Notes under the pieces: generated by a model | Database searches by the model: none | What the model was told of the DNA's origin: nothing | What the model saw: only the letters and a program-made list of their open reading frames with translations | Assembly: GCA_030386875.1 (NCBI GenBank) | Contig: CM059560.1 | Location: 47,968,757-48,032,756 of the forward strand | Length of the DNA: 64,000 nucleotides | Direction: 5' to 3' | Origin: Morinoia aosen | Lineage: Eukaryota > Arthropoda > Malacostraca > Amphipoda > Talitridae | Part shown: positions 1 through 64,000 of the stretch, one piece after another | Numbering within the stretch: the stretch's first letter is position 1 | Layout of the letters: each line of letters starts with the position of its first letter | Made by a program: the position numbers and the translations under genes

Positions 1-1820
1 TTTAAAAAAGAGCTCACCGCGACTCCAATTTGATAGAACGTTTTTGATCCCTAAAAGGGACGGCGCTTTTACGGACGTGGATGGCATAATGAGCAGATGT
101 GGCTGGCGGAAAACACGTTCGAAAACTCGCGCCGGCCTGCTCAGACGCACGCGCGCACCGAGCACTGGGGGAGTCGCGCCAATGTTTTGTGATGAATCAA
201 ATACTGTAAACGTATATGTATACGATTATCCATATCCGTCTCAGTGATGGAGCCTCATCAGTCATCATGCCTGCCCGATACTTCATTTCTTAATTGAAGT
301 ACAAGTCAACCATATTTTCACTGATCTTTCAGGGAATTTATTATTTTACGACGGAAAACACTGTCTTAGTCTGGCATAAGCAGGGAAATCATGAAAATTA
401 AGCAGCGTACGATATTTAAACAAGAGTACTACGGATTCCTTCCAGCTATAAACTGCTGGAATAATGGTAGTTCGCAATAAGATTGGATGCACATCGCATG
501 CTTCCACGTACGTTTCAGATAGATTTAATTTCAAGACCCTACAAAAATTCAAATATATTCATGAATATAGAGCACTTATAATTAAAATCACGTAAGAAGA
601 ATTTCATTGAAGTTAAAAAAAAACGCAGTTTTTTCGAATTACCACGAAATTATGCTCAAAAAATACTATAAATTTGGGCAAAGTGGAAGGCACACAATAG
701 TAATAGGAAAACGTGCGAGAAATCCAACAACGCAGCCAAGGCATTATCCCCAGCACGCATGTATTACCGCACCTCGAGGGCAATGAAGAACCCACTCAAA
801 AGGCGTCCTCAGCAACAAGCGAGGCTGGTTGGTTAAATACACGTGCGCTAATCCTGCAGACGCTGCCCTATTCAGGACAGATCCTTGCAGGCACTCTTCT
901 ATGCAACCGTGCCGAGCTATGACGATCACATTATGGTGCTCTGCTGTTCTTATGCAAGGCTTTTGTGTCTGTTGTAACAGAATTAACGACTGGTTCGTTG
1001 CAAGATGATACCTGTAACACCCAGTGAGTATCGCTTGTCTTTGTGCAACATTGAGATTCAAACCCCTGCTTCTGTAAGTGTCCTCACATTAGAGCAATGC
1101 TTTAATTATATTAACTAATGCCGATAAAAACAGCGAGAATGGAGAATGATAAGTACCGAGAGAACGTGTGCTCAAAATACTGAACACGCATACTGTTGCA
1201 AGTTTGCAGCTAAGTGAGGTAGGAAAAATGTTACAATTATTAATGAAAAATTATTTTTTTAAGTCAGCAATTATATTACCTTGCACTGGGCTTTATTGCA
1301 CAATTCTGTTCTATTTTGAAAAATGTATCCATCTTCTACGAGCGAAAGCATGATTGCATTTACAACATATTTACTTCATTGTTTCGTACTTCAGCCAAAT
1401 GATCAGCATTGTTGAATTGAAGATTTAAAATATCAAATGTTCATGTCAAAAAATCGTGAAAACATTGATCCACGCACAAGCTTTTCAAGACATCACACGC
1501 GGAGCAACAGAACAAGTCGTTGCACAATTCAATTAAGTTGTTGCCAATATTCAGTAAAGCTGAAATGATGCTTAAAATCAAACCTTCACGTTAACTTGAG
1601 ACCAATTAACTGTCATGAAAGACAGGTTTACCCGCACGAAGACACGTGTCTAGCCAGTTGAAATTGACCCAGTTTGGTGTGAGAGCAAGAAGTCACACCT
1701 ACGTCCGCTTGGCGAGCTCGGTGCTGTTTACCATAACACGTGTAAATTTGAGCAGTCGACCTGTTTGATATTGTCTGTCGATGCGCGTCTACTGAACCGA
1801 CCTTCACGAGCAAAATTAAA
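1..1820. other. Non-coding, nothing recognised
   Basis: AT-rich sequence. Open frames are short (105 codons or fewer), overlap on both strands and resemble no protein family I know. No tandem repeat, RNA gene or transposon terminus is visible. Confidence 0.6.
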
Positions 1821-2142
1821 TAATTAGATGTTAGTTTAAGCCTACAAAATTGCAACAGAGGCGTTCCAAAGAGAGAAGGAGGAAGTCAACAAGCATTTAG
1901 TCTGGAGTTGAGGTATCGCGGAATCAATGCACAAGGTGCATAGAAACACGAAGTTAAGAAAGAGTTCATAAAACAAGACAATTTAAAGAAAAAATTATTA
2001 TCCGCAGAAAAACAGTACAGTTAATGAACCAAAAAAGGAAGATCCGTAACAAAACAAAAACCTATTCTATTTGAAAAAAAGAAAGGCCTAGCTAAGCTTT
2101 AACTAGGAACCTCGCACGTTTTCCCCAGGAGCGTTAATTCTC
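1821..2142 (-). repeat. Dispersed repeat family R, copy R1
   Basis: About 320 bp that aligns over its length with 3803-4153 and, in reverse complement, with copies near 52.9, 53.6 and 55.1 kb. Shared landmarks on the plus strand are TTAGTTTAAGCCT near the left end, a purine-rich centre, an ACAAAACAAAAACCTATTCTATTT block and a GCTTTAACTAGG/CCCCAGGAGCG block at the right end. I take the minus strand as the sense orientation because the terminal GGCTTAAACTAAC then lies at a 3' end that carries an AATCT-type tail in another copy. Superfamily unknown; it could be a SINE or the 3' end of a LINE. Confidence 0.7.
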
Positions 2143-3802
2143 CGGAGCGGCTTCATAAGCAAGCTAGAGTCAATTTACAATATTAGGAGCTTTAATTAAG
2201 AATTCAGTTAAGTAACTTGTTTACAGGAACCTTCACATTAATCGACATTTTTTGTTGAAAATGGACCAGTGTTGAGCACAAAGACAACATTCTTTGCTGC
2301 TGCACGTAAAGTATAACATTCAAAATAAATTGAGAGCTTTCTAAAAATAGCATAACAAAAGCTCAAACAACGCCTGAACATCGACTTCATTTGATTACAT
2401 AAAAGTATGCATCTTTATCTTTCCTAACAAAAAGGACGCTTCAGATCAATCCTGTCAGTAGCTTGCAATGATAATTGGTTAAAAGCAAAATTCCCCCGAA
2501 AAAATTGAACGATGAATAAGATAGGGACAGAGCAACAAAGCGCCAAGTACGTCAAGGCATATAACAAAGGACGGACAACATTTTATTCAACTTCAGTATT
2601 AGGCATTTTGAGTAATTTCACGGGAACAAAACACATTCAAGAAATGTAGCAAACAAATACTCTAAAACACCCGCACAAGAAGTCGTTTACATAAAACGCT
2701 GGACTCTCCAGCGAAAGATAACACATAGCTAAAAAAGAAAGTCCTGCGTAATTAGAAAACTCAACCCCGAGATTGCTTTTTGGTGAGCCGCTAAGCTGTT
2801 TAGACAGTTAGCAAGATTGCAAATTAGCGTCAATTACACAAGGCACACACACAAATACAATCACTGACTCACAGCAGCATACCTCTCCCCTCCATACTAA
2901 TCCTGCATGCATGCCGCAACGTGCGCTGAGGCCTCCAAATGAGCTGGCCGATGAAGCACATCACCTCATTGTCCTGGACGGACTTTTTGATCATAGGAAC
3001 ACCAATCACCGCATACCTAATGTCGTACTTCATTTTACGATTAACTATTAAGGTTTTCAATCAAAACATCAACCTAGTTTGAAGTCCTAATGATGCTTGT
3101 ACGTGCCTTCAAAAGCGATAGCGGAAAAGTTTCAGGGAGTATTTTAACGTTGTTACACTGTCATCCAGTTTCAGTGTTAAAATCCAAAATGTGTACGTGA
3201 GACCAACAGAAAGCTGTCAAATCGTTCGTTGAGAAACACGATTTGTACGTGGCAATCAAATCAAAGAAATATAAAAATATGTATCAATTGTCCTCTGGAG
3301 ACTTCCCCCCAAAAAATCAACCTTCCGAAACGTGAACACAGACCTACATCCCTAAACGATCCACTGCCCATGCAACTCCAACTTGCGCTGTTTCTATGGG
3401 AATGTAACCCATTCAGTGAAGGCATTTCAATGCTCTAGCTCAGCGACGAGCACGAGTAGGTAGAACGAGCGCATCAAGAATCGTTAATATCTGAAGCTAA
3501 AAATAGGAACCGGTAAATGCACCGCCTAAGGCAGGCCTAAAAAACGCGACTAGCAACAGAACCCAACTTCGGAGATTGAGGACTCGTGGGGTAATTTTTG
3601 AGCGGGTAGCGAAACTACAAAGAAACAGCCGACAGATCATAATATAGTGGCTGGTTAACTCAACCAAAACAAAGATACAAGAAAAGATACCGCACGGTAT
3701 ATGTCCGATTGTATATGATTATCCATACCTTTTCTCAATCGGATGCAGTCCACTGATTTATATTATCAAGGAACGTGGATTACAAGACAATGGGCTAGAG
3801 TT
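2143..3802. other. Non-coding, nothing recognised
   Basis: AT-rich sequence between two family R copies. No supported ORF, repeat terminus or RNA gene seen. Confidence 0.55.
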
Positions 3803-4153
3803 TAGTTTATTAGTTAGTTTAAGCCTCCCTATCCTCAACAATGAGATGTAAAGAGAGGAAGGAAGAAGGCACCATTTAGTATGGAGTTAAGGGAACGTGG
3901 AATCTATGCAGAAAGGGCACAGAAACAGAAAGCTAAGAAAGAAGTTCATGAAACAAGAAAAAGTTGAAGAAGAAAGTAGTAGGCGGTGAAAAACAGGACA
4001 GCAGTGAACCGAAAAAAGATGGTCCGTAACACAACAAAACCTATTCTATTTTAACAAAAAGAAAGCCTACCTAACCTTTAGCTCGGGCCCTCACATTGTC
4101 CCCCTGGGAGCGCTAGTTCCCATAGATACAATAATTGTATCCCCCTGAGGGGA
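3803..4153 (-). repeat. Dispersed repeat family R, copy R2
   Basis: Best-preserved copy of the family. On the plus strand it starts with TTTATTAGTTAGTTTAAGCC, passes through about 190 bp that is strongly purine-biased (3840-4030) and ends in CTCACATTGTCCCCCTGGGAG, followed by a short hairpin (GATACAAT-A-ATTGTATC) and CCCCTGAGGGG. In one plus-strand frame a short stretch reads F-S-M-E-L-R-E-R-G-I-Y-A-E, and R1 gives F-S-L-E-L-R-Y-R-G-I-N-A in the equivalent frame, so the family may descend from coding sequence. No intact ORF remains. Confidence 0.75.
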
Positions 4154-7100
4154 CAATGGGCTAGATCTATAATACAGCATCCAATAAGTGAAACGAAATA
4201 ACGATTTCTTAATTAGCTGAATTATTAGCAGAAGTCTTCAAACAAATAAAGACAGTGTCATGCCAGGGAGCTCCACAGTATAAATTATTGCAAGAGACAC
4301 GATGAGTTCACACACTTGTTTACACATAAACGCACATGTTCTAATGAAGAGAACAAGATAAAAAAACTGTACTCTTAAAACCTTGAATAGCGTCAAGCGT
4401 CTGCCAGTCTACTGAACACCACTCAATATTTAAACACTTGACACACATAATGCATGAATACCAAGGTACAGATCATTCTAAAAAATTAACGAGACAGAAA
4501 ATCAAACAGAAAACATAATAAAGCGACAGCACTTCACAAGCTAGAAGCACATTTCCCTAGCAAAACGTGTTGGCATTTTAAACCTGAACGCAATGGAGAA
4601 TGTGTCACGCAACAGCGACCTCGAGCCGTCAGACTGAACATGAACCCTACCCTTCGTTGAGGTCAGGGATGCGAAGCGAGCCACTGAACTTCCTACACTG
4701 CCTTGTTTTTCCTCAGATGGCCAACTCGAAACTCCAGGGTCCACAAATTACCAGACTCCGGAATCCTTTCTGAGGTAGTACGTGCTCGCAATATAACTAC
4801 ACGTGATCAGTAGCGTGGTAGGCCTAACCGTCTTATGGAAACAAGGAATTTAACACGTTCCCCGCGTTTCCACGGCTGTTACGGTTTGCTTGTAAGTATC
4901 AGAATAGGGAAATCGATTTTCCTGTTGGAATAAATCTTAATTCTTCTTAATGAATATGAAAAATACAATTGCACGATAACATTTCGCCTCGTATAATAAC
5001 TTTTTTAAAAATTGCAGTGCAACAGATAAAATGTCGTGCATTAATACCGACACGTAAATGGGCAATTTACCTGTTGATACACATGTGGCCCAATACGCGG
5101 GGTACGTGTTAATCTAAAAGGTTTTCTTTTGATGCTGGACATAGCAAGTTCACGTTACGAACTATACATACAAGTCTCTCATGAAAGTGATTCTGGACAT
5201 TATTTTTGATATTATACCTATTAGTGGGCGTTATGGGATGATTTCTCCGAAGACGACACACATTTACTAGATAACTTCTGAAACTAAGTGACACTGCAGG
5301 GAACTCAATACAGAAACGCTGATATTTTCATGAAATAATAACATGAAAGTGAGAACACAGTTTAGAGGATTTATGGTATTTTACCAATTGAGTTTAAATA
5401 AAAGTTACATTTCAACACTGCTCTTTCAAACGTAAGCTGAATTACATTCAAACAAATTCACTCAACTCCCACACAACACAACAAGGATTAACAATCAGCA
5501 CAGTGACCCATACCCATCAAATAACTCCCCGAGCTACATGGAAGTACAAAGTCCGCCTTGTTGAGTCAACAAGGTAGTAGAATACCAACAATGTTATTCG
5601 AAACGCTATAGCGTAATGTAACAGGTCCAAATATCTCTGCCTCTACAGTCAAGAACAGAAATGTAGCAATACAAGAGCTAGATTTACGTTCATAGGCTGG
5701 CAACGCTCAATATGAAAGTTAAATGAGCCTCTATCGAGAAGAAACCTCGCCTGAGAGACGAAGCTCAGATTATTTTGCTCCGCAATTTTTCAATCCAGAA
5801 ATAAGATTCCTGAGGATAATCAATTGTTAGAGTCGAGTTTGCGGTCACGCATGTTTATCTTGCGTTTGGGCAGCACTGACAGCAACACCACCAAATGACA
5901 AAATCACACGCAGATTACAAGCATGGAGCGTTTTAGGGAGACGAGGATTTAACAAACACCGCCAAGGCATCGTCGTGAAGATGACAGCGTCAGTAACAGT
6001 TTGGACAACACTGAGTTAAAGTTAGTTCGCAACGAAAACACCCATCGATAATCGAAGACAGGCCAACAATAAATTAACCAAAGATACCGCGGAGCCGTTT
6101 GCTGCTTTAGGCTCTTCAAAATGTTCCAATAAAAACCTCAATTAAACCATAACGAGTACTAAATTATCAAACACAAATTATCGGAAGAAATAGAATTTCT
6201 TCTAAGAATATAGGCAGAGTTTGACAGATAAACATCAGCCTTTTTCATGCGCCTACTCGCGAGCAAGCCGCACATACCACAAAGCAGCTGGCCACAATGG
6301 ACAGCCTCAATACAAAAGTAGATCCCGAGCTCGCCAGACCAACTTTAATTACCTATCCCCAGAACACAAGGCACCACAGAAAAGGTTCACGAAATGGAAG
6401 ATCAGAAAGCTTGAAATGTTCCGAAACGTCCGGCATGCGCCCCCGGCGAAAGTTGGGAGAGACTTGGCCTTTCTCCCACAGCGGCATGACTCCTTCAATT
6501 TCGTTCTAGAAGTTGAAACTCAATTTCGGGCAGGAAAATTATAACATTCCATGCCTTTTCTAAACTCCCTTAACGTCAAGGGAAAATGTTTCGAAATTGG
6601 AGGAAAGTTTGAGCACACGCACATGTGCATGGCCGTCGAAGTATTTTCTTGTTTATAACAATGAGAAACAACTGTGTGATTAGTAATGCATCAATTGAGC
6701 AAAAAATAACATGAAGTAATTAGCACATTTATAAAAAATAAACAAAAGCATTGAAGTCACTTATACTCCAATGAAGCATGAAATTCACTTTATGCGAAAA
6801 GTACTTGCCCCTCCAGTGCAGTTTCTAAAAAAGCATTGATGTCAGTATTCTCATTTTCAAAGCCTCGCTAATTCAGATTCACAGTAAATAGACTCAGAGG
6901 GTGGCACAGTTTCTTTAGCTAAGGTTCACAAAGTGAACGTTAGTCTTTTGCAGCAAAGGACACCATGTTTGAACCCTGAAAAACGATTATTTTTTATGAG
7001 TCAAGCAATAGAATTTTTTATTGAGTACTGGAGGATAATTACGTCGCGCTTGATGTCGCTCGTTGAATACATGTAGAGGTCATAGCTGCTGCATACACAT

Positions 7101-10100
7101 GCTATGAAATACCATCTAGCCGACAATTTAATTTCCTGGTTTATATCTTAACGGAAGCAATCACAGAAGAAATGGAAGCATATAAGAAAATTAGAGTAAT
7201 GCTGTCAGGTACTTGCCCAACACAAAGACGTGCATTACAAGAGTGTGCTACAAGCATCACAAGGTGACTTCATAAATATAGAATGGGTATAACAATATAT
7301 GAATAATAACGATCTTAATAAGGATCATCTTAGTAACATGAACAGAATGCAACTAGATGCATATTTATTTCAGTTACAACTATAAATTTCACACTGTAAT
7401 GACTTGGTAATTTTGTAGCCTTGTAAGTCAAACTGCTGCTCAAATAAGCCTCTCATCTTACTGTAAAAACGAACAAAACTTTGTCATTAATAGGTTAAGC
7501 GATTACAAAATTTTATATTTCTCATACCTTTTAGGTGCCTGTAATTATTAAAATTACGTACACCCATCAAAATTCTTATTTCTTCTCTCCATTTTCCAGC
7601 ATACACAAGGTTGAGTGAATAAGAATTCGTGCATGGTTAGCAACAGGAGCAGTAGAACACTGCATATGCTAAATAAAAAATACAGTGTGCACTGAATATC
7701 ATCAATGAATGCATTGATAAGGTATGATGAATAATATATCACAATTCAAAATAGAACATGAAACCATGTTAATCTGGAACATCAAATATGGTCTTCTGAT
7801 TACTCAACTCAATATGCGCTGAATATAAAATACCACTAACACTAATTAGCGAATGTTGTACGCACCGAGTAGGCCTACTACCTGGTCCCACACCGTGGGT
7901 ACAACACTGCCACAGAATATTCGATGTTGGTGCACAAATAACTGTCCACTAGTAAGGCCTGAAGCACGTACAGCCACACCAAAACGAAGAAGCACCTGGC
8001 CTTTACCGGTCACGGAATAGACAGTCGCCATGCTCGCTCTTCCATTACGGCGAATGACCGCAGCTAACTTCCTATTAAAACGAATCAAGACTCATTTCAG
8101 AGTCAGTGGATGCCAGACTAAACAGCCTTTGACGGCTGCTGACTGGGTAGTCTCAGGTCTTTAAAATATATTCAGGCTTAATGAAGTGCACTGATGTCGA
8201 GTCCGTTGTTACCTTAAAATATTGCCAATGAGCAACAACCGGCGCACATGGGTGTTGTCAACAATAACTTGAGTCCACGATTACCAATGCAGCTGATTGA
8301 AGCAAACATAACAGCACCGTAAGAACTTCCGCACTAACTCCAGTGTCAATTGAGAACATCAGAAATTAAACGCGCAGCTTTCATAAATTGGTTGAATGAA
8401 ATCTCTAAACAAAAACAAGTTAACTACGCCTAATTGAGAAGATGTTCCCACACTCTTGCATACTTCCTTTCATTCCACGTCTGCGATACTCGACTATATT
8501 AGAGCTGTGGTACTCATGAACTGAAAATATAATTATTGGTTATCTGTTGCATGGCACATGTACCCATCGATTTCTATGAAAGCAGACTTCAAAAACACGT
8601 CGATGGTCCCATAAATATTTCTTCCAGGCCTGCCGAAAGAACTGCATTCGTCCCATCGATTTTCTTGCCAACCAGCCACACTCTCGTAGATATACACGAA
8701 CAAATAATTATAAGCAAATTACTCAAATATAATTTCACGATAAAGTAACTTGCACATCAGAAACCAACCTTACCAAAAATGAAATGAGACGACTTTCACG
8801 GATTAGCAGAGTTGAACACGATCGATGAACGCTCTACAGAAACGCTCACACACCACCCACTCGAAGGAAAGCTTGGAAGCTACTAACTGGACATGTCGAT
8901 GCCGGCATACTCTGGAAATACAAGCGTTCTTTTCAGCGCATCCGCTGCAATTCAACAATACGGAGCATTCATTGTTGTCACGCAGCTTGTAACCGCCTGA
9001 AGAACCGCTACCGCCATTGCCGTGTGTTCAAGTCGGCACGCTCATGATGAAGCAGATTTTAAAACATAAAATATTTTAAAAATGATGCTTAGTGGAGAAT
9101 AAGGCCAAAATTAGCTTCAGCAATAAACAAATGAAAAAAAATATTATGGGAAGAACCTCGAGCGTAAATTCATCACATGAGATTATGTTGACTGAAATAC
9201 AAACATGTAAATATAAGAACATGCCCTGAGAAAGCTCCACATCCGCATTAGAACATCTCAGATTAACACTTCTGATAAGAACAGATCTCACGTCTTCCTG
9301 TCAGCACCCGTTATTTCTATCATGAAAAAATTTATCATTTTAGTTACGCACTTTTCAATGCCCGTATAGATTAATAAAACTTTGGCATCGCAAAGCATTC
9401 ACAGAAAGTCTTAATATTTTCTCACAAAAGCTGGGATGTCAAAACATTTTGTTTCAATCAGTTGATATCAGAGTGCTTTTAAATAACTTGTAGACAAAAT
9501 TTCTAAAATTTTACGCTATATAATGAACCGTACCAATGTGACCCCTATCACTCTGCAGAACATGAATGTAAACACTATTAAATTAAACACGCAATACAGC
9601 TTGACATTGGAAACAAAAATGCACATGGAAATTTTATTTTATTGCTTCACATTTATCAGCTTAATGCGTTAAAGTTCAAGTTGTATTTGGATCATAACTA
9701 AAAACCAAAGTAAAATAGCATTTCCTCCTAATTTCAAAATCAGACCACATCATTACCACTACAATAGTTTTTCAAGGTTCTCATTCCTATACGTTCTGAA
9801 ATCTTATCATTAATTGTAACCTATTTTTTATTTTCTATGGCATGAAAGTAATACAAGTCAGGAAATTTCTCCCATTTCAAGCATGCTTTAAAAAAATCTT
9901 TACTAGGACTAATTATTTACAAGCAATAATGCATTTCATGGTACATATTCATAGAAAAAATGTGTCAATTGGTGAGTTATCTGCTCGTCCAGAGAAAACA
10001 CTTTAAACTGAACGAATTCCAATACAGAGTAGTATTTTAGAATACTGAATAAGAAATTCACAAAAATTCGAGTTCTCATTATTAAGGGCTAACCATCGCA

Positions 10101-12429
10101 AAAATAGAAAGAAACTTCTTGGTAAAAGTTATCCATGTGCGTACAATTTTTCAAAGTAATTAAAATTTTATAAAAGTTCAAATTAAAAAGCATTAAACCA
10201 GTCTGAAGCAGCCGGATAATTCTAATCGTATTTGTTTCCCTGATCTACTTTCATACATTATTCAACTAAATTAAGCGACCATAATTAATCAAATAAAATT
10301 ATTTGCAATAAAACTAATCTTATTAATTTGGCAAACGAGAAATACAACACATTAATAAGTCATGCAAGCGGCAGAGTTCACTAGATATGAATGATACACT
10401 AACCCGAAATGAAAATAAACCGTGCGAAGGTTACAATTTCAAAACAAAACTCAAATCGATCAATTTCATTGCTTATTAATAAAAAGACCTGTTCAAAATT
10501 TCAGTTTATTAACAAATCAGTTCAGCAATCCTGTTCCACGCATGAGAGAGAGCAGAGCATGTTAAGATCAAACAGTAAAATGAACGTTTTTCTTCGTTAA
10601 GTATGAATAACGCAAGAACAGTACCAGCAGTTTAAAAAAAAACAGACCCAGAAGCCACAATCAATACCATAAAGCTACACTTTCGATGTTTTTGGCGAGT
10701 CAAATGTACATGAATTTTCAATCACGTGGGGCAGGATTATATACACAGAAATATAGTGTCCACAAAAAAAACGAAATTAGCATTCATACATCATGAGTTA
10801 TTTGCTATATTTGAAATTATAATTATATTAAACTCATGACAACAAGTGTGTTTTCTCGCATCTCCATCTTTAACAGGCAAAAAACATCGATGCTCTCTAT
10901 CAACTAAAGAATAAAAGCTCTATCTTCGTATTCTGGCCGCGCCTACGCTGGCTGACATATCATGACAAAATAAATGAAGCACCAGAGTTGTTCCAATGAA
11001 TGCTCGTTTACAATGTTGCAATTATTCACTGAAGCTCAGGGTACAGCTCAGTAACCAATCCAATTGTCTGACAGTCCGAACAACGTCTATTCATATTTAT
11101 GAATCAATGCATTCAGACTTTATGCTTTGTCCTCGAAATTGAAAAAATTGTAGCAAATAATTTGCCCAAGTGAAAGCTGTCTAATTTTGCATGCAAACGA
11201 AACAACGATCACCGAAGACTAGCGAGATCAGTATTCAACATAAGAACAAAACCCAGTAATCTTTAATTTAGGTACAATGAGTCAAATGTTATTTACTTAA
11301 TACTATTACTAATTCAATGAGAGTATGGTATTGTACAGACAAAGCTTCAGAATATTTTTTAAATACATGAAATTGAGAGTAAAACATCATGAAAAGTTTG
11401 AAATTATTTTACGTGAAAACCCTACATCCTAATTCAGAAATTGGGAATCACCTGTTTTATTGATAAACATTGATTATTTCATGGTTCATCACTGCTTACT
11501 CCTACTTCGAAATCCAGTTCAGAGTAATAATATTACCACTGAAGTAACGTACGGTTGCAATTTCATGAGTTCTCATACAGTTTCGGAGAGGAAACGCTTG
11601 AAGCAAAATCCAATGCTACATGTTTTTAAAAATACTATTTGGAATATAAATTCAGAATTAAAATTGAATTTTTTGATCCTACATGAAAAATCTAATGAAA
11701 CTGGAAAAACTCACAGACAGATATCATTGTAATTCTCAAAAATTAATCACCTTGAGTGATTCAGTTCACTAACATAGCAAAATATCTAACATATCTGACA
11801 GGAATTGCACACAGCCATTAAATTGAACGTATTTAAGGTAGTGAAAATGCATTATATGATCGTCAGTTTAGAAGTATCAGAGAGCCGATAGTAACATGAG
11901 CAAAAATGATCGCTTTTTGCTATATTAAGCCTTGTAACTGACGGGAAATTGCACTGTACACATTTCGCGTAAAAAACGCATTCACGAGAGATCGCTCATT
12001 CGAAGCGCGCTGCTAACACGCGGCTCTCACGTGTTGGCTTCCCGAAATTCTCCTATGATGGAGAATAGAGTCGAAGAGAATCACAGAGTGCTGAAGCCCA
12101 TACTTATCAGTAAATACTGTAAATATATTAGTACCTGAAAATTTCAAAATACTTTCAAGCACAATAACGACTAAAAAATTTTTCAATACCAGAATACAGC
12201 ATAAACCGGAAAATGCGTCAAAAAACATCTGAAACACTTTTTTCGGAGATTTTATTAAAACCAGACTCAAAGAAGTGACTCACGCTTTTTTTCCCAACAC
12301 ATTTCACTAAACAGCGTAAAACAATGACTTTCAAATATGCACGTGTCAAAACCAGTACGCTCTCCTGCTTGAGCTTCAGAGGAGGCTTTTCGTAAGCGAT
12401 AGGAACAGAAATGCAAGGAAGAGGTCAGC
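4154..12429. other. Long non-coding stretch
   Basis: About 8.3 kb of AT-rich sequence. The longest open frame is a little over 100 codons (6221-6544) and has no recognisable motif, no partner exon and an overlapping frame of similar length. I see no splice-consistent exon chain, tandem array or transposon terminus, but an old degraded element could be missed by eye. Confidence 0.5.
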
Positions 12430-12560
12430 TGGTGACCCGCGAGTGGGCGGGGCCTAGTGCAGCAGGCACTCGCCAGCTGCAACAGAGCGTGTTTTGAACG
12501 CACACACGCTCGCTGCACGCTCCCATCACGTGATATCCGCGCAGCAGCGGCAGACGCTCA
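12430..12560. promoter_or_regulatory. GC-rich island, candidate promoter or enhancer
   Basis: A short GC- and CpG-rich patch in otherwise AT-rich DNA. It contains a GC box (GGGCGGGGC, 12445-12453) and a palindromic E-box (TCACGTGA, 12536-12543). No recognisable first exon lies on either side, so a promoter role is only a suggestion from composition and motifs. Confidence 0.2.
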
Positions 12561-15500
12561 GGCAGAACAGCTCCCAACGTATAATATATTTCTGTCGCAA
12601 CCCTCGCCTAGAAGTTACGAAGGGCGAAAGCCGACGTGAGCATGCGATTTCCCAAGCATGTGGACGCTCATTCCCTCAGCATGGTAGTGACCAAAACTTT
12701 TAGGCATGGTTATGAGCATGATTTTGGGAGGACTGCAAGGAAGTATTCTGATAATCACAAAATGTAAGTAAATGCGATGTCATGAAAATCAAGCAACTAA
12801 GTCCCTTTGCATAGGGAGAGAACTTCATTTAAGAACGATATGAATTTTAATTCATAAGGTATTATGGAAGAAAAATATTTTTCTCACTTTGAAGAGAAAA
12901 AGCTGTGAAGATATGATTTTGCTTTTGTTCAAGTCAAAAATTAAACAATTTATAACTTACAGTAAAATTCTAAGAACTTAGAATACAAATGTTGTTCTCA
13001 GAGCTTGCTCAAACATCTCCAAATTAATTCAAGTTAATATAGGTATGACGGCGCTTATCTTTGATGAAGTGTAATAATTAGGCATCACCTTGCGATATCT
13101 CCTACTTCACAATGAGCACTGACAAAAAATTATGCTTTTTTACCAAACACAATTTGCAACCAAACGTGACACGTTCATGTCATAACTGCAGTATCGGTTC
13201 CCCGAATCATCATAAAACCATTCGAAAATATCTAAAATAACGACAATGCCTTCACTAAAACTATCACGATTTAAGAAAAATAAGATATAAAATATATTTA
13301 TAGAAAAACTAAGGCGGGTAAAAACATCTTTCATAAAAATCTCACGATGTATTTTTAAAATAGAGCTTTCGAGCACATCCACACTCATCTCCAGTATCTG
13401 GAAAATGTGTAAATTACCCTTTCGTGTAATTTTGTGTAAATTACGCTTTCCCACGAATAAGTCTATAAATTTATGACAACGACATTTCAACGTTAACACT
13501 GATGCCATGCATATACAGAGACCGCAATATGTTCGCATAGCAACATGTCGGACTTCTCCAGTGAAAAGGAAAAAATGGAAGGTTCTTTTTGGACAAGCAT
13601 TCAAGGCGCTATCACATAGAGAAGATCGAATCATACACCAAACACACAAAGAAGTATGCAACAGGAAGCACAACCAAATTACGGAATGCTCAGATGTTCA
13701 ATGGAAACTCAATTCCAATTACGAAATTCTTTATAGCCTGATAAGTGAAACTCATCCTCTGCTATTATTCTTTCTCGTAAACTTTATTTTTAACGTTCCA
13801 AGAATCAAAGAAAAAGGTTTCGGATAATAAGCCCTGCATATTATAGCAAGGCCAGAACCCGATAAAACCTAGATCGTACAAAAGAAAGATTATACAAAGT
13901 TGGCATTACAACTTTCGTCGGCGATAGTAGTTTGCCCAACAAAGTGCCCCATAGAAGAGCTGTCAAACAATTGACTCGAGAAGACAGGCAGCTTGCCCTG
14001 CAAGGAAGCCGCCGTCATTAGTCTGGGAAATACTTCTAAAAAACGCCACTGACAGAACTATCAGGTTTCACGGACGAGCTGAAAAACAACACCGCTGCTT
14101 AGCCCTAGCGGTAAAAAGAAATTTTATCAATTTGCTTTCGAAAAAGTGTAATACAATTAAGTCAATCAAATCAACTACATGCGTGGGGGAACTTTGAGCA
14201 TCTTTGCGGGAATAGAAGTATAATATCGAACAGCATAGTCAGTGAGAAACATTCACAAATAAAATTGTTCTTAGATTTTGTGACGTACAAGTTGCAATAA
14301 AGAAAGGTTACGCTAATTAGTCAAGGCCATAAAGAACTGGGACTTTAATGTGGTTTCCGGTTATTGTTACAACTTTACTTCCGAATTTATCCTTCTTAGT
14401 TCCTCCGGGAGCACATGAATTACATCGTAACAAAGAACTTATTATTCGACAGCATAGTTTATTTTATTCAAGGTAAATAGTGGCCATTACTGACACTATC
14501 GTAAGGACCAAGCCCTTTTGTTTCATTGTAATTGCAAATCGCTTACAGCCTGAAGATTGATAACGCACTATTTTGCGGTATTTTCAATACTACCTTTTTA
14601 TTTTTTATTTTTTTTGTACTTTTCTGGCTTTCTCTAAGCTTTTCGGCAATTTTGCAATGCGCAAACAATAAGTACAACAGAAGTCCACACCAGTTCAATT
14701 TTATTCTTGAGGTATCTGAGAGAGAATTCTCGATACATTTAGAAATCACAACCTAGGTAGCTACAGACAAGGTTTCTTTCGCATTAGCAGAATTAAGGAC
14801 GCCAAGCGGGGCAACATTTTTGGCAGCACGCTTCACGTTCATCAGTTCACTTAGCTAGAGACGCATCGAATGAGAGAACGCACGTTCATATCTCTCTGCA
14901 TTAACGAAGCAGCAAATTAGAAATCAGCACAGAAATATTTTTATTGCAAAATAACCCATACTAATTTACAGCGCAATTAAATTTAAATACACGAATAAGA
15001 ATATCGAAGAATGTATTTCGTACACAGTGGATACTTGTATCAGAAATGAGTGACTCAATGTTCTGAAAGCTGCAGCCCTGTCTCTATTATCACATAACTA
15101 TTCTCTAGGCTTTCTCGTTCAATTTATTGGTAAATGTGTCTATCGCAATGCATTGAATTTGGACGTTAAATGCGGTGACTGATGTTTCTCATCCTAGCGA
15201 ACACTTGGTATTTTCCTCCACCTAAATTAATGAGAAATGTCATTCCTTCTCTACAGCAGAGGCTGGCTGTCCCATAATAAAATAACATTCATAGATAAGA
15301 TACCAAAACTGTTCCGTTTTCATACGACACACACGTAGTGCAGTCAACTCCAGTTCCTGGTTTTCTGCTTAGGAGAGTCACAAATTACTCACTGGGGGAA
15401 TACCTCGCCGCTGAAAACCTCAGTGACACGGCAATTTAACTGCAACTTGAACGCTCAACGAACTCAAGTATTGTATCTCAGAACAAAGAAAATTATTCAG

Positions 15501-18500
15501 TCATAATTCGGAGAATGAAGCGGATTCGAAAACATATCAAGCAGAAAAAAGTAGTAAGGTCACAGCAGACTTCATTTCTGGGTAGAACATGAGTCGAGTA
15601 GTTTCATTCCCATTCGGTAGTTTCGTACAATAATGATTAAAAGATTTCACAATACCGTTGAGTTTGCTACCCTTGAAAAGAGGATTGAGAGCTGACGCGA
15701 GACGCTTACTGAGTTGCGCAGTGATAAAATAGCTCAATGGCAAAGAGGATCGATTCAAGTTTACAACATCGCACACGGTTTACATTTTCGTAAACATTGC
15801 GCGAAAGAGAGACCCAATGTTGCTTCCAACCAGGCCATGGTCGCTTCTCGACTAAATAGAAGGATGTCGCTGGTAAACATGCACTCCGTACGATATCAAC
15901 TTTCCCTCTCTCACGAAATTTTGTATTGAAAGCAACGATTATACATAAACTCGGTCCATGTATATATGGTGTCGAAATAATGAAGCGCTATAGTTTACTA
16001 CCACTTTGTTTTGAGAAAACTAAGATCGATAGAAGCTAAAATTCAATCTCTTAATGTTGAAATGAGGAGCAGTAGGGTTAAAGCTTTTAGCGAGCATTCT
16101 TAGTGGAAAAATCCGTAAATTTAACAGAAGTATTTCATAATTTAGTGGAAATATAATTTCTTTCAAATTCTTTCTCAACTTGATGGGTGTTAACTGTTAA
16201 CTCTATTTATCGCTCTAGCAGGACAAGAAGTTTTTATAAGGTTTCAGGTTGTGTTTCTAAATATGTAAAACTTTTTTCAGGTTTTTCTAATCACCTCTAT
16301 TATTCCCAGATACTAATGAAAGGAAGCGAACTTGTGCAAAACTAATCAATGCTTTAACACACACTAAACATAAAATTCTTTCTCTTGAAAAATAATTACA
16401 AATAATGCATCGGAGTATACTCACTTGCAACAACCACTTGAGTTCCATCTTGCTAGTTAGTGCAGTCTGAATCAATCTACGTATTTCCAAATTAGTCAAG
16501 ATAGAGGATTTTTAAAACTCAAAGAACTAGTTTTTGAGCACAGGGTCGTCTATGTTAACATAAATTTATGTTAAGTTAAACGCTCAAGTATTTTAGAGAA
16601 TCTATACACGGAACAAACTTCGAAATTGACAGGAAAAATTCCTGAGTTGTGGACAGATAGTCAATTTGCAATGGTTCAGAGGAACATACAACCAACTGCG
16701 AATCCTCACCTCATCACTACTGGCGCGATACTGAGCTGCGTAACCAAGCAACTGAGCACAGTACTGTGAACTGAGCGAGTGCAAGTCTGCAACGAATCAA
16801 CGATCGGGCACGACTCGTCCTGATTGGCTACGGTGAACGAATCAATGTGGTTGGTACGCGACGCTACTGGTCATGTGGGTGCCCAGTTTTCCGTACAGCA
16901 GCGTAGATTCATCCCATCGGGGAGATTGCGTAAAGAGAGATGCAACTTAAAAATTGACACGTGTGTCTTATGATTTATTTCAAGAAACATCAAAATTAGT
17001 CAAGTCGATTTTAGCCTATAAAGCAACATCATTTCGGGTGAACTTGGCATGCAGAGGGGAAGTGTGACGTCCAAGTTCCATTTATATTGTACACTCATCG
17101 AGCACAAGCCTTGGAAATTTACTTAAACTTTTTGCGCTCATTGCTGAAAAATTTTCAGTTCTAAGCGGTCTCGAATTTCTATTGTCATTTAAATTAAAAA
17201 AATATACCAATGTTATCCATTCTATGCATAAAATAAACCGGACTAACTTGACGTCCACTTGGAGAAAAATCCTCTCTGTTATGTCTCGAATTGGAATTTT
17301 GCGCACGAGGTAGGCCTATAACTGATTTGTTGTAAAATATATCAATGTGGTGTACTGCAACGTGATGATTTTTATACACACTGTAATTTTTCTCTTAGAA
17401 TTGATTATCCCGCAGTTTATTCTATTAACAGGCAGAACTTCAGACATTTTGCTGTTTCATCACAATTTATATTCATAAATGAAAATGTTCGCTACAGTGC
17501 TACATCCAAATATGTATTAAGAGGTTCATAATTTCTTTTAATTGAATTACGAACTGCATTGCTTGAAATAGCCTATGTATTAATAATTTCAAAAATACGG
17601 CGCTTAATTGATAACGAAGACTACTGTTTTGTGATTGTTAATGATTGAAATTCGCAAGATTATTTTACATACATTTACCGAAAAATTGAAGTCTCTGAGG
17701 TAAGAAGGAATTACCTGTAATAGGGCTATTTTTTATCAATTCTCATAAAAGAATGCATCGTACGTTAATGAGGTATTAAAAAAATCTCAATGAAAAATAA
17801 AATTTGCTCGCCATAATTTCCAAATTTAACGTTTAATGGTGGAGTACAGCTTCACAAATGGAACAGGGAATGGTGGTGAAGAAATGTCAGGAGAGGAGCA
17901 AACAGAATCTTATTATGGACTATAGAAATGCAAACGGTTTCACAAATTGACAGATTTTACATGAAGCAATAAAAATACACTTATGTATGATTGAACCACA
18001 CTTGCACGAAAGGTAGGTATCCAAAGGAAATTTTCTGTCATGTATACACTGAAGCATATTTTTGGATTAATTGGCTTGAATTTTCGCTGTCAATGATTGA
18101 GAGCAATGTTTCATTACAATGTATAGAGAACACGAGCCCATCGAAGAGACGGGCTTATTTTATCCTTTATTGAACTAAATTTTTTTAACTAAACGTTGGT
18201 TTCGGTCTATTTTTACATCAATAATTGCTTCTCATTATATCAATCGAATAAAAGTATTTAATCTTAATTATCAGAGCTTAACTCTATTATGGATTAAGCT
18301 CTATTAGTATCCAGGCTCGATCACGGTTGAGATGTTGAATTAAGACAATAAATTAATTCAACATAAAATAATAGTCGTTCCAAACGTTCACCTGGAATGT
18401 TAAATTAATTGTTTTCATGGAACTAGAGTTATGATGCGTAACCTCCTTAACCCACATAAGTACACAATATAGGTCACATGTTCTTAATTGTACTTCAAAC

Positions 18501-18744
18501 ATAATGCACTTCACAAAATTTAAGGAGTTGAACCAAGATGCTCGATTCGGTACTTTCTTGTAACGATCCCCATTTTATGAGTACTAGGTGGACCCGTGAA
18601 AAAATTCAGTCGACATTACCTAACAAATTCTAATATAACATATTCTAATCTGACCAATCCTAACATAACATATACTAACCTATCCTATCATAAAAAATTT
18701 AAAAAATTACAGAATTTCAAAAAATTTACAAAAAGTTAAACAAT
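12561..18744. other. Non-coding, nothing recognised
   Basis: About 6 kb of AT-rich sequence. A 177-codon minus-strand frame at 13140-13673 is low complexity in residue use (Phe/Ile/Cys rich), has no motif I recognise and overlaps another frame on the opposite strand; I do not call it a gene. No RNA gene or repeat terminus seen. Confidence 0.45.
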
Positions 18745-18749
18745 TTTCA

Positions 18750-18815
18750 TCTCCCCCTCCCTCTCTCTTTCTCTTCCTTCTCACCCTCACTCTCTCTCCC
18801 TCTAATGTAACGCGA
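18750..18815. repeat. Pyrimidine-rich low-complexity tract
   Basis: CT-rich run (CCCTCCCTCTCTCTTTCTC and similar) of about 65 bp following a run of AAAATTT-type sequence at 18690-18745. Simple low-complexity DNA. Confidence 0.7.
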
Positions 18816-19972
18816 CCCGACGCGAGCCAACCCATATCGTAGATACCGCAATGATGTTGAAGGGTGTGACGCACAGGTAAGCGTATTCATATATCGAAGA
18901 GTCATTTTAACAGAACCCCAATTATGTTTTTTACGGATCATTTCAGTGAGACACATGGTACACGCAGCCAACCAGTTTTCTATACTGAAAATCATATTTA
19001 TGTAATTTCAGCCTCTTCACTATCGATTCACCGACGCCAATATGGACTCGTTCGTAGGATACGTCATTCATTAAGGCTTCCATGTCTAATTATGTTTCTT
19101 TTTCAACAGTGTTGTGATACAGAGCGTATCATAAGATAGCAAATCGTCTATTTCAATTGTGGAAGGAGAATTTTTCCCTGTTTTTCTTTTCTTTTTTCTA
19201 GGAAGAAAGAGAGAGCGCGCACGCGAGGAGTAGTAAAAGAGAAGAGACGATAATTATGAAATAATGAGGATACTGAAAATGCATGAATAATAGATTGCCT
19301 TGAAAGTGTGGTTATGTTAAATTCCTTGGCACCTGTATAAAGAGAATTACCTGATTACGTGATCAATTACCAAAATGAATAATTCAATTCCGTCACTCAT
19401 TGATCAGATTATGTAATTTGTCTTATTAAAGACTAGGGTCTGTATAAACCAAACATTTTAGTGAAATTATTCCTGAAACAACGTACCTGTGATCGTACTG
19501 CTCAGTATTGCTTTGAGATTATTGTGAGATCCCAATCGAGAAAAGTTCTAGACAATCCAGTAGGGCCAGCTTGTTCTTTGATTTTAGGATAGGTTAAGTT
19601 TGTTCATTATTTAATTTAACTGATGTCTTTATTGTTGAGTCTAGGTTAAAGTAACCAGAATCAAAAAATGCCTTTTTGGTTTCTGAAACTTTTTTCAAAA
19701 TTTTCCAATATACTCTAATGTTAGACGATGATGTGGCTGAGTGGTCAAGTCAATGTTGGTCAAGTTAGGGAGATGAATCGTTTTTGGTGTTACTTAATTG
19801 TCTATACTTAGGTTTGATCATTATTCATAATATATTCACATGTAATTATTGATAATGCCTCGAGCTTTGGAATGGTTTCCATAGAGCACAAATAGGCTGT
19901 TGTCCGTACGCAATAACTGCGCAGGTAGCAAAACGTCCACTAGAAACAAACCGGCATTTAATTAGTAAAAAG
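18816..19972. other. Non-coding left flank of the LARD-like element
   Basis: No supported gene. A short purine-rich GAAAGAGAGAGCGCGCACGCG patch sits near 19204. The sequence ends at CTGG (19973-19976), the left target-site duplication of the next element. Confidence 0.5.
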
Positions 19973-19976
19973 CTGG

Positions 19977-21358
19977 TGTCATAGTTCTACTGTGACTGCT
20001 CTACGCTGTGTTTGTATGAGCGTTAAGAAGAAAAAGTCTGCCTAGCTAGCGACTGAAATTCCTTCGAAAAGACTGACTTCCATAAGAATATCTTCTCGTC
20101 AGTAAGGGCTGCATATTCTTGTCTCCACAATCTTCGCCTAGACATCGTCCACTGTCGCCTTCAGCTCTACCAACCGTCACATCCAACAGCAACAACATCA
20201 TCCTCATCGCTTGAAAAGCGCACCAACACACCCTCTACGTGTGACACGTCACAAGGCGTCGATAGCTTGCCGTGCTGCCAAATGCTTCCATTGTTTAACA
20301 TATGTTCTTTTCCTTCCTTAGAGAGACTTAGGATCTTATTCACTCTGGGTAAATTAACTGTCATCCAATCGTATATCTATTCTCTTCTAATTATATGATG
20401 ATACTTGCCATTTCCGATAGGAATAGCTAACGTAAAGCATTGTCTATAAGAGAACCTGTTTGTTCTCAATACGAACGGCGTCCCAGTCTCCTGCGCTTAG
20501 AAGGCGACGGCCTGAGCAGAAGCTGCCCAGCGATCACGAGGGACAGTCGTACTTATTTGTGTCCGCCTACCTCGCTGCCTGGCAAGTTTAGCCAGGTAGT
20601 GAGGGTTATTCACGGTTATTCGCTGTTATTCTCTGTTATTCAGTGAGTCGTGCATTGACTCATAAGCGCCGTCTACATCCGAGCTAAGTATCCCAATGTC
20701 TTTGTGAACCACACATTCATATTCCTTTTATTTCGCGTAATAAGTCTAGATTCTGTACCAAAAAAATGTATCGCGTTAGGTTTATTGATGAGTTAAGTTC
20801 TGTATTTTGCAAACTAAATGATTCCGCGTCGAGGCTTCACCTCATATAAAATGTGCTTATCGTAATTATCAATGTATTAATGTTCAAATAGTGAAGGCTT
20901 CACCTGCTTATTTTGAGGTCGTGATGCGATTTCCGGAAACTGTATCTTCTGACAGATTAGAGTAATCTCTGAGATTTGATGGCATTACGATCATCTAGAT
21001 TCTTTAGTACGATATGTACATCGCAAGTCAATCACTATCCGAATGTGTAATCCATTGTTATTTGAAAGACGTCATCATTATAACATAAATTTACGTTGCA
21101 ACCGCTTCGTCATTTACCTTATTGAGGCCCTATTCGATTTGCTATGATATTATATTTAATTACAACTAATGACATTGAAAAGTCTCAGTCTATTTCGATC
21201 TTTAATACTAATAAAATAAAATAATGGAGACCTTCAGTCGCGACCATCGACCTTAAGAAAATGAAAGCGACGAGAAAATAACGATGAATAATGAAGGAAA
21301 AGAACTGCCACATGGAAATAGGATGGCAACGTCATGATCCCCAAGCGAGGGTATGACA
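19977..21358 (+). repeat. 5' LTR of LARD-like element
   Basis: 1382 bp, TGTCATAG...GGTATGACA. Contains four tandem 10-bp units of the GGTTATTCNC type (20604-20643) and an AATAAAATAAAATAA polyadenylation-like cluster near 21210, about 150 bp from the LTR end, a plausible site for the R region's 3' end. Short minus-strand frames inside it are repeated in the other LTR and are not genes. Confidence 0.9.
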
Positions 21359-21359
21359 A

Positions 21360-21378
21360 TGGTGGCAGCGGTGGGATT
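21360..21378 (+). promoter_or_regulatory. Primer binding site, tRNA-Leu type
   Basis: TGGTGGCAGCGGTGGGATT starts one base after the 5' LTR. It is the exact complement of AATCCCACCGCTGCCACCA, which from memory is the 3' end plus CCA of animal cytosolic tRNA-Leu (AAG family). A 19-nt match to a tRNA 3' end immediately after an LTR is diagnostic of a reverse-transcription primer site. Confidence 0.85.
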
Positions 21379-24300
21379 TTAAGTTTGTTTAATGATAATT
21401 CTGCTTAATCTTGCTGTGCTCACGCTCCGAAAGAGACCGCTTGAATTTGTCATGCTTACCAATTCCCAATTAAATTTGTCACGCTTACCAACTATCAATT
21501 ACTAAAATTACTAAATTATGCCACGTTACCAAACCACATCTAATTATATCAAATCCACTTCAAATATTTTATAAAGCATAAAAATTGCATTTAATCGGCC
21601 AGACGCAAATTTAGATAGTGAAGGGTGATTTAAATTGTAATGAATGATTATCATTATCATTGTATCAGGGTGTTTAATAATCTATGTCATTGTATCCCGC
21701 TTGCATTTAAATTGTTTCTATTTTAGGTGCCCATTTACTAATATTGTGTCATTTTATTTCTATTGTGAACCTATTTACATTTCATTTATTGTGTTTGTTT
21801 ACTATAAAATTATTCATATGTCTAATCATGCATTAATTTTGGGTTATGATTCATTAATTTCTCTCGATAATCACGTTTCAGGTTAGCCGTTTGCAATCCT
21901 CTGATTATGTTTTGCTCATTATACTAATTATTCCCGTTCTGAAGCTTCATATTTCATTATTATATTGTGTATTAATTGCCTATGTATTTGGATATACCAA
22001 GTATGCAAAAGAATTAATCACAATCGATCTACAAAAATAAACTCAAGCCTCATTCAATTAATTATCGTACATGTTACTGTATTCGAGCAATAAGTTGGAA
22101 TAGGGCTCTGTGAAAATTTCATATAGAAGCCAAGCCATTAAACTGCAGGCGCCATTTTGTATCGACGAAAGAGGCACAAGAGCGGCACTGTTCATGACGC
22201 CGGCTTTAAATTCAAATCTTCAGACTTAGTTGAACGTTTAAAGCTATGTCATCTTAGCTCGTCAAAGTTTAAACTATGTTTGTGAAGTTATCGACTCTAA
22301 AGTATAATTCGTAAACCTTCTTAAAAATTTTACGTGGATAATTTAAAGCTGTACCTTATTAAAAATTAAATTTCATCCTCACATGCTAAAGGAGGCTCAT
22401 GTAAAGGTAAAATTTCATTCAAAATAATATTTTCCGCGCATCAAAAATTTAACATACACTATGTATACTTATAAATTTGATATTTACTAAATTTACTGAT
22501 GCGAAATTATATAATCTACTGGTAATTTCATTCCACGTCCATCTCAAATTTATTGCAATGTGTAACCATGTGATTTCATGTTGAGAGGGATGATGTATGA
22601 TTGTTCACGTCTGGGATGTTGGTGTTGAGGTGCTATGGAGAGGGTGACATTGGCGAGGCTGTGTGCTGTGGTGTCGGACGGTCTACCAAGCCATTGTTTA
22701 CATTCAAGCCACCCTCCACCGCTCTGGCTCTGCCTGGCGCTCGATCCTTCCGACCCTCCTTCCCTCTGCTCCATATGCCCGAGTGCCTGCCTCTACATCC
22801 CTTTTTTTTCTCGATGCCTAACGGACGTACCACGTCCACTCGTGCTACTCATAGTGGACTCTATCTTCATAGCACGTATCGAAGTGATGATCTTATCTCA
22901 CACTCAATTGAAATGTTTGATACTTAAATTTTAACGTAACGTTACGCGTACACTACTTAAACGTAATGATGTAACTTTTTCATTTCATCATTCTATCATT
23001 TGTCATTCTGGATTGCTTGCCATATCTTTTAGTCAACGAATAAACTAATTACCACCGCAAATTGAATACTTGAATATAATTCATGCGCATATCTGGATCA
23101 TTGATTATATAAAAAAAATTATTCTCTCAATGTTCGTATGAATTAGAGCATCGCAACAAAATGTAAATGTTATCAAAATCAAGTGAATCTGATTCTAATT
23201 CAGAGGTCATACCGCTCTGTCATTATCTAAATTCCAACGTTAATGTGTTATTAGAAATTTATGTAGTCTTTCTTTTGGCGATTCATAATTGTCACGTACT
23301 GCCACGTCTAGTTTAAGATTGGAATTAAATTAGGCTTATGTCCTCTTTTGTAAACGCGAAGTAAAGTGGAATGAATGGGGTGAACATGATATGGATACAA
23401 ATGCGAATGCCTGCAACGAGAAGGTGAAAATTTCGGACTAATAAGGTCATTAAATAACCAAAACTGAACTTTCAGTCATGGCGCCATGGACCAGTCGTAC
23501 GCCGGCCGACAACCGGCATCACAAGGACGCGCTTGCCTTGTGTGGTGCCCAACCACGTCGCACAGAGCACCGGCTCAACCACAACCGCACCGCTCAACCC
23601 AGAGGGGGGACAGCAACGTCTGCGCGCACCGTGGACGTGAGCGAGTGGATGGGCATACACGCACACAGCGCGGCACTGGAGGCAGCAACGGCGACGGCAG
23701 CAGCGGCAGCAACAGCGGCAACAGCAATAAGAATGGCGTCACAGCTTGGACGTCGGCGCTTGAGGGATACGCACCTACACCTTCACGTCCCTAAACGCAC
23801 GCACGCACATGCGCTTCGCGTACGAGCATCAGCTGGTCAGCACGCGACACGACGCAATCTCACAACTCCCACAGCAGGTAACATCGACGACGGAAGACGT
23901 GGCGGCGAGTGAAGGGAGCGACGTTATGCCGTAATTACCAGCGAGACGACATATGGGGCAGCAGCGCTCCATAAGATGACGACATCCCGCATAAGAGGAA
24001 AACGTCCACCTTTTATCTCAGGCCTCGTGGAGTTATTTAACTCGAAATTTTCTGCAAGAGGAAACAAGTAAATGGAAGCCCCTTGGACCCTAGGCGGCCA
24101 AGGTATTTAAGGGATTTTATCCCTGAAGTTCTTTAGCTTCACGACTGCTGTATACGGCGGTCATGGCGACAAGAGGGGAACGTCGACGTCCGCTGTTAGG
24201 GGAATAGGTTCTGCCCAAGAACGACTGCACGGAAGTCTTCATGTGACTTCCCCGTATCAGAGCACTTATTTGGAGCAAATCTTGTCGTCAAGCTTCACAT

Positions 24301-24411
24301 CTGTTTCCTCGGAACTACGCGTCATTCCAACGTTGTAGTCGCGCGCGAGGTCGAGAAAAGGGGAAGAAAAAGCATGAGCTTTTAAACAAAAAATCGCGAC
24401 GGAGGGATATT
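21379..24411 (+). other. Non-coding interior of LARD-like element
   Basis: About 3 kb. The first half is AT-rich; 22600-22850 and 23460-24350 are markedly GC-rich. A 144-codon frame at 23478-23912 is Ala/Thr/His/Arg-rich with a CAG/GCA/GGC-type triplet run near 23690-23730; overlapping frames on both strands are also open, as expected from composition. No zinc knuckle, D-T/S-G protease, YXDD or integrase motif is seen. A short purine stretch (GACGGAGGGATA, 24398-24409) abuts the 3' LTR and may serve as the polypurine tract; a stronger one (AAAAGGGGAAGAAAAAG) lies about 40 bp further upstream. Confidence 0.6.
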
Positions 24412-25792
24412 TGTCATAGTTCTACTGTGACTGCTCTACGCTGTGTTTGTATGAGCGTTAAGAAAAAAAAGTCTGCCTAGCTAGCGACTGAAATTCCTTC
24501 GAAAAGACTGACTTCCATAAGAATATCTTCTCGTCAGTAAGGGCTGCATATTCTTGTCTCCACGATCTTCGCCTAGACATCGTCCACTGTCGCCTTCAGC
24601 TCTACCAACCGTCACATCCAACAGCAACAACATCATCCTCATCGCTTGAAAAGCGCACCAACACACCCTCTACGTGTGACACGTCACAAGGCGTCGATAG
24701 CTTGCCGTGCTGCCAAATGCTTCCATTGTTTAGCATATGTTCTTTTCCTTCCTTAGAGAGACTTAGGATCTTATTCACTCTGGGTAAATTACCTGTCATC
24801 CAATCGTATATCTATTCTCTTCTAATTATATGATGATACTTGCCATTTCCGATAGGAATAGCTAACGTAAAGCATTGCCTATAAGAGAACCTGTTTGTTC
24901 TCAATAAGAACGGCGTCCCAGTCTCCTGCGCTTAGAAGGCGACGGCCTGAGCAGAAGCTGCCCAGCGATCACGAGGGACAGTCGTACTTATTTGTGTCCG
25001 CCTACCTCGCTGCCTGGCAAGTTTAGCCAGGTAGTGAGGGTTATTCACGGTTATTCGCTGTTATTCTCTGTTATTCAGTGAGTCGTGCATTGACTCATAA
25101 GCGCCGCTACATCCGAGCTAAGTATCCCAATGTCTTTGTGAACCACACATTCATATTCCTTTTATTTCGCGTAATAGGTCTAGATTCTGTACCAAAAAAA
25201 TGTATCGCGTTAGGTTTATTGATGAGTTAAGTTCTGTATTTTGCAAACTAAATGATTCCGCGTCGAGGCTTCACCTCATATAAAATGTGCTTATCGTAAT
25301 TATCAATGTATTAATGTTCAAATAGTGAAGGCTTCACCTGCTTATTTTGAGGTCGTGATGCGATTTCCGGCAACTGTATCTTCTGACAGATTAGAGTAAT
25401 CTCTGAGATTTGATGGCATTACGATCATCTAGATTCTTTAGTACGATATGTACATCGCAAGTCAATCACTATCCGAATGTGTAATCCATTGTTATTTGAA
25501 AGACGTCATCATTATAACATAAATTTACGTTGCAACCGCTTCGTCATTTACCTTATTGAGGCCCTATTCGATTTGCTATGATATTATATTTAATTACAAC
25601 TAATGACATTGAAAAGTCTCAGTCTATTTCGATCTTTAATACTAATAAAATAAAATAATGGAGACCTTCAGTCTCGACCATCGACCTTAAGAAAATGAAA
25701 GCGACGAGAAAATAACGATGAATAATGAAGGAAAAGAACTGCCACATGGAAATAGGATGGCAACGTCATGATCCCCAAGCGAGGGTATGACA
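24412..25792 (+). repeat. 3' LTR of LARD-like element
   Basis: 1381 bp, collinear with the 5' LTR including the four 10-bp units (25039-25078). Differences from the 5' copy are scattered single bases plus a 1-bp deletion near 25106. Confidence 0.9.
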
Positions 25793-25796
25793 CTGG

Positions 25797-26911
25797 GGGA
25801 ATGTCGGAGCAGAATAACTTTTCAACTCTTTTATTTTTACATTAATTATTATCGGGTACTGATCATCGGAGAATTGTACAAATAACCTAAACTTAAGTAA
25901 ATAACATAATCATAAATTAAACTAATAAATTTTACGAAAAAAATTGATCAAATATTTTTAGAAGCGTTTGTTTGTGGCATATGTACGGCCCTAACTTAGC
26001 CTCAAAATTATCGAATTAAAAAGATGATTTGAACATAAAAATTTGGAGGTCATACGAGACAACTCTCACTACCCTGTGCAGAGTAATTGTCAAAAAGTTT
26101 CTGAGGTCAAAAATCTCCGAGCTAAGTTAAATAAAAATTAATAAAGATTTCATCAGTTTTATTCGATAACGGTGTGTTTCCAAAAAGTTAATTCAAAAAT
26201 CGGAAGGTAACCCACGAGTTGGTAGAAATAATTTCAACTGAGAAATCCTTTTTTAGGTTGGAGATGAATCATAAAATAAAGCCTTATGTAATTCAAATGT
26301 AGGTTATTCACTCAGTCTGTTTATGGTAAAAAATTGATATTAATTGATAAATTGTCTTTTACATTTGCTTAGTTAGAATTAGCATCGTCAGACTTTTGCG
26401 AATAATTTTTTTTATGGCCTGTCTACTTTTGCCCAAAAAAATTCTTTGAAATTCCTTCATAATGAGACGCTTGGTGTTATTTGCTCTTCGTTTAAATTTT
26501 TAAATTTCGTTTGCAGTGCTACAGTAAGTCAAAAGAAATCTTGCCTTTGGCCGCAGCTTCTGAACCATTTGTCCAGAGTCAAGAGAGGAGCAACATATTT
26601 ATTCGTTAAATCAGTAAGGATTACCGAAAAAAGTATGTCGAAACCATCGAACACATTTTCAGCATATTTCATCAGCAAATTTCTACGTAATTGTGTGCAC
26701 AAAATAGATATTCCTTCTGTATTTAACACTATAGATAGATTTTCCACTATAACACTATAGATTAATTTAAGGATGTGACAATTTGCATAACATTCATCTC
26801 CTCCATTACATTTTTGCAGTTTTGAGCATGGCTATTTAGTTGTTATGCTTTTTAGCAAACAATTTTATGTTGATTTCCATATTTTTCTTTAAATTTTGTG
26901 AAAAGGTCTTG
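25797..26911. other. Non-coding right flank of LARD-like element
   Basis: AT-rich. A pair of roughly 100- and 70-codon frames overlap on opposite strands at 26446-26760 without recognisable motifs. Nothing supported. Confidence 0.5.
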
Positions 26912-27264
26912 TACTTGAACTTGAAGTTGAGGGCCGACAGCGTCGGGACCTTTGTAACAGCCTACAATTTCCTCCGCAATACTCACAACATTCGCACAAA
27001 AGAATTCAGGGCCTGGTACCCGACTTGTACAATAAATTACTCAGGATCCACCAATCTTTGTCACAAGCTGCCATTGGACGGCATTACTGGGATAGCCAGT
27101 ACGTCAAAACACCATCCCCAGTCATGGTGGGTCATTACAGCCCACTCTACATGACTGGCTCATTCCAGTCACTGTCTCTTACTCCAGGCACGTACAAAAA
27201 AAATGTCATGGCTTCAATGATACTCAAATTACACTCCTGATCCAATCCAGCAAGAAAGCTTATA
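26912..27264 (-). mobile_element. LINE 3' fragment (same family as 36290-37740), antisense
   Basis: Reverse complement aligns with 37390-37740: the last 30 or so codons of the LINE ORF, its stop, the 3' UTR, the terminal hairpin (CCGAC...GTCGG) and the TTCAAG-type hexamer tail, here read as CTTGTACTTGAACTTGAAG at 26908-26926. A 5'-truncated dead-on-arrival copy. Confidence 0.85.
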
Positions 27265-27344
27265 TCACAATCATCTGCCGGCCTTCGTCTGTCACCTGAA
27301 GGACTACATAATTCGCTCGCGTATGGAAACCGGCTCGTGGGCTC

Positions 27345-28330
27345 TCTGTATCAAGGAGCTTCAATGGAATGGAGGCGGCATCAGCGCTCCAAAGTGAAGC
27401 CAATTTTCGGTAGCTGTAGGGTATACGGACAGCACACACTCCAAACCCGTAGATTTGGACGCCACCCACCCCTCTCCCTCCACCTCCGAGCAGCTACAGC
27501 ACCACCTCCGAGCAGCTACAGATATGTTAGGTTATATTAATTTAGGTTAGGTTAAGTTACGTTAAGTTAGGTTAAGAGGTTAGGTTAAGTTAGGTTAGGT
27601 TGGGTAAGGTTAGGCCAAGTTCAGTTAGTTTAAGGTTAAGTTAGAAAAGTTTGAAAATGCCTGTTCTTGAGTGCCGAGATGGAGGGTCGATTGGCCAAAC
27701 GCCAGCGGTCGTTGTCATAACTAATTATAATGATTTACTGCAGGTTAACTTTGGTATTCCGCTGTTCTATCCACTTACTAAGTACTTATGGTGTTTATAA
27801 TGCAGTGATTAATAATAATTGTATAACTAACAGATAGGTTAATAAACCTCAGAATTACTACATAGTTAAATAATTGGCGCGAATGGCAACTTCGCTGTGG
27901 TGCTTCGGAGATGGAGGGAGAGGGGTGGGCGGCGTCCAAGTCTGCGGGTTTAGAGTCAGTGCATACGGGCACACACACGGAGATGGGGCTCAGTGCGTGT
28001 CAGACACTCAGCGTGATAGGACGCCGCTTATCCACGCTGCGGTCAAGGACGAATTTTTTCAATATGAGTTTCTTTATCATTCAGCGAGGACGCAATTGAA
28101 ATATATGCCTAAGAAAAAAATGTATAGCACAGAGTAGCGCAAGTCTGCCATTTAACAGCGTGGTCTTCAGTCGCTGATGATGGAGGTGGTGCTACCCCTC
28201 CACTGCAACACCACCTCCACACTGGGACCCAATGCCGGGTGGGCGGGGCTTGGGTCGGCAAAATTGGCTTCACTCGCTTGACTGGCAAAAGATAGCGATG
28301 CCGCCTCCATTCCATTAAAGCTCCTTGCTC
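27345..28330. repeat. Inverted-repeat cluster of an unassigned repeat
   Basis: A block at 27352-27407 recurs inverted at 28260-28327 (shared core GGAATGGAGGCGGCATC and GTGAAGCCAATTTT). A second block at 27443-27492 recurs inverted at 27903-27953 (shared core GGACGCC(A/G)CCCACCCCTCTC). The arms therefore lie in nested inverted order around about 400-800 bp of other DNA. An 11-bp perfect hairpin (TGGAGGTGGTG at 28181-28191 with CACCACCTCCA at 28209-28219) sits inside. This may be one foldback element or two inverted copies of a short element. Confidence 0.65.
27528..27650 (+). repeat. Degenerate TTAGG/AGGTTA-type interspersed repeat
   Basis: Runs of TTAGGTTAGGTTAAGTTA-like sequence over about 110 bp, with many TTAGG words and frequent AAGTT variants. 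TTAGG is the canonical arthropod telomere unit, but the array is short, impure and internal. Confidence 0.7.
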
Positions 28331-29089
28331 TGTATTGTACAACGGCTTGAGGAGTGTCTGTGGAGTGGATGCGTCTATTTCTGTAAGTGCAACTGCTGCA
28401 CGCAGACTTATGTTAGTGATACTAAACTTCAACTATTTGTATGACATAGCCAACATTCAGGAATTTTCCATAGAACTGGTCGCATACTTTCTTCTCATTC
28501 AGTAATTCGGGATCATAGTCAGCATTTAAGCTATCCTTTAAAAATAAATAATTTCACTACTTTGTGTACCACAAATAAGGAACAAGATCTTCATATTTTT
28601 AATCTTTATTCAAATCCTCCCATAAACCTAACCTGAATCAAGACTTCAGATCAGTCAAACTGTGTATTGCTTCAACCTACTGACATATTTCTATGTGTGT
28701 GTGTGTGTTTGCGCGCGCTTGTTGATGTGAGTTTACTATGAGTAAGTGTATGATTGTATGTGCATGTGTTTGGGTGTATTAGCAAGCGAATGAATGTACG
28801 TATCGGTTCTACTTGTTTGAATGAGGATTAGAATCTCAGTTTGTACAGACATTATTTATTTTATTACCTTTTTTGCATATTGTTCAAGTTTGATTTCATT
28901 TTTGTATTTCAGCACTGAAGAGGGGATTATACTAATCCGTTACCTTGAACATGAAGAATAATAAAAATGTACGCTTTATAATTGGTTCTCCTTTCAACCT
29001 CACGCGTAAAATTCCTTAATAATCGACCTATTGGAAATACGAAAATGAAAATCAACAAAGAGAAAAGTTAAAAATTAAAACAGAGCCAC
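28331..29089. other. Non-coding with a GT-rich patch
   Basis: No supported gene. A (GT)n tract at 28693-28710 is followed by TGTGNGTNTG-rich sequence to about 28780. Confidence 0.5.
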
Positions 29090-29091
<2 letters not shown>

Positions 29092-29123
<32 letters not shown>

Positions 29124-29137
29124 TAAGCCAGTATATA
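29092..29137. repeat. (TA)n microsatellite at the gypsy insertion site
   Basis: About 28 bp of alternating TA (29092-29120) followed by GTATAAGCCAGTATATA, which abuts the 5' LTR of the gypsy element. The last five bases ATATA (29133-29137) are the left target duplication. Confidence 0.85.
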
Positions 29138-29774
29138 TGTGGTGTATTGCTACGCCAGGCACGTATTCCTACGCGCGGCCAATCACAGGGCTGCACCCGT
29201 CAGCGGGTTGCTTGTGTACACATCGTAATTTGTGTTCACGGACGCTTTGGTGTTCCAATGTGTTTATTCTGTTTAGAATTACACATGCGACGTTTTTTAC
29301 GTTGTAAGCTGCTCCGTTTGAGTGGCAGGAGGTATTTTGTGGGATCTACTTCCTGACGTATGGAGCGTCGATTGGTGTGCCGGCCTTGGCATTATTGCGT
29401 CTGCTGCTGCCGAGTGAGGTTGAGCGCGTTTGAGCTTCCGGTTTCGCTCTTGAAGTATCGTTGCGAGATACTTGTGTTGGGTTCTTTTCCTTGTGCTGAG
29501 ACACACGCAGGTAGGACCTGCAGGCGTGTCGTGTGCCTGTGAATCTGAGTGTTGTTCAGACTCACCACACTAGCTTGGAGCTAGTGTGTGCTTCCGTTTC
29601 TGCCGTGAAGTGTGTTCGTTTCACGGCAGCGTGTGTTCACACTGGGTGTGTCCTTTGACACACGAGCTCAGGTGTGTGTCTGGCGTCGGCTGTAGGGGAG
29701 GTTTGGAGGCCGACCCGAGCTCTAGGAGCTCGGCTTTGAGATCTTGGGTCTCGGGATTTGCACATCCCACTACA
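29138..29774 (+). repeat. 5' LTR of gypsy element
   Basis: 637 bp, from TGTGGTGTATTGC to ATCCCACTACA. Lacks the 7-bp duplication (GACTGCC) present in the 3' LTR. Its right half holds the stem-loop chain annotated separately. No clear TATA box or AATAAA signal seen. Confidence 0.93.
29453..29733 (+). promoter_or_regulatory. Chain of eight perfect stem-loops in the LTR
   Basis: Eight successive perfect inverted repeats fill 281 bp: AAGTATC (29453, 7-nt loop); GCAGGT (29507, 3-nt loop); GTGA-TCTGA (29539, 7-nt loop, one internal mismatch); CACACTAGCT (29566, 3-nt loop); CTGCCGTGAA (29600, 10-nt loop); GTGTGTC (29646, 4-nt loop); GTCGGC (29685, 18-nt loop); CCGAGCTC (29715, 3-nt loop). The last abuts the seventh. 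The matching 3' LTR block keeps every stem; its three substitutions all fall in loops. The chain would lie in the transcribed leader if transcription starts upstream of it; the function is unknown. Confidence 0.7.
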
Positions 29775-29802
29775 AGCTATCTAGGCTTTTTTGCCTTGCC
29801 TT

Positions 29803-30756
29803 ATGTCGGAGGTGCGTAAGGCAGGGACTGCGTCATCGAGAGATGATGCAGGGTCGCCCGGGGCGGCTAGTGGTGCGTCTGGGACAGCCACCACGGTTGA
29901 TCTTAGGCAACTGGCCAGCATCCTGATGCAGGCTAAGGGGCCTATTATTGACCGATTGGGGAGAGCTCTCCCCAAGTTCAGCGGCGACGGCACAGTGGAT
30001 GTGTCGGAGTGGCTGGATGACCTTGAGCGCAGGTGCAAGGTTGAACAGGTTGGACCTGAGGAGGTCGTAGACTTCCTGCTCGAGGGCAATGCTGCTCGAG
30101 TGTTCCGCGCCCTTAGGGTGTCGGAGGCCTCCCAGTGGGAGGTAGTGAAGGCGACACTGCTGGCGCAGTACGGCATGTCACGGCAGGAAGCCTACAGGCG
30201 CTTCACGGACCGTCAGCTTCAGGCTGGCGAGGCCGTGGACGTCTATGTGGACGACCTGCAGCGCATAGGCGCTCGGCTGAGGGCAGGGCCTGAGGACTTG
30301 ATCTTCCGGGTCAAGTTCCTTGAGGGCCTGCCTCAAGCCATCCGTAAGTGGGCAGTGATGCTCCCGGAGGTTTACACCTCCAGCTTCGACGAGTTTCTGT
30401 CGAAGGTGCGCGACAGGGTGTCCGCACAGCGTGCTGCTGATGGCCTTACTTATGCGAGCAAGGCCAAGGCAGCCGCAGCTTCTTCCGGGAAGAAGCATGG
30501 GCTTGTATGCCCAAGGTGCACAGGACCTCACCGGGGGAGGGACTGTACCCAGACTCGCCGCAAGGCGAAGGCAGTGCCTCCTTCGAACAGCAGGAAAGAA
30601 AGCTTATGCTTTCGCTGCTCGAAGCCCGGGCACTTTGCTCGGGACTGCCCAGAGCCCCCAGCTGCCGCTGGCGGCGCTGATTGCGGTTCGGGTTTCCGCG
30701 GGGAGGAAGTGGAAAGGGGCACCGCTTCCTCCGGCGTGGAAACCATGGAAGTCTAG
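29803..30756 (+). CDS. gag: Gag polyprotein of gypsy element
   Basis: A 317-codon open frame from ATG at 29803 (first ATG after the LTR) to TAG. After an Ala/Ser/Gly-rich N-terminus, the region from about residue 45 to 205 reads like a retrotransposon Gag capsid domain, with the pattern L-P-K-F-S-G-D, V-x-E-W-L-D-D-L-E and R-x-F-x-x-R-Q. The C-terminus carries a zinc-knuckle-like C-P-R-C...H...C and a canonical CX2CX4HX4C knuckle (C-F-R-C-S-K-P-G-H-F-A-R-D-C). It would form the virus-like particle and bind element RNA. The frame is intact; Pol is reached by a -1 shift near the C-terminus. Confidence 0.9.
   Translation: MSEVRKAGTASSRDDAGSPGAASGASGTATTVDLRQLASILMQAKGPIIDRLGRALPKFSGDGTVDVSEWLDDLERRCKVEQVGPEEVVDFLLEGNAARVFRALRVSEASQWEVVKATLLAQYGMSRQEAYRRFTDRQLQAGEAVDVYVDDLQRIGARLRAGPEDLIFRVKFLEGLPQAIRKWAVMLPEVYTSSFDEFLSKVRDRVSAQRAADGLTYASKAKAAAASSGKKHGLVCPRCTGPHRGRDCTQTRRKAKAVPPSNSRKESLCFRCSKPGHFARDCPEPPAAAGGADCGSGFRGEEVERGTASSGVETMEV
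30690..30732 (+). promoter_or_regulatory. -1 programmed ribosomal frameshift signal, gag to pol
   Basis: Slippery heptamer G-GGT-TTC (30690-30696) sits in the correct gag phase: zero-frame codons are GGT and TTC. Five bases later starts a perfect 8-bp stem, GGAGGAAG (30702-30709) with CTTCCTCC (30725-30732), loop 15 nt. A -1 slip enters the frame that carries the protease. TGGAAA in the loop could also pair with TTTCCA at 30760-30765 (pseudoknot), more speculative. Confidence 0.75.
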
Positions 30757-31598
30757 GTATTTCCACTAGTCTCTCTACGAGAGGCTTGGCTGTCAGGGAC
30801 GGCCAACAGCGTCCTGGGGACGTTGTCGTGACCGGCGCTCATGCGCCTGTCACGGGTAAGCAGGGCTTACCCATGGCAGCTGGTAGGCTTACTTCGAGTA
30901 GCATGCCAGTTGTCAAGGCCATTGTGAATGGCCATTCTGCCTCGTGTCTGGTTGATACCGGCAGCGGGTGCACGATGGTGTCCACACGGGTGGTGGAGGG
31001 ACTGTCGGGCCGCAAGGCCCGACATTTTGTGACGGCTGATGGCAGAACTTCCTCTAAGGGGAAGGAATGTCAGGCAGTCGTGCAGTTGCATGGGCACTCT
31101 TTTAGAGTGTCAGCAATTGCAGTTGAAGGGTTGGAGAATCTTGGCGTTGACTGCCTCTTGGGTGACGATGTAATCGATCACATGGGAGGAGTCACTGTCA
31201 GAAGAGGACCCAACTCTCGGTACCAGGTTGAGTGGGGTCAACCCACCTCTGCCAGGTGCTGTGGTAGTGCTCCCATGAAGGGAGGTCGTGAGGTTGTTCG
31301 TGGGGTTGACTCACTTACGATTAGTGATCACGACTTTGAAGCCACGTTTTCTAACGGTCATTGGACCGTTAGTTGGCGTTGGTCGGCCGGCGAGCCGACG
31401 CAGCTTCAAACTGGTGTTGGCGAGTACAAGTGTACGCGCGCGCCAGGCGTACATGAGAGGTATGCTGAGGAGATCCAGAGTTGGATCTCTAAAGGTTGGC
31501 TGGTGAAAGTAGAATGGCCCGGTAAAAGGGGTCATACCACTTTTGGCGGTTGTCCAGCCAACCAAAGACAAGGTGAGACCGGTAATGGATTACCGTGA
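30697..31598 (+). pseudogene. pol: Pol N-terminal part: aspartic protease
   Basis: Frame -1 relative to gag, open from before the slippery site to a stop at 31596-31598. It contains the retropepsin signature L-V-D-T-G-S-G near 30951 preceded by A-I-V-N-G-H, and later a C-L-L-G-D-D-V-I segment typical of the second protease half. The linker towards RT (Q-S-W-I-S-K-G-W-L-V) is in this frame, but RT continues one base out of phase from about 31510, so a single-base indel breaks the polyprotein. The protease itself looks intact. Confidence 0.85.
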
Positions 31599-32256
31599 AC
31601 TTAACTTGTTCATTGAGTCTCACACTGGTGATGAGCAAACCGCTGTGTGTGCCGAGAAGGTGCGCAAATGGAGGCAGTTTGAAGGGGAGCTTAAGGTCGT
31701 TGACCTTAAATCTGCCTATCTTCAAATTCGTGTCTCCAGTGACTTGTGGCAGTATCAAGTCGTGAGTTATAATGGTGTGCATTATGCCTTGACTCGCCTC
31801 GGGTTTGGCTTGTCATGTGCGCCCAGGATTATGACGATGATCTTGGGCAAGGTTCTTTCGATGGACGATAAGATTAATCGTGCCACGGATCATTATATTG
31901 ACGATATAATGGTCCAAGAGTCCATTGTGAGTGCTTCTCATGTGAGAAAGCACCTGCAGTTGTATGGGCTCGAATCTAAAGAACCAGTGAGTCTCGACGG
32001 GGGTCGAGTACTCGGGATAGCCTTAAAGAGGTCTCCCACCGGACATCTATTGATGTCAAGAGGAAGTGAGTTGTCTTCCTTCATTTCAGAGACGTCTGAG
32101 ATGACAAAGAGAGAGCTGTTCTCTCTGTGTGGCCGCCTTGTTGCTCATTATCCTGTAGCTGGGTGGCTACGACCTCACTGTAGCTTTTTGAAGCGACTGG
32201 GGTCAGACGGGCTATGGGATAAGCCTTCTCAGTCACAGTGTCTTGAAGCTAGCTAA
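31510..32256 (+). pseudogene. pol: Pol: reverse transcriptase domain, frameshifted
   Basis: Open in a new frame. Recognisable RT blocks in order: R-P-V-M-D-Y-R-E-L-N, V-V-D-L-K-S-A-Y-L-Q-I, L-T-R-L-G-F-G-L-S-C-A-P and the catalytic Y-I-D-D at 31894-31905. The frame ends at 32256 and the RNase H continues in the third frame, so a second indel lies near 32230-32250. Catalytic aspartates are present, but the polyprotein is not continuous. Ty3/gypsy affiliation rests on domain order and these motifs. Confidence 0.88.
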
Positions 32257-33418
32257 GGAGCTGGCTTCGCGAGCACTGGCTGATGACCCTGTAAAGGGTC
32301 GTTGGCATGTCAATCCTGGTGGGAATGTTACCGTCTGGACTGACGCCAGTTCACTGGCAATGGGTGTGGTCGTCCAGGTGGATGATCGCATCGTGGAGGA
32401 TGCTACCTGGCTGCGGAAGCAGGCAGATCATCTCCACATTAATGTCTCAGAGCTTGAGGCTGTGGGACGTGGAATCAATCTGGCTATTATGTGGGGCTTC
32501 AAGACCTTCACTATAGCCACTGATTCCAAGACAGTATTATCCTGGTTGGATAACACTGTCGGTGATCACAGTCGTGTGCGCACCAAAGGAGCAGCGCAGA
32601 TGCTCATCAAGCGTCGCTTGATGGTGATCAAGGAGATCATCAATGAGTATCAGCTGTCGGTTGAGTTTCGATTCGCTCCCACGGTCGAGAACAAAGCTGA
32701 TCAGCTCACTCGTGTGACTAAGAGCTGGCTTAGTTATCACACGGCTGACGAGCCGGACTCTGTCTTACCTGCGTCAGTGGCGGCTTCTGCAGAAGAAGGG
32801 ACGCCAGAGAACGCCATTTGGAAGGCTCATTTGCCCCACCATTTGGGCGTTGATCATACCTTTTATTTGGTCAAGCAGTGCAGGCCGGGCCTTACTCGAG
32901 ACCAAGTGAAACGTACGATTGCAGGGTGTGAGGAGTGTCTTCGCATTGATCCTGCAAGACGGGCGGAGAACCTTGTCGAGCACGGCAATTTAGCCGTCGA
33001 GAGTGACTGGCATCGTGTAGCTGCGGATGTGACGCACTATAACGGTGTACAGTTTCTCTCTCTCGTCGATTGCGGACCATCTAGGTTTGCAATTTGGCGA
33101 AGGCTGTCGAACGAGTCGGCAGCCAGTGTAGTCGCTCATCTCCAGCAGGTGGTGATTGAGCGAGGACCTTTTGTGGAGCTATCGTTGGACAATTCTGCCA
33201 CATTTAGGTCGGCAACTGTCACTCAGTTTGCCAACGAATAGGGTATCTCTCTGCGTTTCAGAGCCGCTTATGCCCCGAGCGGTAATGGAATCGTAGAGAG
33301 AAATCATCGCACAATCAAGAGGATTGCTGCGCGGGGGGATCACCCCCGAGGTGGCGACGTTTTGGTACAATGTAACGCCACGGCACGGAGTCGATAGCAA
33401 CTCAGTGCCTTGTCGAAG
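32243..33418 (+). pseudogene. pol: Pol: RNase H and integrase core, stop and frameshift
   Basis: Open to a TAG at 33239-33241. RNase H: W-T-D-A-S near 32336, E-L-E-A, A-T-D-S-K and a downstream N-K-A-D. Integrase: HHCC zinc finger (H-H-L-G-V-D-H ... G-C-E-E-C near 32930), catalytic D in A-A-D-V-T-H-Y, second D in L-S-L-D-N-S. The catalytic E (G-I-V-E-R-N-H, near 33296) lies just past the stop in the same frame. A run of eight G at 33333-33340 then breaks the frame, and the remainder stops at the nested insertion. Confidence 0.88.
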
Positions 33419-33692
33419 TCTTATGTCATGTACATGTAAACTGTCAAAAGTGTTTTCACCCCACAATGAAAATGCATCGTCCATGAAATTGTGTTATCTC
33501 TTACAATTTTCATTACATGTATTATCAGATGTAGATTAAGCTAGATTAGGAGTTCATTGCCCTCAATCATTTCTTTTGACTAGTGACACGAGTTTTTCAA
33601 TACTCGTGTGTGTGTATCATCTAAGTGTATTAATTTTAAGATATTTTAAAAACCAATGATGGTACTTTTGTACCATCTCTATTGGAAATAAA
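33419..33692 (+). repeat. 275-bp hairpin repeat, copy A
   Basis: About 93-94% identical to copy B. Holds hairpin 1 (ACACGAGT 33586-33593 with ACTCGTGT 33602-33609) and terminal hairpin 2 (CCAAT/ATTGG outer and GATGGTAC/GTACCATC inner, 33653-33685), then AAATAAA and a poly-T/CT tract. The terminal hairpin plus AATAAA-like end resembles a LINE or SINE 3' end. Confidence 0.8.
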
Positions 33693-33699
33693 CCATTTT

Positions 33700-34130
33700 T
33701 TTTTCTTTTTTATGTGTACATATATGTGTATATATTTACATGTATGTGTGCACATATGTGTGTACTAAACTGACAACTAGCATTTTACTAGAGATAATGG
33801 TCATTTTCTGTTCACTCTCAACTTGTAACATTACCTAACTCGTCATCTTTTTATTATTGCAAAGCATTCATGTACCAACTATACATTTGTTGTACGATCA
33901 TCCATTTATATTTAAATAAAATGCTTATTAACTAACGACCGTTATGTTAAAATTGTTGAATTAGAAATACAAAACTTATAATCTTCTTGGTCCTCATGCT
34001 TATGCGTACATATATATATATATATATATCTGTATGTGTGTGTGTATGTATGTATGTATATATGTATGTACGTATATATATGTATATGGATTTGTATTTA
34101 TATATATATATTTTTTTTTTCATGCTTCCT
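33700..34130 (+). repeat. Microsatellite-rich spacer between the two hairpin repeats
   Basis: TATATG/TGTG-type runs at 33712-33765 and 34008-34120 flank about 240 bp of unique AT-rich sequence. No coding potential. Confidence 0.7.
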
Positions 34131-34202
34131 TAAAATGACACTTTTGAACATTTGCCGAAACAAGCGATTCATATATTATTTCCTGGCATCAATAATTGCG
34201 AA

Positions 34203-34500
34203 GTTTTATGTCATGTACATGTAAACTGTCAAAAGTTTTTTCACCCCACAATGAAAATGCATCGTCCATGAATTTGCGTTATCTCTTATAATTATCATTA
34301 CATGTATTGTCAAATGTAGATTAAGCAAGATTAGGAGTACATTGCCCTCAATCATTTATTTTCGACTAGTGACACGAGTTTTTCAATACTCGTGTGTGTG
34401 TATCATCTAAGTGTATTAATTTTAAGATATTTAAAAACCAATGATTGTAATATTGTACAATCTCTATTGGAAATAAAGTTTTTTCTTTCTTTCTTTCTTT
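34203..34500 (+). repeat. 275-bp hairpin repeat, copy B, with (CTTT)n tail
   Basis: Starts at the same internal point as copy A. Hairpin 1 is unchanged. Hairpin 2 (34438-34470) has inner stem GATTGTA/TACAATC, differing from copy A by a paired substitution that keeps the stem. Ends AAATAAAG followed by TTTTTTCTTTCTTTCTTT. Confidence 0.8.
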
Positions 34501-34502
34501 CT

Positions 34503-35001
34503 GTCGTAAGTTATTTGCCTATCCTTGGAGGATGCCTTACGACAACGGCTTAAGTAAGGCCGGAGATGACGGCAAAACGTGCATTTTGCCGTCGGTGACA
34601 GGGTGTGGGTGAAACCCGCAGTGCCCTCTTGCACCAAGCAGTGGACTCCTGGGCGAGTCACTGCTGTTCGATCAAGGCACGTTGTGTGCATTGATGGCAT
34701 GCCTAGGCATGTCAGCGACATAAGGAAACGTCGCGGCTCTGCCTCTGAGGACATGCACGATGCATGTGACTCGGACGACGCTGGGCCCTATGAGACTCCT
34801 GTTGAGCCTCTTCAGGTTAGTGTTGAGGAAGTTCCGGAAACGCAACTTGAAACTGCCAACGACACGGGAGAGCCCGTCGTTGACGCAGGTGACGAGGTTG
34901 TCACGGAGAATGGTAATGAGATGCCAGGACGACCCGTTCGGGAGCGGCGTCCCCCCCCAATGGTTGAGGGATTACGTCACCTGAGTTCCTCGAGGAACTG
35001 A
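34503..35001 (+). pseudogene. pol: Pol: integrase C-terminal remnant
   Basis: The pol reading resumes after the nested insertion. A 140-codon frame (34579-35001) starts H-F-A-V-G-D-R-V-W-V-K-P, typical of an integrase C-terminal domain (G-D-x-V-W-V), followed by W-T-P-G-R-V, an acidic linker and R-P-V-R-E-R-R-P-P, which is common at Ty3/gypsy integrase ends. Between 34503 and 34579 the frame is out of phase with it, another indel. Stop TGA at 34999. Confidence 0.8.
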
Positions 35002-35007
35002 GGGGGA
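34991..35007 (+). promoter_or_regulatory. Polypurine tract
   Basis: CGAGGAACTGAGGGGGA lies directly against the TG of the 3' LTR; the AGGGGGA end is the expected plus-strand primer position. Confidence 0.75.
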
Positions 35008-35651
35008 TGTGGTGTATTGCTACGCCAGGCACGTATTCCTACGCGCGGCCAACCACAGGGCTGCACCCGTCAGCGGGTTGCTTGTGTACACATCGTAATT
35101 TGTGTTCACGGACGCTTTGGTGTTCCAATGTGTTTATTCTGTTTAGAATTACACATGCGACGTTTTTTACGTTGTAAGCTGCTCCGTTTGAGTGGCAGGA
35201 GGTATTTTGTGGGATCTACTTCCTGACGTATGGAGCGTCAATTGGTGTGCCGACTGCCGGCCTTGGCATTATTGCGTCTGCTGCTGCCGAGTGAGGTTGA
35301 GCGCGTTTGAGCTTCCGGTTTCGCTCTTGAAGTATCGTTGCGAGATACTTGTGTTGGGTTCTTTTCCTTGTGCTGAGACACACGCAGGTAGGACCTGCAG
35401 GCGTGTCGTGTGCCTGTGAATCTGAGTGTTGTTCAGACTCACCACACTAGCTTGAAGCTAGTGTGTGCTTCCGTTTCTGCCGTGAAGTGTGTTCGTTTCA
35501 CGGCAGCGTGTGTTCACACTGGGTGTGTCCTTTGACACACGAGCTCAGGTGTGTGTCTGGCGTCGGCTGTAGGAGAGGTTTGGAGGCCGACCCGAGCTCT
35601 GGGAGCTCGGCTTTGATATTTTGGGTCTCGGGATTTGCACATCCCACTACA
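35008..35651 (+). repeat. 3' LTR of gypsy element
   Basis: 644 bp, collinear with the 5' LTR. Carries a 7-bp duplication (GACTGCC) and seven substitutions relative to it. Followed by ATATA. Confidence 0.93.
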
Positions 35652-35660
35652 ATATATATA

Positions 35661-35706
35661 CTGGCTTGTATTTGCCGGCCTCATGGGGAGCCCAAAACGG
35701 ACAAAT
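35661..35706 (+). mobile_element. 46-bp 5'-end fragment of the I/LOA-like LINE
   Basis: Nearly identical to 37889-37934: TGGCTTGTATTTGCCGGCC followed by CATGGGGAGCCC, that is, the sequence around the ORF1 start. It ends abruptly at GGACAAA. Left boundary coincides with the palindrome into which the gypsy element inserted. Confidence 0.8.
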
Positions 35707-35892
35707 TATCTAAACTGAATACGAACTCTAGTCATATGAAATTAGATTTTTTTTCTAAAAATATGCAAAGATTCTAAAATTCTAAGGCGAAAATAACTCA
35801 GCAAACTGTTTTTTGTTGAAGTCAACATCGGAAATAATGTAATTGCACTGCTCATATTATTATCCTCAGAATGGTTGCATATTGGAGGATGA

Positions 35893-36010
35893 GCCTTGAA
35901 CTTGAACATGAACTTGAAATTAAGGGCCGACAGTGTCGGGGCCTCTGTAACGGCCTACAATTTCCTCCTCAATACTCACACAAAGAAGTTCAGCGCCTGT
36001 GTACCAGGCC
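35893..36010 (-). mobile_element. Short LINE 3' fragment, antisense
   Basis: Reverse complement of the last ~115 bp of the LINE at 36290-37740: hexamer tail (TTGAACTTGAAC), terminal hairpin CCGACA-G-TGTCGG, GTAACGGCCTACAATTTCC and TTCAGCGCCTG. Confidence 0.85.
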
Positions 36011-36038
36011 AATCTGGCAATCCTGGATCCTGGTAACC

Positions 36039-36149
36039 TCTGAACTTAAAGTTGAGGGCCGACAGTGTCAGGACTTGTGTAACGGACTACGATTCCCTTC
36101 ACAATACTCACAATATCACTCAAAGAGTTCAGCGTCTGCGTGCCAGACA
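36039..36149 (-). mobile_element. Second short LINE 3' fragment, antisense
   Basis: Another reverse copy of the same LINE end (CTGAACTTAAAGTTGAGGGCC onward), about 30 bp after the first and in the same direction, truncated at nearly the same point. More diverged tail. Confidence 0.8.
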
Positions 36150-36289
36150 CACCGTGATAAGCCACTAAATATCCGGAGCGACACATAATTCTTCGGTGCT
36201 CAGTCACATTTGCGGAATTATTGCGTGACGTTATTTCAACAGCGGGCTATGTACAGAAATAAATTTAAACACGAGTAAAGTGAATGTGG

Positions 36290-37740
36290 GCATGAACTAC
36301 AAAGGATGCTTGACATTGTGAATGGATATAGTACAGATTTCAAGATGAACTTTGGTGCCGATAAAAGTAAGGTCATGGTTATAAATAGTGATGAGACTGA
36401 TAGAGACAGACTGTGGAATATTGGAGAAATCAGAATAGGTAGAACAAAAGAATACAAATATCTAGGTTGTATGATGAGTGAAGATGGATGTACTAGAACT
36501 AAAGGTGAGAAAGTGGCTAAAGCAATGCAGTGGAGTGGACGGTTAGGCAGTGTGGCCAGATACAGAGCAAACAAGTACGAATGTGTGAAAGGAATGTGGA
36601 AGTATGTTGCTGTACCTAGTGTCATGTATGGTATGAGTGCTCTTGCTTGGAATGGAAGTGATCTTGAAAAGCTGGATGTGATACAAAATAAGGTAGGACG
36701 TGTAGCATTGGGTGCTCCGAAATGGACAGCTATAGAAGCCATTAGAGGTGACCTAGGGTGGAGCCTATTTTCAGAAAGAATGATGAAAGCTGTGCTGAAT
36801 TATAAGGTGAGAATTGAAAGAATGCAGAATAGCAGGTGGGTAAGGCGAATCTTTGAATGGAATCTGAGTGTAAGCTATTGGGAGAAAGTATGTTGGGGGC
36901 ATGCAAGGAAACTCAGTATGCAAAAGATTATTCATGTTAGAATTGGGAGACCTGTGGATGACTGGAATTTAATAAATGTAGGAGGTGTAGGGCCTGAGTG
37001 GGACTGCAAGAGGTGGAAGAAAGAGATTGAGAGACAAACAAAAGAGTATGGATTGAATAAGTGGAAGCTTAGCATGATGCGGAAGCCTACACTTAACTGG
37101 TATATGAAAAAGAAAGCACCTAAGTTTGAGCTGTTCTATGATGGTAGTTTTGGAAGTCAACTCTTGTTTGCTGTGAGATGTAAGTCATTGAGTGTGAACA
37201 GACGTACATGGAGATGGAATGAGAATAATAACAGATTATGTCAGCAGTGTAATAGTGGAGTAGAGGAAACAATTGAGCATTTTGTGCTGGAATGTAGTAA
37301 GTATGAGCAAGAGAGAGAGAGTTTTATGAATGTGGTGTCTGAGCAGTATGGAGAGAATGAGTGGAATGCCAGATGTGCTGAAGATGATTGCGGTATGAGC
37401 TGTCTTGCTGGATTGGATCAGGAGTGTAATGCGAGTATCACTGAGGCTATGAAAGTGTTTCTTGTGCGTGCCTGGAGTAAGAGACAGTGACTGGAATGAG
37501 CCAGTCTGGTAGAATGGGCTGTAATGACCCAATGTGCCGGGGGATGGTGTTTTGACACACTGGCTGTCCCGGTGATGCCTTCCAATGGAGGCTTGTGACA
37601 AGGATCGTAGATCCTGAGTAGTTTAGTGGACAAGTCTGGTACCAGGCGCTGAACTCTTTGTGTGAAAATTGTGGAGGGAATTGTAGGCCGTTACAAAGGC
37701 CCCGACACTGTCGGCCCTCAAGTTCAAGTTCAAGTTCAAA
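36290..37740 (+). mobile_element. 5'-truncated non-LTR retrotransposon (LINE)
   Basis: Begins inside the RT domain just after where the YADD box would lie and runs through the ORF C-terminus, a ~215-bp 3' UTR, a terminal hairpin (CCGACACTGTCGG) and a tail of three and a half TTCAAG hexamers (37718-37740). Antisense 3' fragments of the same family lie at 26912, 35893 and 36039. Looks like typical abortive target-primed reverse transcription. Confidence 0.88.
36306..37490 (+). pseudogene. LINE RT C-terminal region, uninterrupted 394 codons
   Basis: The frame starts within the RT thumb. Seen in order: F-G-x-D-K-S-K-V-M-V-I-N (residues 17-28), E-Y-K-Y-L-G-C-M-M-S-E-D-G (RT block 7, about residue 50), a long helical region, and near the C-terminus a zinc-finger-like C-Q-Q-C ... 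E-T-I-E-H-F-V-L-E-C common at the end of arthropod LINE ORFs. The in-frame E-L-Q-R upstream of the ATG shows that the true protein began earlier; this ATG is internal. No polymerase active site, so non-functional. That 394 codons remain open suggests recent insertion. Confidence 0.85.
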
Positions 37741-37911
37741 GTAAAGCGATGATGTTCACCCTCGGAACTGTAACCAGGTTGCGGAGAACGGGACTCTGAG
37801 CGTCGGATACTTTAATAAGTCTTTGCATTTATCAACTCGATTATATTTGTGTGTGTGCGGTGTTGGAGTTTACGTATTTTTGTGAGGCATTGGCTTGTAT
37901 TTGCCGGCCTC

Positions 37912-38762
37912 ATGGGGAGCCCAAAACGGACAAAACATAAAACGAAGGGAGGGGCCTTCTCAAAGTCCCCTGCCCCATATGCAAGGCCAACAAAAGCACA
38001 AAACCTTGCAATCGCCAAACCTCTAAACCAAACTTCTGTTTCTATAGGTGAAGAAGCCAATAGCGCTTCCACTTCTGATATGCATGGAGAAGTCATGGAA
38101 ACTCAGAAAGAAAGCTTCCAAATAAACCTAAATGCACTTCAGACCCTACCCAAACTGGTGTAAAGCGTCCTAGAAGCTCATCACAGTCTTCACTACTATC
38201 AAATCTATCTCTCAATTCAGACCCAAACATTGCTGGCTTTCAAACCTGCCAGCTAGAAACAAACAATCCTGTTGCTACAACCACTGAAAACAATTTTGAT
38301 GATACTCTGCCTTCATACCAACCTCAATCAACAGGCAATCAAACACACAATGGTGGTGCCCCAGTACTTTTCATTGAACCTGCAGAAAATAATAGCAATG
38401 CTAATAAATTCCTGTCAAATGAGTTTCAACTTTCAAAACTTCTTGCCAACTCTCCTTTTGGAACAGCAGGAATTACCAACATCCATAAAAACTTCAAACA
38501 AAACATCTTCAAAATGTCTTCCACAGCTGCACCAAAAATATCCTCACTGCTAAAAATAACAGAATTAGCCCCCTGGCTGATACGCTGTTGCTTACCTGCC
38601 TACCAGTCTCAATCCATCGGTGTCATAAAACCTTTTGGGACCGATACGCTGGATTTGGAAATTGAAGAAGCCCTGGAAGAGGCAGGTTATGAAAACCTCA
38701 AAGTAACGCAAATACAGAAATCCAAAAACCAAGGCCCTACAACAATGGTAAAAATAGTTTTC
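37912..38762 (+). pseudogene. LINE ORF1 (Gag-like), N-terminal part
   Basis: ATG at 37912 in CCTCATGG context begins a basic N-terminus (M-G-S-P-K-R-T-K-H-K). An indel between about 38100 and 38150 moves the reading into another frame, which then stays open through a Ser/Asn/Gln-rich region to a folded-looking part (A-P-W-L-I-R..., G-P-T-T-M-V-K-I-V-F) typical of the region before the zinc knuckles in Jockey/I-type ORF1. The MITE interrupts directly after V-F. Confidence 0.75.
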
Positions 38763-39305
38763 GGTAAATGTAAAGGACTTGACCATAATCGATTTTCCAC
38801 TTTTTGATCAACAAAGATTGTTGATCAGACCAAAATAAACAATTTTTCTTCAATGCACTTTCCGGCGGAAATGAGTATTTTAAAAGTTAGGGCGTTAAAT
38901 GAGTTACCGGAACTCCTGTGTGCATCACCCTATTACAAACGTAAAGAGGTTGGGTCGTGAGGGGTAGCCACAGTTCTTTTAGTTTTATAGTTTTCACTAA
39001 AAGAACTGTTGCTTCCCCTCACGACCCAACCTGTTTACGTTTGTAATAGGGGGTTTGCTCTTTGTCGGCTTAATTGGCGCGCGGGAACGCCTGTTTACTT
39101 TCACGTCGGACCGCGCGGTGTATTTTTCCCCGCCTCAAACACTGGAGTTACGGTAACTCATTTAATGCCCTAACTTTTAAAATACTTATTTCTGCCGGAA
39201 AGTGCATTGAAGAAAACTTGTTTATTTTGGTCTCATCAACAATCTTTATTGATCTAAGAGTGGAAAATCGATTATGGTCAAGTCCTTTACATTTACCTAG
39301 TTTTC
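38755..39305. mobile_element. 535-bp foldback MITE with 8-bp target duplication
   Basis: Element 38763-39297 flanked by perfect TAGTTTTC duplications (38755-38762, 39298-39305). Outer arms of about 158 bp (38763-38920 and 39140-39297) start GGTAAATGTAAAGG and are near-perfect inverted repeats; inner arms of 56 bp (38928-38983 and 38996-39051) surround a 12-bp loop. The right side has about 88 bp of GC-rich spacer that the left lacks. No ORF. An 8-bp duplication fits hAT, P or Merlin-type transposition; the termini do not settle which. Confidence 0.92.
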
Positions 39306-40820
39306 CATTCTACTTCTCTCCCAGAGTACATCTATCTAAATTATCAAAGATTCAAAGTCAATCCATACATAGGTAAGCCATGGCAGTGTTACCAATGCCA
39401 AAAATTTGGACATAATGCTCAACAATGCAGAAACCAACCTTGATGTATAGCCTGTTCAGGCCCACATCAAGTAAAGGACTGTCCTTCAGGCTCCATGCCA
39501 AAATGCACAAATTGCTCTGGCTCCCACACTGCAAACTATGGTGGCTGCCCCTTTGTAAAGCAAGCAAAAACAGTGGAAAAAATTCGAGTACAGCATAAAC
39601 TTTCATATAGAGATGCTTTGGCAGAAGTCAAGCAAAACTCAACCCTAACTACAAAAAGAGACCTCCAACCAACCCATTCTTCAATGCCTATGAAACCAAA
39701 TTTACCTAAATTGACCATCAACAACTCAGCTCAAACCTCAGTAACAGTAGCCACCCAAACTGAAGCTGACTCCATCTCTCCAAATGGAATACAGTCAACA
39801 TTAAAAGAGTTGGTTTCTCTTCTATCCAAAGTACTCAACTTCTGTCAACCGCAAAATTTGACCACCGACCCTGAGCTGTTGAATAGCATTGCAAATGCAG
39901 TCATCAGCACAGTGGATCTCCACATTTCTGGTAATACAAAAGACAAACACTCAATAAGTTTAGAAGAAAACCAATCAGTTCAACAACATGCAACTGAAAT
40001 GAATCTTACAGCCAAATCCAGTTCAACCCAACTAACCACAGTATCCGTAGCCCCCAACATGTCATATAGTCGATGGCTAGAAGATGACATCTCCCCCTCA
40101 CCAGTTATTGGAGGCAAGTACTTGAAGCCTCAAATAGCCAAGCTCACTTCTATTGAACCATCTCCGGTGCTAGGAGTAGGACGGAGACATGATCCCTTGA
40201 AGTCACATCTAAACCAGCATCCTCAATCACTGAATAAAAAAGCCTACAAAATTCCTCCCCAAAAAGAACTGAAGATTCTTCAATGGAACTGCCCCAGTAT
40301 ACAAAATAAACTCTCACTTTTTAAGCTTCACTTACACTCAACTCATCCAAATGTTGTATGTTTGAGCGAGACATGGTTATCTGCTGATTTTGAGCCCACT
40401 TTTGTCAATTACACTCCTATATACTCTCATCGCCAAAATGGACAGCAAGGAGGGGGATTAGCATTGTTAGTATGCAATGACATTCCTCATCTGCCTTTAA
40501 ACTTGGTTCATTTTCCTAATGGCCAACTAGAGGTCCAAGCCCTATCCATAGCACTAAACCAGTCATGCTCCCTTGCAATCCTTAATGTCTATAATCCAAA
40601 TTGTCCTATCACCGTTCAGGAAATTAATCATTATTTCACTTCCTTGGGAAACAGCTTCATAATTCTGGGTGACTTCAATGCCCATAGCACATTGTGGGAG
40701 CCCAATAATAACCACAATACTAATAGTACTGGAAAAAACATAGAACTGTTCCTTCTCCAACACCCAAATGTTGCCCTACTCACTCCCCCATCTCCCTACC
40801 TACTACAATACTTACCATAA
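39298..40820 (+). pseudogene. LINE ORF1 zinc knuckles joined in frame to endonuclease
   Basis: Directly after the MITE, ORF1 resumes with C-Y-Q-C-Q-K-F-G-H-N-A-Q-Q-C, a second knuckle C-x-A-C-S-G-P-H-Q-V-K-D-C and a third C-T-N-C-S-G-S-H, with one in-frame TGA at 39441-39443. The same frame runs without a stop from 39495 to 40820 into an AP endonuclease: L-Q-W-N-C, L-S-E-T-W-L, G-D-F-N-A-H-S. The endonuclease end (S-D-H motif) is in the next frame, so an indel lies near 40790. No ORF1 stop separates the two proteins in this copy. Confidence 0.82.
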
Positions 40821-42703
40821 CCAACACTCTACTCTGGATCTTTCCTTCTCATCTACCAATTTCCTACCAAGTGCCTTTGTTTGCTCTGGCCCAGACCTCA
40901 CCAGTGATCATTACGCAATAACTACAACTCTTCCGTTAACCCCTCAACTGGTCCTGCATCGCACCTTACCAAGATGGAAATTTGATCAAGGCTCCTGGGA
41001 TGGATGGGTGAGATCCTTACCAGGGAGGTAAAGTGACATGATAGAAGATGTCACTATGAGTAATTCAGAACTGACACACTGCATCATAACAGCCTCCTCA
41101 GAAAATTTTCCCCAGACCAAAGAAACTGTTAACCCTCGTTTTAGTAAAATTTGGTGGAACCAAACTTGCAAAACAGCCTTTGAAAACAGAAATATAGCCA
41201 AAAAACTCTTCATAAAACAACCTACTCAAAAAAATCTTCTAGCCTTCAAACGTGCCGAAGTTCAACTTCAGTGGGATATCAAGGAAGCTAAACGTTCCTC
41301 ATGGACTAAGTTTTGCAACTCCATAACTTCAGACACCCCTCCGATACTTTGGAAAAAAATCCACAACTTGAGATCCTCTCCTCGAAAAACCCAACCTTTT
41401 GTAATGCCAACTAACATAGTGTCAGACTCGCCAGGAAAAGCTAACCTTCAGGCCTCTCATTTTGAGAAAACCTTTTCAGCACCAGCTCCTCAACCCTACC
41501 CCCACTTATATTCTATTACCTCTTTCTATTGCACTACTAAATGATAGCTCAATATGGTACAACTCTGCAATTGCAATGCATGAACTTAATAGAGTTATCT
41601 CTACTTTAAATAATACTTCTCCTGGTATAGACCGAGTCAGTAATCAACACATTAAACACTTGCCTTTATCCTACAAAGAATGGTTATTAGACATTTATAA
41701 TCAGAGCTTCAACACTGGGGACATCCCTCAATCATGGAAAAAAGCCCTTCTTCTACCCATTCCCAAACCTTCAAAACCTCCTTCAGATGTCTCCTCATAT
41801 TGTCCTATCTCTCTGCTATCTTGCATTGGGAAGTTAATGGAAGCATTAATAAAAAAACAGACTGAACTATTTTCTTGAAGATACTAATGCGCTAAGGCCA
41901 CAGCGGGGGGGATTCCGACAGAGGCTGCCTGCGGTGGACCAGGTGACAAGGTTGGAATCGGCAATTCGAGAGGCACAGATAAACAAAAATCACTTATTAG
42001 TAGCTTTTTGTGACCTTTCACATGCCTTTGACTGCGTCTGGCACACAGGCCTTCTATATAAACTCTCTAGATTGGGTGTTTACGGCAGGCTTCTCCAATG
42101 GATTAGAGAGTACCTGAAAGACCGTTGCTTCCAGATTTTCTTTGAAGGAGAACGGTCAGCTGAGAGGAAAATGAGGACTGGTGTCCCACAAGGAGCAGTC
42201 CTATCTCCCCTGCTTTTCAATGCAATGTTGAGCGACCTGCCCTCAACTTCAACAGTACAGACTGCAGAATATGCAGATGACATTATTATTTTAATTCTCA
42301 CCAAAACCTAGCTACAGCTGCGCAGAGTATCCAAGGTGCTCTAACATCTTTTCACAACTGGCCTTCAAAATGGGGCCTTGCACTGAATCTTGGAAAAACA
42401 AAATGTATGCTCTTCACTCACTCCCAAGTTACTCCCCCAACAATAATGATTGCAGGGACAACTATAGATTTTGTAGCACAACACCAAAAGCTTGGAGTAA
42501 CTCTGGACACCCCTAAATTGAACTGGTCTTCCCATATTGCTTCTCTCAAAACACATTGCATCCCACTTACAAATCTCATAAAAGCTATCTCTCACCACCA
42601 TTGGGATACTGACCAATCCCTTTTGCTCAAATCATACCGTACACTTATTCGTAGTTGCCTAGACTATGCAGCTCCCTTATATTCTACAGCCCCAAAATAT
42701 TAG
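40768..42703 (+). pseudogene. LINE ORF2: endonuclease end and reverse transcriptase, broken
   Basis: Pieces in three frames. 40768-41031: S-T-L-D-L-S-F-S-S and L-T-S-D-H-Y-A-I (endonuclease C-terminus), then a stop. 41038-41544: connecting region. 41462-41878: S-P-G-I-D, C-P-I-S-L-L-S (usually R-P-I-S-L). 41934-42311: A-F-C-D-L-S-H-A-F-D-C-V-W, G-V-P-Q-G-A-V-L-S-P and the catalytic A-D-D at 42270-42278. 42407-42703: K-L-G-V-T-L-D and Y-R-T-L-I-R-S-C-L-D-Y. At least four frame changes; not functional. Confidence 0.85.
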
Positions 42704-42812
42704 CTGCAAAAATTAAACATTATTCAAAACAACTCATATCGAATTGCGCTGGGCTGTCTCAAAACAACTCTTATAAACTCTTTAGAAATAGAAGCAACTA
42801 CACAGAACTCAC

Positions 42813-44009
42813 TTGTTGATCAATTGTACCCTCAGAATCTTACAACTCTCAGAATTCCTGAAACTTTCAAACACACCCCAGATCAGACTATTGAGCAAGA
42901 TTTCTTCTTTCCTAGCACTTGCTGCCAAAACCTTCAAAGAGTATCAACAACCCTTTCCTCGCCCAATGGTTACAACCCTGCATTCCCCATTCTCCCCCCT
43001 CATAAGAACAAGTACCATATTGATCTCAAACTTCTCCCAAGACTCATCAAAATTTTCTTCAGAATCTATTGTCCAACTCTTTCATGATCTAATCCAGACT
43101 CAATATAATTCATATTTGCATGCTTACACCGATGGCTCTCATTTTGGAAACCCCACGTCTTCCACAATAGCCGCACTGGTAATCCCATCAAAAAATGTAA
43201 CACTCAACTGGAAACTCTCTCCATTTGTCTCCTCATTTGGAGCAGAGCTCTTTGCAATTTTTGAGGCTTCAAGATGGGCACAGTATAATCTACAAGATGG
43301 GGAAGGGTATGTCATCTTCTCTGACTCCTAGTCATCCATGCAACTCATACAATCAATCAAACCAAAGAAATACATTACAATGGTATACAATATCCAGCAA
43401 ACCCTAACATCCTTGAACAATAAACATAATGTAAAACTCCAGTATATTCCAGCACACAAAGGAATTGTTGGAAATGCAGCAGCTGACAATCTTGCAAAAG
43501 CAACACACAATCTGCAGTACCGCACATTATCTCCTCTCCTCACTGAGGACATCCAGACTCGCCTACATAAACTTGTAACTGAAGAGTGGAGGAAAACCTG
43601 GCACACAGCAGTACAACAGGGGAAGGGCAGATTCTTAGCTGCAATAAAAAACTCAATAGGTGAATGGCCGTGGGCTTCTCATCCCAATCGCATGGTTGAG
43701 ACCTCAACAACCAGACTTAGACTTGGACATGTGAGACTTGCTGCACACCTGTACCGCTTTGGCCTGTCTGACCCCCCAGACTGTGAGTGTGGAGGCACAG
43801 AAACAATTGAGCATTTTCTTCTGAATTACCCAAACCACAACACTGCCCGCCGCACCCTTAATAACTACCCCAACACCATACGAGTGCCCCTAACTTTAAA
43901 AAATATATTAGGAGGAGGCCACTTCGAAGAGTCTGTGCAATTCTCAATCCTGAATGCCCTTACTCAATTTTTAAGAGACACCAAAAAAATTAGCCACATT
44001 GTAAAATAA
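42813..44009 (+). pseudogene. LINE ORF2: RNase H domain and C-terminus
   Basis: One frame with a single stop at 43329-43331. RNase H catalytic pattern present: Y-T-D-G-S (first Asp, near 43126), G-A-E-L-F-A (Glu), F-S-D-S (Asp) and A-A-D-N-L-A-K (Asp, near 43482), with P-A-H-K-G-I-V-G-N before the last. The C-terminus shows C-E-C-G-G-T-E-T-I-E-H-F-L-L, a zinc finger whose final Cys appears to be Tyr. Frame ends TAA at 44009. Confidence 0.87.
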
Positions 44010-44035
44010 TTTACTCAGCTGGAATAAAGTTAAAG

Positions 44036-45145
44036 AATATAACTAAGGAACTTATTCAAAATACCAACTTTCCTTAATAATAATGACCAGTATTTTACCT
44101 TCACTCTGGCTTAACCCACACTCCATGTAAATATTTGCAAATCTCTTGAACTGGTATGTTGGACCATTCCTTCTGAATTCCTGCAGTAATAACTAACATA
44201 ACTCAAACAGAGTTTGAGGCATCACCCGATATAACCCAGTAGTCATATTTAGTAGTTGTCACTAACAGATGCACTGGGTGATTTCTCAAATTCTTCCTTG
44301 TATTGCTCCTTCAGAGACCTTGCACACAGGCATCTTTCTTCTAAATAGTCTTGCAATCCTAGAGCCTCCAGGCTGGAGCCTCATTTAATCAACTGTTGAG
44401 ATGCATGTGGTGCTTAATAACGTAATCAGGAACCTTTTTTCAGGAAGGGATGGGAAAAACAAAAACAGGTGACTATGTCTACTCTAAAAACATATTGGCT
44501 CCCTCTTTATACAAATAATTATCCTTTACCATAGAAGTCAGAAACCCTTCCTGCTCTGCTTGGAATATTCTCATACTCTCCCTCTCCTCACGTTTTCTTT
44601 CTCTCAAGTGCTCCTATCATTTCATGACCTAAATCTACCTCACTGGGGCAACTTATCAACCCTGAACTACTTATTCCTTATTTCTGCACATCTACGCATT
44701 GAAAACTTCTTAGAGATCCCAAATCTCCTCAGTCATAAGATAAGCAAGTAAACTATGTACTTTTTACAACCTTCTAGTAAAATGTGAGAATGGATGTGTG
44801 TGTGTGTGTTTCTTTTGTTCCAGGTTCCCACAGGTTCCTTAACAACCTAGCAAACAGAAAACAGTTTAGTGATCAATGTGCTGCATCAAAAAGGTCCAGA
44901 ATAACAGAGAGAATTAGTGTCTCAAGATTCCGTACACTCACAGTGGTAAAGACTTGAGGCTGTGTGAGCTCAATCTCAATGCCTCGATAAGCCCTGAGTG
45001 AACAACAACAACATAAATTTATACACGACTGAGTAAGCACAACTTATTGGATCATCCCCTGTGTATAAGTATAATTGTGCGCAGTATGTATCGGTATACG
45101 TTAGAATGGTTAGATGCATTGGGGATCTTGTTCGAAGCTCAAGTT
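44036..45145. other. Non-coding; possibly LINE 3' UTR
   Basis: No ORF. AACAACAACAACA at 45002-45014 follows CTGAGTG and looks like a LINE 3' tail, so the LINE's 3' UTR could end here; I cannot prove that without other copies. A (GT)n tract lies at 44796-44809. Confidence 0.35.
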
Positions 45146-45238
45146 CTGCATTGATTCAACGTTCCCTTATTCCACACTGAATGGTGCTTTCATCCTGCCT
45201 CTCTTTGAAACACATCCTGCCTTTCTTTGGAACACCTT
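45146..45238 (+). repeat. Family R, partial copy R6
   Basis: Shares GATTCAACGTTCCCTTATTCC and TCTCTTTGAAACAC with the 3' third of family R (reverse complement of the left third of R2). Confidence 0.6.
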
Positions 45239-45570
45239 TTACTAATTTTCAGTGACTCATTCAGCAATTGTTTGAACTTTTTTCCAGTAACACACTGGCT
45301 GGAGGTATGCAACAAAGCTAAATATTCAAAATCCTGTATTAAAGTAGGCAGATACATAGATGATTGGTTATAGTAGTGCTAAGGAGATACATAATCTAAG
45401 TGGGATTGTAAGAAGTAGAAAAATAGTTTTTTAAACACTAACTTGAGAGTAGAAATTGGATGAGTAAGAACATAGTCAAAATTGAAATTAACCTGGTGTG
45501 CTTAAACAATGTCATAAAGGTAAAGCTATTTTATGATACAGGTTTTTGATGTTGACTTTGGTTTACAGTA

Positions 45571-45608
45571 AGATTAGATTAGATTATTAGTTAGTTTAAG
45601 CCTCCCTG
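45571..45608 (-). repeat. Family R terminus with AATCT-type tail
   Basis: AGATTAGATTAGATTATTAGT followed by TAGTTTAAGCCTCCC. It matches the left end of R2 and shows three ATTAG units outside the repeat, the only visible tail for this family. Confidence 0.55.
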
Positions 45609-47960
45609 TTTACAGTAAGACACAAGACTTTGAGTCCATAAAGATGCACATTACAGTTTTTGTATGCAGTATGGTGGAAGGATAATGAAACAGTAAAACA
45701 TCTGGTTTGTAAATTTAGTATGAGCAAGGGAATAAAATCCTCCTAAAAATTGGTTTTGAGTTGCATTCCAGGTGTGCTCAATGTGACATTGGTATAAGCT
45801 ATCTTTCTGAGTTTGATAAATATAAGCTAACCTGACCTGTTAATGTTATGAAAAATTTTCTAGTGCTAGTGTTGAGTTGTTGGGGGATAACTGTTGACCC
45901 GGTAAGGCCCCTATAGTAGGAGACTGGCAGGACTCGCTATTCCACTTCTCAAGTGGAAGTAGCATAAGAAAGTACTAAAATGATGGGAGCCACAGGCAAG
46001 GGGAGAGCTTAGACTGAATATGAGAAACTCAAGAGGGGGAATTACAGACTAAACCATTCAGTGGGGTATAAATTAAACTTTCATGAACACACAACATATA
46101 CTGAAACAATCACAAATACAATGAATCCACTGGCTGTAACTGACAATTGGTTTGGTCAAAGGGGTTAGCATGGTTAGATAGAGAAGGAAGAATTACAGCC
46201 CAAAAGACAGACAGACTATACCTAAACACATATATAAATACACAGATGCATGAGGCATAAGAGGTTCGTAACAAGCTTGCACAATACAATTTCAAAGGAA
46301 TTGATCTATAGAGTTCAAGAGGTAAACAAGGTTAAACAAATCGTACATAAAGCAATAAAGGGGTCTAAACTAGATTGAATCAAGTTTGCAAATAATGTCC
46401 CAAGAACTTTGTGCTGCTACATAGAAGGGAATCAGATGGAGGAGGATCCAGTCACAAACTGCCGGTGGGTACATTACCCAATCTGGCTGCTCAACGTAGC
46501 TCTGAGTTGGGCCAGTGGCAAGAGTCCCAGACTTGCTGCTCTGAAAGGAAAAACACGGGACATAAGCATCTCAGCTAGCCACAAGAAGCAGAAGCTGCCG
46601 AGGAAAAAAAGGTGAGGGAACAGTATTTAACACAAAAGCAGAGCAGCACACAGGGGCAAAAACTGAAGCACACGCACAAATGATAGATATTGAACACAAA
46701 ACGAATGATAGAGATATAACAAACAAAGCTGAAATATAGTATTAGCACTATATACAGGTATTGGACAGTAAAGTAAGTGAACAAGAAGCACAAGGCACAC
46801 TGAAATACATTTAAGCAATCCTAGTTCAATAAGGTCAAATAAGCAGGCATACTTAGACTTACCCTAAAGGAGCAACAAGGAGAGGAAGAACCAGGATTAA
46901 AATATGGCAGGATGAATCAAGGTAGCAGGTCAGGCAGTGGATCTTAAGATTAGCGTCTCAAGCAAGTGTATAGAAAAAGGCAAAACATGACACTAGGAAC
47001 AGATGAGATTATAGGATTTAACAAGAGAAATCTGAAACAAAAAGAAACAAGGGGTAACGAATATGGTGGCAGGCACATGAACAATACAGGAACATATCAG
47101 GCCAATCCTCCACAGAGTGCCAGCCCATTTGCCAAATAAGGTGCAATATTATGCTGGTTGAAGTTTTGGTGCCAAGTCAAGTAGGTCATAAATAATAATT
47201 TTATTAGAATTTCCCATATCTTTTAAATTAATAGTTTAAGGTTTTCATTCAGAAATTTGTAATGCTTTGGTATGAATCTATTGTAAAAATATTGAAATAT
47301 TGATAATGAGAATATTACAGCATGGCTGTTAATATGGTGCTTATTGAAATAGTAAATGCTTCCAAAATTAATAATTTGGAATTGTTTTCATTACCTTATT
47401 TACTAGCCTAGGTGGGAGAGTAAATTTGCGAGAAACAATTTGAAACATCTTTAAGTGGTTGAACCATTTCTGTAATGGCATAAATGCAAATTTGAAAAAA
47501 TTCCTTATGGAACCCTTTGAATAACTGATTAAAAGAAGTTTTATCTTAATGAAATAAAGCACCCTGGAAATGTTTTCAAGATTTGTTAAATGTTTGTAAA
47601 AAACTAAATTTTTCAGCCAGTCAGTTTCTATCTGCAGGTATAACTTTTGTAAAAGTATTAACTCAATTTGTTTACACATAGCTTACATTTATTGAGTCTT
47701 TGGGAAGGACTGTTGGAATATTTTGTTGCCATTTATGTGCCATACCAAAGCACAACGCTTCATAGTTTATCAATTTCTAAATCTTGTGGTTAGAAAAGTA
47801 ACTTGTATTTGAGTTTGAAACAGGAATTACAATAATGGTGAATTGCTTTACAAAAGAGGGGTTTTGTGTCTTATTTTGCTTGAGTATCTTGATAGTGACT
47901 AGCAATATTTTAGTTGTCAATGATTGGGGATAAATTAATACATATTTATTTTTAATTTAA
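45609..47960. other. Non-coding upstream of TRAPPC5
   Basis: No recognisable exon. TRAPPC5's promoter or 5' UTR exon may lie here. TTTAACTTTGCAG ending at 47970 is a good splice acceptor 42 bp before the ATG, so an upstream non-coding exon is possible. A 68-codon frame at 46409-46615 has no recognisable motif. Confidence 0.4.
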
Positions 47961-48011
47961 CTTTGCAGAATTTCTTTAACTTGTTATAATTTGTAGCTAC
48001 TTGTGATCATC

Positions 48012-48190
48012 ATGAGTTTGGGAATAGGCAAACAACATCAGCAGCAGTCACAACAGAGACCAAGTTTGCTGGACAAGTCACTGAGTCGGGGCAAAAATGA
48101 AGTGAGCCTCACTGCCTTTGCCCTTCTGTTCTCTGAGATGGTGCAGTACTCGCACAACCGAGTCTCTAGTGTCAATGAGCTCCATGACAA
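48012..48190 (+). CDS. TRAPPC5: TRAPPC5 coding exon 1
   Basis: Residues 1-60 (last codon split after two bases). Donor AA|GTGAGT. Contains a Gln-rich stretch (H-Q-Q-Q-S-Q-Q) before the conserved domain. Confidence 0.95.
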
Positions 48191-51100
48191 GTGAGTACAT
48201 TGATGTTCTGGTCATTTTACTTGTATGTAATGTTGTCTAAAATATGGTCAATATTGAGTTTAATGTTGTCAATGATTTTAATAATTTTGTTGCCATAGAT
48301 AGGTAATAAGGTAGATTTTAAGATGTTTTACATGAATGACATTATGCTTGCAAATGCTTTGTTTTCAAGTTATAGCGGTCAATTAGTTACCGCAACTCAA
48401 GTGTTTGAAGCAGGAAGTAATTCATCGGGGCCCGCATATGGCAACACTGTCATGGATGCTCCCTTCCCACTCACGAATGATCGAGCGCGTTCGCGCCATG
48501 TAAGACGAAAGTTAACATACTGCTATAACTCGTTATTTTTGGGTGATAATTTCTATTGTGTTATTAACTAAAAGATCCTAGAAGTGGGTTTAGGCTCCGC
48601 GGGGCTGGCAAATATTAAATTACAAAGTACTTTAACATTGCGCATAAAAATAAAACCTACCGAAAATAACTCAAAAATAATGCATCAGCGAGCAGAATGT
48701 CATTCTTGTAAAACGTTTTTAACCCTTTAATGCCCCAGAGGACACCAGTGTCCTCTTTCAAAAATACCCTTAATATATTGTATTTCTTGTTCAATTAGTT
48801 CCCTAACTTGTTCTTTGAAGTTCTCTGCCAAGTGGCAGTTCCTTTCTCATCCTGAAATCGACGACTGCCTGATGCCAGCGCCAGTTTAGTGACGGTGGTT
48901 GTGTTAACGGTAATATGAGTACAAAAATTCGGACGTTAAAGGGTTAAATGTGTTCCTTTAATGATTCTTGGCAACAAAATTATTAAAATCATTGACAGCA
49001 TTAAACTCAATATTGACCTAAAATACTAGTATGCTTTGCAAGGTAGGTGACAAAGTAACAGTTTTCAAGTAGAAGCTCTGTCTGCATGTTTTAACTCAAG
49101 TTTTGTGAGATTGTAGATGTTTATTTGAAATTAATTGTCTATAATAAGTTCACAAAATTTTACTATGCTTTCTTACTATCTGCTTTTATGTAAAATATGT
49201 TTTGTAAACTTTATGGATATTCATTTAAGATTGTTGTCTATTACCATAGCTGTATAAACTCCTTTACAGATTTGCTAATTTTTTTTTCTAGTTTATTCAT
49301 TAGTAAAATGTTAAATGTTTTCCATTATTCTAAATGTTCAATTATCTAACTTTGATGGTGCATATAATATTTTTCTTGATTGCTTAAGAATGCTTTCCAT
49401 TATTCTAAATGTTCAATTGTCTAACATGGATTGTGCATATAATATTTTTCTTGACTACTTAAGAATGTTTTTCATTATTCTAAACATTTAATTGTCAAAC
49501 ATTGATAGTAGGAGATCCCTATTGCAAAGTTGATACAGTTGTGTGGGGCTTGCAGGCTGTCAGAGCTGGGGGAGCGCGTGGGGAGCAGGATGGTGGAGCT
49601 CCTCTTCGTGCGAGAGCGAGGCAGCAAGCGGGAAACCAAGCTCCTCAACATCCTCCTGTTTGTCAAGGGCACACTCTGGAAGGTTGGTCCGTTTTTTTCT
49701 ACTAGCGGAAGTCCGTGCTGCATCATTTAACACATTCACTGCCAATTTACCACGAGGGTACCCTAATGCTCATTTGTGCATTGGTGTGAATGAACAGCAT
49801 TTCAATTATTTCTATATTGTTTTAGAAAAAATTGAAGCATACATGCTAAAATATCATCATACATTTTCATTCTTCTTAGAAAAGTTATAATTTTTTTTTG
49901 AGCAGTAAAGTAATTTTTTTAACTCTGCTATTTACAACCTAACTAAACGCGAGACCGCTGGACACACATGTGTGCCCAGCAGCAGCAAATGTATTAAATG
50001 CACATCTACGATGCTTCTGGTACATCTGACTGTATGTACTAGGGTTTGTAAAGTTTTGGAAGTAAGTGATTCTTACAGTGTTTCTTATTCCTTTTCATGT
50101 GCAAGTATATAGAAATTATTTTTTTTAACTTTTGCTTCAGTCAGTATGGGAAAACATTTTTTGAATCAAATTTTAATTTTAAACATAAAAACCTTCTGCA
50201 TTACTCCTATAGTGTATCAGAGGAAAAGATCTGAGCTACAACTTTCAAATTCTCTGTTCTTTATAAATTGGTAAAATTATGAATTTTTCATTATTTCCAC
50301 TATCAACTGCACCATGGGTGTTGCTCATACAGAATTTGAAAGCAATTTTATCTTGTACAGTGTCTGGAGATAATTTAAGTGCAATTAAATTGAAGATTAA
50401 GAAGTCGCAATCAGTTGCCAGTTTTTTTTAATGAAATTCAGAAGCCAACTCAATAATGTCAACAAACTAGCCTGCTTGAACTGCTGAAATGACATTGTAG
50501 ACTCTTCTGCTCAACTTTTTGAATGAACTCTTTTCATAGTCTTGAAATGTTGCTCCAAGGATAGTTTATGAGATATTGCAGGTTTTAGAAAATTTTAGGT
50601 TGAATTAAAGGTTGAAAGTCAAGTAATTAGTAAAAAAATCTAAAATTCAGTGCAAGCAAAAGGTTAGACAAAAGTGATAACAGACCTGCAAGAAATAGAT
50701 GAGCGTAGTAATTTCTGAAGGAAAAATGTTGAATGGGGGATGTACAAGATAGTCCTTAATTTTCCTTGGATAATCTTGGAGGAGGAAGGTTAAATTTATT
50801 CAAGCATCAGTTTAAAAAGCTTTTTTGATGTGGAGAGCATTTTTTTAACCAGATAAGACTGCATTGAATTGAATAGAGGGCAAGCAAAGTGCTAAAAGTA
50901 AGTTGTATTTTCAAGAATTTTCCACCTATTTTTGAATCAACACCCTAAGACTATTTTTTTGTCTATATCTCTTTCTCAAATACTGCTTAGGTGATGAAAC
51001 AATGCTTAGTAGTCCAAACTGATAACTTTTGATTAGAGGGCAAAATCACTTAATTTAACCCATTCGAACACCAATTAGCATGATATATTAAGGTCTTATG

Positions 51101-54100
51101 AAGGTCTGTATGGAAAAGCAAGTAAGTATTGAGAAACCAAAGCCAACCGGTGAAAACCAGACACCCTCCCCCCCCCTCTCCCCCTCGGTAAAATGACCCA
51201 CAATTGTGTCATTTTCACTGCAAGGCCCCACAATATGGCATTGGTTTACTCCTACCACTTCAAAAGGACTGAGATTCCTGGCCCACAGAACCAACCCAAA
51301 CTCACACAACCTTCATCAACCAAATTGAGCCTCTCCTGCCGATTGAGAACCCCCGCTCCACTCATCTGGACTGCGTCAGACACTCGCAATTGTTCTCAAC
51401 TCATCTCTCACTTATGCGCATCTTCTTGCTTCCTCTAACGTAATACCTTGATTGCGTAATGCCTTTTTAACTCCACTTATTCATCCAGGTTTCACCTAAC
51501 TCTAACATTCCTTCCTCACACCTCTGACTGCATCACTTTCTGCACCAGCCATTCCTCCATTCTTTTTATATGGCCAAACCAGTGGGACACACCGCAGTCC
51601 ACTCTTTTCACCAGCTCTCTCATAACTCCCGTCTAATGCCTCACCTTCTCATATTCGTTCTCTACTTTCAAGCTCTCTGTTTCAATTCCATGCAACACTA
51701 TCGGCACAACAATGCTTTTATGCAACCTCGTTTTTGCCATTTAGCATACTTATTTCTTACAACTGCCTTCAAACCTTCTCATGGTTGGTACCCTCTCCTT
51801 ACCCTAGCTCTCACATCCTCATCCAATTCACCATGCACGGCCACATGCGCTCCCCAAGTGCGCAAAACAACTCACTTTCTCTAGTGTCCGCCCATTCAAG
51901 CTTACATCAGCTGATCCCCTTCTAGAACACGTCATACCTTTACCATTATCTGCATTCACTTAGAGTTTCCTTTTACCATAAACCCTTCGAAACTTCCCGA
52001 GTCTACACAGTTTCTCCTCTGAGGCTAAGCTAAGTTGCACTCTCTACTACTTTAAATAATTTAATTTGTGCGAGTAAATAGTATGTTTTATATTTTTATA
52101 AGAAGCTTTGTGGCTTAGCCAGTGCTTTGTACAAATTATGTTCTGTTATTATGTTAGTTAAGGCTTTTTTTTGTTCCTAGATTAGTTGTGTAAATTTGTT
52201 GATGATGGGATTGCCTCAAATGAAATGTGAGATGACCTTCCCTGCAGCTGCTGCTGTTCTCACTGATAGGCCAGGTGTAGTGCTAAGATTTCTTGTACAG
52301 CGCAAAACAAATATTGCAGGCTAAGTCTAATTTTTAATAGGAGCTTTATAAGATGATTTTTTATTCTGGGTGCTGACAGCATTAGTTAGTCTAAGACTCA
52401 CACCAGAGAGAATATTGGAGCTGTTTTTATCGGGAATGTTGGTCTTGAAAGCTAACTAAAAGCTCAAAATTTGCTCTACCAATACTGCGACTTGCACTCT
52501 ATAATCCGCCTTCCAGCCTTCCAGCCTTACCAAAATCATTGACGGTTTGTGTTAATGTAATGAATTGAGTTGGTAATTGAGTAGCTCAGAGACATGAATC
52601 ACCTGCTAGCTAAGAGGCAACTGAGTGGAGTGCTGATGATGCCACTGTGCAGAGCTTATTTGGTAAGGAAGCGGACAAATTGGACCGAGCGACGGACGAC
52701 GAGCGCGTGTACTACCTCATGGAGAAGGAGCCACTGGTGAACACTTACATCTCCGTGCCGCGGGACAAGAGCTCCATCAACTGCTCTGCCTTCATCGCGG
52801 GCATCATACAGAGTGTCCTCACCGCCACCGGCTTTGTGAGTCTGCACTGCATGCTTTGGGAGCACGTTTTCTCTATTCACGCTGGAGTCTCTCAAGGGGA
52901 TACGATAAGCAGGGCTTCTTGTGGAGATACAGTAATTGTATACATGGGAATAGTGCTCCCAGGAGGAAGGTGTTAGGTCCCGAGCTGAAGGTTAGGTAGG
53001 TAAGCCTTTTTTTTTCGAATAAAATAATTTCCTTTTGTTTATGTTACGGAGCATTTTTTTTCAGTTCATTGTTTTCCTCTTATTCAACACTTGTGACTTA
53101 TTTTTTAATGTTTATCATATTTAATGAAGTTCTCTCGATCATGTTTTTATGCACAAGGAATCGTGTATGGGTATGGGAACACTCATACATAGTTTTCCCG
53201 TTCCCTTTATTCCATGCTTAAAGGGTACATTTTTCGTTCCTCCTTTGAAAAGATATGCTTTTTTGCCTTTCATCGTTCAATTTGAATCCTGTAAATGAGT
53301 GTTGTTCTTGCTGCTTGTAGCTCCTGAGGCTTGCATTAATAATAAGTTTAAGGTGATATTTCCTATGTTCGCGAGATGTTAAGAGATAGGTTGAAAGAAA
53401 ACTTATAAGGCTAAACGATCTATAAAGACGTGAAGAAATAAGGTCCTTGTCCATTGAATTGAAATGTTCAGCATTACGGCCATTAAAGTGTACTTAAAAA
53501 AAATCTGTCCCTCAAATTGGAGTTCTGCTCATTTTAATTGTAGTTAGCTGTCAGCTAATCTTATACATTTTGTTTCTACGCAGCCCTCATAAAGAGGACA
53601 CAACTATTGCATCTGTTGGAATTTGTGCTCCCAGGAGGAAGATGTGAGTTCCCGAGTGCAAGGTTAGGTAGGCCTTCCTTCTGTTTAAATAGGTTTTCTA
53701 TTTTGTGACGGATCATCTGTTACGGTTCACTGCTGTCATTTATTTCAGTACCTATTGCTTTCTCCAACTCATATCTTGTTTCATAAATTTCTATCAGTAT
53801 TGCTGTGTCTTTGTGGAGATTGTGAAAATTCACCTTGTGCATAAATTCGCCATTCCTCAAATTTCATACTAAATGGTAGCTTTCTTTCCTCTTCTTGGAA
53901 CACATTTGTTGTAGCAAGAGTTGTTTGAATAACTAACATATGAGGCCCTTAGAATCATACGATCCAATCGCCAATTACATCTAGCAAAAATGGGTTCTGT
54001 ATACAGATGTCATCACCAAAAATTCCTTTGCCTGGATAGTGAGTCGTAGGTAGACGAAGCGAGTTACAAAATGTCGAATACCTCTAAAAGTTGCTGAGAT

Positions 54101-54362
54101 ACCATGGTTTCTAAGTCGCCAAACTTGGATCACGTTTTGTGACGTTTTTTGAAAGCGGCGTATGATTATATTGTAATATTGTGTGCCCAGCCTGCGCTTG
54201 GATTCCGTTTTATGACGTTTGTGAAAAGTGGTATAAGATTATGTTTTAATGTTGTGTGTGCAGCCTGCGAAGGTGACGGCGCTGTGGCACAAGGGCACGA
54301 CCTTCATGATCAAGTTCGAAGACGGCGTCATCGCGCGGGACAAGCAACTCGAGGGAAGATAA
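48012..54362 (+). CDS. TRAPPC5: TRAPPC5, trafficking protein particle complex subunit 5
   Basis: Four coding exons (48012-48190, 49556-49682, 52653-52835, 54264-54362) join to 195 codons plus TAA; vertebrate TRAPPC5 is 188 residues as I remember it. All introns are GT-AG and phases fit. TRAPPC5 (yeast Trs31) is a Bet3-family core subunit of TRAPP, the guanine-nucleotide exchange factor for Rab1/Ypt1 in ER-Golgi and autophagy traffic, acting on cytosolic faces of Golgi membranes. Family hallmarks: E-V-S-L-T-A-F-A-L-L-F-S-E (residues 30-42), R-E-T-K-L-L-N-I-L-L-F-V-K-G (85-98), L-F-G-K-E-A-D-K-L (104-112), N-T-Y-I-S-V-P (132-138), W-H-K-G-T-T-F-M-I-K-F-E (171-182) and C-terminal L-E-G-R. The Gln-rich N-terminus is lineage-specific. 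The start is the first ATG after an in-frame TAG at 47994. Introns carry several transposons, but coding sequence is intact. Confidence 0.97.
48238..49026. mobile_element. 773-bp TIR element in TRAPPC5 intron 1
   Basis: Inverted repeats of 50 bp with one mismatch (48246-48295 and 48969-49018) start GGTCAATATTGAG. Flanks read TAAAATAT (48238-48245) and TAAAATAC (49019-49026), an 8-bp duplication with one later change. A 221-bp piggyBac-like MITE sits inside; without it and its TTAA the element is about 548 bp, close to the 535-bp MITE in the LINE. The two share an internal block, A-GTTACCG-AACTC-AGTGTTTGA. No ORF of note. Confidence 0.85.
48719..48947. mobile_element. 221-bp piggyBac-like MITE
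   Basis: TTAA duplications (48719-48722, 48944-48947) flank 48723-48943, whose ends are CCCTTTAATGCCC and, inverted, CCCTTTAACGTCC. A subterminal palindrome GAGGACAC-CA-GTGTCCTC follows the left end. TTAA target and CCC termini are the piggyBac hallmarks. Non-coding. Confidence 0.85.
49318..49510 (+). repeat. 75-bp tandem repeat in intron 1
   Basis: Two and a half units of about 75 bp, each with CCATTATTCTAAATGTTCAAT, a TCTAAC...GTGCATATAATATTTTTC middle and TTAAGAATG. Lies 46 bp before exon 2. Confidence 0.85.
49556..49682 (+). CDS. TRAPPC5: TRAPPC5 coding exon 2
   Basis: Residues 60-102. Acceptor GGCTTGCAG|G completes Lys60; donor AAG|GTTGGT falls after Trp-Lys. GC-rich relative to the introns. 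Confidence 0.95.
51163..51188. repeat. C-rich low-complexity tract
   Basis: ACCCTCCCCCCCCCTCTCC-type run within intron 2. Confidence 0.7.
51380..51970 (-). pseudogene. Antisense LINE RT fragment in TRAPPC5 intron 2
   Basis: Minus-strand reading, with several stops and shifts, gives in order V-N-A-D-N-G-K-G-M (degenerate N-x-x-K-S-K-V-M), S-A-D-V-S-L-N-G, C-F-A-H-L-G-S, G-L-K-A-V-V-R-N-K, S-H-W-F-G-H-I-K-R-M (typical R-W-F-G-H-V-E-R-M) and S-G-V-K-K-A-L-R-N-Q-G. This is the C-terminal part of an RTE/L2-like LINE ORF, distinct from the two other LINE families in the window. Old and non-functional. Confidence 0.75.
52653..52835 (+). CDS. TRAPPC5: TRAPPC5 coding exon 3
   Basis: Residues 103-163, phase 0 at both ends. 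Acceptor CTGTGCAG|AGC, donor TTT|GTGAGT. Confidence 0.95.
52920..53251 (+). repeat. Family R, copy R3, in TRAPPC5 intron 3
   Basis: Opposite orientation to R1 and R2. Shares GTAATTGTATAC, GTGCTCCCAGGAGGAAGGTG, GAGCTGAAGGTTAGGTAGG and TGTTACGGA; ends near GTTCCTCCTTTG. The T-rich strand is here the transcribed sense strand. Confidence 0.75.
53585..53905 (+). repeat. Family R, copy R4, in TRAPPC5 intron 3
   Basis: Same orientation as R3, about 330 bp downstream. Shares TGCTCCCAGGAGGAAGATGTG, AAGGTTAGGTAGGC, CGGTTCACTGCTGTC and CTTGTTTCATAAA; ends CATACTAAATGGTAGC...CTTGGAACAC. Confidence 0.75.
54264..54362 (+). CDS. TRAPPC5: TRAPPC5 coding exon 4 and stop
   Basis: Residues 164-195 and TAA. 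Acceptor GTGTGTGCAG|CCT. The nearest AATAAA downstream is at about 54997; the poly(A) site is not certain. Confidence 0.95.
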   Translation, partial: PAKVTALWHKGTTFMIKFEDGVIARDKQLEGR

Positions 54363-55107
54363 TTCCCTCTTCTTCTGTATCTTATCCGTTTATTGATATT
54401 TATTTGTTTGTAAATGCTCTGATATTATTGTTACGTATTGCGTTTTGAGGTAGGTTTTTGAAATCAGTGATTTTTTGTACGTTTGATAACTGAACGTGCT
54501 TGGAATTAATGCTTAGTAGAATATGACGTGTGTAAGTGTAGAATTCTCGCAGAATTTTGCCTTTCAATACATTCTTCCGGGCTTTGTAAAGTCAGAAATA
54601 ATTAGTAATCTCTCTTTTTGTCTGGAGAAACAGGGTTAAACTTTGTCTTCTTGATCTCGTCTCCACACTTTTTTTCATGTAAATTGAATGTTGCAATGCT
54701 TAACTACCTTTTATAACAGTGTGAGAACATTTATTGAAGCCCTCACAATTAGGTGTAATACGTACTCACAGGTGATCACTATAGCTTTCAATTTATAATT
54801 ATTTATGAGAGATGAGACTGCTAATGCGTCACGTAACTTCCTTGTTAATTTTATGTCTATGTGTACCCAATAAGTTCTAATATCCTGCCATTGAGAGGAC
54901 GTTAACGCTCTGCGTTTCTGCTGCTCAAGCCCGTACCGGATATTATTTTGTATCGACTCGAATACCTCAAATGCGAGCGTAGTATTCTCTTCCTCAATAA
55001 ACCTCTAGTAGCAAGATCGTGCTTTTGAGTAAATTAATTGAATTCAAGAAAAGCGTAAATGGAAGAAAGGAAAATAGTGAAATGTTGATAAAGTTGATGC
55101 TTAGAAC

Positions 55108-55385
55108 CCCTCTGGGGGATGAAGCTATTGTATCTATCTGAGGGAAATAAGCAGTCCCAAGCTCAAGGTTGGGTAGGCTTTCCTTTTATTAAAACAATAT
55201 AAGTTTCTATTTTGCCACGGACCACCTTTTTCACTTTACTACTTTATTTTATAGCTCTTGTTGCTTTTTCTAGTTCTTATTTGTTTCATGAACTTTCAAT
55301 CTTGCTGTTTCTATGCACAGGGTGTGGGGAGACATCTTAATTCCATGCCAAGTGGTGCCTAACTCTTTGCTCTCTTGAGAACATT
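55108..55385 (+). repeat. Family R, copy R5, downstream of TRAPPC5
   Basis: Shares GGGGGATGAAGCTATTGTAT, CCCAAGCTCAAGGTTGGGTAG, GCCACGGACCACC and TTGTTTCATGAACTTTC with other copies; ends near CAAGTGGTGCC. Confidence 0.72.
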
Positions 55386-58284
55386 TTTGTTGTGGTATAT
55401 GAGGCTTTCACCAACTCAACCTAATACTGGAAAGAGAAAAAGAGCTACCATTGTGTTTTCAGTGTTGGATTAGAAAATTAGTATTTTTTTTAACCATTTC
55501 CAACAGATATTGTATTCTTCCAATTTATGCATGAAAATAGACACCTGCACCTGAATTAATGCCTTTAGTTGTATCTATTCAAGGTGCCGGACTCATATTG
55601 GCGAGTGTAAGCTGTTGTTTGAAAAGCAGTGCAATTGCTCTGTAACTTATTGCTCGATTAATAATAAATTTTTCTGTCTTGAGATTACACCAACACTAAT
55701 AAACAGTAATTAGAAGCTGTGATGCCATGAAACTGAGAATTTATTCGGTTTGTCAAACGTGTGCTCTTGTTATTGACTGTAATGTCATTTTGGTTAGAGC
55801 TTGTGCGACTTATATTTTCTTATACATTCTGTGACATTCTAAAACTGTTTTTTTTATGTTATTGTAATCGAAGATTTCATTGTTTTGCGTTTTTTAGCTT
55901 TAGAAAAAATCCCAGAAGATTAAGGCTAATGATGTCATCGGCATGAACGTGAACTTTGAGCGTTACTGAAGGTTTGCTAAAAATATATTCCATGTTTTTT
56001 TTCTGGCGTTTGCGCATTGCTTTGTGATGCGTGTCACTCAGTGTATGTGGCATTTGCTGAGACTTGCAATAAATACTACATTACTATCTGAGACGTTATG
56101 AATGTCATATTCCACTTAAAATTTTAGCGTGGACTTGACCGAGTTATGTACCATTAATTTATTATATATTATACATTATCATGAAAAGTTTTAAGTGTGA
56201 GTACCGTACGATGCTCATTTGCTTTAGGATTTGAATTTAATTTCTCCAACGCCAATTGATTTAGTGCAATTAACTACTTGTTTCACGCTGGAAATGAGTG
56301 CTACTTTCCTGTGCAAGCGAGATATTTCTTGACGAGAAGTTTGCGCCAGTTTTGTGTGAATTATGCAGACCTGCAAGTGCTGTGCTGAGCCTCGATCTTC
56401 CCATTTGTCGCGCGTAAAAGGTCTTGTAAACATTTATATGTTGAAAGATGCCAAAGAAGCCTCATTCCTCATTAGATCTCCCTCCGCTTCAGCTCTGCTT
56501 GGCGTTGTGGTAAACTCGTCAGAAAAGTTTGTGTGGCTGACGTTGACGAGTTCAGCGAGGGAAAAGTATCGACATGAAGCTCTAAAGTTGCGTAATTTTT
56601 TGGCTTCGCAACTTTTTTAGCACGGCAATGGAACTTTTTTGTTTAATTTTTGTCCAGTTCTCACGAACCTTTCAATTCATTATAGTTTAGATGAATCGAC
56701 TTTATAATTGTGAATCTGAGTTCACGCATGAATGTACTATATCCGTATTTTAGATTACTTCTTTTTATTTTTCATTGCTCCAAATAGTCTCTTACCATGT
56801 AGTAAGAGTTTATTGGGTGGGCAAGTCAAATGAATATGTTTGTGTAAGTGCATAAGAAGTTCATTCTCCATAAAGATGTCTCAGCGAGTCAGGTTTTTTT
56901 TTCCTGATGCTTCATTGTCCTTGTCTTCCAAATGCTGTTCAATCGCGAGTGAAGACTACCGTGATTTTTAATTACAAATAGTCTCAAGCAACTCGAAATT
57001 TTGATGAACTCTGTACAACTGCAAGACGCTGATCATCGTGTATTTTACTGCATTTTATTTTGGTTCTCTGTCAAAATCTGTGCTGGACATGATTCAATGT
57101 TGTTCTAATTCTAGTGACATCGTCTTCGTTATTTTCGAGGATGCGAATTCTGCTGTAGCTGAGTAGTCCAGCGATTTTTTGCTTTGTCAGAATTTTAACA
57201 GGGATAGAAATAATAAAAGGTCGTTTCCAAGAATGATTTTTATGCATGGGTATCATAATAATAGATCGGGTTTTGAAAAATGTTTTTGTATAAATGCTCT
57301 TAGTTGTAAGAGGTTCCGGAATGGGTAGCATACAGTAATGGTTGAAATATATGCATTAGATTCTTTAATTTTGAAAAGCTGAAAACATACTGGTGACGAA
57401 AAAGGAGACAGGCCTTATTAAAAACAACTTGTAGGGCACAGCCGCTATTCATTACTAAATAACGATGCTAAAAAATATCAAAAACAGTCGAACTAAGATA
57501 ACGATACCAATGCACGATTGGAATAGAATAACTATGCATACATTTTCTCCGCAACAAATGTAAGCTATCGTGTAATCCAAGGCAAAGGAATATGTAACGG
57601 CATGCTCTCTTTAAGAATACTGAAAAATTGAGTATACAGCACTGGCAAGGGAGCGCGGTAAAGCCGTTTCCAGAGTGAGAAGCCAAGTCTAATATATTAA
57701 CTTTTCCACTAGAGTCCTGCTCCTGTTGTAATCTAATGCTAGAACTAAATGCATTGTCAAGTGAACGTTATTGTCAGAGTATACAATTATTATGTAACCT
57801 ACAAAAATATCCCTTTGCTTTTTTAAATCGTTTTTTTTATCGTACTTCTTAGAAATAGATCGCAAACGGCGCGAGGGAAATTGAGCCAGCTTCGAATTTT
57901 CAGGGCTGAAGCAGAGGCAGTTCGAGTGGGGATCGTGTGACTTGGAATATTTAAAGTTTATAATTTACTCGTTTCTCCCCCAGAAGTTTACAAATAAAAC
58001 TTGTAAACAAGGACAAAAGAGCTAAACAATAAATTTACGCTGAACTAGCTTGTCAGAAAAGTAGCAAATTAGAGCAGCAGATTCTGCCAAATGGAAGACA
58101 CAGATTTTACTATTGAGAGGATAAAGAGAGCAAAACAGTATATTTCCAATAAAGTTGACGCATATCATATGTTCCAACAATTAGCTTTAAAAGTGTCTCC
58201 ATAATAACACAATAGCCTAACAATAGGTTGATGAATTGACCAATCATTCACTAACATTGGCCGGTCACCCTGATGATTACACAA
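55386..58284. other. Non-coding, nothing recognised
   Basis: AT-rich. Short overlapping frames without motifs. No RNA gene or transposon terminus identified. Confidence 0.5.
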
Positions 58285-58714
58285 CGCGTGTTGATGTTAC
58301 GCTTCGATATAGACGTGTCACGCATCGATATAGACGTGTTACGCATCGATATAGACGTGTTACGCATCGATATAGACGTGTTACGCATCGATATAGACGT
58401 GTTACGCATCGATATAGACGTGTTATGCATCGATACAGACGTGTTACGCATCGATATAGACGTGTTACGCATCGATATTGACGTGTTACGCATCGATATA
58501 GACGTGTTACGCATCGATATAGACGTGTTACGCAACGATATAGACGTGTTACGCAACGATATAGACGTGTTACGCATTGATATAGACGTGTTACGCATCG
58601 ATATCGACGTGTTACGCCTCGATATAGACGTGTTACGCATCGATATAGATGTGTTATGCATCGATATAGACGTGTTACGCATCGATATAGACGTGTTATG
58701 CATCGATATTGTCA
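58285..58714 (+). repeat. 21-bp satellite, array 1 (about 20 units)
   Basis: Tandem units built from GATATAGACGTG plus TTACGCATC, period 21. Because 21 is a multiple of three and the unit lacks stops in several frames, long ORFs appear on both strands (7-residue repeats such as I-D-I-D-V-L-R and S-I-S-M-R-N-T); these are artefacts. Most variants are CG to TG or CA changes. Confidence 0.97.
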
Positions 58715-58971
58715 CGATACAATGCTGGTTAAGCACGTAACGTAGGAGGACTTGCAACCTCCGTAAAATAAATAAAATGTACACCTTTCTGCTCGCCAGC
58801 TACCCACATAATTAGTCATGGAGAATAATGGTCATCAAAGATTAGCACATTTATTTTGAGTGAACACATGGAGCTGACACAGGGAAATTATGTTATCGCA
58901 ACACTCATATTCGCACCAGAGCCCTCAGGCAAGATGCTAATGATTTACGACATGGCACTTTAAAAATTTAG

Positions 58972-59122
58972 ACACACGAAATGAATATTCTAGTTAATGC
59001 ACACATGAATGAATGGTCACGTCAAACATAGATTAGAACCTACTTCTTAAATCGAACACATGAAATGAATCTTCTAGTTAGCGCTCACATAAATGAATGG
59101 TCACGTCAAAAGTAGATTGAAA
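58972..59122 (+). repeat. Tandem duplication of about 80 bp
   Basis: Two imperfect units share ACAC(G/AT)GAAATGAAT, TTCTAGTTA and GAATGGTCACGTCAAA. Confidence 0.75.
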
Positions 59123-59129
59123 TCTCGGC

Positions 59130-60115
59130 CATCAAACATCACGTGCTGCCTAATTCATATCACACACTGCGCGCCAAATGGATTTGCACTGTTCAGCGTG
59201 CTTGCGTTGTTGCCAACCTCGGCTATCAAGCCTCCTTGGGAAATTTTCTACTGCTGAATATTGGGCCGACGTGGAATCTCTGCGAGGTTAAGAACGCCCA
59301 GCAGCAGCCCTGCACCACGGTTGTGTGGAGCCACCGGCCGCGGCACTACGCCTGCCGCGTTGGCCAGTTTCCCCAACCTCCCCTGCGAACAATGTGCATC
59401 ATGATTATATAGCTCTATTTGAGTCTTTATTCCCTGCAGTATGCCTACTTCACATTGTATTAATTGAACTAATGCTTTACTCCCCTTTAATTCTCACAAT
59501 CAATCATAATTTATTTCCCTCTGAAATCAATCCGGATGAGTATTTTTGCCCCGCTTCACAAAACAAATCACTAAGTACTTTGTTACATAAAAACATAAAG
59601 CCTGCACTTCAATAATAAATGCCGTCTCAACACAATTCCCCGTTGAAAAATTATCATTTTACCCTCATACAAAAAGTCAAACTCAAGGCATCCTGTTTGA
59701 GATAATAAATGTAATCAACAATGCAAATGACTATACTTGGCAAAATCACTGCGTCCAGAAGTTAGACGTACTACGTTTCGATGACTCCATATGAACTATC
59801 ACTAAATTAAACCACGTATTCTCACCTTCCCTCTGGCCGTCAGAAAGCCTACATCTTGTCACTGCACCGGTCAAATAGGCCGGTCCCCGCGCTTGCTCTG
59901 CTTAAATACCCCTTCCTTTCCGTGCTATGTATTCACGTTGCACTCGTCTTATTATGTGTTCAATTTGGCGCACTAGCTTTTCAGTCCAGTCGCTACCCTC
60001 TACGTACTCCTCCCATCTGCTGATGTGGTGCACCCCTCATCCCCTCACGATCGCGCTCTGCTGCAGAGCCCGTTGCCTTGCTGCGTAGCTTCGGTTTTCA
60101 TATGCCTAATATAAA
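59130..60115. other. Between satellite arrays; GC-rich patch
   Basis: A GC-rich block at 59160-59400 includes CACCGGCCGCGGCACTACGCC. A frame of about 90 codons crosses it without recognisable motif. The rest is AT-rich. Nothing assigned. Confidence 0.4.
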
Positions 60116-60123
60116 TTGTATCC

Positions 60124-60706
60124 TAACAATATAGACGTGTTACGCATCGATATAGACGTGTTACGCATCGATATAGACGTGTTACGCATCGATATAGACG
60201 TGTTACGCATCGATATAGACGTGTTATGCATCGATATAGACGTGTTACACATCGATATAGACGTGTTATGCATCGATATAAAAGTGTTACGCATCGATAT
60301 AGACGTGTTATGCATCGATATAGACGTATTACGCATCGATATAGACGTGTTACGCATCGATATAGACGTGTTACGCATCGATATAGACGTGTTATGCATC
60401 GATATAGACGTGTTACGCATCGATATAGACGTGTTACGCATCGATATAGACGTGTTATGCATCGATATAGACGTGTTACGCATCGATATAGACGTGTTAC
60501 GCATCGATATAGACGTGTTACGCATCGATATAGACGTGTTACACATCGATATAGACGTGTTACGCATCGATATAGATGTGTTATGCATCGATATAGACGT
60601 GTTACGCATCGATATAGATGTGTTATGCATCGATATAGATGTGTTACGCATCGATATAGATGTGTTATGCATCGATATAGACGTGTTACGCATCTAGATA
60701 GACGAT
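60124..60706 (+). repeat. 21-bp satellite, array 2 (about 27 units)
   Basis: Same unit and orientation as array 1, more homogeneous. Toward the right end, units ending TTACGCAT and TTATGCAT alternate, suggesting an emerging 42-bp higher-order repeat. Open frames of nearly 200 codons on both strands are artefacts of the period. Confidence 0.97.
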
Positions 60707-62302
60707 CGTGTGTGTAGCATAGGAGGTTGACCACCAATTTATAATTAGCTTCTCATACCCATGCATGCGATTACTTGAAGATGATAAGTGTCCACCAATC
60801 AGAGAAAACATGTTCACGAGGTTATTCGATGCCGCGCACGAAAGTACCTCGTCACATACGCTGTAGTGCAAACATCCATGGTTTCCTATTGCTGTAAACC
60901 GTGCTCTAAAAATCGAAAAACCTTTCATTTTCTGTGATTGAATGCATGAGAATAGGTAAGATAAAATGGCGTTCACCATCCTTTGATATATATATATTTG
61001 AAATATTTTTTGCAGAACATTGAAATGATTACCAGTAAACTCCTGCCATTCATGCACTAAATGATTCCAGGTGCGACACATCTACGATGTCTATAAATAG
61101 AAACTAGTGAAACAAACATTTATTTATAATAATGCTAATTTCGAGCTCTTGAAGGATTCAGTGTTTCATCATCGTTCTTAAATTCTTATGTTCTCAAATT
61201 CTTGGTCATAGAAAAGATTAGCTGTGGGAACATTGGAAAATAGAGCATGCAACACTCACAAGGTGCGTGATTAATCTGTTGTTGTATGCAATGAGCCATT
61301 AATTTTTGGTCAAAAATCATGAACTGCAAGAATAAAGTTTTATAACGATAACTTACGAACACGATTAGATCGCCAAGAACAAAATAATTATTCTCATCTC
61401 TAACCAAAACCTTTCCTAACTTTACTGGTACACTAAACCTCTTCTTAGCTTTTAATTTTGATTTTTAAGCAAGATAAAATACAAATAGGTTAAAAATCTT
61501 TGAGGCGATTAATATTTTCATACAAACTTTGCACAATGTTAACAGTGTAATGGACAGTTTTATTAAACACATTTAAAGATGTAACATGCCGTATACAAAG
61601 CAATAGTGTCTGGGTAATCATCAGCTGAGACATACGAAAAAGAAATGCTGATTACTTACATACTTAATAAAGTTGGTATTAACTGTGTCACTATTGGAAA
61701 TAAAAGCTTGCAACTGCACTTCATTTAATATTCTTCCCTCTAGAAAATATAAAACAGAGTAGAAATACTATAAAAATCAGTCCATGTGATATGAATGCTT
61801 TTTTCATCTTTTCAGGAGGCCATTACCTTTGGAGGATTTGTTTGAAATGAATTTTGCTATTTTTCATCGATGGTTCCTAACATTCTGGTGACAGTGAGGT
61901 TGAAAATCTCGAACAATTTGAGTTCTGTATCACATTTTGCGTAAATTTATATCGTATGACAAGTGTCCCTGATGAAATAAAAATGCTGCCTACCTGTATA
62001 CATAAATAAATGTTTGATTAATACACAATTTTGAGTTCGTTCCCTTTCTAGTTCTGTGGAGCAATCTGCAGCAACCATTTGATCAGAGGCATCCTCGAGT
62101 AGCACAAAATTGAAAAGTTTTCCCCAACTGCTTCCTTCATTGAGGGCTGCAGGAATGGGCATCTCGGAGGTCATGGTCGATTACGGAAATGCCTGAGGGG
62201 CAGTTTTCTCATCCCGAATTTGCGGAATGCCGCAAGTGCTCGGCTCTAAAAATTCTTCCGCTCCGCTCCGCTGCTGCCTCGTCGATAAGCTTTAAATATT
62301 TC
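60707..62302. other. Non-coding, nothing recognised
   Basis: AT-rich sequence without supported ORFs, repeats or RNA genes. Confidence 0.5.
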
Positions 62303-62664
62303 TTTTGAAACCTTTATGCGAATCTGCTGCATGAAAATGGTACGAAATAAGAAAGGTTATTATTTTGAAACGTCTATCCCATTCTGCTGCATGAAAATGG
62401 TACGGAATAAGAAAGGTTATTATTTTGAAACATTTATCCCAATCTGCTGCATGAAAATGGTACGAAATAAGAAAGGTTATTATTTTGAAACGTTTATCCC
62501 AATCTGCTGCATGAAAGTGGTATGAAATAAGAAAGGTAATTATTTTTAAACGTTTGTCCCAATCTGCTACATGAAAGTGGTATGAAATAAGAAAGGTTAT
62601 TATTTTGAAACATTTATCCCAATCTGCTGCATGAAAATAGTATGAAATAAAAAAGGCTATTTTG
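62303..62664 (+). repeat. 60-bp minisatellite, six units
   Basis: Six consecutive 60-bp units with shared AATCTGCTGCATGAAA, GGTACGAAATAAGAAAGG and TTATTATTTTGAAAC. Period is exactly 60 with only substitutions between units except in the last, which decays after AAAAAGGCTATTTT. One frame stays open over three and a half units (20-residue repeat), then hits stops, so it is not coding. Confidence 0.95.
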
Positions 62665-64000
62665 GGGTTGGGAAGGGCTTCAGGTTTCCAACGGTGAAAT
62701 GGGAATTTTTTGAGATCAATTAATTATTTTAAAAAGTGAGTGGAACTTTGTCGGACATGAGATACGGGTCTACAAAACTGCAAATAAAATATGTTACACA
62801 AAGTTGTAAACGCTATCACGGTTTGAAAAATTCAGCGATTAGCATCGAATCAGCATGAATTACATAAAATATACACTCATTTCTGTCTTACGGATTAATT
62901 TATCAATATTTACCGGCAAAAAATATATATATTAGAAACGCAGTTTTCCGTCTCACATGAGTCTGAGTTATTCAATTTATGGTGTTCCATGATCGTAAAT
63001 ATAGAAAAAAAACTTATACAAGAGTTTACTCGAGTATCTTGAAAACAACGTAAAACGATGCTTCTTCATTGTAAACTCTTACAGAGAAAGGACTTCCGAG
63101 AAGCCCTAATCTTCTCTATGTGACTGTGGTGACTCTGTAGTGGAATCACATAACGTACATATACCAGGCATCTCCTCCCTATGGGAAGGTAGCCGACAGC
63201 AGGCCACAATCATCACTCTCAGCACTAGGAGGCAGAAGTGAGTGGGGGTAGTGCGTAAGAGGCTAATTTTATTTTTGACGCGGAATCACATAACAATAAA
63301 TATTAATCTCTAATTATTCTTCAACAATGTTACGTGAAGCCTTGCATAAGCCTTGTGGACATGAATTTCAGGTGAAGTGCTCTTCATTACAGCAGCCATG
63401 ACACTGAGTAGATACACTGCGATGACGTTCGCCACATCCGCAGTTACGGAATCACAAAACAAATTGATGTGACTGGGCTCTCCAACTGAAAAGGAAGAAG
63501 ACCTGAAAAAAATTTCAGTTTGAGCCGTCGGTAACAGTCATCTCAAAGAATAATTTGTTCATTATGGAAATTTCAATGGATCTTCTGAAGCGCACTCCGC
63601 TCATCAGCTTGAAAGCAGTTGTTCAGAGCTCCGACGAGGGTGAGTTTGCTTTGAAGCAATGATATCTTAGCCACGTGAATGAACCACTACCAATTTTTGG
63701 TTACACAGCTGCTTATGGCCAACCTCGTAAAAATTTTCAATGGAAGTAAAAATTGGAAAAAGAGCGAAGCACTCATCGAAAGCTGAACTGTCGCCCAATT
63801 CTTATTTTTCATTTGAAAGATTGTGTAAAATATGTTGAGAATAAAAAATTGTTTCCGGTAAATATCTAAGAAACTGAAACTGAAAGTTGGTGCCGTACTG
63901 AAAATAGAGATTAAAATCCGCCAGAAAAGCTAACATTTTTTTGTTTTTTCTCATGCCGGAGTTATTTGAATGTTCGGTTCGAAACCCGTAGATTTATTTC
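62665..64000. other. Non-coding, nothing recognised
   Basis: AT-rich to the window end. No supported gene or transposon terminus. Confidence 0.5.

What the first reader, a model, noticed from the sequence alone, without database searches (positions are those of the whole stretch)
19973..25796. Young LARD-like LTR element with no coding capacity in an animal genome
Seen: 1.38-kb LTRs with 7-bp terminal inverted repeats, CTGG target duplication, a 19-nt tRNA-Leu-type primer site, 3.05-kb interior without recognisable gag/pol, and only nine substitutions plus one indel between LTRs. Known: large non-autonomous LTR elements (LARDs) are mostly described from plants. Inference: a currently or recently active parasite of an unidentified autonomous partner in this animal.
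Basis: partly seen in the sequence, partly recalled or inferred. Interest (0 to 1): 0.75.

Follow-up and report, generated by a model that had tools for sequence, protein, structure and literature searches.

The report
Non-coding LTR element with tRNA-derived leader
This is a real, recently inserted, protein-less retrotransposon belonging to a large family in an animal genome, and its start region carries extra tRNA-matching sequence that it shares with an abundant, intact-looking gypsy-type retrotransposon that is its most likely helper.

Summary
It is not a one-off deletion. In two capped hit lists, 18 copies could be paired at both interior ends and all 18 have 2994-3069-nt interiors. Single LTRs, nested insertions and a sister family about 70% alike exist. 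No reading frame tested is kept across the copies compared, and no gag or pol was found. So it is a LARD in the structural sense, one of several related non-coding families with the same PBS. The PBS matches tRNA-Leu(AAG) exactly. New here: 43 nt after the PBS the leader holds antisense tRNA-Leu sequence lacking the anticodon arm (score 30, shuffle maximum 20, 0 of 2000). The same altered copy, with an extra base at the same place, lies in the leader of an abundant young Ty3/gypsy family with the same PBS; 133 of its 134 scored RT matches lack stops. I take that lineage as ancestor or helper. Mobilisation in trans is inferred, not shown. LARDs in insects are already reported, so this is a known kind with an unusual priming leader.

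The parts
19973..19976 (.). target site duplication CTGG (left)
19977..21358 (+). 5' LTR, 1382 nt, TGTCATA...TATGACA
21360..21377 (+). 18-nt primer binding site, exact complement of tRNA-Leu(AAG) 3' end with CCA (19-nt match to 21378)
21421..21441 (+). leader segment CACGCTCCGAAAGAGACCGCT: antisense tRNA-Leu (variable arm joined to D arm, anticodon arm missing, one extra base), shared with gypsyA/B
21449..21489 (+). two copies of GTCAYGCTTACC (part of a 29-nt two-copy tandem repeat, 21444-21501), resembling the antisense of the tRNA-Leu 5' end (GGCCACGCTACC)
   Evidence: resemblance read by eye; not part of the scored alignment for this copy
21359..24411 (+). non-coding interior, 3053 nt; similar length in 18 of 18 paired copies
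24401..24411 (+). purine tract GGAGGGATATT abutting the 3' LTR
   Evidence: similar tracts in other families
24412..25792 (+). 3' LTR, 1381 nt
25793..25796 (.). target site duplication CTGG (right)

Best explanation
A large retrotransposon derivative (LARD) family that moves by using the proteins of Ty3/gypsy elements. Its RNA supplies only signals: LTR promoter and ends, a PBS for tRNA-Leu(AAG) followed by a leader with further antisense tRNA-Leu sequence, a purine tract, and LTR termini for integrase. Shown: anatomy, family, lack of conserved coding, primer match, shared leader, and abundance of a gypsy family with open RT and the same PBS and leader. Inferred: that this gypsy lineage (here gypsyA/B) is the source of the leader and supplies Gag and Pol in trans, and that the leader helps to anneal the primer tRNA, as the bipartite PBS does in Ty1 and Ty3.
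For: Anatomy. Family: 672 first-look LTR candidates, 40 scored; 348 and 355 for the interior ends, 40 scored each; interior of 2994-3069 nt in 18 of 18 paired copies. 4-bp duplications at 7 of 14 loci examined. Frames broken by stops or frame-shifting indels in most copies compared, substitutions spread over codon positions. Primer: 7 of 12 loci with the matching 3' sequence hold tRNA-Leu(AAG) there. Leader: score 30 for the window copy, 39 for gypsyA and gypsyB, 25 for LARD family B; 0 of 2000 shuffles each. Genome pattern of PBS plus motif: 33 places, reversed control 0; by eye 14 have the gypsyA leader type, 15 a LARD type, 4 others. Of the 14, nine have an RT match within 4 kb in the capped list; of the 15, none has, and the 4 of 15 fetched all match LARD DNA. 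gypsyA: 134 scored RT matches at 96-100% identity, 133 without a stop; one copy read has LTRs 99.1% alike over 823 nt.
Against: No LTR homology between this family and gypsyA/B beyond the PBS junction was found. The same PBS occurs at 206 places in several families, including another gag/pol lineage (L056), so other helpers are possible. The tRNA-arm deletion used as a model was chosen after seeing the leaders; with the whole tRNA the window copy reaches only 22 (3 of 1000 shuffles, maximum 24). Related families C and F show no such leader, and D and E match the tRNA without the shared deletion or extra base. The window copy itself is not among the 33 places, its spacing being longer than the pattern allows. 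The nearest full copy (C21) and 21 other places carry a different PBS with no matching tRNA gene found. The one gypsyA copy checked shares 3, not 4, bases at its flanks. The leader does not fold better than shuffles. No expression or particle data.
Confidence: 0.65

Rival explanations
1. It is an ordinary LARD whose helper is some other, unsampled gag-pol element; the shared leader with gypsyA/B is old ancestry or convergent capture of the same tRNA and says nothing about the present helper.
For: 206 PBS places, of which I read the LTR-PBS junction of 20 and downstream pieces of 16; LTRs not homologous to gypsyA/B; another lineage (L056) with gag and protease uses the same PBS; six elements show that tRNA-Leu is copied repeatedly.
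Against: The leaders of LARD A, LARD B, gypsyA and gypsyB share the same missing arm and an extra base at the same place, which independent copying would not readily repeat.
Confidence: 0.27
2. It is a recent internal-deletion product of one autonomous element.
For: Such derivatives are common (general knowledge); long LTRs and intact ends would be kept.
Against: Same non-coding interior in 18 of 18 paired copies and a family 68-75% alike over about two thirds of the interior; no gag/pol remnant found.
Confidence: 0.04
3. A chance direct repeat or segmental duplication that mimics an LTR element.
For: None beyond the lack of genes.
Against: TSD, TG..CA ends, PBS, purine tract, single LTRs and hundreds of candidate copies.
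Confidence: 0.01

Closest known systems
LARDs of barley and relatives (Kalendar et al. 2004; not read, known here only from passages of PMC3532108)
   Same: LTR element features, non-coding interior of about 3.5 kb, no own proteins
   Different: shorter LTRs (1.4 against ~4.4 kb), animal host, tRNA-Leu primer with tRNA-antisense leader; no sequence comparison with barley made
Non-coding LTR families cqUNK of Culex quinquefasciatus (PMC3286476, passages and section 14 read)
   Same: mosquito non-coding LTR elements, many several kb long, without known master copy; LTRs over 98% alike; two of those tabled have a Leu PBS
   Different: those carry tandem repeats between the LTRs; here only a 29-nt two-copy repeat and short periods, and a candidate helper lineage
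Helenus TRIMs of animals (PMC10886601, outline with abstract and sections 13 and 16 read)
   Same: non-autonomous, 4-bp TSD, similarity to autonomous Gypsy at the PBS region, some tRNA-Leu primers
   Different: the longest Helenus there is 1263 bp, with tRNA-like sequence inside the LTR; here the tRNA sequence is antisense, in the leader, and the element is 5.8 kb
Bipartite PBS of Ty1 and Ty3 (PMC5371799 and PMC4974528, passages)
   Same: extra segments complementary to primer tRNA arms outside the main PBS
   Different: yeast elements use initiator tRNA-Met; here tRNA-Leu, and the segment looks copied from the tRNA by reverse transcription
Mouse VL30 (PMC4859993, passages) and ETn (recalled)
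   Same: LTR elements without protein-coding capacity, with intact replication signals and many solo LTRs
   Different: VL30 keeps gag and pol broken by stops; mammalian retroviral helpers (recalled)

Membership tests
LARD | long LTR element with PBS, PPT and TSD | tested here: met
LARD | large (several kb) interior without coding capacity | tested here: met
LARD | multi-copy family with a conserved interior, not single deletions | tested here: met
   seven relatives (two of them 3' parts only) 88-98% alike to the window interior
LARD | mobilised in trans by an autonomous element | tested here: inconclusive
   candidate lineage with shared PBS and leader and open RT; transfer not observed
LARD | transcribed, structured RNA | not testable with these tools
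   no RNA data; the first 150 nt of the interior fold no better than shuffles
TRIM | total size under about 1 kb | tested here: not met
   5816 nt
Ty3/gypsy (Metaviridae) | own RT and integrase of that type | tested here: not met
   no pol in the interior
Ty3/gypsy (Metaviridae) | PBS to a tRNA 3' end and short TSD, as in the candidate helper | tested here: inconclusive
   PBS identical in gypsyA/B; the window copy has a 4-bp TSD, the one gypsyA copy checked shares only 3 bases
Ty1/Ty3-type multipartite PBS | extra segments complementary to the primer tRNA near the PBS | tested here: met
   sequence only, model partly post hoc
Ty1/Ty3-type multipartite PBS | segments needed for priming | not testable with these tools
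   needs bench data

The most novel reading that the evidence does not exclude
A clade of protein-less LTR elements and their gypsy helpers share a primer-capture leader: reverse transcriptase copied the primer tRNA-Leu(AAG) beyond the usual A58 stop, and such copies became fixed as extended primer-annealing sites that tie the parasites to the helper's primer. Six elements still carry near-exact copies (0-3 mismatches): 4 of 6 end just before tRNA position 37 and 2 of 6 end two bases earlier, as if a methylated base there halted copying. LARDs then persist over long times as signal-only replicators (sister family at about 70% identity).
Probability: 0.4. Interest if true: 0.72.

Novelty: new variant of a known kind. 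Interest (0 to 1): 0.5.

Why it matters
An open question for animal LARD-like and TRIM-like elements is which autonomous element moves them. A shared, derived leader gives a testable link between the parasite and an abundant helper family with open frames in one genome. The frozen tRNA copies also give a genomic record of where reverse transcriptase stops on its primer tRNA.

Tried and rejected
Large LTR spacings at C1:50.74M and C15:68.58M (about 9 kb) looked like autonomous copies; they are LARDs with an antisense Ty1/copia element nested inside (Pfam run on the C1 pieces only). L026 (C24:68.36M), first taken as a link between LARD and gypsy, has no LTR pair in the pieces read; its downstream piece L054 does match a gypsyA relative at 81% over 157 nt, so the lead is open. 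The shared leader motif was first read as plain homology; it proved to be tRNA-derived, then the shared junction again favoured common descent. A tRNA gene for the second PBS type was sought: one search used a wrong pattern (two bases too long) and its zero is void; with the right one found 91 places and no exact gene of that type, and the one near match (L084) is not a tRNA by ARAGORN. RNA folding of the leader gave nothing. A paper search for tRNA-Leu PBS in insect gypsy elements found 0 papers. Named eukaryotic genomes were not searched; none is held. The species was not identified.

Full report
Observation. The LTRs differ at nine places plus one single-base gap over 1381 compared sites. 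The ends, the CTGG duplication, the PBS at 21360 and the purine tract are present. A 17-nt part of the PBS is found once in the window against a shuffle mean of 0.05.

Family. The window lies in a 1.99-Gb genome of 29 contigs with no name given. The first 601 bases of the LTR gave 672 first-look candidates; the 40 scored matched at 89-100%. The two 600-base ends of the interior gave 348 and 355 candidates, 40 scored each, so counts are not verified copy numbers. Pairing the two lists of 40 by position (up to 12 kb apart) gives 18 copies with both ends, the window copy included; all 18 have interiors of 2994 to 3069 nt (three further rows there are cross-pairings inside a tandem array at C5:7.10M). 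Copies read outside that pairing: C3 and C19 have interiors of 3037 and 2987 nt as cut; C20 is longer (3796 nt as cut, with one interior part present twice); C1 and C15 are interrupted by copia. The closest copy, C21, is 98.3% alike in the interior, with LTR K2P 0.0118; C3 has 0.0133. Seven of the loci read hold a single LTR without interior. At 14 loci whose flanks were compared, 7 show a perfect 4-bp duplication (window, C21, C3, C12, C4, and single LTRs L021 and L023), 5 share only 3 bases (L011, L019, L020, C11, gypsyA) and 2 share neither (L010, L022).

No coding. The frames tested gave no Pfam match. Ten gag/pol stretches of gypsyA, gypsyB, L056, the window's own LTR element and copia gave no tblastn hit in the window copy or in the other non-coding loci tested, nor did gypsyA gag in the set. 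The longest frame (152 aa) has no stop in C21, one stop in C3, and stops in all five other copies compared, all five also with frame-shifting indels; substitutions are spread over codon positions. The three shorter frames tested are broken in every other copy compared.

Related non-coding families. The PBS with LTR end was found at 206 places, reversed control 1. I read 20 of these, chosen by hand over the end types, not at random, and downstream pieces of 14 of the 20 and of 2 others. Three of these 16 (L056, L057, L059) hold gag, protease or pol; one (L061) holds frames that look like a LINE and one (L058) a tandem repeat. A second LTR was sought in pieces of 14 sites and found in 4, each 99-99.75% alike over 400 nt; for most others the pieces were too short to reach one. 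The four are family C (C4:81.56M, duplication ATGT), D (C11:39.92M), E (C3:17.34M, LTR start not found) and a further copy of the window's family (C12:74.63M, CTTT). Family B (C17:12.69M) is 68-75% alike over about two thirds of the interior. LTR 3' parts of several of these families align at 72-77%. Two spaced 9-kb copies are LARDs with nested antisense copia.

Primer. Seven of 12 loci fetched for the matching 3' end hold a tRNA-Leu(AAG) gene there, one is called tRNA-Arg(ACG), and four hold none. Those four are LTR-element leaders in which the PBS runs on as an antisense copy of the tRNA. With the CCA-derived TGG asked for, 12 places exist, reversed control 0; six have the TGG and are such elements, and six lack it: two of these are tRNA-Leu genes and four are presumed tRNA genes. 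In 4 of 6 the match ends after 47 bases, directly before the base that follows the anticodon (position 37); in 2 of 6 it ends two bases earlier; mismatches inside are 0 to 3 (position numbers set by hand from ARAGORN's anticodon, since the script's own index line picked the wrong AAG). One of the four (L080) is a gypsyA relative, 91% alike, with gag. That eukaryotic tRNA-Leu bears m1G37 is recalled. That m1A58 is the usual stop in HIV-1, and that copying runs past it when the methylating enzyme is mutated, is from passages of PMC13191261.

Leader. Beyond the 18-nt PBS, antisense tRNA-Leu scores above chance (at most 5 of 1000 shuffles) in 17 of 28 leaders tested, the four long copies and five copies of the window's family included, and not in 11 of 28. 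The window copy reaches 22 against a shuffle maximum of 24, 3 of 1000. If the stretch between two AGAC repeats (the anticodon arm and its neighbours) is left out of the tRNA, the window copy rises to 30, gypsyA and gypsyB to 39, family B to 25 and L026 from 30 to 31, each 0 of 2000 shuffles; D (22, 3 of 2000) and two E leaders (26, 0 of 2000) gain nothing. This model was chosen after seeing the sequences. The window copy, family B, gypsyA and gypsyB have one extra base at the same place, though not the same letter (two bases in L026). Across the genome, PBS plus motif occurs at 33 places, reversed control 0; by eye 14 are of the gypsyA leader type, 15 of a LARD type and 4 others. The window copy is not among them, because its gap of 47 nt exceeds the pattern's 42. 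By eye, 9 of the 14 have an RT match within 4 kb in the capped list, and 0 of the 15 have. The four of the 15 that I fetched are LARD relatives: 69-70% alike to the window interior over 165-493 nt in all four, and 75-80% to its LTR in three.

Helper. gypsyA RT gave 16354 first-look candidates, of which 134 were scored; these are 96-100% alike and 133 have no stop in the match. One gypsyA copy has LTRs 99.1% alike over 823 nt, one gypsyB copy 98.8% over the 812 nt read. Their purine tracts and LTR ends resemble those of the LARDs by eye. LTR sequence is not detectably shared. I therefore hold the gypsyA/B lineage as source of the leader and as likely helper, at 0.65 for the whole explanation.

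Unexplained. C21 and 21 other places carry a second PBS type for which no tRNA gene was found. The window's exact PBS may be a re-templating of that type by tRNA-Leu, with a 2-nt difference (alignment); this is inference. Several loci share 3 rather than 4 flanking bases.

Literature. The library holds open-licence PubMed Central papers only. Papers were seen as listings or passages, except section 14 of PMC3286476 and sections 13 and 16 (with outline and abstract) of PMC10886601, which were read. They show that large non-coding LTR elements in insects, and helper inference from the PBS region, are known, as are multipartite tRNA contacts in Ty1 and Ty3. The listings of my searches did not show a title or abstract on an antisense-tRNA leader shared by LARDs and a helper; the Culex paper's cqgypsy_1, with two tRNA-identical sequences at the PBS, is the nearest that I saw.

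Noticed in passing
window 29137-29805 and 35007-35685: Second LTR element in the window: 680-nt direct repeats 96.3% alike around gag (CCHC), RT-like, RNase H and integrase matches in broken frames; an internal repeat spaced by 785 nt lies at 33414-34496.
   Followed up: partly
window 38079-44006: Non-LTR (LINE) element with endonuclease, reverse transcriptase and RNase H matches in several frames.
   Followed up: no
window 58295-58709, 60129-60704, 62303-62661: Two arrays of a 21-bp unit (about 20 and 27 copies) and an array of a 60-bp unit (6 copies).
   Followed up: no
G000 C5:7101434-7113154: Tandem array of the LARD: three interiors at 4.41-kb spacing, as from recombination between LTRs.
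   Followed up: no
L015-L018 (C1:50.74M, C15:68.58M): Ty1/copia elements with long open frames nested antisense inside two LARD copies at different places (Pfam on the C1 pieces).
   Followed up: partly
L075, L077, L079, L080, L096, L097: Six LTR-element leaders whose PBS continues as a 45-47-nt antisense copy of tRNA-Leu(AAG), ending at or near tRNA position 37.
   Followed up: yes
22 places in G000; read in L009, L012, L014, L085-L088: Second PBS type (TGGNGGCAGCGGAGTGAG or TGGTGACAGCGGAGTGAG) before the LARD leader, with no matching tRNA gene found.
   Followed up: partly
L011, L019, L020, C11:39.92M, gypsyA C5:33.89M: Flanks share 3 bases next to the LTRs instead of a 4-bp duplication.
   Followed up: no
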